A stretch of 64,000 nt of DNA from Acidobacteriota bacterium. Lineage in GTDB: Bacteria > Acidobacteriota > Thermoanaerobaculia > Gp7-AA8 > JAHWKK01. The position numbers and the translations under genes were made by a program. The stretch is from the NCBI GenBank assembly GCA_019347945.1, contig JAHWKK010000017.1, positions 1-64,000 on the forward strand. Direction: 5' to 3'. Below are positions 1-64,000 of the stretch, piece by piece. The notes under the pieces are model-generated. The model was not told where the DNA came from. It worked only from the letters and a program-made list of their open reading frames with translations, and made no database searches. Each line of letters begins with the position of its first letter. Position 1 is the stretch's first letter.

Positions 1-447
1 GCGCGGTGGTGCCCCTGCCGCACGGGGGCGGTGGTGGGTCTTCTGGGGGAGTGGGCGTGGGGGGTGTGTTTTATACTTTGAAAAACACTTCAAATCACGG
101 GGGTTTTTGGCCAATTTTTGTTTTTTATTTACATTGTCCCCCCCCGACCCCGGTCTTTCAACTCGAGCGGGTGGCGAGCTTGCGGATCGTTTCGATCCAG
201 CGTATCTGCGGGCGGGCGGGCGAGGGACCTCCAGAGCAAGTACAGTGAATCCAAGCGCAGCGCCCCTGCAATCTTCCCAGACTCGGCGCTCCGCTTGGTC
301 TCCCTGTACTTTCATGAGAGATCCCTCGCCCCCCGCCCGACCGCACGCTCGGGATGACCGGGGAGTGCGGGGGCGGCGCGTGGGCTGATCACGGCGTCTG
401 GAATCATCCGAGGCCTCCTCCAGCCTCCAACCTCCAACCTCCAACCC
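1..447. other. Non-coding left edge with low-complexity tracts
   Basis: I see no convincing gene here. The first 60 bases are G-rich, followed by an AT-rich stretch (about 68-140) containing runs of T and a C run near 138-146. Short ORFs on both strands have proline/arginine/serine-rich translations of the out-of-frame high-GC kind. The last 25 bases (about 424-449) are a heptamer-type tandem repeat lying directly beyond the stop codon of the leftward response regulator; it is listed separately. Confidence 0.5.
424..447 (-). repeat. Short GGTTGGA-type tandem repeat after a stop codon
   Basis: Read on the minus strand, the stop codon of the response regulator (448-450) is followed at once by about three copies of a seven-base unit close to GGTTGGA, then degenerate GGCTGGAGG. 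It resembles in position and style the heptamers beyond the MTA phosphorylase and PfkB genes and the decamers beyond the third VWA gene and pdxJ. Function is unknown. Confidence 0.6.
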
Positions 448-1821
448 TCAGCTGCTCGAGGGATGGATGCCGAGTCGTTTCATCATCTCGTTGAGCGTGG
501 ACGGCTTGACCTGGAGGAGCTCGGCCGCGCGTTTCTGGACGCCACCGCTCATCTCGAGCGACTGCAGAATCATCGTTCTCTCGTAGCTCGAGACGGCGTC
601 CTTGAGCGAGATCCCCTCGTTCGGAACGTGTGTCAGCGGACGGTCGGTCGCGTTGGGGTAGCGGAGGCTCTCGGGGAGGAGCTCGGCGGTGATGGTGCTG
701 TTGGTTACGAGCACGACGGCGCGCTCGATCGTATTCTCGAGCTCGCGGACGTTGCCGGGCCACCAGTAGTCCATGAGGAGCTTCATCGCGTCCGGCGCGA
801 TCTCCGGCTGATCCTTCCTGTTCTCCTCGGAGTACTTGTTGAGGAAATGCGTCGTGAGGAGAGGGATGTCCTCCCGGCGCTGCCGCAGAGGAGGAAGCTG
901 GATCGCAATGACGTTGAGTCGGAAGAAGAGATCCTGACGGAACTTGCCGTCGCTGATGAGCTGCTGAAGATCGGCGTTGCTGGCGGCGATGATCCGGACG
1001 TCGACCTTGATCGTCTCGACCGCTCCGAGTCTCATGAACTCCCGTTCCTGGATGACGCGGAGCAGTTTCGCCTGTGTCTCGAGGTTGATGTTGCCGATCT
1101 CGTCGAGAAAGATCGAGCCGCCGTCGGCGACCTCGAACAATCCGCGCTTCATCGCGACCGCGCCGGTGAACGAGCCTTTTTCGTGACCGAAGAGGTTCGA
1201 TTCGAGCAGCTCCGGCGGCAGCGATCCGGAGTTGACCGTCACGAAGGCGTTCTTGGCTCGCGGGCTTCCGTGGTGAATGGCGCGCGCGACGAGCTCCTTT
1301 CCGGTTCCCGATTCGCCGGTGATCAGAATGTTCGATCGGGACGGAGCGGCCTGTCTGATGAGATCGAACAGGCGGCGCATCACGTCGCTTTTTCCGATGA
1401 TGTTGTCGAACGAGTACTTTTCGGAGAGCTCGGCCTTCAGACGTTCATTCTCCGTTGCAAGGCGCCGCTGCTCGAGTGCCTTGTTGACGGTCAGCACCAC
1501 CTCTTCGTTCTTGAACGGCTTCGGGATGTAGTGGTAGGCGCCGAGCTTCATCGCATCGATCGCGGTGTCGATCGAGGAGTAGGCAGTCACGATGATCACC
1601 GGTAGGGAGGGATGGGTGTCCTTGACCGAGCGGAGCGTTTCCATCCCCGACATGCCAGGAAGCATCATGTCGAGGATGATCAGATCGACCGGCTCGTCCT
1701 CGAGGTAGACGAGGCCTTCTTCACCGCTGGCGGCTGTGGAGACCTCGAAGCCCTCGCGGACGAGCACCGCCTCGAGGACATCTCTCATGACTTCTTCGTC
1801 GTCGATTACGAGAATCTTCAT
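448..1821 (-). CDS. Sigma-54-dependent response regulator (NtrC family)
   Basis: This 457-aa protein should be a phosphorylation-dependent activator of sigma-54 promoters. Residues 1-120 are a receiver domain with the acidic pair in ILVIDDEE and phospho-acceptor Asp51 (LIILDMMLPG). An AAA+ domain follows, with Walker A GESGTGKE and the sigma-54 contact loop in the variant form GSFTGA. A Fis-type helix-turn-helix lies at the C-terminus (QKRAAELLQVKPSTL). The reading frame is open further upstream, but the start at 1821 matches the canonical receiver N-terminus and lies 10 bases after the stop of the kinase gene, so the two form a two-gene operon. The cognate kinase is almost certainly the upstream neighbour; target promoters are unknown. 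Confidence 0.93.
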   Translation of the reverse strand: MKILVIDDEEVMRDVLEAVLVREGFEVSTAASGEEGLVYLEDEPVDLIILDMMLPGMSGMETLRSVKDTHPSLPVIIVTAYSSIDTAIDAMKLGAYHYIPKPFKNEEVVLTVNKALEQRRLATENERLKAELSEKYSFDNIIGKSDVMRRLFDLIRQAAPSRSNILITGESGTGKELVARAIHHGSPRAKNAFVTVNSGSLPPELLESNLFGHEKGSFTGAVAMKRGLFEVADGGSIFLDEIGNINLETQAKLLRVIQEREFMRLGAVETIKVDVRIIAASNADLQQLISDGKFRQDLFFRLNVIAIQLPPLRQRREDIPLLTTHFLNKYSEENRKDQPEIAPDAMKLLMDYWWPGNVRELENTIERAVVLVTNSTITAELLPESLRYPNATDRPLTHVPNEGISLKDAVSSYERTMILQSLEMSGGVQKRAAELLQVKPSTLNEMMKRLGIHPSSS

Positions 1822-1831
1822 GCGATCCCGT

Positions 1832-4570
1832 TCAGGATATCTCCGCGGCCGTTTCGAGTGGGAGACGGACTTCGAACGTGGCTCCCTCTCCCTCACGGGA
1901 TACGAGGCGGATCTCGCCTCCGCTCGCCTGAATGATCCGCTCGGTGATTGCCAGGCCGAGTCCGGTGCCTCCCTGACCGTGCTTGGTAGTGACGAGCGGT
2001 TTGAAGATCTCTCCACGAAGCTCAGGGGGAACTCCTGGCCCCTCGTCCCGGACCGTCAACAGGGCCTGGTCGCCGTCCCGGCGAAGGTCGATCTCGATCC
2101 TCCCCTTCCCCTTGAGTGCGTCGCGTGCGTTCAGTAGGAGGTTGGTGACGACCTGCTGCAGCTCGTACGGATTTGCACGAACCCGCAGCCCCGCCGGCAT
2201 CGAAACGTCGAGCTCGATCTCGCCGGCGTTCGTGACCGATTCGTTCAGCTCGAGCGCCGAGCTGATGACCGTCGCGAGATCGACCGACTCCTGCTCGAGG
2301 CGGCGATTCGCGGCGAAATCGAGAAGGTTGTTGACCAGTCGAGACGCCCGGAAAGTCTGCTTCTCCATCTTCTTGAGCGTGCCGAAGCGCGGATCGTCCT
2401 CGTTGGTCTCGGCCAGGAGAAGCTGGGCGTACGAGGAGATGCCGGCGAGCGGTGTATTCACTTCGTGAGCGATGCCGGCCGCGAGAAGACCGAGCGATGC
2501 GAGCCGGTCCTTCTCCTGGAGCTCGCGCTCGAGGCGGGTGATCTCGGAGACATCGCCCATGACGAGGACGGATGCCCCGAGAGGGGCGTCGGAGGCTTCG
2601 AACGGGCTGCGCGAGATCGTGACGTTGCGCTCTTCGCCGCGCCGGTTCCGGAAGCTGATCTCGGTCATCCCGGGACTGCCGTCGAGGGTTTCCGGCGGAA
2701 GGATCTCGCCGATCCGGTCCACCGAGGATGGATCGGTCCCGGTCAGGTTCCAGAAAGCGCTGTTGGCGGTGAGGATCAACCCTTCGCGATCGATGACGGC
2801 GATCGCGGAGGGGGAGGACTCGATGATGTTCTCGCTGTACTCCTTGAGCGAGCGGATCTGATCGAGCTGGGCGCGAAGCCGTCCGTAGAGTCGGGCGTTC
2901 TCGATGGCGAGGGCGAGCGGCGGAATCAGCGAGTGGATCAGCCGGAGATCGTCGGTGGAAAGCCGTTCGTCGAGCCCCTTGGTTCCGCAGATGAGAAGGC
3001 CCTGGAGCTGCTGTCGATGACGGATCGCGAAGAGATAGCGGTATCCGGCGGCGACCATCCTCTTCGAGATCTCGCCGTCATCCGCGCTGCGAGGCCGTTC
3101 GAGGTGAATGACACGGCCGGCCGGCAGATCGGCCATCCGGTCGGCATTGATCCATTCCGGCAGCCGGTCGTCGTGATCGTAGAGGGTCAGATGGGAGCCT
3201 TCACGGATGTAGACGTTGACGCGCCGGATCTCGATCGCCGCAATCAGACGGTCGCGGATGATCTCGATCAGCTCGTTGAGGTCATGGAACGTCGCCAGCT
3301 CCTGCGTCAGCGACGACATCGCCCGCCGGTGCCGCCAGGTCCCGCGATAGACGAGCATTTCGATCAGCCCCTCGACGCGGTTCTTCATCGGTACGAGAAC
3401 ACCGGCGATCAGCAATCCGGAAGTGAACGCGATCAGATTTCTCTCGACCGAGTGCGACTCCTCAATGAGACTCGTGAGCAGGACATTCACGGTCGAAAAT
3501 GCGATCACGCCGAAACCGAAGGTGATCGTATATGCGAGCGCCTCCTTGATCACGACCTCGACGTCCCAGAGCTTGTAGCGAAGGATCGAGACCGCGAATG
3601 CGAGTGGAATCAACGCCAGTGGAAGCGTCGCGATCGTCGAGTAGACCGAGTTCGTCCCCGTTCTGATGAAGGGAATCAGATAGAGGACGAGGAACGGGAG
3701 AAAGCCCGCGGCCATGCCGAACCAGATCCACTTGATCTGCTTTTTCTCTCCGACTCCGGGGGCGTTCCGATACGTCCAGGTAATCGCGATGAATGCGAGC
3801 GTGAAATAGACCGCGAAATGCAACATCTCCCAGCGATCGATCATGCGGAACGACGTTTCGGGATCGAGAACCGGAACGAGGTTCCCGAGAACGAGAAGAT
3901 TCACGACCCAGAGCGCGAGGACGGCTGGTACTGCGTAGAGCGCTGCGATCAGCCGCTTGTCGGTGACGAGCGGTCGCGGGAAAAGAAGGAAGAAGTGAAG
4001 CATGACGGGAGGGAGAAAGATCCGTGCGAGCTCTTCCACCATCCACATCGCCTCGAACGTCAGGTTGGTCTTTCCCGCGGGAGAGTAGGTGAAGACGATG
4101 AATGAGAGGATCGTGACGATGTAGAAGAGCGTCGTCTCCTCTCCGCGGCCCTTCGTGTAGGTGAAAAGGCCGATGACGAGATAGAGGAAACCGATGAAGG
4201 TCAGGAAGAGGAACTGATAGTCGATCTTCAGCGGCGGCGGGCTGTAGGAGATGACGAATGTCTCGTCTCCGCGCGCCACGAGCAGCGAGGCCTCCTCGGA
4301 GCGTCGCATGGTTCGCCGGAGACCGTCGATGTCGCCGGGGGGAGTGCTGTTGATCAGCCAGATCTCGTCGCCCGGGAGGAGGCCCGCCCGCTCGGCCCGG
4401 CTTCCCGGGTCGACCGATCCGACCAGCAGTGTCTCCTTCTGCCAGGTGTAATCGAAGTCGAGACGCTCGAATGCATCGCGGTTCCGCTGGAACGACTGGA
4501 ACGCACCGATGACCGCGATGATCGTCAGCATCACCAGCAGCGTTTTCGAAAGGACCGATCTGGCGTTCAC
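1832..4570 (-). CDS. Membrane sensor histidine kinase with extracytoplasmic PDZ domain
   Basis: A 912-aa kinase. TM helix 1 (about 8-25) is followed by a PDZ-like segment (about 45-110; GSRAERAGLLPGDEIWLIN), then a block of about eight hydrophobic helices (115-345), a GAF-like region (about 400-545), a PAS domain (about 560-670), HisKA with His702 in HEVNTPLAG, and a HATPase domain with N box NLLLNARDA, G1 DEGPGV and G2 GQGGTGLGL. By topology the PDZ segment should face the periplasm. It probably phosphorylates the NtrC-type regulator encoded 10 bases downstream. A PDZ sensor on a multi-TM kinase is unusual; it may bind exposed C-termini of misfolded or cleaved envelope proteins, which is inference from PDZ biology. 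Confidence 0.9.
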   Translation of the reverse strand: MNARSVLSKTLLVMLTIIAVIGAFQSFQRNRDAFERLDFDYTWQKETLLVGSVDPGSRAERAGLLPGDEIWLINSTPPGDIDGLRRTMRRSEEASLLVARGDETFVISYSPPPLKIDYQFLFLTFIGFLYLVIGLFTYTKGRGEETTLFYIVTILSFIVFTYSPAGKTNLTFEAMWMVEELARIFLPPVMLHFFLLFPRPLVTDKRLIAALYAVPAVLALWVVNLLVLGNLVPVLDPETSFRMIDRWEMLHFAVYFTLAFIAITWTYRNAPGVGEKKQIKWIWFGMAAGFLPFLVLYLIPFIRTGTNSVYSTIATLPLALIPLAFAVSILRYKLWDVEVVIKEALAYTITFGFGVIAFSTVNVLLTSLIEESHSVERNLIAFTSGLLIAGVLVPMKNRVEGLIEMLVYRGTWRHRRAMSSLTQELATFHDLNELIEIIRDRLIAAIEIRRVNVYIREGSHLTLYDHDDRLPEWINADRMADLPAGRVIHLERPRSADDGEISKRMVAAGYRYLFAIRHRQQLQGLLICGTKGLDERLSTDDLRLIHSLIPPLALAIENARLYGRLRAQLDQIRSLKEYSENIIESSPSAIAVIDREGLILTANSAFWNLTGTDPSSVDRIGEILPPETLDGSPGMTEISFRNRRGEERNVTISRSPFEASDAPLGASVLVMGDVSEITRLERELQEKDRLASLGLLAAGIAHEVNTPLAGISSYAQLLLAETNEDDPRFGTLKKMEKQTFRASRLVNNLLDFAANRRLEQESVDLATVISSALELNESVTNAGEIELDVSMPAGLRVRANPYELQQVVTNLLLNARDALKGKGRIEIDLRRDGDQALLTVRDEGPGVPPELRGEIFKPLVTTKHGQGGTGLGLAITERIIQASGGEIRLVSREGEGATFEVRLPLETAAEIS

Positions 4571-4808
4571 GACGTATCGCGAGGCAGCAACCGGGGTGCC
4601 GCGCGCATTTACATTATAAGTCTATTGTTTTCAGGATGTCGTCCTCCCTGAGGCGCTGTTAGTGACCCATCCGATTCCATCGGATTGAACTTTGGCGACA
4701 GATTTCCGGATGGGGCGAGGCGAAAATACGGATTCATGGAGCGGCAATCCAACAGAGCTCCGAATGCGTCGTCGAGCTCGATTCGGTTTTTTGAGAGAAT
4801 GCGCCGTC

Positions 4809-5681
4809 ATGGAGAGAGAACCGAGAATCGGAGTGATCGGGGGGTCCGGGCTGTATGCAATGGAAGGTCTGGAGATCGTGGAGGAGCGGAACGTATCGAC
4901 GCCTTTCGGCGCGCCCTCCGATCCGGTCACGATCGGGCGGATCGAGGGAACGGAGGTGGCGTTTCTGGCGCGGCACGGGAAGGGCCACCGGCGGTTGCCG
5001 GGGGAGATCAATTTCCGGGCGAACATCTTCGCGCTGAAAAAGTGCGGAGTCGAGACGATCCTCTCGGCTTCGGCGGTCGGGTCGATGAAGCTCGCCTACC
5101 GTCCCACCGACATCGTCTTTCCGCTCCAGTTCATCGACAGGACGCGGCACCGCGAGGATACGTTCTTCGGAGACGGAATCGTGGCGCACGTGAGCTTCGC
5201 CGATCCGATCTGTCACGACGTTGCGAGAGCTGCGTTCGAGGTGTCGCGCGAGCTCGGAGTGAGCTCGCACTTCGGCGGAACCTACCTCTGCATGGAAGGG
5301 CCGCAGTTCTCGACCCGGGCCGAGAGCAATCTCTACCGCAGCTGGGGCGTCGACGTGATCGGAATGACGAATCTCCAGGAAGCGAAGCTCGCCCGCGAAG
5401 CCGAGATCTGTTACGCGACGATGGCGTTGGTCACCGATTACGACTGCTGGCACGAGACGGAAGAGTCGGTCAACGTCGAGCAGGTGATCGAGTATCTCCA
5501 CAAGAACGCGAAGACCGCCTGCGAGATCGTGAAAGCTGCGGTGAGGCGGATGGCGGAAAGAAAACGCGACTGCGAGTGCGCGGCCGCGCTGCGCTACGCG
5601 ATCCTCACCCCGCCCGACGCGATGCCACCGGAGCGGGCGAAGGAGCTGGAGCCGATTCTGGGCCGATACCTGAAAAAATAG
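4809..5681 (+). CDS. mtnP: S-methyl-5'-thioadenosine phosphorylase
   Basis: A 290-aa member of the PNP/MTAP family, which splits 5'-methylthioadenosine with phosphate into adenine and 5-methylthioribose-1-phosphate (methionine and purine salvage). Seen: the N-terminal GVIGGSGLY phosphate loop, the ETILSASAVGSM segment, MTNLQEAKLAREAE from about residue 186, and TDYDCW near 209-214 with the Asp pair typical of 6-aminopurine specificity. An upstream in-frame ATG at 4692 would add 39 arginine-rich residues with no family counterpart, so I chose 4809. No other methionine-salvage gene is adjacent. The gene ends straight into a heptamer repeat. Confidence 0.92.
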   Translation: MEREPRIGVIGGSGLYAMEGLEIVEERNVSTPFGAPSDPVTIGRIEGTEVAFLARHGKGHRRLPGEINFRANIFALKKCGVETILSASAVGSMKLAYRPTDIVFPLQFIDRTRHREDTFFGDGIVAHVSFADPICHDVARAAFEVSRELGVSSHFGGTYLCMEGPQFSTRAESNLYRSWGVDVIGMTNLQEAKLAREAEICYATMALVTDYDCWHETEESVNVEQVIEYLHKNAKTACEIVKAAVRRMAERKRDCECAAALRYAILTPPDAMPPERAKELEPILGRYLKK

Positions 5682-5825
5682 TTGCCGGTTGCCGGTTGCC
5701 GGTTGCCAGTTGCCAGTTGCTGGTTGCTGGTTGCTGGTTGCCAGTTGTCAGTGAACCAGTGGCCAGTTGCGAGTGACCAGTTGTTTGACCAGTGGCCAGT
5801 TGCCGGTTGCCGGTTACCGGAAAGG
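5682..5825 (+). repeat. GGTTGCC/AGTTGCC heptamer tandem repeat following mtnP
   Basis: Beginning at the mtnP stop codon, a seven-base unit alternating GGTTGCC, AGTTGCC and GGTTGCT runs for roughly 70 bases, then becomes interspersed with GACCAGTG/GGCCAGT variants until about 5825. The same repeat, on the opposite strand, follows the convergent PfkB gene (6165-6232), so both genes run into the same repeat in sense orientation. No coding or CRISPR-type organisation is seen. Confidence 0.85.
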
Positions 5826-5974
5826 CAGTTCACTTGTGGCCAGGTTGATGTTGCCACTCTTGTCCAGGTTGATTGTTACCACCCTGGAGTGGCGGCAGGA
5901 TCTGAGGAAAGCGAAAGAGAGGACCGAGGAAGAGCTCCTGTTTCCACTCAGCCCGCGCATGCGGGCGTCAGGTC

Positions 5975-6047
5975 TTAGCCCCCGGCTTCAGCCGGGGGAC
6001 AGGCTGCGTTCAAAATAGGTGTCGAGCCCGCTTCAGCGGGCGACAGG
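5975..6047 (+). repeat. Composite palindromic element, copy 1 (module A, linker, module B)
   Basis: Module A (5975-6002, 28 bases) is built on the hairpin CCCCCGGCTTCAGCCGGGGG and ends GACAG. After a 21-base linker, module B (6024-6047, 24 bases) is built on GCCCGCTTCAGCGGGC and ends GACAGG. Both modules recur identically, in the same order with the same 21-base linker length, at 43793-43865, and in reverse orientation at 43367-43439. This looks like a REP-like or small non-autonomous element. No REP-associated transposase is present in the window. Confidence 0.8.
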
Positions 6048-6085
6048 TGCGTCCGAGAACCGTTCTGCGAGGTTTGAGGGACCAT

Positions 6086-6127
6086 GTGGACGTCGTGGAC
6101 GTCGTGGACGATGTGGACGTCGTGGAC
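6086..6127. repeat. GTGGACGTC nonamer tandem repeat
   Basis: Between four and five tandem copies of GTGGACGTC (third copy GTGGACGAT). Each unit contains the palindrome GACGTC. No coding function is visible; it lies in the convergent gap between mtnP and the PfkB gene. Confidence 0.8.
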
Positions 6128-6164
6128 TGCGAAACGAAACTGAACGTCACGACGTCGGTCTTGG

Positions 6165-6232
6165 CAACTGGCAACTGGCAACTGGCAACTCGCAACCTCC
6201 AACCCACCTACCGGCAACCGACAACCGGCAAC
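6165..6232 (-). repeat. GGTTGCC/AGTTGCC heptamer repeat following the PfkB gene
   Basis: On the minus strand the stop codon of the PfkB gene is followed by GTTGCCGGTTGTCGGTTGCC, a short degenerate stretch, then four tandem AGTTGCC units. This is the mirror image of the block behind mtnP at 5682-5825, giving an inverted arrangement about 340 bases apart. Confidence 0.8.
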
Positions 6233-7141
6233 TCACTCGGGTAGCCAGGTCACCTTGCGAAACATGGCGAGCCGCGAGTCGAGGTCGTCGCGGGTGATCT
6301 CGCGGAGACGGTCGAGTCCGAACTTCTCGACGGTGTAGGAGGCCATGATCGAGCCGTAGACGATGGCCTGGCGCAGCTGGTCGTCGTTCACTTCCTTCGC
6401 CGCCGCCAGCCATCCCATCAACCCTCCGGCGAAGGAGTCGCCGGCGCCGGTCGGATCGAACACCTGCTCGAGCGGATACGCCGGAGCCGCGAAGATGTCG
6501 TCCCCGGTGGCCATGAGCGCGCCGTACTCCCCGCGCTTGATCACGATCCAGCGGGGCCCGCGCGAGAGGAGTTTGCGCGAAGCCTTCACCAGGTTCGGCT
6601 CGTCGGTCAGCTGGCGCGCTTCTCCCTCGTTGATCACCAGCAGGTCGACCTTCGCGATCACTTCCTCGAGACCGTCGCGCGCCGAGTCGATCCAGTAATT
6701 CATCGTGTCGAGCGCCACCAGCTTCGGGTCGCGGACCTGTTCGAGCACCTCGAGCTGGAGCTCGGGAGCGATATTGGCGAGGAAGACCATCTCGGAATCG
6801 CGGAAGCTTTCGGGTAGGTCCGGTCGGAAGTCGGCAAAGACGTTGAGCTGCGTTTCGCGGGTCTGGGCGACGTTGAGATCGAAGCCGTACTCTCCGCTCC
6901 AGAAGAATGTCCGTCCCCCGTCGATCCGGACGATTCCGGAGGTATCGATGTTGCGCCCCTCGAAGACCTTCATCTCCTCATTGCCGAAATCGTCGCCGAT
7001 GACGGCCACGACCCGGACGGGGGCGAAGATCGATGCGGCGACCGAAAAATAGGTTGCTGCGCCTCCGATCGTCTTCTCCGACTTTCCGAAAGGCGATTCG
7101 ATCGCATCGAACGCCACACTCCCAATGACGACTATCGACAT
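6233..7141 (-). CDS. PfkB-family carbohydrate/nucleoside kinase
   Basis: A 302-aa ribokinase-fold kinase that should transfer phosphate from ATP to a sugar or nucleoside hydroxyl. Seen: an N-terminal VVIGSVAFDAI strand, the substrate-site IGGAATYF segment near residue 30, and the C-terminal anion-hole signature DPTGAGDSFAGG (about 230-241), whose Asp is the catalytic base. The start at 7141 is chosen because the 71 upstream in-frame residues are low-complexity and overlap the region beyond the neighbouring cyclic-nucleotide gene. The substrate cannot be read from the sequence. Convergence with MTA phosphorylase hints at nucleoside or ribose salvage, but that is weak inference. Confidence 0.85.
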   Translation of the reverse strand: MSIVVIGSVAFDAIESPFGKSEKTIGGAATYFSVAASIFAPVRVVAVIGDDFGNEEMKVFEGRNIDTSGIVRIDGGRTFFWSGEYGFDLNVAQTRETQLNVFADFRPDLPESFRDSEMVFLANIAPELQLEVLEQVRDPKLVALDTMNYWIDSARDGLEEVIAKVDLLVINEGEARQLTDEPNLVKASRKLLSRGPRWIVIKRGEYGALMATGDDIFAAPAYPLEQVFDPTGAGDSFAGGLMGWLAAAKEVNDDQLRQAIVYGSIMASYTVEKFGLDRLREITRDDLDSRLAMFRKVTWLPE

Positions 7142-7215
7142 CTGGATTCTCCCGGGCGCAGAGGTTTTCGCGCCGCGCGTTTCATACAGGATCGGGAAGC
7201 GGTGAATTCCGAACG

Positions 7216-7668
7216 CTAAACCGGTCGCACGCGCCCCTGTCGTCGAACCGAATCGCGAAGCCGCTCGACGAGAAGCTCGCTGAGAGCGATCGCGAATTTC
7301 GCGAGAAGGTCCGGCTTCGAGCGGAGATGCTCGACCAGCTCGGCTCGATCCCACACACGCACCTCGGAATCGTTGACGGCGCGAACCGACACGGTTCTCG
7401 GTGATTTGTCGATGAACGAGACCTCTCCGAGGACATCGCCCGGGCCGATCGTGGCGACGACATTCTCTTCGCCGTCGCGGACAGTGACGACTTCGAGGCG
7501 CCCGCTCTCGACCGAGAAGAGAGCGGAGTCCTTCTGCCCCTCGCGAATCAGAAAGCCATCCGACGCGATCGGGAGGACCGATCCCAGATCCTCGATCTGC
7601 GCTCTTTCGGCGGCATTCAGATACTTGAAAAGGGGGTGGTCCGATTCGTCCGGAAACATTCCGTCCAT
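7216..7668 (-). CDS. Cyclic nucleotide-binding domain protein (no DNA-binding domain)
   Basis: A 150-aa single-domain protein of the cNMP-binding/CRP sensor fold: IREGQKDSALFSVESGRLEV, then GDVLGEVSFIDKSPRTVSVRA, which matches the phosphate-binding cassette (G-E-x-S/A ... R-T/S). It ends shortly after the long C helix and has no helix-turn-helix, so it is not a complete CRP-type regulator. It could be a stand-alone cAMP or cGMP sensor acting on a partner protein. The frame remains open far upstream, but the region beyond 7668 overlaps the divergent crcB and oxidoreductase genes and is a shadow; ATG at 7668 fits the family N-terminus. Confidence 0.82.
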   Translation of the reverse strand: MDGMFPDESDHPLFKYLNAAERAQIEDLGSVLPIASDGFLIREGQKDSALFSVESGRLEVVTVRDGEENVVATIGPGDVLGEVSFIDKSPRTVSVRAVNDSEVRVWDRAELVEHLRSKPDLLAKFAIALSELLVERLRDSVRRQGRVRPV

Positions 7669-7719
7669 CGCGATTTCTCCGTTACCCGAGCCTCGGGCGA
7701 ACGCTATCATACCGATCCG

Positions 7720-8091
7720 ATGGACGGGCTCAGGAACCTTTTTCTCGTGGGAGCCGGCGGAGCCCTGGGGAGCATGCTTCGGTATCTGATCTCCACGCTG
7801 TTGGTGAAGGGAGCATATGGCGGGTTTCCGTGGAGGACTCTGGTCGTGAATCTGGCAGGGTCGATCGCGCTCGCCTGGCTGCTCCGAGGCGGTCTTCTTT
7901 CGGTGTCCGAACAGACGAGACTCTTCCTCGGAGTAGGGCTGCTCGGCGGATTCACGACTTACTCGACGTTCAACTACGAGGTCGTCGAGCTGGTCCGGCA
8001 TGGTCACATGGGTCAGGCCGCAGCCTATGTCGCGACGACGGTCATCGTCGCGTTTGCCGCCGCGATGATCATCATCGAGTCGCCGGCCTGA
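7720..8091 (+). CDS. crcB: Fluoride-specific ion channel CrcB (Fluc)
   Basis: A 123-aa protein with four hydrophobic helices, matching the length and motifs of CrcB/Fluc dimeric fluoride exporters. It shows GGALGSMLRY at the N-terminus, the conserved Asn in LVVNLAGS, and the signature GGFTTYSTFNYE. It removes cytoplasmic fluoride through the inner membrane. Start 7720 gives the standard N-terminus. It is divergent from the cyclic-nucleotide-binding gene with about 50 bases between starts. I looked for a fluoride riboswitch upstream and did not find one. Confidence 0.93.
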   Translation: MDGLRNLFLVGAGGALGSMLRYLISTLLVKGAYGGFPWRTLVVNLAGSIALAWLLRGGLLSVSEQTRLFLGVGLLGGFTTYSTFNYEVVELVRHGHMGQAAAYVATTVIVAFAAAMIIIESPA

Positions 8092-8139
8092 GCGCGGCGG
8101 GCATGAATCGCGAAAAAGGATCTGCCGGAGGAAGAAGAG

Positions 8140-9102
8140 ATGGCTGGAAGAACCACGGTCCTCGTTTCGGATGCCACCGGTTTCGTCGGTGGTCATCTGT
8201 ACCATGCCCTCATTGCGACGGGGCGCGAGGTGCGCTGCGGCACGCGGGATCCCGAATCGGCGCGCGAGCACGATCCGGTTCCCGACTGGGTCGCATTCGA
8301 CATACAGGACCCCGACTCGATGCGGCTCGCGATGAATGGTTGTGATGCCGCGTATCTTCTGCTTCCCGACGTCGGAAACGACGACGACGACCGTGCAATC
8401 GTGGCCGCCACGAACTTTCGCTCCGCCGCCGAGCAGGCGGGGATCACCCGGATTGTCTATCTCGGAGGCGTCGAGCCGAAGGGAGAGCCACCGAGACGCC
8501 TTCGGGCGCGGATCGAAATAGGCGAGCTGCTCCGCGCCGGCAATGTTCCCGTGGTCGAGCTCCGCGCGGCGCTGATCATCGGTGAGGGGAGCATCGGCTG
8601 GAAGGTCGTTCGAGACGTCGCGGCGCGTTTGCCGGCGCTGTCGCTGCCGAGCTGGATGGAGAACCGGTCGGCTCCGGTCTTCATCGACGACGTCGTGACG
8701 GCCCTGCTCGCTTCGATACTCGATGCGAGGATCGAAGCGAAGTGGTACGACCTGACGGGACCGCGGCTGGTGTCGCACCGGGAGCTCATCGAGAAGACGG
8801 CTGCGCAGATGGATCTCGATCCCGTGGTCGTCGAGTCCGCCGAGGGCGATCCGGAATCGGCCGCGTTCTGGGTCGCGCTGATCTCCGATGCGGATCCCGA
8901 GCTCACGCGGGAACTGGTCGAAAGCCTCCAGGCGGATCTCACTCCGAGCGGTGAAACGGTCTGGCACCGGCTCGATGACGTCGAACGTGTGCACATTGAC
9001 GCCGCCATCGCGATGGCGCTTGCCGACGGTCGGGATCCGGGAAACCCGTGTGAGGAGCGGCGGAAGGCGCTGGTCGCGATCGGGAAGCGCTACGCGCAAT
9101 GA
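8140..9102 (+). CDS. NAD(P)-binding oxidoreductase (NmrA/atypical SDR type)
   Basis: A 320-aa protein with an N-terminal Rossmann fold: VSDATGFVGGHLYHAL (residues about 9-24) is the dinucleotide-binding glycine motif of extended or atypical short-chain dehydrogenases, followed by TRDPESA and DIQDPDSM, typical of NmrA-like or NAD(P)H-binding epimerase-like proteins. The C-terminal half has a putative substrate lobe without a recognised motif. A strong GGAGGAAGAAG ribosome-binding site lies just upstream. Substrate and reaction are unknown; some relatives are regulators rather than enzymes. Confidence 0.8.
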   Translation: MAGRTTVLVSDATGFVGGHLYHALIATGREVRCGTRDPESAREHDPVPDWVAFDIQDPDSMRLAMNGCDAAYLLLPDVGNDDDDRAIVAATNFRSAAEQAGITRIVYLGGVEPKGEPPRRLRARIEIGELLRAGNVPVVELRAALIIGEGSIGWKVVRDVAARLPALSLPSWMENRSAPVFIDDVVTALLASILDARIEAKWYDLTGPRLVSHRELIEKTAAQMDLDPVVVESAEGDPESAAFWVALISDADPELTRELVESLQADLTPSGETVWHRLDDVERVHIDAAIAMALADGRDPGNPCEERRKALVAIGKRYAQ

Positions 9103-9140
9103 AGAGCGGCACGCGAGGAGCGCACTAGAATCAGGAACCG

Positions 9141-9827
9141 ATGAAAGAGAAACTCATCGTTGCGGTGGATCTGGCCGAGCGGGATGCGATTCTGGCGCTC
9201 TGCGACCAGCTCGCCGCTGAAGTCGGTCTGATCAAGGTGGGACTCCAGGCGTTCGTAGCGAATGGTCCGGAGCTCGTTACGGAGATCCGGTCGCGGGGAA
9301 TCGAAGTCTTCCTCGATCTCAAGCTCCACGATATCCCCACGACGGTCGAGAAGGCGACGAGGGCTGCCAGGGAGCTCGATGTCAGAATGCTCACGATTCA
9401 TTCATCGGGGGGCCGTGCGATGCTCGAAGCCGCCCGGCGCTCAGCGGGCGAGTCGACGCTGCTGCTCGGTGTGACGGTTCTGACGAGTCTCGACGACGCC
9501 GAGCTCGAGCGGATCGGATTTCGACACGATCCTGGCGACGCCGTGATCCGCCTTGCCGGCCTCTGCTTCGAGACCGGAGTGGACGGAGTGGTGGCGTCAC
9601 CACACGAGATCGAGCCGATCCGCGCCCGCTACGGGGGGCTGACGATCGTGACTCCCGGCATCCGGATGAGCTCCGATGCTCCCGACGATCAGAAGCGCAC
9701 GATGACCCCGGAAGAGGCGATTGCGCGGGGAGCGGATTACATCGTGGTCGGGCGCCCGATCACACGGAGCGATGATCCCGTCGCTGCGGCGCGACGAGTG
9801 ATTGACTCGATGGAGCGTGGTGCATGA
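9141..9827 (+). CDS. pyrF: Orotidine 5'-phosphate decarboxylase
   Basis: A 228-aa (beta/alpha)8 enzyme catalysing OMP to UMP, the last step of de novo pyrimidine synthesis. Seen: LIVAVDLAERD at the N-terminus; the signature FLDLKLHDIPTTVEKA (about residues 54-69) with the Asp-Lys-His-Asp catalytic array; TPGIRM near 170; and the phosphate-binding VVGRPITR at the end. An AGGA ribosome-binding site precedes the start. Its stop overlaps the start of the PolX gene (ATGA), implying translational coupling. No other pyr genes are near. Confidence 0.95.
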   Translation: MKEKLIVAVDLAERDAILALCDQLAAEVGLIKVGLQAFVANGPELVTEIRSRGIEVFLDLKLHDIPTTVEKATRAARELDVRMLTIHSSGGRAMLEAARRSAGESTLLLGVTVLTSLDDAELERIGFRHDPGDAVIRLAGLCFETGVDGVVASPHEIEPIRARYGGLTIVTPGIRMSSDAPDDQKRTMTPEEAIARGADYIVVGRPITRSDDPVAAARRVIDSMERGA

Positions 9828-11521
9828 CCCGGCAGGAAGTCGCGAAGGTCCTCGATCTGATCGCGCGCTACAAGAAGCTGCGCGGCGAGAACAAGTTCAA
9901 GGTTGGCGCCTATGAGCGGGCAGCGGACGCACTCGCACGCGCGGAAGGCGATCTCGAGGATCTCGTGCGCAGCGGAAAGCTGACGTCGATCGAAGGGATC
10001 GGGAAGGGGACTGGCTCGGTCATCGAGGAGATCGTCCGCGAGGGGCGGAGCCGGCTGCTCGAGGAGCTCCAGGCCGAGATTCCGGAGGGGGTCCTCGACC
10101 TGGCCGAGCTGCGGGGGGTCGGGTCGAAGAAAGCTCGGGAGTTGTGGCAGCGATACGGGATCAGTTCGATCGACGAGCTCGAGCAGGCGATTGCAGCGGG
10201 CACGGCGGAAGATCTGTCGGGTTTCGGAACGAAAACGGTCGGGAGAGTCGAGCAGAGCATTCGGCTGAGAAAAGAGGACGGATCGAAGGTGCTCCTCCCG
10301 ATGGCGCTGGAGACCGCGGCGAGCCTCTCCGAGCGTCTGGAATCGATTGCGGGAGTGAAGGAGACGATCGTTTCGGGACAGGTCCGCCGGAGACACGAAA
10401 CACCCGATTCGATCGACATCGTCGTCATCGGATCGCCGGTGAAGAGCGTCGCTTCGAGGATCGTCGAAGCGGACCTCCCCGTGGAGATCATCGGACGGAA
10501 GGGCGCGCTGATCGAAGGGCGCGCGCGTCCGGATCTCGAAGTGCGGCTTCACCTGGCCACGCCGTCGGCACGGGGCCGTACGCTTCTCACCTCGACCGGC
10601 CCGGAGGATCTCGTCGCCGGCATCGCGAAGCTGGCTCGCGAGCGGGGTGTCGTTCTGACGAAGGTCCGGGCGGCCGGCGAGGACGAGGTCTTCGAGCGGA
10701 TCGGACTTCCCTGGATCCCTCCGGAGAGGAGGGACGCCGGCGTGGAAGCGGCTGCGGACGTACCTCTTGTGGATCGGGGAGACATTCGCGGCACCTTTCA
10801 CGTCCATTCGACGTGGTCGGACGGGAAGAATTCGCTCGAGGAGATGGTGGGTGCCGCGCGGGACGCCGGGCTCGAGTACGTCGGGATCTCGGATCACTCG
10901 AAGACGGCCGCCTATGCCGGAGGGCTCGACGAGACCCGCGTGAAGATGCAGGCGGCCGAGCTTCGCAGAGTGCGAAAAGCGTTTCCGGACATCCGGGTGT
11001 TTCACGGAACGGAGTGCGACATACTGCCCGACGGGAGTCTCGATTTCGACGACGATACGCTGGCGGGATTCGACTTCGTGATCGGCTCGGTCCATTCGCA
11101 GTTCTCGATGAACCGGGCCGAGATGACGGACCGTATTCTGCGGGCGATGGACAATCCGTTCCTGACGATTCTCGGACACGTCAGCGGGAGGAAGCTGCTC
11201 ATCCGCCCGGGCTACGAGGTCGAGTACGAGCGGATATTCGACAAGGCCGTGGAGCGGGACGTGATCATCGAGATCAACGGGCATCCGAGAAGGCTCGATC
11301 TCGACTGGCATCTGATGGCGCGGGCGATGGAGCTCGGCGTGCGGTTTTCGATCAATCCCGATGCGCATTCGGTTGGTGCGATCGATCACGTCGAGACCGG
11401 TGTCTGGAACGCACGGCGTGGCGGCGTTCCTCCCGAGCGGGTTTTCAACACCCTCGGTGTCGACGAGGTCGCACGACATCTCGAGGAGCGTCGGAAGCAG
11501 GCGATGAAAAAAACAAAATAA
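9824..11521 (+). CDS. polX: PolX-type protein: degenerate DNA polymerase X domain plus PHP exonuclease domain
   Basis: A 565-aa protein with PolX architecture: an N-terminal 8-kDa-like and helix-hairpin-helix region (to about 150), a Pol beta-like palm (about 160-310), and a C-terminal PHP metallohydrolase (about 320-560). The PHP metal ligands look intact: HVHST from His326, ISDHS, GTECD, GSVHS, LGHVSGR, and NPDAHS. The palm is damaged. Where active relatives have G-D-I-D, this protein has D-S-I-D (Ser196 in place of the first catalytic Asp, Asp198 kept), and the third catalytic Asp, in VDLR, aligns with Arg241 in VRLH. It is therefore likely a 3'-5' exonuclease or phosphoesterase rather than a polymerase. 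Translationally coupled to pyrF. Confidence 0.88.
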   Translation: MTRQEVAKVLDLIARYKKLRGENKFKVGAYERAADALARAEGDLEDLVRSGKLTSIEGIGKGTGSVIEEIVREGRSRLLEELQAEIPEGVLDLAELRGVGSKKARELWQRYGISSIDELEQAIAAGTAEDLSGFGTKTVGRVEQSIRLRKEDGSKVLLPMALETAASLSERLESIAGVKETIVSGQVRRRHETPDSIDIVVIGSPVKSVASRIVEADLPVEIIGRKGALIEGRARPDLEVRLHLATPSARGRTLLTSTGPEDLVAGIAKLARERGVVLTKVRAAGEDEVFERIGLPWIPPERRDAGVEAAADVPLVDRGDIRGTFHVHSTWSDGKNSLEEMVGAARDAGLEYVGISDHSKTAAYAGGLDETRVKMQAAELRRVRKAFPDIRVFHGTECDILPDGSLDFDDDTLAGFDFVIGSVHSQFSMNRAEMTDRILRAMDNPFLTILGHVSGRKLLIRPGYEVEYERIFDKAVERDVIIEINGHPRRLDLDWHLMARAMELGVRFSINPDAHSVGAIDHVETGVWNARRGGVPPERVFNTLGVDEVARHLEERRKQAMKKTK

Positions 11522-11576
11522 ATTCCAGGACCGCGAACCGGAATTCGCGTTTTTCGTGACGCGTTCGGGCGAAAGA

Positions 11577-11879
11577 ATGCCGGGAAAAGAGCTCGCAGTG
11601 GACGGAGAGATCGTGGCGTCGTTCGAACGCCGCCGCCGATCACGGAAGTATCGGATGATCGTCGAGCTGACGGAGGGAATCATCGCCAGCCATCCGCGTC
11701 TCTCCTACCGTCAGGCCCGATGCCTGATCGCGTGTGCGCGGCGCTCGATCCGAGAGCTCTCGCCGGCTTTCGCCGCCGAGTTCGAGCTCACGGTCGTCCC
11801 CGATCTCGAAGCGTGCATCCGGGAGCGGTGGCCGGACGAATGTTCGACACGTGCATCGAGCAGAATGCTGGTCAACTAG
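11577..11879 (+). CDS. Small hypothetical protein
   Basis: A 100-aa basic protein between PolX and the YfhO-like gene that I do not recognise. It starts MPGKELAVDGEIVASFE, continues with an arginine-rich patch (about residues 19-26) and a predicted helical middle (SYRQARCLIACARRSIRELS), and has no membrane segment or signal peptide. An alternative ATG at 11556 would add seven residues. It could be a DNA- or RNA-binding helical protein, but the only support is its composition. Coding status is moderately likely: it fills the gap cleanly and follows the PolX gene on the same strand. Confidence 0.5.
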   Translation: MPGKELAVDGEIVASFERRRRSRKYRMIVELTEGIIASHPRLSYRQARCLIACARRSIRELSPAFAAEFELTVVPDLEACIRERWPDECSTRASSRMLVN

Positions 11880-11952
11880 CGGGCGAATCGAGACGTCTGC
11901 AGACCGCGCTATCCAATCCTGGCCGTGTGAGCTGAGAGTATGATCGCGCGGG

Positions 11953-14361
11953 ATGTTTTTGGTGGCCCCGATTCTGTTCCTGTGCCTTGCATGGGCGATC
12001 CATTGGATTTGGGGTCGCATCGGAGATGGGGTCCCCCGGAGAGTTACGATTTTCTTCCTGGCTCTGGTCTTTCTCTACGAGGGGGATGCGCTTCTAACGG
12101 ACCGTCATGAGATCCCGGCTGGACTGGCATTCAAGGCATATCCATGGCGCGCCACCGGCCATGAGCCGGTGGAAGCCAACACAGGGATCGTGTTCACGCA
12201 GCTGGTTCCCTGGACGACGAGCGCCCGAAGCCAGATTCTCGATGGTGAGCTTCCGCTGTGGAATCGGACGGCTGGCGCAGGCACGCCGCTGGCTCACAAT
12301 CAGCAGACGGCAATTTTCCACCCTTTCACGCTCGCTGGATTACTGCTCCCCGTCGGCGACGCATGGACCCTGACGGCTTCTCTGCGGCTGTTCTGGCTGT
12401 TGTTTTTCGTTTTCGTGCTGCTGCGACGCTGGTCGGTCAGTGCGCCGGCCGCGACCTTCGGAGCCGTGGCCTATGCGTTTTGCACCTTCAACGTAGTATG
12501 GCTGCTGTTTCCTCTGGGGCTTGCTGCAATGATGCTTCCCAGCGCGCTTGCCGCCACGGAAGAGCTAATACTGCACCGGACACCGGCAACCTTTCTCACT
12601 TTGACCTTTATGTTGAGCCTGCTGGGGCTGGCAGGTCACCCGGAAGTGGCACTGATGGCCGCGATCGTCGCGTCGCTCTACGCGCTGTATCGCGTTGGTC
12701 GCCATTGGACACGCCGCTCTGGTTCAGACCTCTTTTGTTTTGCCCTAGCTGGCGTGGCGGCAATGATGCTCACCTCTCCTGTATGGCTGCCTACCTTGAC
12801 GTTGCTTCCGGAGACGCCGCGATACGCCGCATTCGAAGGCCTTCGAGAGCGGAGCCTTCAGGACAGGATCAGCGCTGATTGGCTGTTGCCCCTCGTTGCG
12901 CCCAACGTCCTCGGGACGGTTCCGTCGGCCACTTATCGCGCGCCGGTTCCTTCCGATGGCTCGATCCTGTCGGACTATGGTGAAGTGGCTTCAGGTTACG
13001 CCGGCGCGGGGACGTTGGCCTTCGCGCTCGTGTCGATTGTTTTTTCACGCCGTCCCTGCCGTCTGTTTCTCATCCTCTTGATGGCTGGTGCTTTCCTTAC
13101 CCTTTACGAGGCTCCGGGATGGCACTGGATTTTGATGAAGATCCCGCTCGTCGGAATCGCCTTGCATCAGAGAGTCCGCTTCCTATGGGCGGCGGGGGTA
13201 GCGTTGCTCGCGGCACTGGCTCTGGACGACTATCTGAAGGGGCGGCTGAGCGCAGCGCAGCTGAGGTGGGGATTGATTGTGGCTACGTCGATGGTCGCGG
13301 GCATTCTGTTTTTTCGTCTGAAAGAATTCATGATCAGGAACGTCCTCCTGGAGCAGGTGGGATGGTTCGGGATGTCGCTGCTCTCCCTGACTCTGCTCAT
13401 CGCGATGGCCGGCAGGTTGAAACCCATGGCATTCGTGCGCGCCGCCGTAATCGTGACATTCATCGAGATCGTCGTGCTCACATGGGGCTATAACCCAGCC
13501 GGGACCCCCATCTATCCTCGTACGCCTTCGGTGATGCGCATGAAACAACACGAGGGTCCGTCGCGGATCGCCGCCATGGAATGGTCATTCATACCGGACA
13601 CGCCCGGCTACTACGGACTCGAAGATCTCAAGACCACCGATCCAATTCAGTTGACGCCCTACATGAAAGTTTTCCGTCACGCTCTGGATATCGCACCCGA
13701 CAGCTATGACCAGATCATTGGAAGTCTGGATCATCCGCTTGTCGACTTTCTGAACGTGCGATACGTCTACAAGCCCCCGGGCGAACCCCTGGAAGTTGAG
13801 GGTTTTCGCCTGGTGTACCGCGGTGCCGACGGGGACGTATACGAAAACCGTCACGTTCAGGAACGCTATCAACTCCGGAGCAGCTTCATCATTCAGCCGG
13901 ACTTCGCCGCGACGCTTAGTGCGCTGGATCGGATCGACACGAGGTCGGTGGCAGTCATCGATCACATACCGGAGAAGATCCTGTCGCAGGCCGGCCACGC
14001 GGGCGCTCAGCTCGATCCCGGGACTGAACTATCGCTGAAACCCGGAGGATCAGCGCGTCTGAAGGAGTATCGGAGCAATTCGTCCGCCATCGAGATCGAC
14101 GCTCCCGACTGGAGCCTGCTCGTGACGAGCGACTCGGACTGGCCTGGTTGGAGAGCGCACTGGAATGGAGAGCGCATTCCGACGGTCCGAGTGAACGGCG
14201 CTTTCGTCGGGGTTCTGGTGCCTCCCGGGAAAGGGACGCTGAATCTCCGTTATCGGCCGAAATCCTTTGACCGCGCTCTGAATGTGTCCGGCCTCGCGGT
14301 CGTGCTTCTGACGATCGGTCTGCCCGCGTGGCAGATCTCAAGGGTCATCCGCCGGCGGTAG
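11953..14361 (+). CDS. YfhO-type multi-spanning membrane protein
   Basis: An 802-aa protein with about a dozen hydrophobic helices in residues 1-520 and near the C-terminus, plus a soluble domain (about 530-770). The segment DSDWPGWRAHWNGERIP followed by VRVNGAFVGVLVPPGKG and LRYRP is characteristic of the bacterial YfhO family, which is related to GT-C glycosyltransferases and implicated in lipid-carrier glycosylation of cell-surface polymers. No sugar or acceptor can be inferred. Base composition is visibly less GC-rich than the flanking genes, with more T-ending and TTT/TTG codons, which could mean transfer or relaxed membrane-protein codon use. Stands alone between two small genes. Confidence 0.8.
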   Translation: MFLVAPILFLCLAWAIHWIWGRIGDGVPRRVTIFFLALVFLYEGDALLTDRHEIPAGLAFKAYPWRATGHEPVEANTGIVFTQLVPWTTSARSQILDGELPLWNRTAGAGTPLAHNQQTAIFHPFTLAGLLLPVGDAWTLTASLRLFWLLFFVFVLLRRWSVSAPAATFGAVAYAFCTFNVVWLLFPLGLAAMMLPSALAATEELILHRTPATFLTLTFMLSLLGLAGHPEVALMAAIVASLYALYRVGRHWTRRSGSDLFCFALAGVAAMMLTSPVWLPTLTLLPETPRYAAFEGLRERSLQDRISADWLLPLVAPNVLGTVPSATYRAPVPSDGSILSDYGEVASGYAGAGTLAFALVSIVFSRRPCRLFLILLMAGAFLTLYEAPGWHWILMKIPLVGIALHQRVRFLWAAGVALLAALALDDYLKGRLSAAQLRWGLIVATSMVAGILFFRLKEFMIRNVLLEQVGWFGMSLLSLTLLIAMAGRLKPMAFVRAAVIVTFIEIVVLTWGYNPAGTPIYPRTPSVMRMKQHEGPSRIAAMEWSFIPDTPGYYGLEDLKTTDPIQLTPYMKVFRHALDIAPDSYDQIIGSLDHPLVDFLNVRYVYKPPGEPLEVEGFRLVYRGADGDVYENRHVQERYQLRSSFIIQPDFAATLSALDRIDTRSVAVIDHIPEKILSQAGHAGAQLDPGTELSLKPGGSARLKEYRSNSSAIEIDAPDWSLLVTSDSDWPGWRAHWNGERIPTVRVNGAFVGVLVPPGKGTLNLRYRPKSFDRALNVSGLAVVLLTIGLPAWQISRVIRRR

Positions 14362-14387
14362 TCGATGCCCGGGAACTAGGGATGCGA

Positions 14388-14407
14388 CGGCGGAGCGGGC
14401 TCCGCCG
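14388..14407. terminator. Perfect hairpin between convergent genes
   Basis: CGGCGGAG-CGGG-CTCCGCCG: an 8-bp perfect GC-rich stem with a four-base loop, between the YfhO-like gene (+) and the small hydrophilic gene (-). There is no T tract on either side, so it may be a bidirectional, Rho-assisted or transcript-stabilising structure rather than a classic intrinsic terminator. Confidence 0.5.
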
Positions 14408-14431
14408 CCGGATATCTTCCGGATCGAAGAA

Positions 14432-14779
14432 TCAGGCGCGGTATTCGTACGCGCGCCGGATGTAGCGCCGGTCGCGGTCGTAGTCGGCGCCGTAATCGGT
14501 GCGCAGACGGCGATCGAGGTCGTCGTTCCACGACGGGTAATCCTTGCGGTAGTTCTGTTGAGCCGCGTACCCGAACCGGAACGCCTGCTCGTGATTCTCG
14601 AAGGCGTCGTCGGTTCCGGCGGCCTGTTTCACCGTATCATCCGCATCCTGATCGAGATCCCGCGCCGAGTCGGAGCCGAAGTCGTGCTTGGTCTGCTCCC
14701 AGTCGTTTTTGAACGCCGCCTTGGTCCGGTCCCAGGCGCTGTCGTGCTCATCTCTGTACCATTCAGGTCTGTTCTTCAT
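14432..14779 (-). CDS. Small hydrophilic hypothetical protein, aromatic- and charge-rich
   Basis: A 115-aa protein of unknown function preceded by a good AGGAG ribosome-binding site. It is rich in Asp, Arg, Tyr and Trp and has no hydrophobic segment. The first half contains two similar stretches (WDRTKAAFKNDW, then WEQTKHDFG) spaced like an amphipathic helical repeat; the second half has YRKDYPSWNDDLDRRL and a Tyr/Arg/Asp-rich tail. The composition resembles small stress-associated or desiccation-type cytosolic proteins, which is only a resemblance. It is transcribed alone, leftward, converging on the YfhO-like gene. Confidence 0.65.
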   Translation of the reverse strand: MKNRPEWYRDEHDSAWDRTKAAFKNDWEQTKHDFGSDSARDLDQDADDTVKQAAGTDDAFENHEQAFRFGYAAQQNYRKDYPSWNDDLDRRLRTDYGADYDRDRRYIRRAYEYRA

Positions 14780-14946
14780 TTGCTTCTCCTTTCGTGATTG
14801 CCATTAGCGATCAATGGAGTGAGCAAATTACGATCCACTATTTCCGTCCGGTTGAGTCATCTGCGCGAATTGCGACGGGTTCGAGCCGCGGAAGGCGTCG
14901 GGTGGGCGGCCGGGAACGACCGGAAAGTCGGGTCGAATGATCGAAA

Positions 14947-15795
14947 TCAGAACCGGTCGTCGCGCTCGTCGCGCTCGATCTCGGTCGCAACCGCCTCTTC
15001 AGTCACCACGATCTCCTCGGTGTTCTGGTCGGGCACCACCGGAGCAACTCGGGTCGAGGTGTTGGAGTCGCGGAAGGTGGTTCTCGTGCGGGAGACTGTG
15101 ATTCCGCCATTCACGGTGGACGCGCTCAGCACGACCGCCTCCCGATCGGAGGATCCGACCGTCACCGGGATCTCGGAGTTGAACGAGCCGTTGACCTGAT
15201 GAATGTCGGCGGCGAGCCGGGTCGTCTCGGGTACTTCGATCTTGATCGATCCGTTCACGCTGCTGAACTCGCCCCCGGGGAAGCTGCTGGTGTATACGGC
15301 GGTGATCCCGCCATTGACGGAATCGGCGTGCACGCGGGAGCTCGGAGTCTCGATCTCGATCCTTCCGTTGACGGTGCTGACGTCCTGAGCTGCCTCGATC
15401 CCCGTGGTGAGGATCTTCCCGTTGGTTGTCGACAGATCGAGCTCCATCGAAGACGGGATCGTGAACGTGTAGGTTCCGCCTCCGTTCTTGTGCCTCCAGG
15501 AGCGGCGTCCCCATTCCTCCCGGACGTTCAGAACGTCGCCGGCGATCTCCGTCAGAAGGAATTCGGCGGGGTCGATGTCCTCAGGAAGCTCGAGGCGTGC
15601 GCTGAGCGTCACGAGGGGAGTCGAATCCGCGACGACCTCGACTCGACCGTTGACTGTTCGGACGTCGATTTTGCGAAGCTCGGTCGCGTCGAACGTTCTC
15701 TCGAGGGTGACCGTCGTGGTGGGCTCGGGCTCCCAGCAGCCTGCAGCCGCCAGGCTGGAGGTGATAAGGAGGATGGCTGTGGCTCGGTGTTTCAT
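14947..15795 (-). CDS. DUF4097-family lipoprotein
   Basis: A 282-aa protein with a lipoprotein signal peptide (ILLITSSLAAAGC, lipobox LAAAGC at about 15-20), followed by repeated short beta-strand units of the type STVNGRIEI, SVNGGITAV, SVNGSIKIEV and STVNGGITVS. This is the right-handed beta-solenoid pattern of DUF4097 (putative adhesin) proteins. It probably sits at the outer or inner membrane surface after acylation. DUF4097 proteins often accompany transmembrane anti-sigma regulators, but none is adjacent here. It is divergent from the LolA-like gene with a short shared promoter region. Function unknown. Confidence 0.82.
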   Translation of the reverse strand: MKHRATAILLITSSLAAAGCWEPEPTTTVTLERTFDATELRKIDVRTVNGRVEVVADSTPLVTLSARLELPEDIDPAEFLLTEIAGDVLNVREEWGRRSWRHKNGGGTYTFTIPSSMELDLSTTNGKILTTGIEAAQDVSTVNGRIEIETPSSRVHADSVNGGITAVYTSSFPGGEFSSVNGSIKIEVPETTRLAADIHQVNGSFNSEIPVTVGSSDREAVVLSASTVNGGITVSRTRTTFRDSNTSTRVAPVVPDQNTEEIVVTEEAVATEIERDERDDRF

Positions 15796-15887
15796 CTCGT
15801 GAGTTGATACGGGACCGGTGGTCCGATGTTTCAGTTCGTTTCAGGTTATTTGGAATGAAGCCTTTCGGCGGGGGCGTTACCCGGCAC

Positions 15888-16571
15888 ATGACGGGATGGA
15901 AGGTTTTTTCGGTCGTCGCGTTCGCTGCGGGTGCCGCAGCATCGCTCATCGCCGCGCCCCAGCGCGGCACCCTCCTGGACGAGGTTCTCGCAAAGGTCGA
16001 CGCGAAGCAGAAAAATGTGCGAGCGATCGAGGCTGATTTCGTCCAGACGAAGGAGTTGGACCTGCTCGCCGAGGCAGGCGTCTCGAGAGGGAGATTCGCT
16101 TACCAGGAGCCCAACCGGGTGGTCTGGGAGTACGAGTCTCCGGCGCGCGTCACGATGGTGATCGCGGACGGGAAGATGACGACCTACTACCCGGATCTGG
16201 GGAGAGCGGAGCGGATGGAGATCAAGCGGTTCGAGCAGCAGATCTTCCGCTACATGGCCGCCGGAACCGGAGCGCTCGACGAGCTGAAGGAGTACTTCAA
16301 CCTCCGGTTCGTCGACGATGCCGCCAAGGGCTCGTATCTGCTCGAGCTGAGCCCCAAAACGAAGCTGATCGCGCGACGCGTTCAGGGAATCCGGATCTGG
16401 ATCGACAAGGAGAGCTATTTCACGACGGCCTTCGAGTGGACCGAGGGGGATGGCGACACGACCCGGATGGAGTTCAGTGACGTGAAGATCAATCCTCGGT
16501 TTGATTCCGATCGCTTCGAGCTGGACATCCCCGGAAATGTGAAGATCGAAGAGGTGAGTTTCGACCGCTGA
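15888..16571 (+). CDS. lolA: Outer-membrane lipoprotein carrier protein LolA-like
   Basis: A 227-aa secreted protein: signal peptide MTGWKVFSVVAFAAG... with cleavage after about Ala24, then a LolA fold (half-barrel binding lipoprotein acyl chains). Seen: NVRAIEADFVQTKELDLL, RGRFAYQEPNRVVWEYESP and the YYPDLGRAERME region, all in the family order. LolA ferries lipoproteins across the periplasm from LolCDE, so it implies a diderm envelope. An in-frame ATG at 15855 would give an 11-residue longer n-region; both starts are plausible and neither has a strong ribosome-binding site. It ends three bases before tgt. Confidence 0.85.
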   Translation: MTGWKVFSVVAFAAGAAASLIAAPQRGTLLDEVLAKVDAKQKNVRAIEADFVQTKELDLLAEAGVSRGRFAYQEPNRVVWEYESPARVTMVIADGKMTTYYPDLGRAERMEIKRFEQQIFRYMAAGTGALDELKEYFNLRFVDDAAKGSYLLELSPKTKLIARRVQGIRIWIDKESYFTTAFEWTEGDGDTTRMEFSDVKINPRFDSDRFELDIPGNVKIEEVSFDR

Positions 16572-16574
16572 AAA

Positions 16575-17684
16575 GTGGCGCTGATCGATTTTCGCATTGA
16601 TGCGCGGGACGGCGAAGCCCGCGCGGGAGCTCTCCGTACGAAACGGGGAGACATTCCGTTCCCCTTCTTCATGCCGGTGGGGACCGTTGGCGCGGTCAAG
16701 GCGCTGACGATCGACCAGCTCAGGGCCCTCGACCCCGGCATCATCCTCTGCAACACCTACCACCTGATGCTCCGCCCCGGCGTGGAGCTCGTCGAGACGA
16801 TGGGCGGGCTGCACCGGTTCATGTCGTGGGACGGGCCGATTCTGACCGACTCGGGGGGGTACCAGGTCTTTTCGCTCGGCGCGATCCGGAAGATTCGTGA
16901 AGAGGGGGTGGAGTTCCGCAGCCACCTCGACGGAAGCGCGCACTTTCTCACACCGGAGCGCTCGATCGAGATCCAGGAGCGGCTGGGGGTCGAGATCGCG
17001 ATGGCGTTCGACGAGTGCCCGGCGCCCGATCAGACGAAGGGGGAGATCGAGCGCTCGATGGAGATGACGCACCGCTGGGCGCGGCGATCGCTCGACGCGA
17101 GCCGGGGAGTCTCGGCGATTTTCGGGATCGTGCAGGGTGGAACCCACCCGGATCTACGGAAGCGGAGCGTCGAGGCGATCGCGGCGATGGGATTCGAGGG
17201 GCTGGCGATCGGGGGGCTTTCGGTCGGCGAGCCGAAGGAGCTGATGCACGAGGTTGTCTCCCGGACGGCACCGCTTCTGCCGGACGACAAGCCGAGGTAT
17301 CTGATGGGCGTCGGGACGCCGGAGGACATTCTGGTGGCGGTCGAGGCGGGTGTGACGATGTTCGATTGCGTGATGCCGACCCGGAATGCGAGAAACGGAA
17401 CTCTCTTCACGAGACGAGGGAAGATATCGATCCGGAACGCACGTTATCGGGCTGACGCGGACCCGATCGATCTCGACTGCGGTTGTCTGGCTTGCAGATC
17501 GGTGTCACGAGCCTACCTTAGACATCTTCACGTCAGTGGTGAGATCGCGGCCTCCGTATACGGAACCATTCACAATCTGCAGTTCTATCTCGATCTGATG
17601 GGGGGAATCCGGCAGTCGATCATGGAAGGACGATTTCGAGCCTTCCGCGAAACGGTCATGTCGGAAATGTCTGAACAATGCTGA
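16575..17684 (+). CDS. tgt: tRNA-guanine transglycosylase (queuine tRNA-ribosyltransferase)
   Basis: A 369-aa TIM-barrel enzyme that exchanges guanine-34 for preQ1 in tRNAs with GUN anticodons. Seen: FPFFMPVGTVGAVKA, LCNTYHLMLRPG, the catalytic Asp in TDSGGYQVFSLG, FDECPAP, GGLSVGEPKE, MGVGTPEDIL, the second catalytic Asp in FDCVMPTRNARNGTLFT, and the zinc site DCGCLACRSVSRAYLRHL. The GTG start at 16575 gives the usual N-terminus. The stop overlaps the yajC start. The order tgt-yajC-secD-secF is conserved across many bacteria. Confidence 0.96.
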   Translation: MALIDFRIDARDGEARAGALRTKRGDIPFPFFMPVGTVGAVKALTIDQLRALDPGIILCNTYHLMLRPGVELVETMGGLHRFMSWDGPILTDSGGYQVFSLGAIRKIREEGVEFRSHLDGSAHFLTPERSIEIQERLGVEIAMAFDECPAPDQTKGEIERSMEMTHRWARRSLDASRGVSAIFGIVQGGTHPDLRKRSVEAIAAMGFEGLAIGGLSVGEPKELMHEVVSRTAPLLPDDKPRYLMGVGTPEDILVAVEAGVTMFDCVMPTRNARNGTLFTRRGKISIRNARYRADADPIDLDCGCLACRSVSRAYLRHLHVSGEIAASVYGTIHNLQFYLDLMGGIRQSIMEGRFRAFRETVMSEMSEQC

Positions 17685-17980
17685 CCATCGCCGCCGCAAC
17701 CGGGGGAGCAGCCGCGCTGATCGCCAACCTCTTTCCGGTCTTCGCCGTGATCCTGATCTTCTACTTCATGGTGATCCGTCCGGGAAACCAGCAGAGGAAG
17801 AGGCTGCGGGAGATGCTGGCCGCGCTGAAGAAGGGCGACCGCGTGATCACCAATGGTGGCATTCACGGAGTCATCCAGAGCGTCGATGACGATACCGTCC
17901 AGTTGAAGATCGCAGACAACGTCAAGATCAAACTCTCACGCTCCGCCATCGCATCACTGATCGATGCGAAGGCGAGCTGA
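17678..17980 (+). CDS. yajC: Sec translocon accessory protein YajC
   Basis: A 100-aa protein with one TM helix (about 12-35, LFPVFAVILIFYFMVIRP) and a cytoplasmic tail with the family signature MLAALKKGDRVITNGGIHGVI and an SH3-like strand set. It associates with SecDF at the SecYEG channel. It starts inside the tgt stop region (7-base overlap) and is followed 12 bases later by secD, so it belongs to the tgt-yajC-secDF operon. Confidence 0.95.
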   Translation: MLTIAAATGGAAALIANLFPVFAVILIFYFMVIRPGNQQRKRLREMLAALKKGDRVITNGGIHGVIQSVDDDTVQLKIADNVKIKLSRSAIASLIDAKAS

Positions 17981-17992
17981 GCGGAGGAAGTC

Positions 17993-19570
17993 GTGAAAAA
18001 ATACACATGGAAGATCGTTCTGATCATCGCGATCATCGCGATCTTCATCTCGGTGCTGATTCCCCGGGAGAACAAGCCCGATCCGATCAACCTCGGACTC
18101 GACCTCAAGGGGGGCACCTACCTCGTGATGGAGGTCAACACCGACGACGCGCTGAAGGTCGAGGTGGATCAGGCGATGGAGCGCTTCCGGCTCAGAGCGG
18201 AAGAGGAGGGGCTCGCGGCGCCTCGGCTCAGCCGGACCGAAGGGCACAGCTTCCTGATCGAATCGCCCGAGGGATCGAGCCTGGACGCGTACGAGTCGTT
18301 CGCCGAGGACCTTCTGACCGAGTACGAAGTATCCCGTTCCGGCGAAGCCGTCGAGGTCGCACTTCGCTCGGCGACCGTGAGCGAGATGGAGTCGCAGACG
18401 GTACGGCAGGCGATCGAGACGATCCGCAACCGGATCGACGAGCTCGGAGTGACCGAGCCGATCATTGCCAGGCAGGGAGGGCTCGAGGGGAGGCGCATCG
18501 TCATCCAGCTTCCGGGCGTCGATGATCCCGCCCGGGTAAAAGACATCATCAAGACGACCGCTCAGCTTCAGTTCCGGATCGTCGAAGGTGGTCCCGCGCC
18601 GACCGAAGAAGACGCACTCGCGAGTCTTCCGCCGACGCTGAGCCGCAACGAAGTAGTGGTGCTTCCCGGCGACAGGGTGAACGTCTTCGGCGAGGTTCAG
18701 GGGCGGGAGTACTGGCTGCTCCAGAGACAGGTCACCGTCACGGGTGCCGATCTGAAGACCGCCCGCGTGCAGCGGGGTCAGCTCGGCGAGCCGATCGTCG
18801 CGTTCTCGATGACGGCCGAGGGTTCCGGAAAATTCGGTGATCTGACGGGCGCCAACATCAACCGGCGGATGGCGATCGTCCTCGACGACAAGGTGCAGTC
18901 GGCTCCGACGATCAATTCCCAGATCACATCGGACGGAATCATCGAAGGAAGATTCTCGGAGCAGGAGGCGCTCGACCTGGCATTGGTTCTCCGCAGCGGC
19001 GCCCTTCCCGCTTCGCTGACGACGCTCGAGGAGCGGACCGTCGGTCCGACGCTCGGGCTCGATTCGATCCGCGCTGGTGTGACGGCAGCGATGATCGGAT
19101 TCGTTGTGGTCGTCCTGCTGATGCTGGTCTATTACAAGCTGGCGGGCGTAAATGCCGCGGTGGCTCTGACGTTGAACCTCGTGATCCTGCTGGGCCTGAT
19201 GGCCTACTTCGGCGCGACGCTCACGCTTCCCGGAATCGCCGGGATCATTCTGACGATCGCCATGGCGGTCGATTCGAACGTTCTCGTTTTCGAGCGGATC
19301 AGGGAGGAGCTCGACGCGGGCAAGTCGATCCGCGCTGCGATCGATGAGGGCTTTCGTCTCGCTTTCGGCACGATCATCGACACCAACCTGACGACGATGA
19401 TCGCGGCGCTGTTCCTCTTCCAGTTCGGAAGCGGCCCTGTCCGCGGCTTCGCCGTGACGCTGATGATCGGTCTCGGCGCATCGATCTTCACGGCATTCTT
19501 CGTTTCACGCGTCATCTTCGATCTGATCTACAACCGGCCGGGAACGCGGCCGACGGCGATCAGCATCTGA
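17993..19570 (+). CDS. secD: Protein translocase subunit SecD
   Basis: A 525-aa RND-type membrane protein that uses the proton gradient to pull preproteins across the inner membrane with SecF. It has TM1 (about 7-22), LGLDLKGGTYLVMEV, a large periplasmic P1 domain (about 30-330), and five C-terminal TM helices with LPASLTTLEERTVGPTLG, GITLTIAMAVDSNVLVFERIREEL and the GFRLAFGTIIDTNLTT segment. The GTG start at 17993 is preceded by an ideal GGAGGAAG ribosome-binding site. It is a separate gene from secF, 13 bases apart. Confidence 0.96.
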   Translation: MKKYTWKIVLIIAIIAIFISVLIPRENKPDPINLGLDLKGGTYLVMEVNTDDALKVEVDQAMERFRLRAEEEGLAAPRLSRTEGHSFLIESPEGSSLDAYESFAEDLLTEYEVSRSGEAVEVALRSATVSEMESQTVRQAIETIRNRIDELGVTEPIIARQGGLEGRRIVIQLPGVDDPARVKDIIKTTAQLQFRIVEGGPAPTEEDALASLPPTLSRNEVVVLPGDRVNVFGEVQGREYWLLQRQVTVTGADLKTARVQRGQLGEPIVAFSMTAEGSGKFGDLTGANINRRMAIVLDDKVQSAPTINSQITSDGIIEGRFSEQEALDLALVLRSGALPASLTTLEERTVGPTLGLDSIRAGVTAAMIGFVVVVLLMLVYYKLAGVNAAVALTLNLVILLGLMAYFGATLTLPGIAGIILTIAMAVDSNVLVFERIREELDAGKSIRAAIDEGFRLAFGTIIDTNLTTMIAALFLFQFGSGPVRGFAVTLMIGLGASIFTAFFVSRVIFDLIYNRPGTRPTAISI

Positions 19571-19583
19571 TTGGGGCTTTGAC

Positions 19584-20768
19584 ATGTACATACTGAAAAA
19601 CACGAACATCGACTTCGTTCGCTGGCGCTGGGTGATCACGATCATCTCGCTCCTGATCGTTCTTTCGGGACTCGTGGTCATCATGACGCGGGGGCTGAAT
19701 CTCGGGATCGATTTTGCCGGCGGTGCCAACGTGATCGTTCGTTTCCAGGAAGCCCCGGAGACGGCGCGTCTGCGGTCGATCGTGCCCGACGCGGTCATCC
19801 AGCGGTTCGGTCCCGAGGAAGACAACTCGATCCTGTTCCGCCTTCCGCAGCAGGACATCGAGGGAGACTACGCAGGTGAGGTGGTCGCGCTTCTTCACAC
19901 GAGTCTCAACGAGGAAGGCGACACGAAGCTGGACCTGAATTATCAGGGGAGTGCTGCAATCGCCGAGCTCCTGTCGACCAGAGCCGGGCTGTCCGAGGTC
20001 GGAGCAGCAGAGATGGCCCAGGAGATCATCGACGCACGATCATCGGTCGAGCTTTTCAGCGACTGGTCCCAGGTCGAGGCCATCGAAGGAATGACGCCTG
20101 CGATTCTGGAGGTGCTTCGAACCGAAGCCTACCTCGGTTCCTTCAACGTCCTGAGCCAGGAAACCGTCGGTCCGCAGATCGGACGGGAACTTCAACGAAA
20201 AGCCTTTCTCGCCATCGTCCTCGCCATTCTCGCAATGGGGGTTTACATCGCGATTCGCTTTGCCGACATCAATTTCGGTATTGCCGCGATCATCTGTCTC
20301 ATTCACGACGTCGGAGCCGCGCTCACGCTGCTCGCATTCATGCGTGCCGAGTTCGAGATCATTACCGTGTCCGCGATGCTTCTCATAGTCGGTTATTCGA
20401 TCAACGACACGGTCGTCATCTACGATCGCGTACGGGAAAATCTCCGGAAGATGCGAGGCAAGGGCGACTACGCCCGGATCCTGAACCTCTCCATGAATCA
20501 GACTTTGAGCCGTACGGTTCTGACCACGGGGACGACGCTTCTCGCGATCAGCTCGCTCATCATTTTCGGAGGAGAGGTCATCCGGGAGTTTTCCTGGGTC
20601 CTTTTCGTCGGAACCATCGCCGGTACCTATTCGACGATCTCGATCGTTCCAGCGATCGTTCTGGCGCTCAGGAAGATGCGGGGAATCGGCGAGTCGAGGC
20701 GCGTCGATCGCACGCGAGCCGAGGCGAATCGGCCGGCTGCGAGCGTCGAATCCGAGAACCGCGCCTGA
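19584..20768 (+). CDS. secF: Protein translocase subunit SecF
   Basis: A 394-aa partner of SecD. TM1 (about 14-35) precedes GLNLGIDFAGGANVIVRF, then a periplasmic domain (about 40-205) containing a helical insertion between about 125 and 180, then QETVGPQIGRELQRKA and five TM helices with IGYSINDTVVIYDRVRENL-type and LSRTVLTTGTTLLA motifs. The periplasmic insertion makes it somewhat longer than typical SecF of about 310-330 aa. Last gene of the operon; no terminator hairpin is obvious downstream. Confidence 0.95.
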   Translation: MYILKNTNIDFVRWRWVITIISLLIVLSGLVVIMTRGLNLGIDFAGGANVIVRFQEAPETARLRSIVPDAVIQRFGPEEDNSILFRLPQQDIEGDYAGEVVALLHTSLNEEGDTKLDLNYQGSAAIAELLSTRAGLSEVGAAEMAQEIIDARSSVELFSDWSQVEAIEGMTPAILEVLRTEAYLGSFNVLSQETVGPQIGRELQRKAFLAIVLAILAMGVYIAIRFADINFGIAAIICLIHDVGAALTLLAFMRAEFEIITVSAMLLIVGYSINDTVVIYDRVRENLRKMRGKGDYARILNLSMNQTLSRTVLTTGTTLLAISSLIIFGGEVIREFSWVLFVGTIAGTYSTISIVPAIVLALRKMRGIGESRRVDRTRAEANRPAASVESENRA

Positions 20769-20901
20769 GCCGCCGGGAGTGTCGTACGGCGTTAGCTGTC
20801 ACTGATCTCGCTTCGGTTCGGTCCGGGACTGAGCTCATCGGAGGTGCTCCGAGAACGAACGCTGATCGGGCCCGATAGCCGAAAGGCATATCATTCGTCG
20901 T

Positions 20902-21204
20902 ATGAGAGTCGCGAAGACGGCACGCTACACGATCGCTGAGAGGGCGCGCGAGGAGCTCGAAGCGGCGATCACGGAGTTTCTCGGAGCGATTCGACGGAAC
21001 GAGCCGGATACCGAATATCGCGCCTTTCGAGAGTCGAATGGTCGCGGATACGTCCACGTGATGTCGTTTCCCGACCAGGCAGGGGAGGAACGGCACCGGA
21101 GCAGCCCCTGGACCGAGAGGTTCGTCGAGAAGCTCTATCCCCGTTGCGACGCCGAGCCGGTTTTCACCGAGATCGAGGAAATCGAGTCTTCCGAAGGGAG
21201 TTGA
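20902..21204 (+). CDS. Small ABM/quinol monooxygenase-like protein
   Basis: A 100-aa protein resembling dimeric alpha/beta-barrel (antibiotic biosynthesis monooxygenase-like) proteins: an N-terminal strand, helix AREELEAAITEFLGAIRRNE, strand TEYRAFRESN, then YVHVMSFPDQAGEERHRSS followed by a helix TERFVEKLYP and a final strand PVFTEIEEI. Members include heme-degrading and quinol-oxidising enzymes as well as proteins with no known activity. There are no conserved catalytic residues I can point to. It lies nine bases before the carboxyltransferase gene and is probably co-transcribed. Confidence 0.65.
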   Translation: MRVAKTARYTIAERAREELEAAITEFLGAIRRNEPDTEYRAFRESNGRGYVHVMSFPDQAGEERHRSSPWTERFVEKLYPRCDAEPVFTEIEEIESSEGS

Positions 21205-21213
21205 GGAAACGAC

Positions 21214-22791
21214 ATGGGAGAAGCGTCGGGAGAGAGCAAGGATGTGACGAGAGACGCCCGCCAGGTGCTGAGGGAGAGGAAAGAAGCGAGTGAGCTCGGG
21301 GGCGGCCAGCATCGGATCGACCGCCAGCACGACGCCGGCAAGCTGACGGCGAGAGAGCGAATCGCTCTTCTTTTCGACAGTGGCTCTTTCCAGGAGATCG
21401 ATCAGCTCGTGGTCCACCGTTCGAGAGACTTCGGACTCGAATCGCAGCGGGTGCCGGGGGATGGTGTCGTCACGGGATTCGGTCTGGTCGACGGGCGGGC
21501 AGTCTACGCATTCGCCCAGGATTTCACGGTTTTCGGCGGGTCGCTCAGCGAGACGCATGCGGCGAAGATCGTCAAACTGATGGATCTGGCGATGAAAAAC
21601 GGCGTTCCGATCGTCGGCCTCAACGACTCCGGCGGTGCGAGGATTCAGGAGGGAGTCGTCTCGCTCGGGGGCTATGCCGACATCTTTCTGCGCAACACGC
21701 TCGCATCCGGAGTGGTTCCCCAGATTTCGGCAATCATGGGGCCGTGCGCCGGAGGCGCGGTCTACTCCCCCGCGATCACAGATTTCATTCTGATGGTCCG
21801 GAACACGAGCTACATGTTCGTGACCGGACCCGAGGTGATTCGCACGGTCACGCACGAGGACGTTACGAAAGAGAAACTGGGAGGCGCGACGACGCACAGC
21901 GAGGTTTCGGGAGTCGCACATTTCGCGGCAGCATCCGACGAGGACTGCATCGCGCTGATCCGGGAGCTGCTCTCGTTCCTTCCTTCGAACAATCTCGAAG
22001 ATCCGCCGAGCCGGCCATCCGACGACGACATCAACCGGGTCGACGAAAGTCTCGACGAAGTCGTTCCGGCAAGCTCGAATCAGCCGTACGACATTCGCGA
22101 GATCATCCGGATCGTCGGCGACGAGCGGCATTTTTTCGAAGTGCACGAGTCCTTCGCGCGCAACCTGGTCGTGGGTTTCATCCGGCTGAACGGTCATCCG
22201 ATCGGCGTGGTCGCCAATCAGCCGGCGTATCTGGCCGGGGTGCTCGACATCGACGCATCGAGAAAAGGGGCGCGCTTCGTGCGACTCTGTGACGCGTTCA
22301 ATGTTCCGCTGCTCGTGCTCGAGGACGTTCCGGGGTTTCTTCCGGGAGTCCAGCAGGAGCACGGCGGAATCATCATTCACGGTGCAAAGCTCCTCTATGC
22401 TCTCGCCGAGGCGACGGTCCCGAAGGTTACGGTCATCACGAGGAAAGCATACGGCGGTGCGTACTGTGTGATGAACTCCAAGCACATCCGTGCGGACATG
22501 AACTTCGCGTATCCGAACGCGGAGATCGCGGTGATGGGTGCGGAAGGGGCAGTCAACATCCTCTATCGGCGTGAGGTCGAGTCCGCGGCGGAACCGGATG
22601 CGATGCGGAAGCAGAAGATCGAAGAGTACAGGGAGAAGTTCGCCAATCCGTTCGTCGCGGCCGAGCGAGGTTTCATTGACGAGATCATCGAGCCTCGTGA
22701 GACGCGGCGCAAACTGATTGCCGCCTTCTCGATGGCGCGAAACAAGCGGGACGTCAACCCTCCGAAGAAGCACGGAAACATTCCCTTGTGA
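21214..22791 (+). CDS. pccB: Acyl-CoA carboxylase carboxyltransferase (beta) subunit
   Basis: A 525-aa crotonase-fold carboxyltransferase of the propionyl/acetyl-CoA carboxylase family. It moves CO2 from biotin to acyl-CoA. Seen: [42 protein letters not shown], the oxyanion-hole segment [30 protein letters not shown], the C-terminal [25 protein letters not shown] and [16 protein letters not shown]. The biotin-carboxylase (alpha) partner is not in this window. Substrate preference is not certain; propionyl-CoA is the usual one for this length. The end overlaps the next gene (GTGA). Confidence 0.9.
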
Positions 22792-23435
22792 GGCGTGCCG
22801 TGGCGGACACCGATCCTCGTGTCATCCGTTGCGTGGAGGAGAAGCTCGATCCGCTGAAACCGTGGTCAATGCCCGAAAGCGCCGAGGGTTCACGGCTGGT
22901 CCTGTCATCGGATGGAAGCGCGCCGAGGAGGGCTACGGCCTTCCAGATCGCGCGCGACGATCGCATTCTGCGCATCGTGTTCGACGCGGACGATGAACGG
23001 GATGTCGTGGCGACGATGGGGAACGACGATCCGCTCTGGAAGGAGGACGTGTTCGAAGTCTTCATCGCACCAGAGCGGCGACGGGAGTACTTCGAGCTCG
23101 AGCTCAGCCCGCGCGGAGCGCGCTTCGATGCGAGGATCAGCTCCCCCGGCGGGACTCGTTCGACGATGGAGACGGACCTCTCGTGGAGTTGCCGGTGGAG
23201 AGGGTTCGTACGCCGCGATGGTTCGGGAGAGCGGTGGCGAACACGAGCATCACTCCAGGTACCGTTGGATGGGCTCGATGCCGGGCGACCCCATTCGGGA
23301 GCGGTATGGTGGGTGAATTTCTACCGGATCGACCGTTCGCCCGACGGCGACGAGTTCTCGTCCTGGGCGCCCACGTTCGCGGACCCACCGGATTTTCATC
23401 TTCCAGATCGCTTCGGCGAGCTTCATTTCGTCTGA
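22788..23435 (+). CDS. CBM9-like (carbohydrate-binding family 9-like) protein
   Basis: A 215-aa protein with the beta-sandwich pattern of CBM9-like proteins: [66 protein letters not shown] and [12 protein letters not shown] with a C-terminal [23 protein letters not shown]. It has no signal peptide, so the role is likely cytoplasmic or unassigned; proteins of this type are often annotated only by fold. The GTG start overlaps the stop of the carboxyltransferase gene (GTGA), suggesting translational coupling, although the functional link is not obvious. Confidence 0.75.
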
Positions 23436-23509
23436 GTCGGTTGATCGGGGCCCGATGCTCGGGCGGCACGAGCGATGCAGACTCCCCGGCGGGGCGTGGG
23501 ACCCCGGCG

Positions 23510-23815
23510 ATGGATTTCGAATTCGAAGAGCTGAAGAAAGAGTTCCTCAACGAGGCGAAGGAGAAAATCGTCGAGATGAGGGCGATCGTCGAGGCCGGTT
23601 TCGACGAGGGCGACTCGCTGGAGCGACTGACGAATCTCGCACACCAGTTGAAGGGTTCGGGAGGGAGCTACGGGTACGCGCGGATCTCGAGCGACGGGGC
23701 GCGACTCGAGGAGATCCTGGAAGGCGATGGATCTGCCGATCGAGAGGGAGTCGAAAGGGGACTCAGCGATCTCGAGGACGAGGTGGCCCGGCAGCTGGCC
23801 GCATTCGACTCGTGA
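23510..23815 (+). CDS. Stand-alone histidine phosphotransfer (HPt) protein
   Basis: A 101-aa all-helical protein matching the HPt four-helix bundle: FLNEAKEKIVEMRAIVEAG, then LTNLAHQLKGSGGSYGYARIS, where the His of AHQLKGSG (about residue 45) is the phospho-acceptor, followed by two more helices (DGARLEEIL and GLSDLEDEVARQLAAF). HPt proteins shuttle phosphoryl groups between hybrid kinases and response regulators. It converges on a receiver-GGDEF gene with only 12 bases between stops, which makes that regulator a candidate partner. The start at 23510 is the first that gives the HPt N-terminus; the longer in-frame ORF overlaps the CBM9-like gene. Confidence 0.78.
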   Translation: MDFEFEELKKEFLNEAKEKIVEMRAIVEAGFDEGDSLERLTNLAHQLKGSGGSYGYARISSDGARLEEILEGDGSADREGVERGLSDLEDEVARQLAAFDS

Positions 23816-23827
23816 CGCGCGATCTCC

Positions 23828-24793
23828 TCAGCTGACAGGGTGAGTCGTCCGTCTGGGCTCGGCCCGGCGTTCCCACTGAACCTGGTTGCGGCCGTTCTCC
23901 TTTGCCCGATAGAGCGCCTTGTCTGCTGAATCCACCAGCTCGAGGGTCGAATCGAAATCGGTCAACGAGTTCGACGCCACTCCGATACTGACTGTCACCC
24001 GTATTTCGGCTTCGTCAGTCTGAATCGGCGCTTCCTCCACCACATTTCGAATTTTCTCGGCGAACTGGATTGCGTCGTCAAGCGTAGTCTGCGGCATCAG
24101 AACCGCGAACTCCTCTCCGCCGTATCTGGCGACGAGGTCGGAAGTCCGGACCGAGTCGGAAAAACGCGCTGCGACTTCTTTCAGCACTTCGTCTCCGGCC
24201 GCATGACCAAAGGTGTCGTTGACCTTCTTGAAGTAATCGAGATCGATGAGAGCGAACGAGAGAGGGCGCTCGTAACGGCGGGCCTCTTCGAACTCGCGAG
24301 CGAGCGACTCCTGAAGGTGGCGGTGGTTGTACAGCTGAGTGAGGCCGTCGGTGATGGACAGCCGGGCGAGCTTTTCGTTCTTTTCGAGCAATTCCTTCTG
24401 AAGGTCGACGATGCGGCGTGCAGCGCGAATCCGCGCGACCAGCTCGGCTGGCTGGAACGGTTTCGTGACGTAGTCGTCCGCGCCGAGCTCGAAGCCTTCG
24501 AGCTTGTCCTCATGGTCGTCTTCTCCGGTGAGAACGATCACGTAACGGTTCCGGAATTCGTATTCTCCCTTGATTTCCCTGCAGAGCTGGAGCCCGTCGA
24601 TGTCGGGAAGGCGGCGGTCGAGAATCGCGAGATCCCACCGGCGATGCCAAAGCTCCTCCCGCGCCTCGGCACCATTTGCGCACTCGGCGGTCTCGTAACC
24701 CTGCCTCTGAAGGAACAGCTTGACGAGCTTCCGGATGGCACGATCGTCGTCGACGACCACCACTCTGAATAGCTGTTCTTCGGATTCGGTCAT
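23828..24793 (-). CDS. Response regulator with GGDEF diguanylate cyclase output
   Basis: A 321-aa protein. The receiver domain (about 10-130) has FRVVVVDDDRAIRK and phospho-acceptor Asp in DLAILDRRLPDIDG plus the switch Lys in DDYVTKPFQPAEL; a coiled-coil linker (about 135-160, LQKELLEKNEKLARL) joins it to a GGDEF domain (about 165-310) with active-site motif ARYGGEEFAVL. It should make cyclic di-GMP when phosphorylated. No RxxD inhibitory site is obvious just before GGEEF. The start at 24793 is chosen because of an AGGAG ribosome-binding site nine bases upstream. Faces the HPt gene. Confidence 0.92.
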   Translation of the reverse strand: MTESEEQLFRVVVVDDDRAIRKLVKLFLQRQGYETAECANGAEAREELWHRRWDLAILDRRLPDIDGLQLCREIKGEYEFRNRYVIVLTGEDDHEDKLEGFELGADDYVTKPFQPAELVARIRAARRIVDLQKELLEKNEKLARLSITDGLTQLYNHRHLQESLAREFEEARRYERPLSFALIDLDYFKKVNDTFGHAAGDEVLKEVAARFSDSVRTSDLVARYGGEEFAVLMPQTTLDDAIQFAEKIRNVVEEAPIQTDEAEIRVTVSIGVASNSLTDFDSTLELVDSADKALYRAKENGRNQVQWERRAEPRRTTHPVS

Positions 24794-24894
24794 TTTCAGC
24801 TCCTGATCAGACTCTTCTGCAGATGATATCGGTTCGACCTCACTGGTCGGAGATTTCACGTGGGTAGGCCGGGCGGCTGCCCTCGGCGGCGAGC

Positions 24895-25746
24895 TCAAAA
24901 CAGAATGTCCATCGAGATGTCGAGCGCAGTGACGGAATGGGTCAGCGCGCCTGACGAGATCCGGTCGACCCCGGTTTCGGCCACGGCGCGGATCGTTTCG
25001 AGTGTGATGCCTCCGGACGCTTCGAGGATGACCGTTCTCCCCGTCGATCGATTATGGTCGCTGGTCACGGCGACTGCGGTGCGGATGGAATCGATGTCCA
25101 TGTTGTCGAGCAGGACATATTCGGGTCGGGTGCCGAGTGCTTCGCCGAGCTCGTCGAGGGTTCGCACTTCGATCATCAGGGGACGGCGTAAGCCGGTCGC
25201 GCGGACGAGCTCGACCGCTCTCGCAATGCCACCGGCACGGTCGATGTGGTTGTCCTTGATCAGGAACATGTCGTGAAGTCCCATCCGGTGGTTTCGCCCG
25301 CCCCCGGCCGCGACGGCGTATTTGTCGAGGAGTCGCAGCCCGGGCGCCGTCTTGCGCGTGTCGTAGATTTCGGCACCGGTGCCTTTGATGGCGGCTGCGT
25401 AGCGGGACGTCAGGGTGGCGATCCCGGATGCGCGCTGGATCACGTTCAGAATCGACCGCTCCATCGTCAGGAGTGCGCGGACGGAGCCGCGGACCGTAGC
25501 GATGGCGGTCCCGGGGGATACCGGGTCGCCGTCGGCGAGATGGAGCTCGGCTCGGGCATCCGGATCGAGGAGCTGGAAGCCGTGCTCGATGAACGGAGCG
25601 CCCGCAAAGACTCCTTCGACTTTGGCGAGGAACCGGGCAATGCCCTTTTCGGCGGCTCCGAAGATCGCATCCGTCGTGATGTCGGGGAGGTCCTCCTCGA
25701 GCGCGAGCTCGAGAATCGTACGTACCGTGTTGCTCGTCAGGGTCAT
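24895..25746 (-). CDS. nadC: Nicotinate-nucleotide pyrophosphorylase (carboxylating)
   Basis: A 283-aa quinolinate phosphoribosyltransferase: quinolinate and PRPP give nicotinate mononucleotide, CO2 and PPi in de novo NAD synthesis. Seen: LALEEDLPDITTDAIF, ERSILNVIQRASGIATLTSRY, YDTRKTAPGLRLLDKYAVAAGGGRNHRMGL, VLLDNMDI, LEASGGITLETIRAVAETGVDRISSGALTHS. These cover the PRPP and quinolinate sites. The start at 25746 matches family N-termini; a longer ORF reaches into the tmRNA region. nadA and nadB are not adjacent. It is divergent from tmRNA. Confidence 0.94.
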   Translation of the reverse strand: MTLTSNTVRTILELALEEDLPDITTDAIFGAAEKGIARFLAKVEGVFAGAPFIEHGFQLLDPDARAELHLADGDPVSPGTAIATVRGSVRALLTMERSILNVIQRASGIATLTSRYAAAIKGTGAEIYDTRKTAPGLRLLDKYAVAAGGGRNHRMGLHDMFLIKDNHIDRAGGIARAVELVRATGLRRPLMIEVRTLDELGEALGTRPEYVLLDNMDIDSIRTAVAVTSDHNRSTGRTVILEASGGITLETIRAVAETGVDRISSGALTHSVTALDISMDILF

Positions 25747-25859
25747 CGCGCTCGGGCCTGGTGCGAAGATTCCGCCAGAGCGGAGGCGGCATCGGGAGGC
25801 CGGGAGCGAGATTTCTGAAATCGAGCGGTCAGGATTGCTGTTGGAAGCTATTGAAACAT

Positions 25860-26212
25860 GGGGGCGATCGGCTTCGACGGGAGTTGATCGGCGCCAGGTT
25901 GCATGCCGAGCTGGACGAACCTCGTAAATCAGTCCACCAATCGCAAGTGCGAACAACGATCTTGCACTGGCAGCCTAAATAGCTGTCACGCTCCCTGTCG
26001 GGCTGCTCACGCCGGACAGATCGAGTGTCATTAATGTGAGCTGGGCGTCAACGGGTGCCGTGACGTTGACGCCGAGATCCAAGCGCGGCTGGCTCGTCGC
26101 CGGTCCTCGTTCTGCTGGCAGGTGACGGGCGAGATCAAAAGCAGGACTACGCATGTAGATGCCCGGCCTACGAAGCTCTCGGACGTGGGTTCAATTCCCA
26201 CCGCCTCCACCA
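25860..26212 (+). ncRNA. ssrA: Transfer-messenger RNA (tmRNA)
   Basis: A 353-nt one-piece tmRNA. The 5' end GGGGGCGATCGGCTTCGACG pairs with the 3' CGCCTCC to form the 7-bp acceptor stem (one G-U), and the gene ends with encoded CCA after the T-arm GTGGGTTCAATTCCCAC. The tag reading frame most likely resumes at GCA 25943 and ends at TAA 25976-25978, giving a tag of about eleven residues, ASANNDLALAA, with the usual ALAA degradation signal. It rescues ribosomes stalled on broken mRNAs together with SmpB, whose gene is not in this window. Confidence 0.95.
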
Positions 26213-26409
26213 GTTTCTCTCCCCTGGCGATTCTCGGAACGGAACACCGGAAAGAGTGCTCCCGGATTGTCGTCCGACGGTCCGGAAAATCCCGTGATCA
26301 GGGGTCGACAAACCCCCAACAGGTCGGTTAGTGTATGCGCCGCGCAGGTGCCTGCCTTCGGGCGGATCTGAGTCTGCACATCCTGTAGAGAACAACGCAT
26401 CCATTTCCT

Positions 26410-27054
26410 ATGCAGATCTTTCACCGAAGTGCGAATACGCTCGCCAAGGTAAGTATCGTCGGCACTCTGCTGGTCGTCACCCTCGTTGGTGGGGCCGCGA
26501 TCGCCCTCAACCGCGCGTCGTGGATTCGCGAGACCGGGGACGCTCTCGAGCAGCCCGTCCCGTTCAGCCACCAGCATCACGTGCAGGCGCTCGGAATCGA
26601 CTGCCGTTACTGCCACACGACGGTCGAGAAGTCGAGCTTTGCCGGAATCCCGCCGACGCAGACCTGCATGAACTGTCACTCCCAGATCTGGACGAACGCG
26701 GAGATGCTGGAGCCGGTGCGCGCGAGCTTCAGAGAGGAAGTGCCGCTCGAGTGGGCGCGGGTGCACCGGCTCGCGGACTTCGTCAAGTTCGATCATTCAA
26801 TTCACGTCAACAAGGGAATCGGCTGCGTATCGTGTCACGGGCAGGTCGACGAGATGAGGCTGACCGCACAGGAGAAGCCGCTTTCGATGTCCTGGTGCCT
26901 CGACTGTCACCGTCATCCCGAGAAGAATCTGCGGCCGCTGGACCGGATCACGGACATGAACTGGGAGGCGGAGGATCAAGAGGCGCTCGGGGCCGAGCTG
27001 GCCGAGGAGTACGGTACGCGCAGGCTGGACAGCTGCTCGTCGTGCCACTATTGA
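26410..27054 (+). CDS. actA: Alternative complex III subunit A, pentaheme cytochrome c
   Basis: A 214-aa membrane-anchored multiheme protein: one N-terminal TM helix (about 13-34) and five CxxCH sites, namely CRYCH, CMNCH, CVSCH, CLDCH and CSSCH. This count and the spacing of the histidine-rich SHQHHVQALGIDCRYCH start match ActA of alternative complex III, which oxidises quinol and passes electrons to periplasmic carriers. First gene of the respiratory operon, about 200 bases downstream of tmRNA. No strong ribosome-binding site precedes the ATG. Confidence 0.92.
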   Translation: MQIFHRSANTLAKVSIVGTLLVVTLVGGAAIALNRASWIRETGDALEQPVPFSHQHHVQALGIDCRYCHTTVEKSSFAGIPPTQTCMNCHSQIWTNAEMLEPVRASFREEVPLEWARVHRLADFVKFDHSIHVNKGIGCVSCHGQVDEMRLTAQEKPLSMSWCLDCHRHPEKNLRPLDRITDMNWEAEDQEALGAELAEEYGTRRLDSCSSCHY

Positions 27055-27057
27055 TCG

Positions 27058-30000
27058 ATGCCGGAAGATGAGGAAATGACGACGAACACGAAACAGAACG
27101 GGCTCGACCTGATCGACTTTCGGCAGAGGCTCGAAGGCCAGGAGGGGGAACGTTTCTGGAAGAGCCTCGACGAGATCGCCGAAGAGGATGGTTTCGGTCA
27201 GCTGCTCGACCGCGAGTTTCCCAACTATGGTGCGGAATGGGCCTCGCGGACGGACCGCAGAAGCTTTCTGAAACTGATGGGCGCATCGCTCGCGCTCGGC
27301 GGTCTGACGGCATGCGACCGTCCACCGCCGGAGAAGATCATCCCTTATGTCAGCGCCCCGGAAGAGATCATCTACGGCCGGCCGCTGTTCTACGCCACGA
27401 CGATGAGCCTGGGTCGCGACTCGGTGGGCCTTCTGGTCGAGACTCACGAAGGCCGCCCGACGAAGGTCGAGGGTAACCCGGATCATCCGTCGAGTCTCGG
27501 CGCTGCGGACGCGATCTACCAGGCGTCGATCCTCGGGTTGTATGACCCGGATCGATCGCAGACCCTGCGCAGGCTCGGGCGCATCTCGACCTGGAGCGAT
27601 TTCGTTTCGACGCTCGGACAGGCGATGGAAGCACGGGCGGCGAATCAGGGGGCGGGCGTGCGGATTCTGACCGAGACCGTGATGTCGCCGACCGTCGGAG
27701 CGCAGCTCGAGGAGATTCTGCAGACCTACCCGGCCGCGAAATGGGTTCAGTACGATCCCGCGGTTCCCGATCGTCCGGCAACGATGCGAAATCAGGTTCC
27801 TCGCTATCATTTCGATCAGGCGGACGTGATTCTCGTGCTCGATTCGGACGTCATGGGATCGGAAGCGGGACATCATCACTATGCGCGAGCGATCGCGGAC
27901 CGGCGTCGGGTCCGAACCGAATCCCCCCGAATGAGCCGCCTCTACGTGGCCGAGTCGATGCCGTCTCCCACCGGGGCGATCGCCGATCATCGATTTCCTG
28001 TCCGGACCTCGGATATGGAAGCCGTTGCCGACATGCTCGCCAACGCGATGGGTGTCGGCGGAGGATACAGCGATGCGCCGCGGGGATCGGAAACGGAGTG
28101 GGTTGCGGCGGTCGCGCGCGATCTTCGAGGCGCGAGAGGAAGGGCGGTCGTCGTCGGAGGCGACCATCTTTCGCCCCGCACCCATGAGTTGATTCGCTCG
28201 ATGAATCAGGCGATCGGCGCGGTGGGAACCACGATCGAGTACATCGCTCCTCCCGAGATTCGTGTGCAGAACCAGACGAGAGCGCTCGCCGAGCTCGTCG
28301 ACGAGATGCGGGCGGGAGCGGTCGAGGTTCTTCTGATTCTCGGGGGGAATCCGGTCTATACGGCGCCGGGTGATCTGAGGTTTGCCGAGGCGATGGATCG
28401 AGTCGGTGGTCTTCGCGCGCATCTCAGCTCGCATTACGACGAGACGTCGCGACACTGCCACTGGCACATCAACGCGGCGCACTACCTCGAGTCGTGGGGC
28501 GACGCGGTCTCGTTCGACGGGACCCCGTCGATCATCCAGCCGATGATCGAGCCGCTCTATGGCGGCAAAACGGTGATCGACGTGCTGAACATTCTGACGG
28601 GCCGGATCAGCTCGACGACCTACGAGACGGTTCGAGAACACTGGATGGGCCGCGCCACCGGGGGAGGCGACTTCGAGAGATGGTGGCAGACGATGCTGCA
28701 CGCCGGTGTGATCCCGAAGGGACAGTTCGCCGAGCGCAGGTTCGTCTTCCCTCCGGAGCCGTTCGCTCCGCGGCCTGTTGACGACGTGGAAGTCTCCGGG
28801 GGCATCGAGGTGAACTTCCGTCCCGATCCGGCAATCTGGGACGGGCAGTTCGCGAACAACGGCTGGCTGATGGAGATGCCGAGACCGCTGACCAAAGTCA
28901 CCTGGGACAACGCCGCCTACATGAGTCACGGCACCGCGCAGCGTCTGGGGCTTCGGAGCGAGCAGGTGATCGAGATCGTTCATCAGGGACGGATGGTGAA
29001 GGCTCCGGTCTGGATTGCGATCGGGCATGCTCCCGACTCGATCACGCTGCACACGGGGTTCGGGCGGACGCACGCGGGCAGCGTCGGAAGCGGCCGGGGG
29101 TTTGATGCGTACGTGATCCGGACGGCCGGGAATCCATGGTTCGTAAGTGCTCAGATCCGCGCGACGGACGAGAAGATCGAGATCGCCTGTACCCAGAAGC
29201 ACTTCTCGATGTACGGACGCAATCTCATCCGCGCGGCTTCTCTCGGTAGTTTCGTTCACGATCCCTCGATGAAGGGGGATCCGATGGAAGACGACGAATC
29301 GCGGATCACGCCGGGACACGAGGAAGAGATCGCCGGTGTCCCGCACGAGGCGGAGCCTGGAGCCCACGCTGCGGATCCGGACATCTACGAGGATTGGAAC
29401 TATCCGGGTTATGCGTGGGGGATGTCGATCGACACGTCAGTCTGCACGGGTTGCGACGGTTGCATCATCGCCTGCGTTGCTGAGAACAACATCCCGGTGG
29501 TCGGAAAGCGGGAAGTCCTTCGCGAGCGGGAGATGCACTGGCTGCGGATCGATCGTTACTACAAGGGAAGCAGCGTCGATCGCCCGCAGACGTTTCATCA
29601 GCCGATTCCGTGTCAGCAGTGCGAGAAAGCCCCCTGCGAGCCGGTGTGCCCGGTCGGCGCGACGACGCACAGTCATGAAGGCCTCAACGACATGACCTAC
29701 AACCGTTGTGTCGGAACTCGATACTGCTCGAACAACTGTCCCTACAAGGTGCGGCGGTTCAACTTCTTCGAGTACGCCGATTACGAGACCGAGTCGCTGA
29801 AGCTCGGGAGGAATCCCGACGTGACGGTTCGGACCCGTGGCGTGATGGAGAAGTGCACGTATTGTGTCCAGAGGATCAATGAGGGTCGGATCGCGGCGGA
29901 GCGGGAAGGCCGGAGGGTCAGAGACGGTGAGATCCGCACCGCGTGCCAGCAGAGTTGTCCGACCAACGCGATCGTTTTCGGAGACATCAATGATCCGACG

Positions 30001-30119
30001 AGCCAGGTCACGAAACTGAAGGCGCAGGCGCATAACTACCGTCTGCTCGAGGAACTGAATACTCAGCCGAGAACGACATATCTGGGTACAGTGAGAAACC
30101 TCAATCCGGAGATCCCCGC

Positions 30120-30123
<4 letters not shown>
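27058..30123 (+). CDS. actB: Alternative complex III subunit B, molybdopterin-like/iron-sulfur fusion
   Basis: A 1021-aa protein. A Tat-type signal DRRSFLKLMGASLALGG (from residue 66) ends in a lipobox-like GLTAC (Cys86). A long domain related to molybdopterin oxidoreductases (about 90-760) follows, then an iron-sulfur domain (about 780-1010) with cysteine motifs CTGCDGCIIAC (from residue 796), CQQCEKAPCEPVCP, CVGTRYCSNNCPYK and CTYC...CQQSCP. In characterised ActB the Mo-like domain has lost its cofactor and the clusters relay electrons. A second start at 27076 has the better ribosome-binding site, so the first six residues are uncertain. Four bases after actA. Confidence 0.92.
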
Positions 30124-31543
<1,420 letters not shown>

Positions 31544-31544
<1 letters not shown>

Positions 31545-32092
31545 TGATGCAGACTCACATCACCCCATCGAGCTTTGGACTGATCGCGAGATTCGATTCG
31601 GTCGAAGCGCTCATGCACGCGGCCGAGCGGGTGCGCGATGCCGGGTACACGCGAGTCGACGCATACACGCCGTTTCCGATCGAAGGGCTCACGGCGAGTC
31701 TCGGCCTGCCGAAAACGAAGCTGCCCGCCCTGGTGCTGGCGGCGGGAATCATCGGAGGATTGACGGGATTCGGCATGCAGTACTTCGCTCAGGTGATCCA
31801 CTATCCCTACAACATCGGAGGAAAGCCGCTCTACAGCTGGCCCGCGTGGATTCCGATCACGTTCGAGGTGACGATTCTGTTTGCGGCATTTACGGCGGCG
31901 ATTGCGATGATCGTCCTGAACGGTCTGCCCGAGCCCTACCATCCTGTGTTCAATGTCAAGGGATTCGAGAGAGCGACCGAGGACCGTTTCTTCATCTCGA
32001 TCGAATCGACCGATCCGAAGTTCGAGGAGGGTGCGGTTCGCGATCTCTTCAGGGCGGCCGGAGCCGCGGAGGTTTCCGATGTTCCGCTCTGA
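31544..32092 (+). CDS. actD: Alternative complex III subunit D (DUF3341)
   Basis: A 182-aa protein of the DUF3341/ActD family: a soluble N-terminal part (SFGLIARFDSVEALMHAAERVRDAGYTRVDAYTPFPIEGL), two TM helices (about 63-86 and 98-122), and a cytoplasmic C-terminal tail (AFTAAIAMIVLNGLPEPYHPVF, DRFFISIE). It has no redox centre and is thought to be structural. Start and stop codons overlap both neighbours, showing tight operon coupling. Confidence 0.92.
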
Positions 32093-32735
32093 GATGCGAG
32101 CCTCCGGCCTTCTGGTCGTGATGGTGATGTTATTGACGGCGGCGACCGGGTGCCGCCAGGAGATGGCCGAGGCTCCCTACTACGATCCGCTCGAGGCGAC
32201 GACGTTCTTCGAGGACGGACAGTCGGCGAGAAAGCCTCCGATGGGCACGGTTGCGCGCGGTCACCTCCGGCTCGACGACCATTTCTACACTGGTCGGGTC
32301 AATGGTGAGCTCGCGACGACGTACCCGTTCGAGATAACGCGGGCGGTCCTCGATCGAGGTGAGGAGCGGTTCAACATCTACTGCACGCCGTGTCACGGGC
32401 GGACAGGCGATGGGAACGGGATGATCGTGCAGCGCGGATTCCGCCAGCCGACGTCGTTTCATTCGCCGACGATCCTCGCTCATCCGCCCGGCCATTACGT
32501 CGATGTGATGACCAACGGCTTCGGAGCGATGCCGAGCTACGCGGCGCAGGTTCCGCACGAGGATCGATGGGCGATCGCAGCGTACATCCAGGCGCTGCAG
32601 CTCAGCCGCACGGTTCCGGTCTCCGCCCTGAGCGCCGAGCAGCGCGCCAGGCTCGAATCGGATCTCGCGGGTGGAGCCGCCAGCGAGCAGGTGCCCCATG
32701 GCACGGCGGTTCAGACGGAAGGGGAAGGACACTGA
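32079..32735 (+). CDS. actE: Alternative complex III subunit E, monoheme cytochrome c lipoprotein
   Basis: A 218-aa lipoprotein: signal peptide with lipobox LLTAATGC, then a cytochrome c domain with CTPCH and an axial Met candidate in NGFGAMPSYAAQVP. It probably collects electrons from ActA/ActB and passes them to the oxidase. A GGAGG site lies eight bases before ATG 32079, inside the actD gene, so this start is preferred over the later ATG at 32094. The upstream extension of the frame is a shadow of actD. Stop overlaps the actF start (TGATG). Confidence 0.9.
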   Translation: MFRSEMRASGLLVVMVMLLTAATGCRQEMAEAPYYDPLEATTFFEDGQSARKPPMGTVARGHLRLDDHFYTGRVNGELATTYPFEITRAVLDRGEERFNIYCTPCHGRTGDGNGMIVQRGFRQPTSFHSPTILAHPPGHYVDVMTNGFGAMPSYAAQVPHEDRWAIAAYIQALQLSRTVPVSALSAEQRARLESDLAGGAASEQVPHGTAVQTEGEGH

Positions 32736-33934
32736 TGGAAGTCAATCCTCAGCATCATCCTCTCGGCCGTCTCATGAAGCCGGTGCTGATCGTGGGGGTG
32801 ATCGGCGTCGCGATTCTGATTGCGGGCGCCCTGTTACTCTCCATCGAGCTCGCCCTTCGGGCGTGGCTGCTCGGTTTTGCGTTCGTGTCGACGATTGCGA
32901 TCGGGTGTCTCGTGCTTCTGATGATTCACACGCTCACCGGAGGCGTCTGGGGACTCATCATCCGCCGAATCGTCGAAGCCGGCGCCTCGACGCTTCCGTG
33001 GCTCATCGCGTTCTCGATACCCGTGCTGCTCGGGATTCACTCGATTTACGAATGGTCGCATGCGGATGTCGTCGCGAGCGATCCGATCCTGCAGCACAAA
33101 GCGGCCTACCTGACTCAGGGAGCGTTTTCGCTCCGTACGATCGGATACTTCGTCATCTGGTCGGTGATGGCCTATCTGCTCATCGGTTGGGGGCGGAGCT
33201 TCGAGAAGGACCGGGGCGCGCTGACGCTGACGAAAATGCGCCGCCTGAGCGCTGGTGGTCTGATTGTGATGGCGCTGACCATCAGCCTCGCTTCGGTCGA
33301 CTGGATGATGTCGCTCGAGCCCCACTGGTTCTCCACGATGTACGGCCTTTCGTTCATCGTCGGCTGCCTCCTCTCGGCGATGGCGTTTTCGATCATCGTT
33401 GCCTCCAGGACATGGGTCGAGGGGCATTACGGCTCGATTTTCCCGGCGAAGAAGTTCCGCGATCTCGGCAACCTTCAGCTCGCTTTCGTGATGCTGTGGG
33501 CGTACACGGCCTTTTCGCAGTTCATGCTGATCTGGTACGGCAACCTGCAGGAAGAGGTTCCCTACTACCTGCGGAGGACTCACGGGGTGTGGGGATGGAT
33601 CGCCGTGACTCTGATCGTCTTTCACTTCTTCCTGCCGTTTTTCATGCTGCTGATGCGGTCGATCAAGGATCGGCCGCAGGTACTGCGACTCGTTGCCGCC
33701 TGGATTCTTTTCATGCACGCGGTCGACTTCTACTGGCTGATCGGCCCGGCATTCGGTGAGAGCGGTGCGGCCTTCTGGGTTTACGGAGCTGCTTTAGTCG
33801 CGGCATTCGGACTCTGGGCCGCAATCTTCTTCTGGTACCTCGGCAGAGCTTCCCTTCTGATGGAGGGAGATCCATGGATTCGGGAGAGGGTCGAGGCAGG
33901 AAAATTCAACAGGGAGGTCGTCGGTCATGGATGA
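32735..33934 (+). CDS. actF: Alternative complex III subunit F, NrfD-type membrane subunit
   Basis: A 399-aa protein with about ten TM helices: LRAWLLGFAFVSTIAIGCLVLLMIH, TLPWLIAFSIPVLLGIHSIYEWSHAD, SLASVDWMMSLEPHWFSTMYG, and LWAYTAFSQFMLIWYGNLQEE are typical of ActF. Family members lie beside ActC and are thought to share quinol binding or proton handling. Start ATG 32735 overlaps the actE stop. The last residues overlap the following single-TM gene by eight bases. Confidence 0.92.
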   Translation: MEVNPQHHPLGRLMKPVLIVGVIGVAILIAGALLLSIELALRAWLLGFAFVSTIAIGCLVLLMIHTLTGGVWGLIIRRIVEAGASTLPWLIAFSIPVLLGIHSIYEWSHADVVASDPILQHKAAYLTQGAFSLRTIGYFVIWSVMAYLLIGWGRSFEKDRGALTLTKMRRLSAGGLIVMALTISLASVDWMMSLEPHWFSTMYGLSFIVGCLLSAMAFSIIVASRTWVEGHYGSIFPAKKFRDLGNLQLAFVMLWAYTAFSQFMLIWYGNLQEEVPYYLRRTHGVWGWIAVTLIVFHFFLPFFMLLMRSIKDRPQVLRLVAAWILFMHAVDFYWLIGPAFGESGAAFWVYGAALVAAFGLWAAIFFWYLGRASLLMEGDPWIRERVEAGKFNREVVGHG

Positions 33935-34517
33935 ACATCTCCAGGCTCACGACCAGCACGGTCCTACGCCCGTGCACGTGGACGTCCACCACGAGGAAAC
34001 CGACATCAACGTTCGCGCCGTCCTCATCGGATCGGCGATCTTCATCGTATTCTCGATTCTGATGCTGCTGTTGTTGTGGGGTACCTACGAGCTCTTTCTA
34101 CGAGTGGATCGGAAGTTCGATCCGGAAGCGGTGAGCGCGATCCCTGCGGCGGCCGACCGGCAGGACTTCGTCTATGGGAATGTTCCGGCGGACAAACCGG
34201 ACTTCACGAACCACTGGACGGTTCCGATCGAGGAGCTGGACCAGTTTCGAAAATCGGAGCTGGAGATCCTCGAGAGGTACGGGGAGAGCGGCACCGCGGG
34301 CGTGGTCCGGGTTCCGATCGAAGCGGCCAAGGATCTCGCGCTTCGTCGCGGCTACCCGGTGAGGACCGATGCGGCCGAGGCGATGTCCGAGGTGAGAGCC
34401 CTCGGCGCGGAACTGCCAGAGTGGGCGAGTAGCGGCGTCGGCGCCGCTCCGCAGACCTCACCCGAACCGGACACGCTCATGGGCGAAGCGATCGAGCGGG
34501 CGGAGGAGCAACCGTGA
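33927..34517 (+). CDS. Single-TM hypothetical protein in the Act-Cox operon
   Basis: A 196-aa protein that I cannot assign to a named family. It has a His-rich N-terminus (residues 4-24 carry seven His), a single TM helix (about 32-55, AVLIGSAIFIVFSILMLLLLWG) and a soluble domain rich in Glu with segments GNVPADKPDFTNHWTVPIEELDQFRKSELEIL and YGESGTAGVVRVPIEAAKDLALRRGYP. The N-terminal His cluster suggests metal or copper handling on the cytoplasmic side, but this is inference. It sits between actF and the SCO copper chaperone with start and stop codons overlapping both, so it is probably part of assembly or the supercomplex. Confidence 0.72.
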   Translation: MDEHLQAHDQHGPTPVHVDVHHEETDINVRAVLIGSAIFIVFSILMLLLLWGTYELFLRVDRKFDPEAVSAIPAAADRQDFVYGNVPADKPDFTNHWTVPIEELDQFRKSELEILERYGESGTAGVVRVPIEAAKDLALRRGYPVRTDAAEAMSEVRALGAELPEWASSGVGAAPQTSPEPDTLMGEAIERAEEQP

Positions 34518-35323
34518 GGCGCGCGCTGCCGGTTCTGCTGCTCCTGATGTCTGCGGCACCGATTTCTGCGCAGATCTTTCCGCGGTCGGCCGTGGACGGA
34601 GTGCAGCTGGTTCAACGGATCGACTCGGAGATCCCACTCGACCTGGAGCTCGTGGACGAGAGCGGAAAAACGGTCCGCCTGCAGGACTACTTCGACAAGG
34701 GAAAACCGGTCGTGCTGACGCCGGTGTATTACAGCTGCCCGATGCTCTGCAATCTCGTTCTCGACGGAATGGTGAATGTCGCGAGGGAGCTCCGGTTCGA
34801 CATCGGTGAAGAGTACGAGGTCGTCACCGTGAGCTTCGACGATCGAGAAACAGCCGATATGGCCGCAGCCAAAAAGGAGATTTACGCGAGACGGTACGGA
34901 CGCGCGGAAGTCGAGAACGGCTGGCACTTCCTCACGGGCGACAAGGTGACGATCCGTCAGTTGATGGACTCGATCGGCTTCGGGTTCGCCTATGACGATG
35001 CGCTCGATCAGTATGCGCACTCGGCGGTCGTGGTCGTGTTGACTCCCGAAGGAAAGATCGCCAGATATTTCTATGGCTTCGAGTTCAAGGCTCGCGATCT
35101 CCGGCTCGCCATCGTGGAAGCATCGGAGGGGCGTGTCGGGACAATCGTCGATCAGGCGATGCTCGTCTGCTTTTCATACGACGCATCCGTCGGAAGATAC
35201 ACACCCGCCGTGATGAGAGGGCTCCAGGTCGCGGGATCGGCGACGGTGCTGATCCTGGGCGGCTTCGTTTTCAGTCTCATTCGAAAAGAGAGAAAGAACA
35301 GGGACTCGAATCTTGCTGGATAA
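34514..35323 (+). CDS. SCO1/SenC-family copper chaperone
   Basis: A 269-aa thioredoxin-fold protein with a signal peptide (VLLLLMSAAPISA) and a C-terminal TM helix (about 239-257). The copper ligands are visible: the CxxxC motif in YYSCPMLCNLVLDG (Cys75 and Cys79) and the distal His in DQYAHSAVVVVLTPEG. SCO proteins deliver copper to the CuA site of cytochrome oxidase subunit II, which is encoded next (11-base overlap). A GTG start overlapping the previous stop (GTGA) is used. Confidence 0.92.
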   Translation: MRRALPVLLLLMSAAPISAQIFPRSAVDGVQLVQRIDSEIPLDLELVDESGKTVRLQDYFDKGKPVVLTPVYYSCPMLCNLVLDGMVNVARELRFDIGEEYEVVTVSFDDRETADMAAAKKEIYARRYGRAEVENGWHFLTGDKVTIRQLMDSIGFGFAYDDALDQYAHSAVVVVLTPEGKIARYFYGFEFKARDLRLAIVEASEGRVGTIVDQAMLVCFSYDASVGRYTPAVMRGLQVAGSATVLILGGFVFSLIRKERKNRDSNLAG

Positions 35324-36336
35324 CGTACCCATACTGCCGGAAGCGGCTTCGAGCGTCGCGGGGCAGATCGACATCTTCTACTGGTTCCTCGTGCTGGTCA
35401 CGGCGGTCATGTCGGTTCTCATTGCCGCGCTGATCGTCGTGTTCGCCGTGAAATACCGGCGACGGTCGGATACCGAGATTCCCCCGGAGCTTCACGAGAA
35501 CAAGTGGGTCGAGGCTTCGTGGATCGTGATCCCGTTCCTCGTCTTCATGGTGATTTTCTTCTGGGGAGCATGGCTGTACTTCGACATCAACCGGATGCCG
35601 CGAAATGCGACCGACGTTTACGTGGTCGCCAAGCAGTGGATGTGGAAGTTCCACCATCCGGGCGGACAGACCGAGATCAACGATCTTCACGTGCCGGTCG
35701 GTCAGCCCATCCGGCTCATCATGATCTCGCAGGACGTGATCCACGATTTCTACGTTCCCGAGTTTCGTGTCCACACGGACGTGCTGCCGAACCGGTACCG
35801 CTACGCCTGGTTCGAGGCAACCAAACCGGGCGTCTACAATCTTTTCTGTTCGGAATACTGCGGAACGGAGCACTCCCGCATGATCGGGAAGGTGTACGTG
35901 GTGGAGGCAGCGGAGTATCAGCAGTGGATCTCCGGTGGGGTCTCCGGGTCCGCAGCGGAAAAGGGAGAGGAGCTCTTCAGCAAGTACGCGTGCAACACCT
36001 GCCATACGGACGACTCGAGCGCTCGAGGCCCGACGCTGACGGGACTTTTCGGCACCGATGTCATCCTGGATACCGGTGAGCGGGTCGTGGCCGACGAAGG
36101 CTATCTGCGCGAATCGATTCTGGATCCTCGCGAGAAGATCGTGATGGGTTTCGACGCGATCATGCCGAGCTTCACGGGCCAGCTCAACGAAGAACAGGTC
36201 CTGCAACTCATCGCGTATCTGAAGTCACTCGCTTCTCCCGAGGACTCGGCGCCGGTGATGTCGACTCCCACCGGAGGAGAAGCGGTGCCTCCCGCGGCCC
36301 AGCGTGCTGTGCAGAATGAAACGGACGGGGGAAGCG

Positions 36337-36347
<11 letters not shown>
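35313..36347 (+). CDS. coxB: Cytochrome c oxidase subunit II with fused cytochrome c domain
   Basis: A 344-aa subunit with two N-terminal TM helices (about 17-40 and 60-84), a cupredoxin CuA domain (about 95-200) and a C-terminal cytochrome c domain (about 210-312). CuA ligands are seen in [13 protein letters not shown] and [12 protein letters not shown]; heme is bound by CNTCH near 227 with the axial Met in [12 protein letters not shown]. It therefore accepts electrons through its own heme (caa3-like layout). TTG start at 35313 lies inside the SCO gene; an alternative start is not apparent. Its stop overlaps coxA. Confidence 0.93.
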
Positions 36348-37996
<1,649 letters not shown>

Positions 37997-38004
<8 letters not shown>

Positions 38005-38683
38005 TACGACGACAGCCGAGGCGCAGGAGCACCGCTTTCTCCAGCACCACTTCGAGGACCTGTTCCAGCAGCACGAGTCCTCCACGCTCGGGATGTGGTT
38101 CTTCATGGCGCAGGAGATTCTCTTCTTCGGAGGTCTGTTGGCCGCGTACGTCGTCTACCGGCTGAACTACTACGACGCCTTCATCGCAGCGAGCCAGCAT
38201 CAGGATCTCGTTCTGGGCACCACGAATACTGCCGTGCTGATCCTCAGCAGTCTGACGATGGCTCTGGCGGTCCGCTCTGCCCAGCTTGCCAGGCGGAAGG
38301 CGATCATCGGCTTCCTGATCCTCACGATGCTTCTGGGAGGCGTGTTCGTCGGGATCAAAGCGGTCGAGTACTACGACCACTGGGAGCATCATCTGGTTCC
38401 CGGCCCTGCGTTCGAGTTTCACGATCCTCTTCCTTCCGATGTCCTGCCGCAGACCGTGGAGATGTTCTATGTTCTCTACTTCGGGCTGACGGGACTGCAC
38501 GCTCTGCACATGGTCATCGGCATGGGGCTGGTCGCCTGGATCGCCTGGAGGGCGCACCGGAATCACTTCACCCCGGATTACTTCGGACCCGTCGAGGTCG
38601 TCGGGCTCTACTGGCACTTCGTCGACATCGTCTGGATCTTTCTCTTCCCTCTCCTCTACCTCATCGGAAGGCACCCGCAATGA
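37997..38683 (+). CDS. coxC: Cytochrome c oxidase subunit III
   Basis: A 228-aa subunit with about five to seven TM helices typical of Cox[60 protein letters not shown] and [15 protein letters not shown], ending [28 protein letters not shown] chose the TTG start at 37997 because an AGGAGG ribosome-binding site lies six bases upstream (37985-37990); an in-frame ATG at 37979 would add six residues with no good site. Overlaps the coxA stop. Confidence 0.92.
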
Positions 38684-39009
38684 TGGATGAGAAAACACAA
38701 GAAGAGCATCACGCCGACGCGATGCACCACATCACCCCGGTGCCGACCTACGTCGGGATCTTCGCGCTTCTCATGGTACTGACTGCCGTCACGGTTGCCG
38801 TCGCTTTCGTCGACCTCGGCATGCTGAGCACCCCCATCGCGATTCTGATCGCCGTCGGCAAGGCGACCGCCGTCGTCCTGATCTTCATGCATGTGAAATA
38901 CAGCCCTCGCATCATCGGGATGATCGTCATAGGCTCGGTCGTCTTCCTCGTGGTCCTTTTTCTGATCACCCTCTCGGACTACCTGACCCGGGACTGGCCG
39001 CTCACCTGA
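38680..39009 (+). CDS. coxD: Cytochrome c oxidase subunit IV
   Basis: A 109-aa protein with three TM helices of the prokaryotic subunit IV family: an acidic and His-rich N-terminus, then YVGIFALLMVLTAVTVAVAFVDLG, IAILIAVGKATAVVLIFMHVKYSP and IIGMIVIGSVVFLVVLFLITLSD. It has no metal site and stabilises the CoxI-III core. ATG 38680 overlaps the coxC stop (ATGATG). Last gene of the respiratory operon; the vapB operator follows within three bases of its stop codon. Confidence 0.85.
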   Translation: MMDEKTQEEHHADAMHHITPVPTYVGIFALLMVLTAVTVAVAFVDLGMLSTPIAILIAVGKATAVVLIFMHVKYSPRIIGMIVIGSVVFLVVLFLITLSDYLTRDWPLT

Positions 39010-39011
39010 AA

Positions 39012-39037
39012 TATATACATCTATATGGATGTATATA
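39012..39037 (+). promoter_or_regulatory. Palindromic operator upstream of vapBC
   Basis: Perfect inverted repeat TATATACATC (39012-39021), six-base spacer, GATGTATATA (39028-39037), ending eight bases before the vapB start. In a GC-rich region this AT-rich palindrome stands out. Toxin-antitoxin operons are autoregulated by antitoxin or VapBC binding to such a palindrome, so this is very probably that operator, overlapping the promoter. Confidence 0.8.
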
Positions 39038-39045
39038 CAGGCTAA

Positions 39046-39297
39046 ATGGCGCTCAGCATCAAGGACCGAGAGACCGACCGTCTCGTCAGAGAGCTCGCGG
39101 CGAAAACCGGAGAAACGCTGACTGAAGCAATCACGACTTCGATCCGCGAGCGCCTGGAGCGTCTGGAAACTCGCAGGAACGGCGGTCTGGCGGAGGCGCT
39201 GCTCGAAATCGGCCGGCGGTGCGCCCGGCTTCCCGTCCTGGACGACCGCTCGCCCGAGGAGATCCTGGGCTACGACGAAAAGGGCCTTCCCGGCTGA
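39046..39297 (+). CDS. vapB: VapB-family antitoxin (Rv0623-type)
   Basis: An 83-aa protein: [39 protein letters not shown] is the ribbon-helix-helix DNA-binding and dimerisation region shared by the short VapB antitoxins often called PSK operon transcription factors; the C-terminal part ([19 protein letters not shown]) would wrap the toxin. It neutralises the VapC ribonuclease and represses its own operon. No classic ribosome-binding site is seen before the ATG. The stop overlaps the toxin start (TGATG). Confidence 0.9.
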
Positions 39298-39686
39298 TGG
39301 TGCTGGATACGTCGGCAATCCTCGCGATTCTCCTGGCGGAACCCGAGGCGGCGGCAATCGCAGCCGCGATCGAGGCCGCGGAATCGAGGGTGATGTCGGC
39401 CGCCAATCTGGTCGAGAGCTCGATCGTCATCGAAACCCGGTTCGGCGATGCCGGACAGCGCGAGCTCGACTACCTGGTTTATCGAGCGGCAATCGAGATC
39501 GTTCCCGTTGACAGGGAGCAGGCCGACATCGCGCGAGCTGCGTGGCGACGCTTCGGAAAAGGCCGGCATCAGGCCGGCCTGAATTTCGGCGACTGCTTTT
39601 CCTATGCTCTCAGCCGGATTCGGAGCGAGCCGCTCTGTTTCAGGGGCGACGACTTCTCGCGCACCGATGTCGAGTCCGCCCTCTAA
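39297..39686 (+). CDS. vapC: VapC-family PIN-domain ribonuclease toxin
   Basis: A 129-aa PIN-domain protein: first acidic residue in [13 protein letters not shown] (Asp4), Glu in AANLVESSIVI (about residue 41), and the C-terminal acidic pair in LNFGDCFSYALS and LCFRGDDFSRTD. These four acidic residues bind the metal that cleaves RNA, commonly tRNA or rRNA loops. Paired with the VapB antitoxin by overlapping start and stop codons. Target RNA cannot be deduced. Confidence 0.92.
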   Translation: MVLDTSAILAILLAEPEAAAIAAAIEAAESRVMSAANLVESSIVIETRFGDAGQRELDYLVYRAAIEIVPVDREQADIARAAWRRFGKGRHQAGLNFGDCFSYALSRIRSEPLCFRGDDFSRTDVESAL

Positions 39687-39832
39687 TGAATTTTCCGCGC
39701 CCGTTGTACCCGCCTTCGAGCCGACGCCCTCGACCGTGTATTTCGTGACCGGAGGCTCCGGCGAGCTTCGAGCTTTATCCCACGACCGCTTTGCTTTGGA
39801 ATCACGGATCGCCAGGAATTGTAGGTTCAGGT

Positions 39833-40576
39833 ATGAGAAATCGATTGACGATCCGGTGGTCCGCAGTCGCACTCGCGATGTTCGTCGTCGCCTGGCCGGC
39901 AGATGCGCAACGCTCGACGTATGAAGAGGCGCGAGCCAGGCTCGTCCGTCAGATCGAGACTGACGTTCGGATGACGAGCCGGCACATCGGAAAACGAGAG
40001 CTGGATGCCGGAGTCATGAAGGCGATCGCGGAGGTCGAGCGACATCATTTCGTTCCACCGCGGCTTCGGAAGGATGCGTACGATAATCGTCCGCTGCCGA
40101 TCGGCCACGGCCAGACGATCTCCCAGCCTTACATCGTTGCGCTGATGACGGATCTTCTGGATGTCGAGAAGGATGACGTCGTGCTCGAGGTCGGCACCGG
40201 CTCCGGATACCAGGCGGCGGTTCTCGCCGAGCTGGTCGATCACGTTCACACTGTCGAGATCATCGAGCCACTCGCAAAACAGGCTAAAGATCGCCTGAAG
40301 CGGCTCGGTTTCGACAACGTGTCGGTCAGCCACGCCGACGGTTATCATGGGCTTCCCGACGAGGCGCCATTCGATGCGATCATCGTGACCGCGGCGGCGG
40401 GAAGGATTCCACCGCCGCTGATCCGCCAGCTCGCTCCGGGGGGGCGGATGGTCATCCCCGTGGGACCGGCCTTTTCGATTCAGCAGCTCATGCTCATCGA
40501 GAAGGATGCGGAGGGCGCCATCACGACGCGTCAGATTCTTCCGGTCCGCTTCGTCCCGCTCACGGGCGAGCATTGA
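39833..40576 (+). CDS. pcm: Secreted protein-L-isoaspartate O-methyltransferase (Pcm-like)
   Basis: A 247-aa SAM-dependent methyltransferase that should methylate isoaspartyl residues to allow their repair. It has a predicted signal peptide (WSAVALAMFVVAWPADAQ) then a Pcm fold: FVPPRLRKDAYDNRPLPIGHGQTISQP matches the substrate region, VVLEVGTGSGYQAAVLAEL is the SAM motif, VEIIEPLAKQAKD follows, and FDAIIVTAAAGRIPPPLI is the acidic/post-I region. Pcm is normally cytoplasmic, since SAM is cytoplasmic, so a signal peptide is odd. The stop overlaps the start of the next gene (TTGA). Confidence 0.85.
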   Translation: MRNRLTIRWSAVALAMFVVAWPADAQRSTYEEARARLVRQIETDVRMTSRHIGKRELDAGVMKAIAEVERHHFVPPRLRKDAYDNRPLPIGHGQTISQPYIVALMTDLLDVEKDDVVLEVGTGSGYQAAVLAELVDHVHTVEIIEPLAKQAKDRLKRLGFDNVSVSHADGYHGLPDEAPFDAIIVTAAAGRIPPPLIRQLAPGGRMVIPVGPAFSIQQLMLIEKDAEGAITTRQILPVRFVPLTGEH

Positions 40577-42993
40577 TCCCGGAAGCATCCGCTGGTTCCC
40601 GAGTGCCGGGAGCGATCGCGGCGGCGGTCGGTGTCGTATCCGCGTGTGGACTCGCCTCGGAGATTCTCCTGATGAGAATCTTCTCCATCGCGGAGTGGGA
40701 TCTGTTCGCCTGGATGATCATCAGCCTGGCGCTTCTCGGGTTCGGTGCGAGCGGTACGGCGCTCGCCATCTTCCGGAAGCCGGCGCGGCGCTTCTACCCC
40801 GTGGTTGCCGTCATCATTCCTTCGATTCTCGCGGTCGTGCTCCCGCTGACACTCGCGCTGGCGTTGCGGGTCGAGTGGCGGTCGCTCGAGCTTCTCTGGA
40901 ACCCCGTGCAGGCGTTCCGGCTGCTGGTCATCTACCTCCTTCTTGCGGTGCCCTTTTTCTGTGTCGGTACCTTCATCGGTCTCAATCTGATGGAGTGGTC
41001 CGGCTCGATCCGGCGCGTTTACGGAGCGGATCTGGCAGGCGCGGCCGCGGGAGCGGTGATCGCTGCCGGTCTTCTGCAACTCGTCCGACCTGAAGCGGCG
41101 TGGCAGATGCTGACCGCGCTGTCGATCGTTTCGGCTGGGCTGATCGCTTTCGGCATCGCACGCAGGCTGATCTGGGTGCCCGCCGCGGGGCTTCTCCTGA
41201 CCGCTGCGATCGCCGTATTCCTTCCCTTTCGGCTCGAGCCAGGCGAGTACAAGGCGCTCTCACAGGCTCTTCGCGTACCGGGCGCAGAAATTATTGCCCG
41301 GGGAAGCAGCGCGCAATCCGATCTGCGTATGCTCGCAAACTCGAATGTGCCGCTGCGACTCGCACCCGGCCTCAGTCTCCAGCACTTCGAGGATCTGCCG
41401 TTGCAGCGAGGAATCTACGTAGATGGCGAAGGGCCGATCATTCTCAACCGTTCCGACCAGGCGCTGCGACATGTCGACGACACGGTGTTCGGCGCGGTGT
41501 TCGCGCTCGATGTTGCGGCTTCTTCGCGACGAGCGCTGGTCGTAGGGCTGACGGCTCTTCCGGAGATCGTGAGGCTTCATCAGGTCGGTTTCGAATCGAT
41601 CATCGTGCTCGAGCCCGATACGCGGCTCTCGGCAATGGCGCTCGACGCGAAGGGATGGGGAGGAGAGATTCTCGAGTCCGAGCGCGTCGAGCTCCGGGGA
41701 GAGACGCTTCGGTCAGGGCTCGCGAACGTCGATGGTGAGCTCGATCTGATTCTGATTCCGCTCGACGCTGGCCGCGGCTCGCTCGAGCCGGAAAGGGCGG
41801 TGACCGAGGAGTCTTTCGGGCGGATGCTGGATCATCTGAGTGACGAGGGGCTGATCGCGATCACGGCGCCGGTCGAGACGCCTCCCCGTTCGATTCCGCG
41901 GCTCCTCGTCGCGATCGCCAACGCCGTCGAGCGCCGCAATGACGGGTCGGAAAGGCACGTCGCTGCGTTGCGGGGATGGGATCGCGGTGTCGTTCTTCTC
42001 TCGAATTCACCCTTCACCTTATCGGATACGGCCTCGCTTCGCCGCTTTGCGGAATCTCATTCATTCGATCTCGTCTGGCTTGCAGGGGAATCATTCGAGT
42101 CGAACCGGTTCAACCAGCTGGCCGAGCCATGGTTTGGGGACAGCGCAGCGGCGATATTGGGAAGCCGGAGCTCGCGCCAGGAGCTCATCGATCAATACAA
42201 GTTCGATCTCACAGCGCCGACCGACGATCGCCCGTGGTTCGGGGTTCGGATGAAGACCGGAACTGTTCGTGAGCTGCTCGCTCTCCGCGAGGAAGGCGGG
42301 CTCGCGCTGCTCGAATCGGGTTATCCGGTACTCGTTCTGACGCTGGTCATTGCAATCCTTTCAGGGATGGTGCTGATTCTGCTTCCTCTGCGGATGGTCC
42401 GGCGTGAACGACATCCGGCCCTTCCGGCGGGGTGGAGGATCGTAACGACCTTCGGCGCGCTCGGTCTGGCGTTCCTTTTCGTCGAGATTGTCGCCATTCA
42501 TCGGATCGCCGCCATTCTCGGCCGGCCTCTGGAAGCGGTGACGATCGTCATCGCCTCGTTCCTCCTGTTTGCGGGAGCAGGAAGTCTGTGGGGACGACGG
42601 CTGCCGGGACTCGACGAATCGCGCGCCGCCGATACGGTCCTCCTTCGCGCAGCCGTGGCGATCGCCGTCGTCATTCTCCTCGGTCTTCTGATTTTCATGC
42701 TTGCCTCGGACTGGATTGCCGCGCTTCCTCATGCAGCAAAGGTGGCGATGTCGGTGATGGCGATTGCACCTCTCGCTTTTCTGATGGGCATTCCATTTCC
42801 CGCGGCGCTCGAGCGGATCCGCTCCGGAGGCGATTCCTGGATTGCATGGGCATGGGGGATCAACGGGTGCGCTTCGGTCGTCAGCGCGATCCTCGCGGTT
42901 CTGCTGTCAATCCATTTCGGCTTGGATGCAGTGAGCGTCACCGCCGCGGCGCTCTACGTCGTCGCCGGCGTCGCGATGAAGCAGGTTGTCTGA
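40573..42993 (+). CDS. Large integral membrane protein, spermidine-synthase-like domain
   Basis: An 806-aa protein with about seven TM helices in 15-220, a soluble central domain (about 250-560), and about seven further helices in 590-800. This layout is that of the fused membrane/spermidine synthase-like proteins. The central domain has weak Rossmann-like strands (RRALVVGLTALPEIVRLHQVGFESIIVLEPDTRLS) but lacks the glycine-rich SAM/dcSAM motif and conserved Asp pair of aminopropyltransferases, so enzyme activity is doubtful. TTG start at 40573 overlaps the Pcm stop; start choice is uncertain. Confidence 0.7.
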   Translation: MIPEASAGSRVPGAIAAAVGVVSACGLASEILLMRIFSIAEWDLFAWMIISLALLGFGASGTALAIFRKPARRFYPVVAVIIPSILAVVLPLTLALALRVEWRSLELLWNPVQAFRLLVIYLLLAVPFFCVGTFIGLNLMEWSGSIRRVYGADLAGAAAGAVIAAGLLQLVRPEAAWQMLTALSIVSAGLIAFGIARRLIWVPAAGLLLTAAIAVFLPFRLEPGEYKALSQALRVPGAEIIARGSSAQSDLRMLANSNVPLRLAPGLSLQHFEDLPLQRGIYVDGEGPIILNRSDQALRHVDDTVFGAVFALDVAASSRRALVVGLTALPEIVRLHQVGFESIIVLEPDTRLSAMALDAKGWGGEILESERVELRGETLRSGLANVDGELDLILIPLDAGRGSLEPERAVTEESFGRMLDHLSDEGLIAITAPVETPPRSIPRLLVAIANAVERRNDGSERHVAALRGWDRGVVLLSNSPFTLSDTASLRRFAESHSFDLVWLAGESFESNRFNQLAEPWFGDSAAAILGSRSSRQELIDQYKFDLTAPTDDRPWFGVRMKTGTVRELLALREEGGLALLESGYPVLVLTLVIAILSGMVLILLPLRMVRRERHPALPAGWRIVTTFGALGLAFLFVEIVAIHRIAAILGRPLEAVTIVIASFLLFAGAGSLWGRRLPGLDESRAADTVLLRAAVAIAVVILLGLLIFMLASDWIAALPHAAKVAMSVMAIAPLAFLMGIPFPAALERIRSGGDSWIAWAWGINGCASVVSAILAVLLSIHFGLDAVSVTAAALYVVAGVAMKQVV

Positions 42994-43043
42994 ACAGACC
43001 CGCTCGACAATTGTGAAACTCCGAGGGACAATCCGAGGCCCTC

Positions 43044-43277
43044 ATGACCGAGGGGTTCACACCGCGAGCGCTCGACGAGCAGCTGCGGCACGAGCTTAAT
43101 AATGCGATGATGGCCGTTCTCAGCCTGGTTCAGGTCATCGATCGTCACGCGGGCGATGATCCTGTCGTTCATGAAGCGGTCCTCAGGATCATCTCCGCCA
43201 TTGAGCGCTCGAGGGTCACCGTCGAGGAGGTGAGCGGTGAGCTCGCCTTGATCGCCTCGCGGTTGTCGTCGTCCTGA
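43044..43277 (+). CDS. Small protein resembling a lone histidine kinase H-box hairpin
   Basis: A 77-aa protein with two predicted helices: LRHELNNAMMAVLSLVQVIDR resembles the H-box of HisKA domains (H-E-x-x-N followed by hydrophobic heptads), and VVHEAVLRIISAIERSRVTVEEVSGEL resembles the second DHp helix. There is no ATPase domain and no receiver. It could be a phosphotransfer, dimerisation or decoy protein for a kinase. It is preceded by a short gap after the membrane protein gene and followed by the repeat cluster. Function is inference from the motif; coding status is moderately supported by a GAGG site upstream. Confidence 0.6.
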   Translation: MTEGFTPRALDEQLRHELNNAMMAVLSLVQVIDRHAGDDPVVHEAVLRIISAIERSRVTVEEVSGELALIASRLSSS

Positions 43278-43366
43278 TGTACATTCCATAGGTAAAAAAG
43301 CGCTATTCATCCTATAAAACACACTGTTTGTCCGACAAAATGTAGCTTCGCGCCAACCTCGTGGTT

Positions 43367-43439
43367 CTGTCGCCCGCTGAAGCGGGCTCACACTGTTTCG
43401 AAGCGAGGTCTCTGTCCCCCGGCTGAAGCCGGGGGCTGA
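43367..43439 (-). repeat. Composite palindromic element, reversed copy
   Basis: Reverse complement of the element seen at 5975 and 43793: module B (43367-43389) first, a 22-base linker beginning ACACTGTTT, then module A (43412 to about 43439) with one or two mismatches at its outer end. The linker start ACACTGTTT is shared with the copy at 43793 (seen as AAACAGTGT just before module B there), so conservation extends into the linker beside module B. Confidence 0.75.
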
Positions 43440-43560
43440 GAACTGTCGCCGCCGTTCGGCGGCTTCGGGGATTACGTTCATTTTGAGCGACCCTGCGACG
43501 ATCAGCGGATGGGCGTTGGTTCTGTCGCCCGCTTTTGCGGGCTCCAAAATCCTCACTCAC

Positions 43561-43628
43561 AGCCCGCTCCGCGGGCTCTAAAATCCTCACTCACAGCCCG
43601 CTCCGCGGGCTCTAAAATCCTCACTCGC
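43561..43628. repeat. Two tandem 34-base hairpin units
   Basis: Two consecutive 34-base units, each beginning with the hairpin AGCCCGCTCCGCGGGCT and continuing TAAAATCCTCACTCAC; the second differs at one base. A third, partial unit (43541-43560) precedes with a variant hairpin. Not CRISPR: the units are directly adjacent with no spacer. Confidence 0.8.
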
Positions 43629-43792
43629 AGCCCGCGCCAGGGAGCTGGTTCTCTTCGAGGCTGAATATCCGCGAGAGCATTCATCCTCGATTAGCCCGTG
43701 CCAGCGGGCGAGAGAACGCCGAACCTTCGGGAGCATTGGAAAATTCGCGAGACGATGATTCTCGTTCAGCCCGCGCCAGCGGGCGAAAGATT

Positions 43793-43865
43793 TTAGCCCC
43801 CGGCTTCAGCCGGGGGACAGTAGATCGTCCCAAAACAGTGTGAGCCCGCTTCAGCGGGCGACAGG
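43793..43865 (+). repeat. Composite palindromic element, copy at 43.8 kb
   Basis: Module A (43793-43820) and module B (43842-43865) are identical to those at 5975-6047, with the same 21-base linker length but largely different linker sequence (it carries AAAACAGTGT next to module B). It lies 28 bases before the stop codon of the leftward M20 peptidase gene. Confidence 0.8.
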
Positions 43866-43893
43866 ACCTCGACCACGCTCGCGCTGAAAGGCG

Positions 43894-45231
43894 TCAGTAG
43901 CCGAGCTGGGCGAGACGGCCGGCGTCGGTGAGTCTGTGGATCAGCACTCCGATGCGCGCGGCGAGGATTCCGAGCGTATCGAGCCGCACGGTCTCGTCGA
44001 TCGTGTGGGAATGGCTCCCGTGAGATCCGAGGCCGTCGATTGCATCGACGTAATCGGCGACGAAGGAGACGTCGCCCGCACCGCGCCGGCCGGGATCGCC
44101 GGGAACGATCGGCTCGAGCCCGAGATCACGGTTCACGCCATCGAGGACTTTCGCGAGGAACCGGTTTCCTTCCGTGGGTGCCATCGCGGGATAACCCTCG
44201 TTCCAGAAGACTCTGGCCGAGGTTCGTGGAAGGTTTCCGGTGGAGACGATTTCCTCGACGAGAGACATCAGATGCTGTTTCTGCTCGGGGGTGAGAAAGC
44301 GCATGTCACCTTCGATGATGGCCTTGTCGGCGACGATGTTGGTGACGCCGCCGGTCGATCCGTGATGCGCCGAGGCGTCGAAGCTGGTCTGGCTTCCGGA
44401 GAGAACCACGGAGGGGTTGAGCGCAGCGTTCGGCATTCCATCGATCGACTTCCTGATTGTGTCGAGAATTCTCGCCGCCTCGTACGAGGCGCCATACCCG
44501 ATACCCGGACGAAAGATCCCGGAAGAGTGCCCGGTGCGCGCTTCGACCTCGATGCGCCACTGCTCGACACCACGTCTTCCGATCGTGACTGAACCTGGAG
44601 ACGAGCTCTCGAATGCGAGGGCGACGTCGCTTCGCATCGCCGCCTCGACGAGCGGTGCGCGCGCGACGGAGAGCGGGCGGCCGCCTTCTTCTTCGTCACC
44701 CGTGAGAAAGACGATAATCTGGTGACCATCGAGCGTTCCAGCGCTCTGCATCGCGCGAAGAGCTTCGATCATGACGACGTTTCCACCCTTCATGTCATCG
44801 CCGCCGCTCGCGCGGGCGATGTCGCCATCGCGCTCGAACCAGTCTCCGTCGATCACGGTGTCGAGATGCCCGATGAGAAGCAGCCGCTTTCCTTCCGACC
44901 CGCTTCGCTCGGCGATGAGGTGTCCTGCCCGATCGAGCTCGGGCGGGAGGTCGATCCATCGCGTCTCGAACCCGAGCGATTCGAGCTCCCGGGCGAAGAC
45001 CGTCCCGACGCGGCGGACGCCCTCGTGATTCGAGGTCGCGCTCGGAATTCGGACGGCTTCCTCGAGAAGCGCGATGGTGGCATCGTGGCGCGCGGTCGCG
45101 GCGTCGACGATTGCCTGCTCAGTCGTGTCCAGCGTGAATGTGAGGGGCGGCTGAACCTGTGTGGTCGTGCAGGTAGAGACTGCGATCAGGATGACGATGA
45201 GTATCGGATACGGAAGAGGCTGTGGCTTCAT
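43894..45231 (-). CDS. M20-family metallopeptidase, exported
   Basis: A 445-aa zinc aminoacylase/carboxypeptidase-like protein with an N-terminal hydrophobic segment (about 8-20, LIVILIAVSTC), possibly a lipoprotein signal with a poor lipobox. Metal-binding motifs: GHLDTV (first His and Asp), SGGDDMKGG (bridging Asp), TGDEEEGG (general base Glu plus Glu ligand), and the C-terminal GLGSHGSHSHT His. The dimerisation domain (RTGHSSGIF) lies between. It should hydrolyse small peptides or amide conjugates in the envelope. The true start at 45231 is chosen for the signal segment; the longer frame is a shadow. Last in a leftward gene run. Confidence 0.88.
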   Translation of the reverse strand: MKPQPLPYPILIVILIAVSTCTTTQVQPPLTFTLDTTEQAIVDAATARHDATIALLEEAVRIPSATSNHEGVRRVGTVFARELESLGFETRWIDLPPELDRAGHLIAERSGSEGKRLLLIGHLDTVIDGDWFERDGDIARASGGDDMKGGNVVMIEALRAMQSAGTLDGHQIIVFLTGDEEEGGRPLSVARAPLVEAAMRSDVALAFESSSPGSVTIGRRGVEQWRIEVEARTGHSSGIFRPGIGYGASYEAARILDTIRKSIDGMPNAALNPSVVLSGSQTSFDASAHHGSTGGVTNIVADKAIIEGDMRFLTPEQKQHLMSLVEEIVSTGNLPRTSARVFWNEGYPAMAPTEGNRFLAKVLDGVNRDLGLEPIVPGDPGRRGAGDVSFVADYVDAIDGLGSHGSHSHTIDETVRLDTLGILAARIGVLIHRLTDAGRLAQLGY

Positions 45232-45331
45232 TGGTGCGTATTCAATCACAGGCGAAGACCGCGAGGAACGGGAGGAAGTCCGCGCGCTCGGGGCTGATTC
45301 TTTCTCGTAAGGACGACGGGTCCAGGCCACG

Positions 45332-48300
45332 TCACACCGGTTTCTTTTGATTGGCGGGGCGGTCCAGCAGGCGGGCGACTTCGTCTGCGAGCTCGACCGG
45401 ATGGGCGGGTTTCCGGATGTAGGAGTCGAACCCTGCGTCGAGAGCCCGCTGACGATCCTCGTCGCGCCCGTATGCGGTAAGCGCGATCGCGGCAATCGAA
45501 CGGAGCGGCTCATCCGGAGCATTCCGAACGGCGCGGATCAGTTCGTATCCGTCGCGATGAGGCATTCCGATGTCGCTCACGATCAGGTCGGGGATCTGGT
45601 CGCGGAGCCGCGACAGAGCTTCGTCGACGGATTCGGCGGTCGCGACGGTCGCGCCGCACTGCTGAAGGATCGTCGAGACGAGCCGGCGTGCATCACGCTC
45701 GTCGTCGACGACGAGAATGCTGCAGTGTCGCAGTCGTGGAAGACGCCGTTCGGTCTCCTGATGATCGACTGTGTAATCGTGTGGCAGCTCGTCCTTTTCG
45801 AAATGAAGAGCGGCAGTCGGGAGTACCACGCGGAAGGTCGAGCCCTTCCCGAGACCTTCGCTTTGAACCTCGACCTCTCCGCCGTGGAGCTCCGTGAGAT
45901 GGCGGACGATCGCGAGGCCGAGGCCAAGACCTCCGTGCTCGCGTGAGGTGGAGCTCTCGGCCTGCTGAAATCGTTCGAAAACTCTCGGCAGAAACTCGTG
46001 AGCGATTCCGATGCCGTCGTCCTCGACCTCGAGAATGATCGACGAGCGATCCGAACGGAGGCGCACCTCGACACGGCCGCCCTTCGGAGTGAACTTGACG
46101 GCGTTGGAGAGGAGGTTCCAGACGATCTGGCGGATGCGGCCCTCGTCTCCTGTAGCGAGCGGGACCTCCTCGACCGACTCTCGGATCGTGATCTGGCGCG
46201 CGGCTGCCGCGGGAGAGATCCCCTGGACGGCGTCGTGCGTAATCCCCCGAAGGTCGACGGGTCCGATTTCGAGCTTCAGCTTGCCGGTGACGATTCGCGA
46301 CACGTCGAGCACGTCGTCGATGAGCTCCGCCTGTGCGTCGGCGCTGGTCGCGATGGTACCGATGGCTTCCCTCTGGAGCTCCGGGTCGAGATCCTCGAGC
46401 AGGAGCAGCCGGGCCCAGCCGAGAATGGCGGTCATCGGCGTGCGGAGCTCGTGCGAGAGGGTAGCGAGAAACTCGTCTTTGGCGCGGCTCGCTGCGGCAG
46501 CGCCCTGATAGAGCTCTGCGTTCCGGATCGCCTGGCCAGCCCGTCTGCCGAGCTCGAGCGCGAACTCCAGGTCCTCCTCGTCGTAGCGGAGGCCGGACTC
46601 GGTCGAAGTCACCAGGCTGATCGCACCGAGTATGCGGCCAGGGGTGGCGATCGGAACGACAATGTAGGAGCGAAGCCCGAGCGCCTGGAGAATCCGGAAA
46701 TGTTCCTCGTCACGGACCGCTTCGCGAACGAGGCCTTCGGAAATTTCGGAGATCAGCTCGGGCTCCCCCGTTCGGATCACGTTGACGACGCCGCGGGGAG
46801 AATCGGGATCGGTCGGATACTCCTTTTCGAGCCTTTGTGCGAGCTCGACCTTTTCCGGGTCGACGTGCTTGACCTTGAGGCGGGCGAGCTTGCCATCGGC
46901 GTCCAGGAGATCGATCACGCACCAGTCGGCGAGCGCCGGGACGAAGAGGTCGGCGACCTGGGCGAGCGTCTCTTCGTACTCGAGCGACTCGGTGAGAATC
47001 TTTCCCGCGGCGGCAAGTATCCGGATCCTCTCCTCGCCGCGTACCCGTTCGCTCACGTCCAGCGTCACGCCCCGCATGCCGACGGGTTTTCCGTCCCGGA
47101 TAACGGGAACGGAGTGGGATTCGACCCAGATCGTGCGACCGTCCTTTGTGATCCAGCGGAACTCGTTCGGCGCCGTTCGCTTCCCCTCGAGAGTCTCTCG
47201 GGCGGTCCTCGCCGCCCGGTCGCGGTCTTCGGGATGGACAATCCCGAGCCAGAAGTTCGGCGTCGACAGCCATTCCTTTCGCGAGTAACCGAGGATGCTC
47301 TCGACCTGTTCGCTGACGAAGCTGATCGTCTGGGCCGGGTTATCGGGGTCGCCCCACGCCTCCCAGACGACTCCCGGGATCGAGGCGATGAGCTCGTCCA
47401 TCCGATACCGGAGGCTGGCGGCTTCCCGCTCGGCCTCGCGTCTGGAGGTGATGTCGTGAATCGATCCGGTGAAGAAAGTGCTTCCGGCCTGCCGGAGCTC
47501 ACCGAAGGTCACCGAAACGATGATTTCAGTTCCGTCCTTCCGAATGGCGGGCAACTCGGTTCCGTCCCATGCGATGTGGCGGCGTCCGGTCTCGAGATAG
47601 CGACGGATCCCCATTTCGTGAAGGGGACGCATGTGTGGCGGCATCAAATCCGTGAGCTGGCGTCCCAGGAGCTCGCCCCTGTTGTAGCCGAACATCGATT
47701 CGAGCGCGGGGTTGGTGGCGACGATTCTGCTCGAGGTGTCGATCGTGACGACCCCGATCGCGATGCTCTCGAGCACTGCCCGGTATCCTCCCTCGGAGTC
47801 GGAGAGAGCGCCTTCGAGACGGAGCTTTGCGATGAACTGACCGAGCTGGCGACCGATCGACCCGAGCGTAGCGAGCAGCTCGCTCTCGATCGATCGGGGG
47901 GAGCGGCTGTAGAAGTCGAGCGCCCCGATCGCGTGACCTCCCGCGATGATCGGGATCGCGAGACCCGAAACGATGCCCGCCAGGCGCGCATCGTGGCTTC
48001 GAACGAAGAGCTCGTCGCGTGCGAGATCGGGAACGAAGACGCTTTCCTTCTGCTCCACGGCGCGTCCGGGAAGGCCCGCTCCCTTCTCGAGTACCGCTTC
48101 ACCGGTTGCTGCGCGGAGCGATTCCGCGCTTCGAGAATCCTTCTCGTGAATCCGTGCCGCACGAAGGGGTCCATCCCGGGTGGACAGCCATAAAGCTGCG
48201 ATGTCCCAGCCGAGAAACTCGGTCAGCAGGCGAAGCAGGTCGTCGGCGACCTCGAGCAGGGTTCCGCCCGACGCGAGGAGCGACGAAACGGCGTTCTGAA

Positions 48301-48343
48301 GCTTCAGCCGTTCCGCCGCGGGGTTGTTCGAGTCGGTCGTCAT
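45332..48343 (-). CDS. Hybrid sensor histidine kinase with GAF, PAS and receiver domains
   Basis: A 1003-aa soluble kinase. Order: GAF (about 20-175), PAS (about 185-300; GVVTIDTSSRIVATNPALE), second PAS/PAC (about 320-430; FVSEQVESILGYSRKEWL), second GAF (about 455-600), HisKA with His about 630 in SHELRTPMTAILGW, HATPase (NLLSNAVKFTPKGG, DDGIGI, GGLGLGLAIV), and a C-terminal receiver with Asp near 920 (LIVSDIGMPHRDG). No TM segment. It would sense a cytoplasmic signal and phosphorylate its own receiver, then perhaps a separate HPt protein. It sits 100 bases upstream of the M20 peptidase gene. Confidence 0.93.
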   Translation of the reverse strand: MTTDSNNPAAERLKLQNAVSSLLASGGTLLEVADDLLRLLTEFLGWDIAALWLSTRDGPLRAARIHEKDSRSAESLRAATGEAVLEKGAGLPGRAVEQKESVFVPDLARDELFVRSHDARLAGIVSGLAIPIIAGGHAIGALDFYSRSPRSIESELLATLGSIGRQLGQFIAKLRLEGALSDSEGGYRAVLESIAIGVVTIDTSSRIVATNPALESMFGYNRGELLGRQLTDLMPPHMRPLHEMGIRRYLETGRRHIAWDGTELPAIRKDGTEIIVSVTFGELRQAGSTFFTGSIHDITSRREAEREAASLRYRMDELIASIPGVVWEAWGDPDNPAQTISFVSEQVESILGYSRKEWLSTPNFWLGIVHPEDRDRAARTARETLEGKRTAPNEFRWITKDGRTIWVESHSVPVIRDGKPVGMRGVTLDVSERVRGEERIRILAAAGKILTESLEYEETLAQVADLFVPALADWCVIDLLDADGKLARLKVKHVDPEKVELAQRLEKEYPTDPDSPRGVVNVIRTGEPELISEISEGLVREAVRDEEHFRILQALGLRSYIVVPIATPGRILGAISLVTSTESGLRYDEEDLEFALELGRRAGQAIRNAELYQGAAAASRAKDEFLATLSHELRTPMTAILGWARLLLLEDLDPELQREAIGTIATSADAQAELIDDVLDVSRIVTGKLKLEIGPVDLRGITHDAVQGISPAAAARQITIRESVEEVPLATGDEGRIRQIVWNLLSNAVKFTPKGGRVEVRLRSDRSSIILEVEDDGIGIAHEFLPRVFERFQQAESSTSREHGGLGLGLAIVRHLTELHGGEVEVQSEGLGKGSTFRVVLPTAALHFEKDELPHDYTVDHQETERRLPRLRHCSILVVDDERDARRLVSTILQQCGATVATAESVDEALSRLRDQIPDLIVSDIGMPHRDGYELIRAVRNAPDEPLRSIAAIALTAYGRDEDRQRALDAGFDSYIRKPAHPVELADEVARLLDRPANQKKPV

Positions 48344-48446
48344 CGTCGATCACCAGGGCGAGCGCTCGCGCAACTCGGATCGTCCCCGATTGCCGACCGA
48401 TTGCAGAAAGCACGCCGCTGGGCGGATGACGAACCGGGCCCGCGCC

Positions 48447-49106
48447 TCAAGCGAAGCGTTCGCCCGAGTTCTCGGAACGAACGAAAAACGCGAGCGAACA
48501 GAGGAGTGTGAAGACGACCAGTCCGAGCTCGAGTGATTCCTCGATCGCGCGAGCCGGAAAGCTCGAGAGCTCGATTCCGAGGGCCCGAATCGGCCAGCTC
48601 AGTTTGTCCGCGATGAGAGCCGCTACGGCGAGCACCACCCAGTAGGCGGCGAATCTCGACCAGGCCGCGCCCGAGCGCCATGCGTCGGTGAACCGGGGAG
48701 CCCAGCGAATCAGCAGGATTGAAACAGCGAGAAGAATCGGGATGAAGATCAGGAGAATTGCGCCGGTTCTCTCGATCAGCGGCAGCTCCGGCTTGACGAG
48801 GTTGACCATTTTGGAAAGGTTCCATTCAAAGATCCGCTTGTTCGCGTCCAGCTCGCGAAGACCCGAGATCGCAGCGAGGTACCCGAGCGAGAAGCGGTCG
48901 AGCGGAGAACGTCCTCGGGGAATGAGGAAAACGGCGGCTGAGAGGAACCACAGCAGAGCGCTGGCCTGCTCGACGAGCCCGGACTCCTGGACGAGAGGAG
49001 CGTGCGGATATCCGCGGGCTTCCAGAAAAAGGATGACCGCCGTCACGACAATGAACAGACCGAGTGCGATGAGCAGAGATCGCGTTGCCGGAGTGGCTGA
49101 ACGCAT
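48447..49106 (-). CDS. Hypothetical multi-spanning membrane protein
   Basis: A 219-aa protein with about six TM helices (around 10-28, 45-62, 108-130, 150-168, 190-212 and a weaker one), interrupted by a hydrophilic loop GLRELDANKRIFEWNLSKMVNLVKPELP (about 80-108). I do not recognise the family. No catalytic motif is evident. The gene is nine bases downstream of the DUF4388 gene and 103 bases upstream of the hybrid kinase, so it may be co-transcribed with both. Confidence 0.75.
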   Translation of the reverse strand: MRSATPATRSLLIALGLFIVVTAVILFLEARGYPHAPLVQESGLVEQASALLWFLSAAVFLIPRGRSPLDRFSLGYLAAISGLRELDANKRIFEWNLSKMVNLVKPELPLIERTGAILLIFIPILLAVSILLIRWAPRFTDAWRSGAAWSRFAAYWVVLAVAALIADKLSWPIRALGIELSSFPARAIEESLELGLVVFTLLCSLAFFVRSENSGERFA

Positions 49107-49115
49107 GCGGAAGAT

Positions 49116-50249
49116 CTATCCGACCCGGATGGCTTCGATCTCGTTGCGGCGATTGGAGATGAACTCGAAGATCTCGTTTTTCCGTTCGGCAGGAAGGTGC
49201 TGGGAGACCTCGAACAGCTGCATGGACAACAGGTTGTTGAGTCCCTCGTCGAGCACGACTTTCCTTTCGCTGCCGGGCAGCTCGGAAATATTCGCCACGA
49301 GCATGTTCTCGTCGAAGCGTCCGGATTCGCCAAACCGGACTCCTTCCCAGACGGCATCGCGCTCGGTCTCGCTCAGGGCGGCTGCAAAGACGGTTCTCGC
49401 ACGAGCATCACCGACCGCGTCGAGCAGCGCACTGTAGAGATGCTCGAACATGTCGTTGTACACGGATATGACTCGGAGCAGGTCGGGGGAGTCCTCGACG
49501 TCGAGAAACACGGGCTGGAACTGTTTCTGCTCGACTTCGTCGATCAGATGGGCAGTGAGCATCTGGTAGAGAAGCTGCCGGACCTCGAACTCGGTCATCT
49601 TCGACGCGATCCTGACGAGATCCCGGACGGATTTCTCGCCGTCGATCTGATCCCAGAGCTTCTGCTCCTTCTCGCCGAGATCGAGATCCTCGAGATTGAT
49701 CTCGGCGCCCTGAACCTTGTCGAAAACCATTTTGTCGCTGGTGATGCGCTCGTCGATTCGTCCCGATTCGTCCAGTCGCCGGATCCCTTCCATGATGAGC
49801 ATCGAGGTGTTGATCTGGAGCGTGATCTTCTCCTGAAGCTCCTGCTCGCTCTGGAGAAAGCGAAAACGCCCTCTGTCCCACGTGAAGAGCGAGAAGATGA
49901 TCTCGAGCACCTGCGCCTTGACCCCCCACCAGAGATCCTTGGGAGAGAGGTAGCCGAGCTGGACGAGCACTCTCCCGTGTTTGACGCCCGGTTCCATCAT
50001 CTCGCAGGACTTCTCGTACTGCTCCTGGGTGATTTTTCCGTTCCTGAGCAGAAACTCTCCGAGCGAATGGTCCGAGCTGTTGGAGTTGGCGAAGACGACC
50101 TCGCCGTCCTTCCAGAAGAGGGTGCGGTGCTCTGCATCGCGCTCCACGTGCAGGTCCCCCGACTTCCTGGTCATCGAGATGAAAGTGAGGACGTCCGGAA
50201 AATCGATACCCGAAAGATCGCCTTCGAAGATCGTAGCCGTCTCGCTCAT
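49116..50249 (-). CDS. DUF4388 domain-containing protein
   Basis: A 377-aa cytoplasmic protein. Residues about 5-100 match the DUF4388 (PATAN) pattern: FEGDLSGIDFPDVLTFISMTRKSGDLHVERDAEHRTLFWKDGEVVFANS split over strands and helices; the next part resembles a second such segment (LGEFLLRNGKITQEQYEKSCEMM, VLVQLGYLSPKDLWWGVKAQVLEIIFSLFTW). Relatives accompany two-component systems, gliding motility or type IV pilus regulation. The C-terminal half (about 180-377) is unassigned and helical. Starts four bases after the cysteine desulfurase stop. Confidence 0.82.
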   Translation of the reverse strand: MSETATIFEGDLSGIDFPDVLTFISMTRKSGDLHVERDAEHRTLFWKDGEVVFANSNSSDHSLGEFLLRNGKITQEQYEKSCEMMEPGVKHGRVLVQLGYLSPKDLWWGVKAQVLEIIFSLFTWDRGRFRFLQSEQELQEKITLQINTSMLIMEGIRRLDESGRIDERITSDKMVFDKVQGAEINLEDLDLGEKEQKLWDQIDGEKSVRDLVRIASKMTEFEVRQLLYQMLTAHLIDEVEQKQFQPVFLDVEDSPDLLRVISVYNDMFEHLYSALLDAVGDARARTVFAAALSETERDAVWEGVRFGESGRFDENMLVANISELPGSERKVVLDEGLNNLLSMQLFEVSQHLPAERKNEIFEFISNRRNEIEAIRVG

Positions 50250-50253
50250 CCGG

Positions 50254-51402
50254 TCACGTCCCTATTCTCGACTCCCGTGTGGAATCGGCGAGCCGGACAG
50301 CTGCCTCGACGAAGCTGGAAATTTCTTCCCGCGTCGTGAACTGGCAGAGAGAAATTCGGATCGTGCTCTTCGCATCCCTCTCTGATAGTCCCATGGCTGT
50401 CAAGACGTGACTCGCCTCGACCTTTCCCGACGAGCATGCGGAGCCGGCCGACACGGCGAAGCCTTCGATGTCGAGCCCGATGATCAGAGACTCGGAGTCG
50501 CAGCCGCCGAACGTCACGGAGCTGGTATTCGGCAGACGCTGCGCGGCGGCACCGCGGATGACGACGTCCTCGACACGATCGACAAGACCGTGCTCCATCT
50601 CATCGCGGATGGCGGCGACCTCGTTCATTCGCGCGAGCCCCTCTCTCGCGAGCTCCGCCGCGACTCCGAGGGCGCTGGCGAGCGGCGGGTTTTCGGTCCC
50701 GGCCCGTCGGCGGCGCTCCTGCGAGCCTCCGAGAATGTGCGGATGGAGCGTGACGCCCTTCCGGAGCCAGAGAGCCCCGATTCCCTTCGGTCCATGAAAC
50801 TTGTGCCCGGACAGCGAGACGGAATCGACACCGAGAGCCCTGACGTTGACCGGAATTTTGCCGATCGCCTGGACGGCGTCGCAGTGGATATGGACGTTCC
50901 TTTCGCGGCAGGCTTCGGCGACTGCCGCGACCGGCTGGATTACACCGGTCTCGTTGTTGGCGAGCATCATTGCCAGGAGCCGGGTCTCGGGCCGGATGGC
51001 GGCCACGACGTCTTCCGCTCTGACGACGCCATCGGGTTGCGGGTCCACCCTGGTGACGGGCCAGCCTCGCCGTTCGAGATCCTGAATGACCGAGCGGACC
51101 GAGGGATGCTCGATGCTGGTGGTTACGATGTGGAAACGATCACTTTCGTCTAGTAGGGTCCGACCGAAAATAGCAGCATTGTTGGATTCGGTGCCGCCGC
51201 TGGTGAAGATGATCTCGGACGGTTCCCCTTCCAGCAGCTCGGCGACCCCGGCACGGGCTTCCTCGAGGCACTGCCGGGCTTTGCGTCCGGTGTAGTGAAC
51301 GCTCGACGGATTGCCCCACGTCGACTCGAGCGCGGAGGTCAGCGTTTCGAGGACACGGGGATGAATTCGGGTCGTCGCATTATTATCGAGAAAGATGGTC
51401 AT
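50254..51402 (-). CDS. nifS: Cysteine desulfurase (NifS/IscS-like)
   Basis: A 382-aa PLP enzyme that frees sulfur from cysteine as an enzyme persulfide for Fe-S clusters and thiolated cofactors. Seen: IFLDNNATTRIHPRVLE, FTSGGTESNNAAI, MLANNETGVIQPV, the PLP lysine in SVSLSGHKFHGPKGIGALW, and the catalytic Cys loop SAGSACSSGKVEASHVL. The start at 51402 gives the usual N-terminus MTIFLDNNATT; the longer frame is a shadow of the divergent VWA gene. No scaffold gene (iscU, nifU) is adjacent. Its start overlaps that of the divergent VWA gene. Confidence 0.93.
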   Translation of the reverse strand: MTIFLDNNATTRIHPRVLETLTSALESTWGNPSSVHYTGRKARQCLEEARAGVAELLEGEPSEIIFTSGGTESNNAAIFGRTLLDESDRFHIVTTSIEHPSVRSVIQDLERRGWPVTRVDPQPDGVVRAEDVVAAIRPETRLLAMMLANNETGVIQPVAAVAEACRERNVHIHCDAVQAIGKIPVNVRALGVDSVSLSGHKFHGPKGIGALWLRKGVTLHPHILGGSQERRRRAGTENPPLASALGVAAELAREGLARMNEVAAIRDEMEHGLVDRVEDVVIRGAAAQRLPNTSSVTFGGCDSESLIIGLDIEGFAVSAGSACSSGKVEASHVLTAMGLSERDAKSTIRISLCQFTTREEISSFVEAAVRLADSTRESRIGT

Positions 51403-54001
51403 CGGTATCAGACGCTCGGCAGTAACCGGTTTGCAGAATTGCGCACTCGTGGCTGCCCTCTGTCTGGGCGTTGTTTCCAGTGCGACGATCGCTCCCCGGA
51501 GCTTTGGCGACGAGTCTAATTTAAAGCAAAAGACCGGTCCGCAGAAATCCCCCCCTCCTCTGCTTTCCCGCTCCGAGCGCCGCGAAAAACTGCGCCTCCT
51601 TCCGGAAAAGTACCACCAGTGGCTCGAGGAGGTGGAACCGATCATCACGCCCGCCGAAACCGATTCCTTTCTGCGGCTCGAATCGGATGCTCAGCGCGAC
51701 TTTTTCATCGAGCAGTTCTGGATCGTCAGGGATACTGATCCGCGCACGGCTCGAAACGAGTACGAAGAGGAGTACCGGGAGCTTCTGCAGGAGGCCCGCA
51801 ACAAGTTTCGCTATCTGAGCTCCGACAGGGCGAAGATTCTTCTCATTCACGGCCGGCCGGCGGAGACGTGGGACATCCGGACCTGTGATCAGTACTTTCA
51901 GCCGCTCGACATCTGGTACTACCCCTATCTGGAGGGAATCGGATCGGACGTTCTGTTTCTCTTCTACCTTCCCCGTATTGGTGCCGACTACCGGCTCTGG
52001 ATTCCGATGTTCGGCCGCGACGGTATCGAGGATCTCAGGTCGCTGGACGCGGAGCACAGGGGAGGGGGAGGGATGGGCTTCCAGCGGGAGTGCACGAAGG
52101 GAGAGATCATCGGTGCCGCGATTGGCTGGGGGCTGTCGAACCGCGACAGATTCACGCGAATCTACGAACGTCCGGAGGTTGATGTCGAGTTCGCCGCCCG
52201 AACGATGCGGACGACGGTCATTCTCAATCCGGATGCCCCGGTCATCGATTCGAAGCTCGAGGTCGAGTATCCGGCACGCCGCGGTACGCGGACCGTCGTG
52301 AGGCTGAACACCGACATCGACCCGGCAGAGGTGAACGTCAAGGATCTCGGCGGGAATCTCTTCTACAACATCGATCTGATCGGTGAAGTGATCCGGAACG
52401 GGAGTCTCTTCGAGAACTTCCGGTACCGCTTCGACTATCCGGGGGAGGGAGTCACCTCGCGGATTCCACTTTCCGTCGAGCGTTTCCTCCGCCCGGGAAC
52501 GTATACGGTGCGGCTGAAGATCATCGACATCAACGGCGCCGGGGAGGGGATTCTCGAGAGCGTACTCGAAGTCCCGGAAGTCAAAGAGGAAGTGGAGCTG
52601 ACGGCCGATCAGCGGACGTCGGCGCGGAAGCTGGACGAGTTGCAGCAACAGCTGTTCTCCGGAGATGTCTCCCTTCGGATCCTTCCGCCGGCCGAAGGGA
52701 TTCTGACGGGGCTGCTGCAGATCGATACGGTGGTGTCGGGAGAGGGGGTCGATCACGTCGAGTTCTGGCTCGATGACCGGAAGATCATGACCAAGCGTGA
52801 GCCCCCCTATACGCTCGAGCTCGACCTCGGTCCCGTCCCGCTGACACGCCGGCTGAAGGTCGTCGGGTACGACGCGAACGACGATCTTCTCGCCGGGGAC
52901 GAGATCGTGCTCAATACTGGTATCGACCCGTATCGCGTGCATATCGAGTCGCCGCGGATCACCGCCAGAGCCTCGGGGCCGATGCGGATGGCGGTCGACG
53001 TCGAGACGCCGCGGGGACGGTCGGTCGCCTCGGTCGAGCTCTATGTGAACGAGGACCGGGTGGCGACGCTCTACGACCGCCCTTTCGTGCACATAGTCGA
53101 CGTTCCCGAAGGTCTCGACTTCGGCTATCTCCGCGCAGTCGCCACGCTCGACGGCGAGAATGGAGAGAAAGCCGAGGATGTGGTCTTTCTCAATCGCCCG
53201 CCGAACCTGACCGAGATCGAAGTCCATCTGGTCGAGCTCCCGGCGACGGTTCTCCGAAACGGCCGGCCGGTCCACGATCTGCCGAAGGAGGCGTTCACGA
53301 TCTACGACGAGGGTTCTCCCGTCGAGATCGCGAAGTTCGAGTACGTCCGTGACGTTCCCCTCTCGATCGGACTCGCAGTCGACTCCTCCGCCTCGATGGA
53401 GGCTCGAATGAACGAGACGCAGACCGCGGCCGCCGGGTTCCTCCGGAGCGTGCTCCGCCCCCGGGACCGAGCATTCCTCATCGGGTTCTCCAGCGTTCCC
53501 GTCATAGCCACCAACTTCACCTCCGATCAGCAGGAGCTCGCGCGGAGTCTCGCCTCGCTGAGGGCGGAAGGCCCGACCGCGCTGCACGACGCGATCGTCT
53601 ACGCGCTCTACTCGTTCCAGGGAGTCGGCGGTCAGAAGGCGCTGGTCGTGCTGTCGGATGGCGCCGACACTTCCTCGAAGTTCGAGTACTCGCAGATGCT
53701 CGAGTACGCACGTCGCTCGGCGCTCCCGGTTTACGTGATCGGGATCGGGATTCCGATTGTCGAACGGGATTCGAGGGGGAAGCTCGCGGGTCTGGCTTCG
53801 GCCACCGGCGGTCGTGCATGGTTCATCGAGGGAATCGAGGAGATCGAATCGATCTACCGCGACATCGAGCGCGAGCTCCGATCGCAGTACATTCTCGGAT
53901 TCTATCCACCTGACGAGGTCGAGTCGGGGGGTCCGTGGCGTCACGTGAGGGTTGCGGTCGAGGGAGGCGAGGTCAGGTCGATCCAGGGATACTACCCATG
54001 A
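51395..54001 (+). CDS. Secreted GWxTD/VWFA-related acidobacterial protein, copy 1
   Basis: An 868-aa exported protein. Signal peptide about 12-30 (NCALVAALCLGVVSSA); GWxTD-like domain about 60-180 (WLEEVEPIITPAETDSFLRL, YLSSDRAKILLIHGRP); beta-sandwich region about 260-620 including VEFWLDDRKIMTKREPPYT; von Willebrand A domain from about 655 with MIDAS motifs DSSAS, a Thr in GPTALHDAI, and Asp in LSDGADTSS. It ends IQGYYP like the two following genes. VWFA-related acidobacterial proteins are abundant in this phylum but of unknown role; a metal-dependent adhesion surface is likely. Its start overlaps the divergent nifS start by eight bases; a TTG at 51431 is an alternative. Confidence 0.85.
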   Translation: MVIGIRRSAVTGLQNCALVAALCLGVVSSATIAPRSFGDESNLKQKTGPQKSPPPLLSRSERREKLRLLPEKYHQWLEEVEPIITPAETDSFLRLESDAQRDFFIEQFWIVRDTDPRTARNEYEEEYRELLQEARNKFRYLSSDRAKILLIHGRPAETWDIRTCDQYFQPLDIWYYPYLEGIGSDVLFLFYLPRIGADYRLWIPMFGRDGIEDLRSLDAEHRGGGGMGFQRECTKGEIIGAAIGWGLSNRDRFTRIYERPEVDVEFAARTMRTTVILNPDAPVIDSKLEVEYPARRGTRTVVRLNTDIDPAEVNVKDLGGNLFYNIDLIGEVIRNGSLFENFRYRFDYPGEGVTSRIPLSVERFLRPGTYTVRLKIIDINGAGEGILESVLEVPEVKEEVELTADQRTSARKLDELQQQLFSGDVSLRILPPAEGILTGLLQIDTVVSGEGVDHVEFWLDDRKIMTKREPPYTLELDLGPVPLTRRLKVVGYDANDDLLAGDEIVLNTGIDPYRVHIESPRITARASGPMRMAVDVETPRGRSVASVELYVNEDRVATLYDRPFVHIVDVPEGLDFGYLRAVATLDGENGEKAEDVVFLNRPPNLTEIEVHLVELPATVLRNGRPVHDLPKEAFTIYDEGSPVEIAKFEYVRDVPLSIGLAVDSSASMEARMNETQTAAAGFLRSVLRPRDRAFLIGFSSVPVIATNFTSDQQELARSLASLRAEGPTALHDAIVYALYSFQGVGGQKALVVLSDGADTSSKFEYSQMLEYARRSALPVYVIGIGIPIVERDSRGKLAGLASATGGRAWFIEGIEEIESIYRDIERELRSQYILGFYPPDEVESGGPWRHVRVAVEGGEVRSIQGYYP

Positions 54002-56523
54002 TGAAGGGCCTCACGGCCATGATCGTCGTCGCGGCTTTGTCGGTCCCGCTGGCTGCCAACCAGAAGGACCCGCAAAGCGAGAAGATCTCTTCGATCGACT
54101 CAGCGGGTGTAAAGAAGTTGACCAGCAGCGAACGAGCCGCGGCGATCGCGTCCCTCTCTCCGGCGCGTGTCGAAGAGTGGAAGACGCTGATGCCCATTCT
54201 CACGCCGGCCGAACAGGATGAGTTTCTCGGACTCGACGAGTCGGAGCGCGATGGATGGATTCTGCGGCTTCACACCCGGTGGGGCGTTTCGGCGAAGGAG
54301 CTCTCGAGCCGGCATCGTCGGGCGGAGTCGGTTCTCGGGAATCTCTCCGAAGCCGGTGACGCGGCAACACTCGCGCTTCTCGTAGGGCTTCCCGACCGGC
54401 GAACGACTCTGAACTGTCCTCCGTGGACGATCCCGATGGAGGTGTGGGAGTGGACCGACCGGAAAACGGCTGTGCTCCTCTACCTCACACCGGAGGGGCC
54501 GACCGCCTATCTGCCGGCCGAAGAAAAGCGGGGACGGTACGGAGCGGATGACCCGCGCGCCGTCCTGCTGACGGAGAAGGGAAAGAGTCTCGGAGCTCTC
54601 CCCGTTTTCGACGGGATTCCGGGAGAGCCCGCCGTCATCGAAAAGTGCGGAGGGGCGGCCGCCGTCACGCGAGCGCTCGCTGCCGACCTCGAGCTCGTCG
54701 AAGATCTTCTCGAACGTCGCACTGTCGAACGGAAAAGTGCCGCGAGCCGGGTCTCGGCCGAAGAGGCCGCGGGAACACCGATCCCCGCCTCGGTCACATT
54801 TCCCGGAAAGGTCGGATCGCGAACCAGCGTCGAGTGGACACTCGAGATTCCGACCGATCTCCTCGCGCATGATGACGAAGATGCCGCCGAAGGATACGGC
54901 ATCGAAGTCGCCGGAACGGTTGCGCGGCGCGGCGAACCGGTCGACCGGTTTCGCTACGTCTACAGCTTCGACTCGGGGGATTCGATCCGGGCGAGCTTCG
55001 AGCGGATTCTCGCGCCCGACGACTACACGTACCAGATCGTGGCGAAAGAAAAGCGAGGGACGACGTTCGTCAGCCGGGGGGAAATTGAAGTGCCTTACAT
55101 CCCCGCGGCGGAGTCTCCGGAGTCCGGGTGGGATGGCCAGCGGAACGAGCGGATCGCGCTGTACGAGCAGGAGTATCGCGCCGGCGAGACGCGTGTGCGA
55201 CTGATACCACCGGGTCCGGGCTTTCTCTACGGACCGCAGAGATTCGATACCGTCGTCACGGGAGACGACGTCGCCGCCGTCGAGTTCGAGCTCGATGGAA
55301 AGAAGGTCATGACCCGTCGCCAGCCCCCGTACACGCTCGAGCTCAACCTCGGTGAGCTGCCGACGATGCGCAAGGTTCGCGTCACGGCCCGGGACGACTC
55401 CGGCCGGATCATCGCGGGTGACGAGATCGTGCTGAATGCCGGGATGGTTCCGTTCCGTGTGCACATCGTTTCGCCGCGTATTTCCGAGGGTGTCACTGGC
55501 GAGGTGCGCGCGGAAGTCGAGGTGGACGTTCCGCAGGGAAAGCGGCTCGACCGGGTCGAGCTCTACCTGAACGACCGGCACATCGCCTCCGGTTTCGAGC
55601 CGACTTTCGTTCAGAAGGTCGACCTGGGACCGGTACCGAAGATCGGGTATCTCCGGGCGAAAGCCGTCCTCGCTGACGACTTCGGGACCGCGGCCGAGGA
55701 CGTCGTTTTCCTGAACGCGCCCCATCTGATCGAGCAGGTCGACGTCCGGCTCGTCCAGCTTCCCGTCACGGTCGTCCGATCGGGACGTCTCGTGCGCGAC
55801 CTCACGGTCGACGATTTTTCGCTTCGGGAGGAAGGCTCTCCGCGATCGATCGAGAAATTCGAATACGTTCGTGACCTTCCTCTCTCCATCGGTCTCGCCG
55901 TCGACATCTCGGGATCGATGACTACCCGGATGAATGACGTGCTGAGAGTGGCGGCCTCATTTCTCGACCGGGTGCTCGAGCGCGGAGACAAGGCCTTCGT
56001 CGTTGCGTTCAACGATCGGGTGGAAGTGACTCAGCCGTGGACCGAGAACCTCGCCGGTCTGAACGCCGGCCTGTCGACGCTGAAAGCCGAGGACATGACT
56101 GCGCTCTACGACGCGCTGGTCGCCTCGCTCTACAACTTCCAGGGACTCGAAGGACAGAAGGCTCTCATCCTCCTGACCGATGGAGCGGATACCGCCTCCT
56201 ACTTTTCGCTCGAACAGACCCTCGAGTTCGCACGCCGTATCCGGGTTCCCGTATACGTGATCGCGGTCGGGTTCGACCCGCGGGACCACAAGGTACGATC
56301 AGTCGTCAAGCGGATCTCACGAGAGACCGGAGGGGATTCGTGGTTCATCAAGGAGGTCGGCGACCTCTCCGACATCTACGACAAGATCGAAGAGGAGCTT
56401 CGCAGCCAGTACGTCCTCGGGTTTTATCCGAGCGAGGAAGCGATCAATGACGGCGGATTCCGGCGAGTCGAAGTGAAAGCGAGCGAGGGGAAGGCGCGGA
56501 CGGTCGCCGGATACTATCCGTGA
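53998..56523 (+). CDS. Secreted VWFA-related acidobacterial protein, copy 2 (degenerate GWxTD region)
   Basis: An 841-aa paralogue. Signal peptide about 3-20 (LTAMIVVAALSVPLAA). The N-terminal region (about 45-180) keeps LMPILTPAEQDEFLGLDESERDG but lacks most of the RDxDP-type and SSDRAKI segments seen in copies 1 and 3, so the GWxTD domain looks degenerate. The middle region has VEFELDGKKVMTRRQPPYTL, and VWA begins near 634 with MIDAS DISGS, then MTALYDALVASLY and LTDGADTAS. Ends VAGYYP. The start overlaps the copy 1 stop (ATGA). Confidence 0.83.
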   Translation: MMKGLTAMIVVAALSVPLAANQKDPQSEKISSIDSAGVKKLTSSERAAAIASLSPARVEEWKTLMPILTPAEQDEFLGLDESERDGWILRLHTRWGVSAKELSSRHRRAESVLGNLSEAGDAATLALLVGLPDRRTTLNCPPWTIPMEVWEWTDRKTAVLLYLTPEGPTAYLPAEEKRGRYGADDPRAVLLTEKGKSLGALPVFDGIPGEPAVIEKCGGAAAVTRALAADLELVEDLLERRTVERKSAASRVSAEEAAGTPIPASVTFPGKVGSRTSVEWTLEIPTDLLAHDDEDAAEGYGIEVAGTVARRGEPVDRFRYVYSFDSGDSIRASFERILAPDDYTYQIVAKEKRGTTFVSRGEIEVPYIPAAESPESGWDGQRNERIALYEQEYRAGETRVRLIPPGPGFLYGPQRFDTVVTGDDVAAVEFELDGKKVMTRRQPPYTLELNLGELPTMRKVRVTARDDSGRIIAGDEIVLNAGMVPFRVHIVSPRISEGVTGEVRAEVEVDVPQGKRLDRVELYLNDRHIASGFEPTFVQKVDLGPVPKIGYLRAKAVLADDFGTAAEDVVFLNAPHLIEQVDVRLVQLPVTVVRSGRLVRDLTVDDFSLREEGSPRSIEKFEYVRDLPLSIGLAVDISGSMTTRMNDVLRVAASFLDRVLERGDKAFVVAFNDRVEVTQPWTENLAGLNAGLSTLKAEDMTALYDALVASLYNFQGLEGQKALILLTDGADTASYFSLEQTLEFARRIRVPVYVIAVGFDPRDHKVRSVVKRISRETGGDSWFIKEVGDLSDIYDKIEEELRSQYVLGFYPSEEAINDGGFRRVEVKASEGKARTVAGYYP

Positions 56524-56596
56524 GCAGCGCGCGCGATGAAGCTCGACAGTTCCCGCTCCGGAAGTTTGAAGCGCCGGGCGGACGTTGGGATCGGCA

Positions 56597-59119
56597 GTGA
56601 GGTCGAATCGATTTTCACGATCCGCTCCTGCAGCGATGGCGCTCGCGCTGGCGGTCTTGCTCGTCGCGACTGCACTGCCGGCGTCGGCCGCGACCCCGGA
56701 CGAGCTTCCCGAGCTCAGCCGGAAAGAGCGTCGCGAGAGACTCGACGCTCTCTCCGAGGAGTACCGACAGTTTCTCGAGGACGTCAACCCCATCATCACG
56801 AGGAGAGAGCGGGACCTCTTTCTGCTGCTCGAATCCGACGGCCAGCGGGATCTTTTCATCGACGAGTTCTGGCGGCGTCGGGATATAGAAGGGCTCACTC
56901 CCGGAACCTATAGGGACCGGTACTACGCGCGTCTGGCGGTGGTCGAGCAGCGTTTCCGGCACGTCGACACCGACCGGGCTCGGATTTATCTGATCCGTGG
57001 CGAGCCGGCGGCGATTCACGAGATCGAGACCTGTAGATATCTGCGCCCGATCCACGTCTGGGAGTATCACGACTCGCTCACGGACGACCTGCTCGTCTTT
57101 CTCGGATGGCCCGGGGACTTCCGGCTCTGGCACGCCATGGGGCAGGAGGACGAGGCACTCCTGCAGTTACTCAGCCCCGAAGGGGAGAGGGAAGGTGTCC
57201 GAAAAGTTTTCTACGCTCACCAGAACGGGTTGTTCACCGATCCGCCTCTGGTGACCCGATGCATTGGCGGCGACGTTCTCCTCTCGGCGATCGGGCAGAC
57301 TCGAATGAGCGGCCACACGATCTTCAGGAACTTTCAGCCGGACCCGATCGACGAGGACTCGATCGATCGCCTGCTGAAGGGAATGGTGATCGAGCCGAAG
57401 GGAGGGTCGGCGTTCGAGGTCGATGTCGATGTCGACTTTCCGGGTCGTCGCGGAACGCGGACGATCGTGCGAATCGAGACGACGGTCCCGGCGAGCGCCT
57501 TTTCTCCTCTCCGGGTCGGAGAGCGTGATTTCAGACGGGCGAACGTGACAGGGGAGATCATGAAGGATGGGGATCTCTTCGACCGGTACGAGGCGCGTTT
57601 CGAGATCGAGGGGGAGTCCGATGAGCCGATGCGACTCGTGGTCGAGCGTCATCTCAGGCCGGGATTCTACGAATTGAGAACGAAGGTCGCCGATGCCGGA
57701 AGCGGCGGCGCCGGGATCTCGCGGAGCGCGATCGAGGTGCCCGAGGTTTCCGCGGAAGCGGGGCCCGGGAGCAACGTCGTCGAAGAGAGTGCCGCTCCGT
57801 ACATCCGGCTGGCTGGCGAGACGCGCGGGATTCTGACGGGGAACCAGGTATTCGAGGCTGTGACGACGCCGGAGGTCGCCAGCGTCGAGTTTTTCGTGGA
57901 CGGCGTCTCGCAGGGGACCAAGCGGGTGCGCCCGTTCGGTCTCGAGGTCGCGATCGGACCGGTCCCGCGACAGCGGACGGTGAAAGCGGTCGCGCGTGAT
58001 TCCGACGGCGAGATTCTCGGAATCGACGAGCTTCCCATCAACCTCGGGGTCGATCCTTTCCGAGTCCGGATCGCTTCGCCCCGCTACGGGAAGGATCTGG
58101 ACGGCAGGATCAGGGTCGAGGTCGAGACGACCGTTCCGAAAGCGCGAGAGCTGAGGGAGGTCGAGCTCTTCGTCGACGACGTGAGCGCCGGAGTCCTGAA
58201 AGAGGCCCCCTTCGTTTTTTACGCGGAGATCGATGGCCCCGGCATTCACATCCTGAAGGCGGTCGCGCGGGACACGGGAGAATCGACCACCGAAGACGTC
58301 GTGGTGCTGAATCCACCGCCGGGCGGAGTGCTCGCGATCGACGTTCGCTTCGTCGAGCTGATCGCCACGGTCACTCGGGCGGGAAGAGTCGAGACGGACC
58401 TCGATCGGGATGCCTTTCACGTCACCGAGGCGGGGAACGTAGTCGAGATCACGAAGTTCGAGAAGCTGACGAACCAGCCGCTCTCGGTGGGACTCGCCAT
58501 CGATACCTCGGCTTCGATGGAAGGGAAGATCGACCGGGTGCGCGACGCGGCGAGCCACTTTCTCGATTCGGTCCTGACGCCCGCGGACCGGGCATTCGTC
58601 GTGACGTTCGACCGGCAGGTGTGGAAGCCGGTCGACTGGACGAGCGACTCCCGATCGCTCGCGTGGGCGCTCGCAGCGATCCGGCCGGAATCGAAGACCG
58701 CGCTGCACGACGCGATCGTCGAGTCGCTCTACAACTTCCACGGGGTCGACGGACAGAAGGCTCTGATCCTCCTCTCGGACGGACGCGACAATGCGTCGAA
58801 GTTCGCTTGGGATCAGGCGCTCGAGTACTCGAGGAGATCGGCCGTTCCGATCTACGTGCTCGGCATCGGGATTCCGGTGACGCAACTGGATGTCCAGATG
58901 CGGCTCCGCTCGCTCGCGGAGGCAACCGGAGGCCGGGCGTGGTTTTTCGATGACCTCGGGCAGCTCAGCTCGATCTACGAAGAGATTCAGCGCGATCTTC
59001 GCTCCCAGTATCTGCTCGGCTTTTATCCCGAAGCGCCGGACGGCGACCGGGACTGGCGCCCCGTCGAGATCAGGGTCGACGGCGCAGAGGTCCGGGCGGC
59101 TGCCGGCTACTATCCGTGA
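56597..59119 (+). CDS. Secreted GWxTD/VWFA-related acidobacterial protein, copy 3
   Basis: An 840-aa paralogue of the two upstream genes. Signal peptide MALALAVLLVATALPASA begins about residue 14; GWxTD-like domain about 40-170 (FLEDVNPIITRRERDLFLLL, HVDTDRARIYLIRGEP); middle beta region with VEFFVDGVSQGTKRVRP; VWA from about 631 with DTSAS, KTALHDAIVESLY and LSDGRDNAS. Ends AAGYYP. I chose GTG 56597 because TTGGGA lies just upstream; TTG 56585 and ATG 56636 are alternatives. It follows copy 2 after about 70 bases and runs into a GAAGAGTGA repeat. Confidence 0.83.
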   Translation: MRSNRFSRSAPAAMALALAVLLVATALPASAATPDELPELSRKERRERLDALSEEYRQFLEDVNPIITRRERDLFLLLESDGQRDLFIDEFWRRRDIEGLTPGTYRDRYYARLAVVEQRFRHVDTDRARIYLIRGEPAAIHEIETCRYLRPIHVWEYHDSLTDDLLVFLGWPGDFRLWHAMGQEDEALLQLLSPEGEREGVRKVFYAHQNGLFTDPPLVTRCIGGDVLLSAIGQTRMSGHTIFRNFQPDPIDEDSIDRLLKGMVIEPKGGSAFEVDVDVDFPGRRGTRTIVRIETTVPASAFSPLRVGERDFRRANVTGEIMKDGDLFDRYEARFEIEGESDEPMRLVVERHLRPGFYELRTKVADAGSGGAGISRSAIEVPEVSAEAGPGSNVVEESAAPYIRLAGETRGILTGNQVFEAVTTPEVASVEFFVDGVSQGTKRVRPFGLEVAIGPVPRQRTVKAVARDSDGEILGIDELPINLGVDPFRVRIASPRYGKDLDGRIRVEVETTVPKARELREVELFVDDVSAGVLKEAPFVFYAEIDGPGIHILKAVARDTGESTTEDVVVLNPPPGGVLAIDVRFVELIATVTRAGRVETDLDRDAFHVTEAGNVVEITKFEKLTNQPLSVGLAIDTSASMEGKIDRVRDAASHFLDSVLTPADRAFVVTFDRQVWKPVDWTSDSRSLAWALAAIRPESKTALHDAIVESLYNFHGVDGQKALILLSDGRDNASKFAWDQALEYSRRSAVPIYVLGIGIPVTQLDVQMRLRSLAEATGGRAWFFDDLGQLSSIYEEIQRDLRSQYLLGFYPEAPDGDRDWRPVEIRVDGAEVRAAAGYYP

Positions 59120-59180
59120 AGAGAAGAGTGAAGAGTGAAGAGTGAAGAGTGAAAAAAAAGAGTGAAGAGTGAAAGAAGGG
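59120..59180 (+). repeat. GAAGAGTGA tandem repeat following VWA copy 3
   Basis: From the stop codon, AGAGAAGAGTGAAGAGTGA-type units (period about nine to ten bases, GAAGAGTGA) run for roughly 55 bases, broken by one A-rich stretch. The same repeat on the opposite strand follows the convergent pdxJ gene at 59520-59567. Similar units reappear at about 63903-63921. Confidence 0.85.
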
Positions 59181-59519
59181 TAAAGACCGGAGATCCTTTG
59201 CTTCAGTACCATCGGGAGAGCGAGGCGCCTGCCGAGCCGCACCGACACGAGCTTGCGCGATGAAACATTTCAGCTCACTGTTCTTCGCCGCGCTTCGCCG
59301 GCTCCTAATGAAACGACCACGAAATTGTTGGACTTTGGCCCTCTTGCAGCGCTTCGCTTGGGGTGATGTCCCAACCTGCGAGGTCCTTCGCCTGCCCGCC
59401 GACCGCCCGCTCAGGATGACGTCGGCTTGAGTATGCGAGTGCGGTTGTTTCTGTACTCACGGGTGTCATTTCCGTTTCACCGGCGCAAGGCGCCGGTCAC
59501 TTGCTCAGAATGACGAGTG
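59181..59519. other. Non-coding gap between VWA copy 3 and pdxJ
   Basis: I see no supported gene. It contains short imperfect palindromes such as CGCCGCGCTTCGCCGGCT near 59287 and a CCGGCGCAAGGCGCCGG hairpin near 59480, and repeats of the phrase CAGGATGACG / CAGAATGACG (59413, 59506) of the kind found scattered in intergenic repeats. Confidence 0.6.
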
Positions 59520-59567
59520 CTTCTTTCACTCTTCACTCTTCACCCTTCACTCTTCACTCTTCTCTTC
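59520..59567 (-). repeat. GAAGAGTGA tandem repeat following pdxJ
   Basis: On the minus strand the pdxJ stop codon is followed by GAAGAGAAGAGTGAAGAGTG and further copies with one GGGTGAA variant. It mirrors the block at 59120-59180, again with both convergent genes running into the same repeat in sense orientation. Confidence 0.85.
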
Positions 59568-60287
59568 CTACCGCCTGACGCCGAGCAGGACCAGCATCTC
59601 GGAGACCGCCCGCTCGATGCCGACCAGAGCCGATCGGGCAATGATCGAATGCCCAATGTTGAGCTCCTCGATCTCTTCGATCTTCACGATCGGCTGGACG
59701 TTGCGATAGGTGAGGCCGTGGCCTCCGTAGACCTTCATCCCGAGCTTCGTCGCGGCCTTCGCCGCCGTCTCGATCTTGCCGATCTCGTCGTGGCGGCCGG
59801 GGCCATTCCAGGAGTCCGCATACTTTCCCGTATTGATCTCGATGCGGTTGACGCCGATCTTGTGACAGCCTCGAATCTGCTCGAGGTTCGGATCGACGAA
59901 GATCGCGACCCTGATTCCGGAGCCGACGAGCTCTGAGACGATCTGCTGGAGATTGCCCGTGTGAAAAGAGACGTCGAGGCCGCCTTCGGTCGTGATCTCG
60001 TCGGTTCTTTCCGGCACGAGAGTCACCTGATGCGGTTTGAGACTCTGCGCGACCCGGACCATCTCGCGGGTCGCCGCCATCTCGACGTTGAGCTTCGTAA
60101 GCACGACGCGGCGCAGAACCTCGACGTCCCGATCCTGAATGTGCCGCCGGTCGCCTCTGAGATGAACGGTGATCCCATGCGCGCCGGCGAGCTCGCAGAG
60201 AATCGCCGCGGCAACCGGATCCGGCTCGTCGGCCTGGCGTGCCTGCCGGATGGTCGCGATGTGATCGATATTGACTGCGAGACGCAT
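59568..60287 (-). CDS. pdxJ: Pyridoxine 5'-phosphate synthase
   Basis: A 239-aa TIM-barrel enzyme that condenses 1-deoxyxylulose-5-phosphate with 3-amino-2-oxopropyl phosphate to pyridoxine 5'-phosphate (DXP-dependent vitamin B6 route). Seen: RLAVNIDHIATIRQAR, GAHGITVHLRGDRRHIQDRD, LNVEMAATREMVR, the HQVTLVPERTDEITTEGGLD loop, VNRIEINTGKYADS and GHGLTYRNVQPI. All are family hallmarks. pdxA is not nearby. A short divergent region separates it from the ABC-F gene. Confidence 0.96.
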   Translation of the reverse strand: MRLAVNIDHIATIRQARQADEPDPVAAAILCELAGAHGITVHLRGDRRHIQDRDVEVLRRVVLTKLNVEMAATREMVRVAQSLKPHQVTLVPERTDEITTEGGLDVSFHTGNLQQIVSELVGSGIRVAIFVDPNLEQIRGCHKIGVNRIEINTGKYADSWNGPGRHDEIGKIETAAKAATKLGMKVYGGHGLTYRNVQPIVKIEEIEELNIGHSIIARSALVGIERAVSEMLVLLGVRR

Positions 60288-60413
60288 TGGTACGAGACGA
60301 TAGCCGAACTGCGTTGCGTAGGGAAGGCGTGGAATATTGAATGCAGCCGGTCTTGTGTGTCTCTTCGCGGGATTCGTAAGATCGAGCCCGAACCCACGTA
60401 AACGGAAACTCGA

Positions 60414-62305
<1,892 letters not shown>

Positions 62306-62309
<4 letters not shown>

Positions 62310-63559
62310 AAGTCGCTGTGATCGTCGTGGGAACGGAGCTTCTCGGTCCCGACCGGGTCGATACGAATTCTCTGGCGGTCACACGGGCGTTCGAGCGGCG
62401 CGCGCTCTCGATTACCCGCAAGACCGTCGTCGGCGACGATCTCGAGGACATCGTGAACGTTCTGAGGGCGGCGGCCGCCGAATTCGACGTGATCGTCATG
62501 ACGGGCGGGCTGGGACCGACCGAGGACGATCTGACCCGCGATGCCGTAGCGAAGGCGTTCGATCTGGAGCTGGAGTCCGACGCGGGGATTCTCGCCTCCC
62601 TGAAGCGACGATTCGCGGACCGCGGAATGGAAATGCCGGAGGTCAACTCGAAGCAGGCGCTGACCTTCAGGGGTCACCGGACAATCCGGAATCCACGGGG
62701 GACGGCGCCGGGCTTCCACCTGAACCTCGATCATGACGGACGACAGTTGCACCTCTGGATCCTTCCGGGGGTACCCACCGAGCTCGAAGGGATGCTCGAG
62801 GACGATCTCTCGCCATGGCTCGACGAGCGTTTTCCTGGCAACCAGGGGACTTTTCGGCGATCCATTCACATCGCCGGAATGGGGGAGTCCGCCGTGGAGC
62901 AGCTGATGCGGCCGTATTACGAGCGGCACGAGGGCGAGGTGCCGACGATTCTTGCGACCCGCAACGAGACTCAGATTCATCTCGTCGCCCGCGGGCTTCC
63001 GGACCACGCCTATGCGGAGCTGACCTCGCGGGAGAACGAGATCAGGGAAATCTTCGGAGAGCGGGTTTACGGCGTCGACGATGACAACCTCGAGACCGTT
63101 GTCGGCAGGATGCTCGTGGTCCGGAGCGCGACGCTTGCCGCGGCGGAATCGTGCACGGGGGGGTTGTTCGGCTCGCGAGTGACCGACGTCAGTGGAAGCA
63201 GCCAGTATTTTCTCGGCTCGCTCGTCGCCTACTCCAGGAAAGCGAAAGAGGAGCTCCTCGGAATCTCACCGAAGATTCTCGACGAGCACGGCGAGGTCTC
63301 CTCGGAGGTCGCAATCGCAATGGCCGAACAGGTGCGAATCCGGTACGGCTCGACGTTCGGCATCGGAATCACGGGAATCGCGGGGCCTTCCGGAGGAACC
63401 AAGCAGAAGCCCGTCGGAACCGTTCACATCGCGGTAGCGAAGCAGGATCACGTCGAGCACCGGAAGCTGATGCTCCCTCCGCCGCGGAATCGCGTGAAGC
63501 ACCTCTCGGTACAGTCAGCCCTCGATCTGCTGCGTCTGACCATGCTCCGGCAGAGCTGA
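62306..63559 (+). CDS. cinA: CinA-family protein (MoCF domain plus nicotinamide-nucleotide amidase)
   Basis: A 417-aa protein. The N-terminal MoCF/COG1058 domain (about 1-170) has VIVVGTELLGPDRVDTNS and VIVMTGGLGPTEDDLTRDA, associated with ADP-ribose pyrophosphatase activity in some members. The C-terminal PncC domain (about 255-417) has AAESCTGGLFGSRVTDVSG, SYFLGS-like SQYFLGSLVAYSRKAKEELLG, GEVSSEVAIAMAEQVR and GITGIAGPSGGTKQKPVGTV, the NMN deamidase signature of NAD recycling. Starts within the ABC-F stop codon, indicating coupling. Confidence 0.94.
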
Positions 63560-64000
63560 CGCGCTCGAGGCTATCTTTCTCTCTTTCCCCATCGGTCGCC
63601 ATTCGTGACGGTGGGGGCCCCGAACCCGAACCGAACCCAAACTGAGGGTTGGGTCACAAGTGGGGGTCGGCTCTCCAGAGCCGACTCGCGGGGGGCTCCG
63701 GCCTCCCGCAGGCCGGAGACGCAGCTGATCGACGTCGTGAACGCTGAACGTTTCGTGTTCCGGACGCGTTGAATGCGTGTGTTTCTTTCTGGCGGAAGCA
63801 TGCTTGCGGGGGGCTGGAGCCCCGCGCGAGTCGGGGCTGGAGCCCCGACCCCCAACGGCTGGCGCCTCTTCCGCTTCGCTCCAGCGCTCCGCTGAGCCGG
63901 GCTTCACTCTTCACTCTTTTCTCCGTCGATGACGCGATACGAACTCGTTGTCGCGCAGAAAAAACCGCAGGGGCCAGTGAGCCGCCTCTCCGCTTCCTTC
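63560..64000. other. Non-coding right edge with several perfect hairpins
   Basis: I see no supported complete gene. Strong hairpins: a 9-bp stem at 63666-63685 (loop CC), a 9-bp stem CTCCGGCCT/AGGCCGGAG at 63696-63718 (loop CCCGC), GGGGCT-GG-AGCCCC at 63810-63823, and an 8-bp stem TCGGGGCT/AGCCCCGA at 63831-63848. The two last share the same GGGGCTGGAGCCCC core. A TTCACTCTTCACTC repeat occurs at about 63903-63918. Confidence 0.7.
63929..64000 (+). CDS. Possible start of a gene cut by the window edge
   Basis: An ATG at 63929 opens a 24-codon frame, MTRYELVVAQKKPQG..., that stays open to the window edge. The codons look like those of the neighbouring genes and the preceding TTTTCTCCGTCG gives no clear ribosome-binding site. 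I cannot name a family. It may equally be chance. Confidence 0.25.
   Translation, partial: MTRYELVVAQKKPQGPVSRLSASF

Follow-up and report, generated by a model that had tools for sequence, protein, structure and literature searches.

A tandem triplet of GWxTD-VWA family proteins in a Thermoanaerobaculia genome and recurrent duplication at its NifS-linked site

Three adjacent genes in a 64,000-nt stretch of acidobacterial DNA (the window) encode large proteins that arose from one gene by head-to-tail duplication, and the middle one has lost most of its N-terminal GWxTD features while keeping its C-terminal VWA domain. This particular triplet is known from one genome, but it becomes a testable pattern across the class Thermoanaerobaculia: one gene at one site, at least six independent duplications, a slowly evolving first copy and a VWA end that is kept. 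The GWxTD and TIGR03436 families had already been named; new are the class-wide GWxTD-VWA fusion, its recurrent tandem expansion at a single site and a natural copy with an eroded GWxTD domain, and the A-B gene pair of other families is described here. No paper on GWxTD or TIGR03436 was found in the open-access full texts searched, which agrees with an earlier note on this DNA that called the family named yet uncharacterised. The genes and domains are located as follows.

49116..50249, minus strand, gene for a DUF4388 protein, kept as a neighbour in the sister family f2 only
50254..51402, minus strand, NifS/IscS-type gene (Aminotran_5), divergent from copy 1, class-conserved neighbour
51395..54001, plus strand, copy 1, 868 aa (ORF calls, Pfam/NCBIfam, model)
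51623..51922, plus strand, GWxTD domain (TIGR04514) of copy 1 (NCBIfam)
52667..53209, plus strand, two Ig-like domains (Big_7) of copy 1, residues 425-605 (Pfam Big_7; strands in the model)
53213..53998, plus strand, TIGR03436 hybrid and VWA domains of copy 1, ending in GYYP (NCBIfam)
near 53381-53395, plus strand, MIDAS residues D663/S665/S667 of copy 1, completed by T728 and D755
53998..56523, plus strand, copy 2, 841 aa from ATG 53998
55735..56517, plus strand, TIGR03436 hybrid and VWA domains of copy 2 (NCBIfam)
56585..59119, plus strand, copy 3, 844 aa from TTG 56585
56771..57070, plus strand, GWxTD domain (TIGR04514) of copy 3 (NCBIfam)
58331..59116, plus strand, TIGR03436 hybrid and VWA domains of copy 3 (NCBIfam)

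The three co-directional ORFs described in the earlier note were recovered on the plus strand with 868, 862 and 844 codons; the second figure is the longest frame, which has 841 codons from ATG 53998. For copy 3, GTG 56597 was judged by eye to be as good a start as TTG 56585. Aligned end to end, copy 1 shows 37% identity with copy 2 and 41% with copy 3. When copy 1 was searched against its own genome (3.72 Mb in 49 contigs), copy 2 was returned at E=4.5e-133 and copy 3 at E=5.4e-165, similarities that by these search statistics exceed chance by far, followed by weaker VWA proteins at other sites. The three are thus full-length paralogues, as expected from the proposed head-to-tail duplication. 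The coupled start codons that had been claimed are found at the first junction, where the ATG of copy 2 overlaps the stop of copy 1 (ATGA at 53998-54001), but not at the second, where about 61-73 nt separate the stop of copy 2 from the start of copy 3. Likewise, the supposedly shared signal peptide is shared in kind, all three copies having signal-peptide-like starts when assessed by eye, but the sequences differ (residues 1-56 are 16-19% identical). The start regions of copy 1 and of the NifS-type gene on the opposite strand overlap by 8 nt (51395-51402), so that the promoter of either would lie inside the coding sequence of the other, unless copy 1 starts further in.

Pfam and NCBIfam scans assigned all copies a C-terminal VWA_2/TIGR03436 domain preceded by Big_7 Ig-like domains. 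In overall layout, every copy has two Ig-like domains and, ahead of them, a beta-sandwich. TIGR03436 scored 161, 165 and 159 bits in copies 1, 2 and 3, above the curated cut-off of 81.25, and TIGR04514 scored 47.6 bits in copy 1 and 53.4 bits in copy 3 (curated cut-off 28). By these profile scores all three proteins belong to TIGR03436, and copies 1 and 3 also to TIGR04514. In copy 2 the NCBIfam scan gave no TIGR04514 match at E≤1. The Pfam scan reported PF20094 (GWxTD_dom) for copy 3 at 12.4 bits, below the gathering score of 26.9, and did not list it for either of the other copies. The literal GWxTD motif is absent from all three copies; copy 1 has RYLSSD and copy 3 RHVDTD instead. The same scans matched no anchor or surface-sorting domain in the copies. 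Among the 15 TIGR03436 matches of this genome, 10 of them above the cut-off, overlap with TIGR04514 occurs in copies 1 and 3 only.

The AlphaFold model of copy 1 (mean pLDDT 79.7, 22 aligned sequences) begins with a helical part followed by strands, continues with a beta-sandwich at about residues 288-393 and a helix, and ends with two Ig-like domains (426-600) and the hybrid and VWA domains (613-868). Its last strand (865-867) belongs to the GYYP that the earlier note had pointed out at each C-terminus. This ending is indeed present, but a special shared or sorting tag was ruled out: it is the ordinary end of TIGR03436, and the domain ends with GYYEP, GYYGE or GYFQP in other acidobacterial VWA proteins.

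The MIDAS (D663-x-S665-x-S667, T728 and D755 in copy 1 numbering) is complete in copies 1-3, in line with the MIDAS-containing VWA domain that had been ascribed to all of them, and its residues are invariant in 76 of 76 relatives. Among the 72 VWA positions whose residue is shared by 80% or more of these relatives, copies 1, 2 and 3 match 62, 61 and 60. In most paralogue pairs the VWA is the best-conserved domain, with identities of 45-52% in the window and 61-86% in f2. The VWA fold of the predicted structure is supported by Foldseek matches to the VWA of anthrax toxin receptor (TMt 0.74-0.75), integrin I domains (0.78) and BatB (0.69). Inter-alpha-inhibitor heavy chain 1 (ITIH1) was the top whole-chain match, with a poor superposition (rmsd about 26 Å; about 20-26 Å for whole-chain matches in general), and such matches were given no meaning outside the VWA and Ig-like parts. 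The likeness to ITIH1, BatB, integrins and the anthrax receptor is limited to the VWA fold with its MIDAS and does not amount to membership; the window proteins may work like a VWA receptor or adhesin.

The loss of most GWxTD features from the middle copy, claimed previously, was confirmed by counts as well as by the failing profile match: of 29 GWxTD-region positions that pass the same 80% threshold in the 76 relatives, copies 1, 2 and 3 match 27, 15 and 27. Copy 2 has the lowest ratio of N-domain to VWA identity of 79 sequences (0.53 vs a median of 0.72), and its N-domain identities average 0.22 vs 0.33 in 1727 pairs with similar VWA identity. Still present in copy 2 are the conserved cysteine pair (C164 and C233, copy 1 numbering) and the conserved P170 and W174. 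Its model has the same order of helices and strands as copy 1 at lower confidence (74.1), which gives weak support for a kept fold, because it was built on the same aligned relatives. From the full-length alignment and the VWA tree we infer that copy 2 descends from a GWxTD-bearing copy. The N-domain is also partly or fully missing in later copies of genomes G038 (family f7) and G113 (f15). The second copy of G113 (L190:9729-11582, 617 aa) is without the GWxTD part, its match starting at profile position 276, and keeps the VWA. Raw identities had suggested, as a general rule, that divergence between paralogues is concentrated in the GWxTD domain. After an orthologue control this was dropped as a rule and kept for copy 2: most paralogue pairs have an N/VWA distance ratio (1.4-2.3) near the orthologue medians (1.5-1.9), and the two copies (a and b) of genome G006 are the sole pair strongly apart (5.3). 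Copy 1, a single-copy f2 homologue and the GWxTD-eroded copy 2 provide natural constructs to probe the role of the GWxTD domain.

By the titles of the named loci, the closest relatives belong to Acidobacteriota, Thermoanaerobaculia. The full-length profile matched 133 of 149 Thermoanaerobaculia genomes at E≤1e-80. In a sample of 396 genomes of the phylum no full-length fusion was found outside the class, and the matches there begin at profile position 406 or later, corresponding to the Ig and VWA domains without the N-terminal part. Because the profile searches scored few candidates per genome, the confinement of the GWxTD-VWA fusion to the class is a strong tendency of the matches, not proof of absence. 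Matches to the N-domain profile also occur beyond the class. Four of these proteins, whose complete sequences were read, have about 700 aa, no VWA match and a TPR-like tail, assigned by reading the sequence, where the window copies have the VWA; several of the four contain the literal GWxTD motif. These tails are consistent with a GWxTD module joined to an exchangeable protein-binding end. Free-standing TIGR04514 members of the same genome, with about 480-500 aa, also lack a VWA, in contrast to the fused window proteins. With TIGR04514/PF20094 proteins, copies 1 and 3 share the helical N-domain followed by strands and an FW..RD-type signature. With TIGR03436 members, the window proteins share the C-terminal hybrid and VWA domains and the GYYP-like ending, but other acidobacterial members that were sampled are often much shorter, at about 300-600 aa.

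The divergent NifS-type gene adjoins the first copy in the window, in f2, at most f5-f13 loci and in f16-f18; it was not seen beside the locus in f3, f4 and f15. Among the neighbours tested it is the only one kept that widely. The DUF4388 gene also adjoins nearly all f2 loci, and neither it nor the other tested window neighbours are present at the f5-f13 and f16-f18 loci. By gene order, copy 1 occupies the position that the first (A) gene has throughout the class, and this site is class-conserved.

Copy number at this site varies. Most f2 genomes have one full-length copy, G004, G006 and G008 have two and G005 has three; f3 and f4 have one copy, f5-f9, f11 and f12 have pairs, and G090 (f13) has three copies. 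As the loci were picked from among the best matches, frequencies should not be read from these numbers. The partners of copy 1 are not obligatory, since most f2 genomes, f3 and f4 manage with a single copy. Conservation of the triplet order, which the earlier note had proposed to check, was not found in relatives; the copy number of sister genomes ranges from one to three, through duplications that took place separately. The order of the A-B pair is constant in f5-f9 and f11-f13, and the pair resembles the window in its architecture, head-to-tail arrangement and divergent NifS-type neighbour. It is old, because the pair families split in the whole-protein tree (79 rows) into an A group of first genes and a B clade of second genes. 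The three window copies group with f2, away from both (at 100 for the whole protein and 99 for the VWA alone). No later window copy fell into the B clade in either tree, and membership of copies 2 and 3 in the A or B clades was not supported. The trees thus place the origin of the window triplet in duplication within its own order, separate from the A-B pair. Within f2, the copies of G004/G006 and of G005/G008 come from duplications of their own. Copies 2 and 3 sit on long branches, and forcing the window copies to be monophyletic costs 7.5 log units (p-AU 0.059); as monophyly is neither shown nor firmly rejected, part of the window duplication could, on these trees, predate the split between f2 and the window's family f1, represented by one genome, with losses in f2.

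Six independent duplications are distinguished (window, g5, g6, f13, f15 and A/B), and in 6/6 the outgroup path is shortest for the NifS-proximal copy (one-sided sign test, 1/64); in f15, which showed no NifS gene, the copy transcribed first stood in for the NifS-proximal one. Judged by these path lengths, the NifS-proximal copy evolves slowest. Copy b of G006 (L034) joins copy b of G004 (L035) on the N-terminal half and the a copies on the VWA only. VWA gene conversion in this copy was not established (p-AU 0.09); fourfold sites are about 50-60% identical and there is no sharp block.

We tentatively favour, at somewhat less than an even chance, an ancestral exported envelope protein accompanied by two diverged, probably co-expressed partners that have retained VWA binding. 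Co-transcription of copies 1-3 is suggested by the common strand, the short gaps and the one start-stop overlap. Copy 1 would retain the ancestral role, and copies 2 and 3 would be specialised partners that still use a divalent metal, coordinated by the VWA MIDAS, to attach to a glycan or protein ligand or to one another. The pair of Ig-like domains would form a stalk, and the GWxTD module at the N-terminus would direct the copies to different partners or locations. The signal-peptide-like starts, the conserved cysteine pair, the Ig-like stalk and the MIDAS VWA argue for exported, metal-dependent binding proteins. That all copies preserve the VWA end points to a partner they have in common or to binding among themselves. 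The eroded N-terminal end of copy 2 points to another contact, and copy 2 may then be an accessory subunit for which the VWA end is required and the ancestral GWxTD contact dispensable. These data are also consistent with a multi-subunit assembly. It is doubtful, taken as a whole, that the site encodes a class-specific envelope machine in which several paralogous GWxTD-Ig-VWA subunits, ordered at the NifS-linked site, are joined by their VWA ends and further subunits arise again and again as the gene duplicates in tandem and its GWxTD module loosens.

Of the competing explanations, neutral or dosage retention appears unlikely but is the strongest. Redundant tandem copies would drift and the later ones be on their way out, forming no complex and gaining no new role, as the faster evolution of downstream copies in 6/6 duplications, the shortened f15 copy (617 aa) and the single full-length copy of most f2 genomes would suggest. 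Yet the window ORFs are all intact at 37-41% identity and retain 60-62 of the 72 conserved VWA positions, which requires long purifying selection, and the A-B pair has persisted in the same order in f5-f9 and f11-f13. Somewhat less probable is the adhesin diversification raised in the earlier note, with the copies as alternative surface adhesins duplicated to vary the ligand at the VWA tip. Family expansion is recurrent, and a MIDAS VWA carried by Ig-like stalks is reminiscent of adhesins at pilus tips and cell surfaces (the Foldseek matches include PilB and SiiE). However, ligand variety would be expected at the VWA/MIDAS end, which is the best-kept part; the MIDAS region is unchanged, the N-terminal domain varies most and the scans revealed no surface anchor. 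That the triplet is the ancient A-B pair plus one extra copy is very improbable, even though the two share their order with respect to NifS and the kind of asymmetry that sets the first copy apart from those after it, because all three copies group with f2 and not with A or B.

Several minor observations concern GWxTD genes elsewhere. No Oar-like outer-membrane barrel gene was present at the fused GWxTD-VWA loci tested; such a gene lies directly upstream of GWxTD genes, or within a few kb of them, at L111:3713-7965, L255:2-4611 and many of L258-L273. Outside the class, the GWxTD proteins of about 700 aa often stand beside a GWxTD gene of about 310-360 aa (L253-L256, L258-L276), which is another tandem. 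In f16-f18 (L194, L195, L191-L193, L208), the one GWxTD-VWA protein has its GWxTD-like module repeated at the N-terminus, in two or three units, with three in the 1517-aa open frame of L194; these families duplicate the GWxTD module inside the gene, whereas the other families duplicate the gene itself.
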